Shown here piece after piece: positions 1 to 5,076 of a stretch of 5,076 nt of DNA. Both the position numbers and the translations under genes were made by a program. The DNA is from Hyphomicrobiales bacterium (lineage in GTDB: Bacteria; Pseudomonadota; Alphaproteobacteria; Rhizobiales; Aestuariivirgaceae). How positions within the stretch are numbered: the first letter of the stretch is position 1; each line of letters starts with the position of its first letter. Below the pieces are notes generated by a model, which was not told the DNA's origin, searched no databases, and saw nothing but the letters and a program-made list of their open reading frames with translations. The stretch lies in assembly GCA_027051995.1 (NCBI GenBank), contig JALUFY010000102.1:1-5076 (forward strand), read 5' to 3'.

Positions 1-372
1 GTCTTTTCCTCCTATGCGTCGGAGGTCTTTCTCTCGGCCTTCCGGGGCATTCCCGAGGGCCAGTGGGAGGGCGCGGATGCTCTTGGCCTGTCGCGCTTTC
101 AGGCCTTCCGGCTGGTCATTCTGCCGCAGCTCATCCGGCTGTCCATCGGCGGGCTGGGCAATCTGTGGCTGATCCTGACCAAGGACACCTCGCTGGTCTC
201 CGTCATCGCGCTCAACGAGCTTTTGCGCCAGACGACCGTCGCGGTGGGCTTCACCAAGCAGCCCATCCTGTTCTATTCGGTGGCCTGCGCCATCTATCTT
301 GTTCTGTCGCTGGTCTCCTCGCGCGGGCTGATGGCCATAGAAAAGCGCGTCAACCGCGGGGAGGCGCGCTGA
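1..372 (+). CDS. Polar amino acid ABC transporter permease, HisM/GlnP type (5' end missing)
   Basis: The C-terminal 123 residues of an inner-membrane permease, open from the first base of the window. Residues 18-43 carry the cytoplasmic EAA loop of ABC permeases (PEGQWEGADALGLS, then a segment ending in ILPQ), which docks on the ATPase subunit. Two hydrophobic segments follow, at about 48-70 and 93-110, and the protein ends in a short basic tail. The loop wording and the spacing to the ILP motif match the polar amino acid (HisM/GlnP/GltK) permeases. The stop is one base before the next permease gene, so the two almost certainly form a heterodimeric channel made from one mRNA. The substrate cannot be read from this fragment; amino acid uptake is inferred from the family. 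The start codon and about the first half of the protein lie outside the window. Confidence 0.9.
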   Translation, partial: VFSSYASEVFLSAFRGIPEGQWEGADALGLSRFQAFRLVILPQLIRLSIGGLGNLWLILTKDTSLVSVIALNELLRQTTVAVGFTKQPILFYSVACAIYLVLSLVSSRGLMAIEKRVNRGEAR

Positions 373-373
373 G

Positions 374-1225
374 ATGGAGAGCGGGACAGGCGAAACCACG
401 GCGGCCATGACCCGCCCGCCCGCCGCGCGGCGGCGCTGGACGCGGATGCGCGTCCTCGGCCTTGTGCTGATGGGGCTGTGGGCCGCCGCCGGGCTGGGGG
501 CGCTGTGGGTGGTGGTTTCCGGCTTCGATGCGGAGACCTTCGCCAAATACTTCCCGCGCATGCTGTCGGGCCTCGTGGTGACCATGGAGCTGGTCATCGG
601 GCCCATCGCCATCGGCATGCTGCTGGGGCTGCTGCTGGCCTGGGCCCGGCTGGCGGGCAACCGGGTGGTGGACGCGCTGGCCTTTTCCTACATGTATTTC
701 TTCCGCGGCACGCCCTTGCTGGCGCAGGTCTTTCTCGTCTATTACGGTGCGGGCCAGCTGCGCCCGCAGCTTGAGGCGTGGAACCTGTGGTGGTTCTTCC
801 GCGAGGCCTGGTATTGCGTGCTTTTGACCTTCACCCTCAACACCGGAGCCTATCAGGCCGAGATCTACCGCGTCGCCATCGCCTCGGTGCCGAAGGGGCA
901 GTGGGAAGGCGCGCTGGCGCTGGGGCTTTCCAGGCGGGTGGCCTTCCTGAAGATCATCCTGCCGCAGGCGCTGATCACCGCCCTGCGCCCGCTGGGCAAC
1001 GAGGTCATCCTGATGATCAAGGGCTCGGCCATCGCCTCGGTGGTGACCATTCTGGATCTCATGGGGACGACACGGCTGGCCTTTTCGCGCACCTTCAACT
1101 TCGATGTCTATCTGTGGGCCGCCGTGCTCTATCTGATCATCGTCGAGACCATGCGCCGGGCCTGGGACAGGATGGAAGGTTATCTGACCCGCCACCTGAA
1201 GCGCGCCGGAGACGAAGAATCATGA
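374..1225 (+). CDS. Polar amino acid ABC transporter permease, HisQ/GltJ type
   Basis: A complete 283-residue permease, the second membrane subunit of the transporter. A basic N-terminal stretch (19-26) precedes a first membrane segment at about 27-49. Further segments lie near 66-93, 104-125, 145-166, 205-225 and 245-260. RGTPLLAQ (111-118) and the following YYG are typical of polar amino acid permeases. The EAA loop is at about 172-198 (PKGQWEGALALGLS to ILPQ). The ATG at 374 is preferred because GGGGAG at 358-363 sits 9 bases upstream, inside the end of the previous gene; a later Met at residue 12 is possible. The stop overlaps the start of the next gene by four bases (ATGA), which points to translational coupling. 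No ATPase or binding-protein gene is visible in the window, so the specificity is open. Confidence 0.95.
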   Translation: MESGTGETTAAMTRPPAARRRWTRMRVLGLVLMGLWAAAGLGALWVVVSGFDAETFAKYFPRMLSGLVVTMELVIGPIAIGMLLGLLLAWARLAGNRVVDALAFSYMYFFRGTPLLAQVFLVYYGAGQLRPQLEAWNLWWFFREAWYCVLLTFTLNTGAYQAEIYRVAIASVPKGQWEGALALGLSRRVAFLKIILPQALITALRPLGNEVILMIKGSAIASVVTILDLMGTTRLAFSRTFNFDVYLWAAVLYLIIVETMRRAWDRMEGYLTRHLKRAGDEES

Positions 1226-2112
1226 GCGCGCCCGGCCCCGCCGCCCGCATGCGCGCCCTGCTGGCGGAGGATGTCTGCCATGTCATGCCCTGCTGCTGGG
1301 ACGGGCTCTCGGCGCGGCTGATCGAGCAGGCCGAATTTCCCTTCACCTTCATGTCGGGCTTTTCGGTGGCGGCGGGGCGCGCCGGGCTGCCGGACACCGG
1401 GCTTTTGTCCCTGGGCGAAATTCTCGACACCGGGCGGGCCATCACCGGGGCCGTCTCCATCCCGGTGCTGGGCGATGGCGACACCGGGCATGGCAACGCG
1501 ATGAACGTGCGCCGCACGGTGCGCGAATTCGCCCGCGCGGGCTTCGCCGCCGTGATGATCGAGGATCAGGTCTCGCCCAAGCGCTGCGGGCACACGGGGG
1601 TGAAGGAGGTGGTTCGCCGCCAGGAGGCGCTGACGCGCATCCGCGCCGCCGTCGAGGCGCGCGACGAGGAGGATCTGGACATTCTCATTCTGGCGCGCAC
1701 CGACGCGCGCGCCGCCCTGGGGCTGGAGGAGGCGCTGGCGCGGGCGGCGGCCTTTCACGAACTTGGCGCGGATATCCTGTTCGTCGAGGCGCCGCGCTCG
1801 CGCAAGGAGCTGGCGCGGACCGCCCGCGAAGTTCCGGGCACGCATATGGCCAACATGCTGGAAGGCGGGCTGACGCCCTTTCTGCCGCCCGCCGAGCTGG
1901 AGCAAATGGGCTATCGCATCGCCGCCTATCCGCTGACGCTGCTATCGGCCGCCATGCGGGCCATGCGCGCGGCATTGGCGGAGATGAAGGCGGGCCGCCA
2001 TCCGCACGGCATGCTGATGGATTTCGGAGAGCTGAAGACAACCATCGGCTTTGACGATTACGACGCCATGGCGGCGCGCTACGCGGCGGCGGAGCCGGAG
2101 GCGGACGAATAG
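1222..2112 (+). CDS. Isocitrate lyase/PEP mutase family protein (carboxylic acid C-C lyase-like)
   Basis: A 296-residue cytosolic enzyme, the normal length for the PEP mutase/2-methylisocitrate lyase superfamily (TIM barrel, Mg2+-dependent). Visible motifs are GDGDTGHG (84-91, with likely metal-binding Asp85 and Asp87), IEDQ (113-116) and PKRCGH (119-124). Cys122 occupies the position of the catalytic acid of isocitrate and 2-methylisocitrate lyases. LARTDA (158-163) is the next conserved strand. The KRCGH motif favours a lyase acting on a 2-hydroxy di- or tricarboxylate (methylisocitrate- or dimethylmalate-like) over a phosphonopyruvate mutase, but the substrate cannot be fixed. The start overlaps the permease stop, and GGAG at 1208-1211 can serve as ribosome binding site. 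Membership in the transporter operon suggests that it acts on the imported compound or a breakdown product. No citrate synthase-like prpC partner is present here, so naming it prpB is not justified. Confidence 0.9.
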   Translation: MSAPGPAARMRALLAEDVCHVMPCCWDGLSARLIEQAEFPFTFMSGFSVAAGRAGLPDTGLLSLGEILDTGRAITGAVSIPVLGDGDTGHGNAMNVRRTVREFARAGFAAVMIEDQVSPKRCGHTGVKEVVRRQEALTRIRAAVEARDEEDLDILILARTDARAALGLEEALARAAAFHELGADILFVEAPRSRKELARTAREVPGTHMANMLEGGLTPFLPPAELEQMGYRIAAYPLTLLSAAMRAMRAALAEMKAGRHPHGMLMDFGELKTTIGFDDYDAMAARYAAAEPEADE

Positions 2113-2123
2113 GACGACGCATG

Positions 2124-2144
2124 GCGGCGCGCCGTTTCCGCCGC
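2124..2144. terminator. Possible bidirectional hairpin between convergent genes
   Basis: GCGGCG at 2124-2129 pairs with CGCCGC at 2139-2144 around a 9-base loop, in the 41-bp gap between two convergent stop codons. The location suits a shared terminator. There is no T run on either side, so it is not a standard intrinsic terminator, and in such GC-rich DNA a 6-bp stem may be chance. Confidence 0.25.
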
Positions 2145-2153
2145 GTGATCGTG

Positions 2154-2786
2154 CTACTGGCTGGCCCAGAGGATGCGCGCCGTCCAGAGGATATTCTTCA
2201 GCGGTTCGGTGCGCGGCGGGTGATCCGGGTTGAAGGAGGCCAGCTCCAGAAAACGCGCCGTGCGGCGCGCCAGAATCTTGGCCATGACCTCGCCATCGCG
2301 CAGGCGCACGACGATGCGGTCGCCCCGGCGGACTTCCGAATTGGGCGAGACGACGATGATGTCGCCCTGGCGGTAGACCGGCTCCATGCTGTCTCCAGTG
2401 ATTTTCAGCGCATAGGCGTTTTCGTCCATGACGCCGGGGCAGTCGATATCATCCCAGCCCGATCCGGCTGGAAAGCCGCCATCGTCGAAATATCCGCCAG
2501 CGCCGGCGCGGGCCAGGCCGATGAGCGGCACGCGGGTGCGCGGGCGCGTTCTGCCATTGGATGTCATGAGGGCGGTGAAGTCCTCAAGCGGCGTGTTGGT
2601 GCAATCGAGAACCTTGGCCAGGCTCTCCGAAGAGGGCCAGCGCGGGCGGCCCTTCGGCGTGATGCGCTTGGACTTGTTGAAAGAGGTGGCGTCCAGCCCG
2701 GCCCGTCTGGCCAGGGCCGATGTGGACAGCCCCTTCTTCCGCGCCAGCAGGTCTATGGCCCGCCAGACGTCCTCATGCGTGAACAT
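2154..2786 (-). CDS. S24 family (LexA/CI-like) HTH repressor with self-cleavage domain
   Basis: A 210-residue DNA-binding regulator. The N-terminal half carries a helix-turn-helix at about 20-41 (LSTSALARRAGLDATSFNKS), and the conserved KGRPRWPS follows at 45-52. The C-terminal half (about 85-205) is a LexA-type serine peptidase fold: GDSMEP (131-136) gives nucleophile Ser133 and Lys170 (VMAK) the general base. The ARAGAGGYF stretch near 92-100 supplies Ala-Gly bonds where LexA/CI proteins cut themselves. All elements for RecA-stimulated autocleavage are therefore present, although cleavage is not shown. The ATG at 2786 is chosen because the family starts with a short M-x-T-H-E/D segment; the longer reading from 2840 adds 18 unrelated residues. 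A weak G-rich ribosome binding site (GGGGG, 2797-2801) lies 10 bases upstream. The gene stands without phage genes nearby, and its targets are unknown. Confidence 0.9.
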   Translation of the reverse strand: MFTHEDVWRAIDLLARKKGLSTSALARRAGLDATSFNKSKRITPKGRPRWPSSESLAKVLDCTNTPLEDFTALMTSNGRTRPRTRVPLIGLARAGAGGYFDDGGFPAGSGWDDIDCPGVMDENAYALKITGDSMEPVYRQGDIIVVSPNSEVRRGDRIVVRLRDGEVMAKILARRTARFLELASFNPDHPPRTEPLKNILWTARILWASQ

Positions 2787-2872
2787 GAATTTCACGCCCC
2801 CAATAATCACGCCCCCCGGCAAGGCGGCATTAAAGCGCATTTCTCCGTGCTTGTCGAATCAGATGACCGAGC

Positions 2873-2888
2873 GGCAATAATGATTGCC
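2873..2888. promoter_or_regulatory. Inverted repeat, candidate operator of the S24 repressor
   Basis: GGCAAT at 2873-2878 and ATTGCC at 2883-2888 form a perfect 6-bp inverted repeat with a 4-base spacer, about 87 bp upstream of the repressor ATG. It overlaps the possible -10 box at 2877-2882. Both the size and the placement suit an autoregulatory operator. This is inference from symmetry and location only. Confidence 0.4.
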
Positions 2889-2906
2889 CACTTGCTTTAT
2901 CGCCAA
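2877..2906 (-). promoter_or_regulatory. Possible sigma-70 promoter for the S24 repressor
   Basis: On the minus strand TTGGCG (2906-2901) is followed after 18 bases by CATTAT (2882-2877). Both boxes depart from consensus, and 18 bases is one more than ideal. The position, in the only intergenic gap upstream of the repressor and inside a short AT-richer patch, makes it the best candidate there. The repressor might alternatively be read through from the upstream dehydrogenase gene. Confidence 0.3.
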
Positions 2907-2909
2907 TGG

Positions 2910-3911
2910 TCAGGCGCGCCGGGCGATGGCGGCCAGGGCGTCATGCACGATGGCGAACTGCCCGGCGGGGCTGTAGCGCGTCAGATAATCGGGGGCCACG
3001 GCCTCGATGCCGTCCGGGGTGATGCCCAGCCCTTGCAGCGTGCGGCCTTCTTCCACGGCCCGGGGGCTGACGAGATTGTCCTTTTTCAGCATGTCCACCT
3101 GACCCGGCGTCAGTGGCGCGCCGGGGACGAATTGCATGGGCCAGGCCATGACGCGCGCCAGGGCGAAGGGCACGGGAATCAGCAGCCGCTTGCGGCGGGT
3201 CACGGAAAGGACGAACTCCGTCAGCTCGCGGAACGTCCAGACCTCCGGCCCGCCCAGCTCGTATGTCCGGCCTTCCGCCTCATCCGTTTCGAGAACGCGG
3301 GCGATGGCGGCGGCCACATCGCCCACCCAGACGGGCTGAAAGCGCGTCCTGCCACCGCCGATGAGCGGCAGCGCGAGGGAAAAGCGCGCCATCTCCGCCA
3401 GCAGGTTGAGAAAGCGGTCTTCGGGGCCAACGACGGCCGATGGGCGCAGGATGACCGCGCCGGGGAAGGCGGCGCGCACGCGCCTTTCGCCTTCCGCTTT
3501 GGAGCGGCCATAGCGGGCGGGGGAGCCCGCGTCCGCGCCAATGGCCGAGACATGGACGAATTTTTCCGCGCCCGTATCGGCGGCGGCGCGGGCCAGGGCC
3601 TCGGCGCCGCGCACATGCACGGCCTCGAAGGTCTGCTTGCCGCGCTCGTTGAGAATGCCGCACAGATTGAGCACGGCGCGCGAGCCTTCAATGGCCGCGG
3701 CGAGCGAGGCCCTGTCGCGGATGTTGGCCTGCACGAAGGCGATCTGTCCGGCGTCCCCCAGCGGCTGGAGAAAGCCCGCCAGATCGGGCCTGCGGCAGAT
3801 GACGCGGATGCGCCAGCCCCGCCGGGCCAGAGCGGCCACGGCGTGCCGGCCGATGAAGCCCGAGCCGCCAACGATGCTGACAATCCCGCCAGTTGATTTT
3901 TTCGCGGACAT
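2910..3911 (-). CDS. Complex I NDUFA9 subunit family protein (atypical short-chain dehydrogenase)
   Basis: A 333-residue NAD(P)-binding protein of the extended/atypical SDR class. GGSGFIG (15-21) is the Rossmann dinucleotide-binding loop, and R40-R41 at the end of strand 2 suggests a phosphate contact with NADP(H). YGRSK (134-138) gives the Tyr-x-x-x-Lys pair, and ILRPSAVVGPEDRFLN (154-169) with FQPVWVGDVA (191-200) is typical of NDUFA9-like proteins. In mitochondria and some alphaproteobacteria such proteins are complex I accessory subunits that bind NADPH; in other bacteria the role is unproven. The ATG at 3911 is chosen because GGGAGGGG lies just upstream and the Rossmann strand begins soon after. 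The open frame continues upstream to 4139, but that part is the antisense of the tRNA and promoter region. It lies 123 bp upstream of the S24 gene on the same strand. Confidence 0.9.
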   Translation of the reverse strand: MSAKKSTGGIVSIVGGSGFIGRHAVAALARRGWRIRVICRRPDLAGFLQPLGDAGQIAFVQANIRDRASLAAAIEGSRAVLNLCGILNERGKQTFEAVHVRGAEALARAAADTGAEKFVHVSAIGADAGSPARYGRSKAEGERRVRAAFPGAVILRPSAVVGPEDRFLNLLAEMARFSLALPLIGGGRTRFQPVWVGDVAAAIARVLETDEAEGRTYELGGPEVWTFRELTEFVLSVTRRKRLLIPVPFALARVMAWPMQFVPGAPLTPGQVDMLKKDNLVSPRAVEEGRTLQGLGITPDGIEAVAPDYLTRYSPAGQFAIVHDALAAIARRA

Positions 3912-3954
3912 CCCTTTCGCCCCTCCCGGGCCCTGCGTGTTGACACGATGCTTC

Positions 3955-3983
3955 TTGATACTCCCGCCAGCGGGAAATGGCAA
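3955..3983 (-). promoter_or_regulatory. Likely promoter of the NDUFA9-like gene, with a palindrome in the spacer
   Basis: On the minus strand TTGCCA (3983-3978) and TATCAA (3960-3955) are separated by exactly 17 bases, which would give a leader of roughly 35-40 nt before the ATG at 3911. The spacer holds the perfect palindrome TCCCGC-CA-GCGGGA (3962-3975), a possible operator. The promoter is inferred from spacing and partial consensus. Confidence 0.45.
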
Positions 3984-3987
3984 AGGC

Positions 3988-4003
3988 GTTTTCGGCGGAA
4001 AAC
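3988..4003. repeat. Inverted repeat upstream of the tRNA promoter
   Basis: GTTTTC (3988-3993) and GAAAAC (3998-4003) form a perfect 6-bp inverted repeat around GGCG, ending 5 bp before the tRNA -35 box. It could bind a regulator of the tRNA or of the divergent dehydrogenase gene. No known site is recognised. Confidence 0.4.
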
Positions 4004-4008
4004 ACCCG

Positions 4009-4036
4009 TTGACAAAACCGCCGGGGCGGCTATAAC
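4009..4036 (+). promoter_or_regulatory. Sigma-70 promoter of tRNA-Leu
   Basis: TTGACA at 4009-4014, a perfect -35 consensus, is followed after 16 bases by TATAAC at 4031-4036, one mismatch from the -10 consensus. The expected transcription start is near 4043, just ahead of the mature tRNA 5' end at 4052. The GC-rich stretch between the boxes is common in strong alphaproteobacterial stable RNA promoters. Confidence 0.8.
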
Positions 4037-4051
4037 ACGGCCTCATCAAGT

Positions 4052-4138
<87 letters not shown>

Positions 4139-4207
4139 TCCGTTTTTTCCAAGGACGGAATACCGCCCCTAACTCATTGAAATTATTGGATGCTTAATAA
4201 CCCCATT

Positions 4208-4226
4208 GATCGGACATTTTCCGATC
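4208..4226. repeat. Inverted repeat upstream of the integrase gene
   Basis: GATCGG (4208-4213) and CCGATC (4221-4226) form a perfect 6-bp inverted repeat around a 7-base AT-rich loop, running directly into a tandem repeat. In this position it may be a binding site for an excisionase or for a regulator of the integrase. No convincing sigma-70 promoter was found in the 122 bp between the tRNA and the integrase, so the integrase may have relied on transcription from the tRNA promoter. Confidence 0.45.
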
Positions 4227-4248
4227 TTGGTACAAATCTTGGTACAAA
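4225..4248 (+). repeat. Tandem 12-bp repeat, two perfect copies of TCTTGGTACAAA
   Basis: Two adjacent identical 12-mers (4225-4236 and 4237-4248) end in the A-rich part of the integrase ribosome binding site. Paired short direct repeats between a tRNA attachment site and the integrase gene are typical integrase arm-type or excisionase sites. Here that role is inferred from position only. Confidence 0.6.
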
Positions 4249-4260
4249 AGGAACCGGGAT

Positions 4261-5010
4261 ATGTGGGGTCTGCATCTCAAAAAACGTGGTGACTGGTGGC
4301 ACTACTACCGGGCAACACCGGTTGAATTTCGCGATATTAAGGAGAAACGGATTATCAGTTTCTCGCTCAAGACCCGAGATTTCTCCGAGGCGAAGCTAAG
4401 AGCGGCTCAAATTTCAATTGATTTGGAAAGTGAATGGCGAAAAGCCAAAGAGCGTGGAATATCGCTATCCTCACAAAATCTCGCCGAACGATATAAGGCC
4501 TCATCAGTAATCCAAAAAGCAAACGGACTTGACCCTAAGTCTGCCGTTTCCTTTTCCGATGAGGAGCTACTCAAACGGCTTAGAATTTTGATTCTAGGAG
4601 AGCATCCCGTCAATGAGCAAAAGGCCATTTTGGGACTGGTTGACCAACCGAAATTATCCTTGGGAGATGCATTCGATCGCTTTTGGGAATATATCAAAGA
4701 CGAATGGATGCGACTTTCCCATGACCAGCAACGCACCAAACAAAATATTTACCTTAAGTCCATTCGTAACTTTGAAAAAGTTGTTGGCAAAATCCCCCTC
4801 TATGAAATTGAACGCAAACATGCCCTTAAGTTTCGCAGCTGGTGGCTGGAACGGGTAAACAAGGAAGGCCTAAAACCCTATACCGGCAATCGGGAAATGA
4901 ATTCCCTCAGACGCCTTATCACCGTAAACTACGACATAGACTCTATGTCCGGCAATGTCCCGGAGGATGTTGAAAAAGGAGGGGCGGCGTTGCCCGCCTT
5001 GAGCGTGTAA
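4261..5010 (+). pseudogene. Tyrosine recombinase/integrase, truncated: catalytic domain missing
   Basis: A 249-residue open frame matching the N-terminal half of a tRNA-targeting phage/island integrase. Residues 2-60 (WGLHLKKRGDWWHYYRATP and on) look like the arm-binding N-terminal domain (DUF6538 type). Residues about 131-226 resemble the SAM-like core-binding domain, ending in NREMNSLRRLITVNYDID. Such integrases are usually 400 residues or more and carry an R...HxxR...Y catalytic domain; none of that is present. The last 20 or so residues, after about residue 229, look foreign and become GC-rich, ending at a TAA inside the next gene's leader. The start has a good ribosome binding site (AAAAGGA, 4246-4252) 8 bases upstream. 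Codon use is much AT-richer than in the chromosomal genes, showing transfer. The protein cannot recombine DNA; it might still bind att DNA. A shortened but expressed regulator is an alternative. Confidence 0.85.
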
Positions 5011-5047
5011 GCTCGGGGTGATTCATCCAACGAAGGAGAGCAACGCC
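4981..5047 (+). promoter_or_regulatory. Structured 5' leader with competing hairpins and possible pseudoknot
   Basis: Hairpin A: GGCGG (4983-4987) pairs with CCGCC (4994-4998), extendable by two G-U pairs, with loop CGTTGC (4988-4993). Hairpin B: CCTTGAGC (4997-5004) pairs with GCTCGGGG (5011-5018) with two G-U pairs; it shares bases with A, so they compete in full form. The whole loop of A is complementary to GCAACG (5040-5045), which lies between the ribosome binding site and the start codon of the next gene; counted without A, the match is 8 bp (GGCGTTGC with GCAACGCC). This would allow a pseudoknot or a long-range helix controlling translation. Position and context recall the published radC RNA motif found upstream of DNA-handling genes in proteobacteria, but that match is from memory and not verified. 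The integrase remnant ends inside this leader. Confidence 0.55.
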
Positions 5048-5076
5048 ATGACCAAGACTAACACGAGCCGCCCCAC
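5048..5076 (+). CDS. Start of an unidentified island gene (3' end outside window)
   Basis: ATG at 5048 is preceded by a strong ribosome binding site, AAGGAG at 5033-5038, nine bases upstream. Only nine full codons are visible (MTKTNTSRP), too few to identify a family. The GC-rich codons differ from those of the integrase remnant, and the structured leader suggests an accessory gene of an integrative or conjugative element. The sequence beyond the window end is needed to say more. Confidence 0.55.

What the first reader, a model, noticed from the sequence alone, without database searches (positions are those of the whole stretch)
4981..5047. Leader whose hairpin loop is fully complementary to the spacer between ribosome binding site and start codon
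The 6-base loop CGTTGC of a GC-rich hairpin is the exact complement of GCAACG just before the ATG at 5048, with an 8-bp match if the hairpin opens. A second hairpin overlaps the first. Such nested, mutually exclusive pairings next to a strong ribosome binding site are hard to explain by chance and suggest a cis-regulatory RNA, perhaps of the radC RNA type or an undescribed relative controlling mobile-element genes.
Basis: partly seen in the sequence, partly recalled or inferred. Interest (0 to 1): 0.75.

Follow-up and report, generated by a model that had tools for sequence, protein, structure and literature searches.

The report
Jumping-gene leader that hides its start
This is the left end of an IS256-type jumping gene whose messenger RNA is predicted to fold back so that part of the element's own end covers the ribosome landing site, likely keeping the jumping enzyme quiet when transcription runs in from a neighbouring gene; related elements in several bacterial phyla keep the same pairing with different letters.

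Summary
In detail: GGCGTTGC (4986-4993) is fully complementary to GCAACGCC (5040-5047), directly before the ATG at 5048. The "leader" is the left end of an IS256-family insertion sequence (terminal repeat from 4951) that interrupts an integrase-like ORF beside tRNA-Leu; the contig ends nine codons into the transposase. The match is the base of a long-range stem enclosing the second hairpin; the first hairpin is not supported by covariation. In 30 of 32 distinct leaders of related elements, at most 5% of shuffles pair as well with the start region. Arm sequences differ between branches but stay complementary within each element. The 5' arm is an inner box of the extended terminal repeat, also seen in altered form at most right ends. 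Where the two ends differ, the start-codon arm follows the left end at 38 of 40 positions. Most likely this is fold-back inhibition of transposase translation, as known for IS10 and IS200. My searches found no such description for IS256. A DNA operator is the main rival. The window matches neither radC RNA nor, above chance, any Rfam family except the tRNA. Nothing was tested at the bench.

The parts
4951..4974 (+). Left terminal repeat GGCAATGTCCCGGAGGATGTTGAA of an IS256-family element; first base of the IS taken as 4951
   Evidence: Identical 24-mer at one other place in the genome, contig C188; similar repeats at both ends of relatives
4986..4993 (+). 5' arm GGCGTTGC, also the inner box of the extended terminal repeat
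   Evidence: Fold; related box at the same distance in right ends of relatives
4995..5020 (+). Inner hairpin, arms 4995-5004 and 5011-5020
   Evidence: Fold; the 9-bp consensus hairpin pairs in 98.9% of cells of 21 leaders, with G-U/G-C exchanges
5033..5038 (+). Shine-Dalgarno-like AAGGAG
   Evidence: Read from the sequence
5040..5047 (+). 3' arm GCAACGCC, ending directly at the start codon
   Evidence: Fold; pair counts; leader-to-start duplex reached by 1 of 500 shuffles
5048..5076 (+). First nine codons (MTKTNTSRP) of the transposase ORF, cut off by the contig end
   Evidence: alignment with annotated IS256-family transposase starts
4261..4950 (+). Integrase-like ORF interrupted by the IS; its open frame runs into the IS to 5010
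   Evidence: Pfam DUF6538 over cut-off, Phage_int_SAM_5 just under cut-off

Best explanation
The leader is the left end of an IS256-family insertion sequence in which an inner box of the terminal repeat is complementary to the bases just before the transposase start codon, so a transcript carrying both is predicted to fold back and would block translation of the transposase. Shown: the IS end, the complementarity, and its maintenance with changed sequence in relatives. Predicted by folding: the stem encloses a hairpin and makes the Shine-Dalgarno and start region costlier to open. Inferred: transcripts entering from flanking genes carry both arms and are repressed, while the element's own transcripts either start downstream of the 5' arm or are released by an antisense RNA. 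This would keep transposase low wherever the IS lands in a transcribed gene, as here inside an integrase-like ORF read in the same direction.
For: Window fold z -3.43, 0 of 200 shuffles. 30 of 32 distinct leaders reached by at most 25 of 500 shuffles, against 1 of 14 other gene starts. 98.0% of cells paired in 21 leaders, three pairs changed on both sides (0 of 500 shuffles), 32-42% when slid. Twelve different 5' arms pair with their own 3' arm at 92 of 96 positions against a mean of 3.89 of 8 for mismatched arms (arms read out by hand). The start-side arm follows the left box at 38 of 40 positions where left and right boxes differ. Opening -15..+3 costs a median 11.3 kcal/mol with the leader against 4.9 without it. 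A model of 21 leaders finds L116 and L115, which were not in it, at E 2e-6 and 6e-6. G-U pairs that exchange with G-C in the inner hairpin point to RNA. Precedents: ISPpu9 (PMC8450116, passages); IS10 and IS200 (titles in the reference list of PMC2965389).
Against: No bench data. A DNA inverted repeat would show most of the same covariation, and the outer stem in the 21 leaders has no G-U pairs. L117 (60 of 500) and L091 (26 of 500) do not pass the shuffle test; own leaders rank first in only 5 of 13 swaps. The model of 21 leaders misses L091, L094, L096, L098, L112, L113, L117, L121 and L125 at E up to 1. Five of eight outgroup IS256 leaders show nothing. No convincing promoter between the arms: 9 of 32 leaders, not the window. 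In four close leaders (L008, L090, L106, L107) one pair of the stem is a C-A mismatch.
Confidence: 0.7

Rival explanations
1. DNA operator: the box before the start codon is a third, inverted binding site for the transposase, which represses its own transcription or organises the left end, and RNA pairing is a by-product.
For: A related box lies at both ends at the same distance from the repeat (mean 6.00 of 8 identities against 3.98 elsewhere), so it is probably a DNA site. IS256-family transposases bind subterminal sites through an N-terminal domain (PMC7780238, passages).
Against: The start-side copy is nearly exact to the left box (155 of 160) while the right box agrees at 120 of 160. The start-side arm is locked to the start codon in arms of many different sequences, and in some leaders the match runs on through the Shine-Dalgarno (L096, L099, L107). 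The inner hairpin keeps G-U pairs.
Confidence: 0.18
2. Antisense-controlled leader: the conserved structure mainly serves an antisense RNA that opens the fold-back by binding the 5' arm, as proposed for Asr9 of ISPpu9.
For: In the distant IS256-family element of Mycolicibacterium (L125) the Rfam sRNA family Ms_AS-8 matches the antisense strand, 377-306, covering the 5' arm 331-348 but not the 3' arm 398-414. The window has one terminator-like hairpin on the minus strand, 4998-4983. ISPpu9 is a precedent (PMC8450116, passages).
Against: No Ms_AS-8 match in the window or in the nine other loci scanned. No transcript data here.
Confidence: 0.08
3. No regulation: shared ancestry of a GC-rich IS end and a chance match.
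For: Most outer pairs never vary among the 21 close leaders.
Against: Different arm sequences remain complementary in distant elements.
Confidence: 0.04

Closest known systems
Fold-back control of IS10/Tn10 transposase (Davis, Simons and Kleckner 1985; title seen only in the reference list of PMC2965389; mechanism recalled)
   Same: IS-internal complementarity near the left end is predicted to cover the transposase ribosome binding site in transcripts that come from outside
   Different: Another IS family; here the 5' arm coincides with an inner terminal-repeat box and the pairing is kept with different letters across branches; read-through specificity not shown
ISPpu9 5' untranslated region with antisense sRNA Asr9 (PMC8450116, passages)
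   Same: A leader structure buries the transposase ribosome binding site; weakening it raised a reporter 26-fold there; an antisense RNA may open it
   Different: Different transposase (the paper's text has no mention of IS256); two sRNAs shown there, none shown for the window
IS200 transposase leader (Beuzon 1999; title seen only in the reference list of PMC2965389; rest recalled)
   Same: RNA secondary structure represses transposase synthesis
   Different: Unrelated element; structure not compared here
radC RNA (Rfam; description recalled)
   Same: Leader of mobile-element-linked genes in alphaproteobacteria (recalled)
   Different: No match of the window even at E up to 10

Membership tests
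IS256-family insertion sequence | Terminal inverted repeats of the family type at both ends | tested here: met
   Window left end 4951-4974 and C188 right end share the 24-mer; relatives have both ends
IS256-family insertion sequence | Target duplication of about 8 bp | tested here: inconclusive
   By eye in 9 of the 15 relatives with both flanks in view; not testable for the window copy, whose right end is not on the contig
IS256-family insertion sequence | IS256-family (Transposase_mut) transposase | tested here: inconclusive
   4 of 4 relatives over the NCBIfam IS256 cut-off and 5 of 5 over the Pfam PF00872 cut-off; the window holds only nine codons and no PF00872 match was found in the genome
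Fold-back inhibition as in IS10 | Upstream leader complementary to the ribosome binding site and start region | tested here: met
   sequence and folding only
Fold-back inhibition as in IS10 | Native promoter starts between the arms, so native mRNA escapes | tested here: inconclusive
   No promoter-like site in 4900-5076; 9 of 32 leaders beat 95% of shuffles, not the window
Fold-back inhibition as in IS10 | Read-through transcripts are poorly translated | not testable with these tools
   Needs reporter assays
radC RNA | Match to the Rfam covariance model | tested here: not met
Ms_AS-8 antisense RNA | Match to the model on the strand opposite the leader | tested here: not met
   No match in the window; match in L125 only, 1 of 10 relatives scanned

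The most novel reading that the evidence does not exclude
IS256-family elements use one terminal-repeat box for two jobs: as DNA it helps mark the element's ends, and as RNA it is a built-in antisense that seals the transposase start codon. Left box, right box and start-codon arm change together as the element diversifies, tying end recognition to translational silencing across Proteobacteria, Actinobacteria and Firmicutes, with antisense RNAs such as Ms_AS-8 acting as the release.
Probability: 0.35. Interest if true: 0.7.

Novelty: new variant of a known kind. Interest (0 to 1): 0.52.

Why it matters
IS256-family elements are widespread and reshape many bacterial genomes, and how their transposase is kept low is less clear than for IS10 (general knowledge). 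A fold-back leader that survives wholesale sequence change would be a general, testable control step and a marker for intact left ends. Its overlap with a terminal-repeat box would explain why that box and the start region change together.

Tried and rejected
radC and other Rfam families: nothing above chance in the window except the tRNA. Exact-pattern scan of viral contigs, BLAST of the leader against phages, and tblastn of one transposase against phages: nothing. Hairpin 1 with its loop as the pairing element: not supported by covariation. A sigma-70 promoter between the arms: not convincing. Other IS256 groups: of 8 outgroup leaders, L125 (0 of 500) and L126 (15 of 500) show a fold-back, L114 is marginal (28 of 500), and L128, L129, L131 (ISRm5), L132 and L133 do not (at least 141 of 500). 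Swap test of leaders: only partly discriminating. C188 as the other flank of the same copy: the bases flanking the two ends do not match, so probably another copy. The integrase match on C206 was not compared with the interrupted ORF.

Rows dropped before counts. Copies with the same leader core were collapsed (most of L013-L024 and L026, and L033, L035-L037, L041-L089). Not used: L025 (5' end replaced), L039 (leader disrupted); L108, L110 and L111 (start or reading frame not intact); L095, L097, L100, L102-L105 and L124 (fragments or no 5' end); L127 and L130 (no annotated start); L093, L109, L118-L120, L122 and L123 (same or nearly the same element as one already in the set). In one search, L090, L098 and L112 lacked an anchor (20 of 23 counted). 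Of 16 control genes one was too short and one of the 15 scored had a wrongly set start, so 14 count. L031 has ATT in place of the start codon; it was kept and left out, where L125 was added.

Full report
What the window holds. The window is a whole 5,076-base contig (C102) of a draft genome in 457 contigs. A tRNA-Leu gene at 4052-4138 is followed by an integrase-like ORF from 4261, with a DUF6538 match over its cut-off and a Phage_int_SAM_5 match just below its cut-off. At 4951 a terminal repeat begins, GGCAATGTCCCGGAGGATGTTGAA. The same 24-mer occurs at one other place in the genome, near the end of contig C188. There it looks like a right end: on the other strand the adjoining bases read ALDAHQARHAEISGIDQKRQAA-stop, and relatives' transposases end alike (for example ALDAH in L005). 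Both contigs end inside the element, as expected for a repeated IS. The DNA from 4970 to 5076 matches 41 plasmid records of Bradyrhizobium, Mesorhizobium, Acidithiobacillus, Croceicoccus and Nitrobacter, several of them annotated there as IS256-family transposase (ISNha10 in Nitrobacter), and nothing in the phage collection. Relatives have similar repeats at both ends; by eye 9 of 15 with both flanks in view have about 8-bp target duplications. Four of four transposases scanned are over the NCBIfam IS256 cut-off. So the finding's leader is the left end of an IS256-family element that interrupts an integrase-like ORF. The window holds only nine transposase codons.

The observation. GGCGTTGC (4986-4993) is the exact complement of GCAACGCC (5040-5047), immediately before the ATG at 5048. 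The minimum-energy fold of 4977-5060 uses this stem and encloses a 10-bp hairpin (4995-5020): -35.7 kcal/mol against a shuffled mean of -25.4, z -3.43, 0 of 200.

Is it conserved as a structure? L005-L009 came from the BLAST of the leader itself; the other relatives were collected through their transposases. In 21 aligned leaders (the window, 19 close relatives and L099) the long-range stem and inner hairpin pair in 98.0% of cells. Three pairs are changed on both sides, 0 of 500 shuffles reach that, and slid versions pair in 32-42%. RNAalifold returns the same two stems except for one outer-stem pair. Most outer pairs never vary in this close set, so the stronger evidence comes from distant relatives; the transposases of L098, L091, L113, L112 and L115 are 26, 35, 37, 44 and 57% identical to that of L006. 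L115 pairs GGGUGUCGAUC with GAUCGACACCC, L116 GGGUAUCGA with UCGAUACCC, L098 and L101 GGCGUAUC with GAUACGCC, L094 GGCGGUUCCGU with ACGGAACCGCC, L112 (Rhodococcus) GGCGGUCCC with GGGACCGCC, L113 (Sulfobacillus) CUAGCGAU with AUCGCUAG, and L096 GCAGUUCCUC with GAGGAACUGC. In these the 3' arm ends zero to two bases before the start codon, or overlaps it by one base (L113).

Statistics. For each of 32 distinct leaders I compared the duplex between -100..-28 and -18..+3 with 500 dinucleotide shuffles of the leader: 30 of 32 are reached by at most 25 shuffles; the exceptions are L091 (26) and L117 (60). Of 14 other gene starts from the same loci, 1 reaches that level. Twelve different 5' arms, one of them from the outgroup element L125, pair with their own 3' arm at 92 of 96 positions; mismatched arms pair at a mean of 3.89 of 8 (two of 132 combinations reach 8), and no permutation in 100,000 does as well. 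I read these arms out by hand at their best register, so that figure is optimistic; the shuffle test lets the shuffles choose their best register too. A swap test on energies is weaker: the own leader ranks first in 5 of 13, second in 5, third in 2 (the window among them) and 11th in 1. A covariance model of the 21 leaders finds L116, L115 and L101, which were not in it, at the right place with E 2e-6, 6e-6 and 0.002, and misses L091, L094, L096, L098, L112, L113, L117, L121 and L125 at E up to 1.

The 5' arm is part of the extended terminal repeat. At the same distance from the repeat, right ends carry a related box: mean 6.00 of 8 identities against 3.98 for the same search elsewhere in the right-end stretch, n=20; four of the 20 (L005, L030, L091, L107) stand out little or not at all. 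The box is therefore probably a DNA site as well. In these 20 elements the start-side arm agrees with the left box at 155 of 160 positions, and the right box agrees with the left at 120 of 160; at the 40 positions where the ends differ, the start-side arm sides with the left 38 times and with the right twice. The left box was located by its match to the start-side arm, which favours the first figure somewhat, and the 20 elements are mostly close relatives. This is what pairing within one transcript predicts, since the right end is not part of the leader; a generic third binding site would not need to copy the left end so closely.

How it would work. With the leader from -100 present, opening -15..+3 costs a median of 11.3 kcal/mol in 32 leaders, against 6.0 from -48 and 4.9 from -22. 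It is higher by more than 2 kcal/mol than the -48 form in 28 of 32 and than the -22 form in 30 of 32. For the window the values are 8.1, 3.7 and 3.9. Transcripts that enter the element from outside would carry both arms and be poorly translated. The direction fits here: the IS lies inside an ORF read in the same direction. Whether the element's own mRNA starts downstream of the 5' arm is open: a TTGAGC-16-TCGAAT pair recurs in a subset of alphaproteobacterial leaders, but only 9 of 32 leaders beat 95% of shuffles and the window does not.

Antisense lead. In the distant IS256-family element of Mycolicibacterium (L125), which also has a strong fold-back (0 of 500 shuffles), the Rfam sRNA Ms_AS-8 matches the opposite strand, 377-306, over the 5' arm (331-348) but not the 3' arm (398-414). 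An RNA of that kind would bind the 5' arm and could free the start region, as proposed for Asr9 of ISPpu9 (PMC8450116, passages). It was found in 1 of 10 relatives scanned and not in the window. Ms_AS-8 is named among RNAs with ribosome reads in M. smegmatis in PMC4974804 (one passage) and in two Mycolicibacterium prophages in PMC8190616 (one passage).

Comparison with what is known. RNA structures that cover a transposase start are known for IS10, IS200 and ISPpu9 (PMC8450116 passages; titles of Davis 1985 and Beuzon 1999 seen in the reference list of PMC2965389; details of IS10 and IS200 recalled). PMC2965389 describes 5' terminators in front of transposases as protection against outside transcription (passages). 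The IS256-family structural paper describes bipartite terminal repeats and junction promoters; the words translation and start codon do not occur in its text (PMC7780238, passages). Seven literature searches on IS256 or on transposase leaders (I saw listings, and passages of four of the papers listed) gave no description of a fold-back leader in the IS256 family; the library holds only open-licence papers. A 2005 paper notes a pseudoknot inside one Bifidobacterium transposase gene with IS256-family homologues, which is a different position (PMC1262725, passages). I therefore call this a new variant of a known kind.

Scope and limits. The transposase of the window's own copy is not on the contig, and no PF00872 match was found in the genome. 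Not all IS256 groups have the fold: L128, L129, L131 (ISRm5), L132 and L133 do not. RNA pairing and a DNA inverted repeat cannot be separated by sequence alone; G-U exchanges support RNA only in the inner hairpin.

Noticed in passing
4052-4950: An integrase-like ORF beside tRNA-Leu is interrupted by the IS; no catalytic integrase domain is on the contig. The genome has one Phage_integrase match, on C206.
   Followed up: partly
L002 1501-1625: Contig C188 ends inside a right end of the same type of IS, with an identical terminal repeat and a transposase-like C-terminus.
   Followed up: yes
4983-4998, minus strand: Terminator-like hairpin followed by CCTCCTTTTT on the strand opposite the leader; could end an antisense RNA.
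   Followed up: no
L125 306-377, minus strand: Rfam Ms_AS-8 sRNA lies opposite the 5' arm of an IS256-family leader.
   Followed up: partly
4981-4988 and 5067-5074: GGGGCGGC is also complementary to GCCGCCCC inside the first transposase codons; the longer window fold uses part of this.
   Followed up: no
Between the inner hairpin and the Shine-Dalgarno, e.g. L113, L116, L099, L107: A short AATCC motif recurs in this place, even in a Firmicutes element; role unknown, possibly part of a -10 element.
   Followed up: partly
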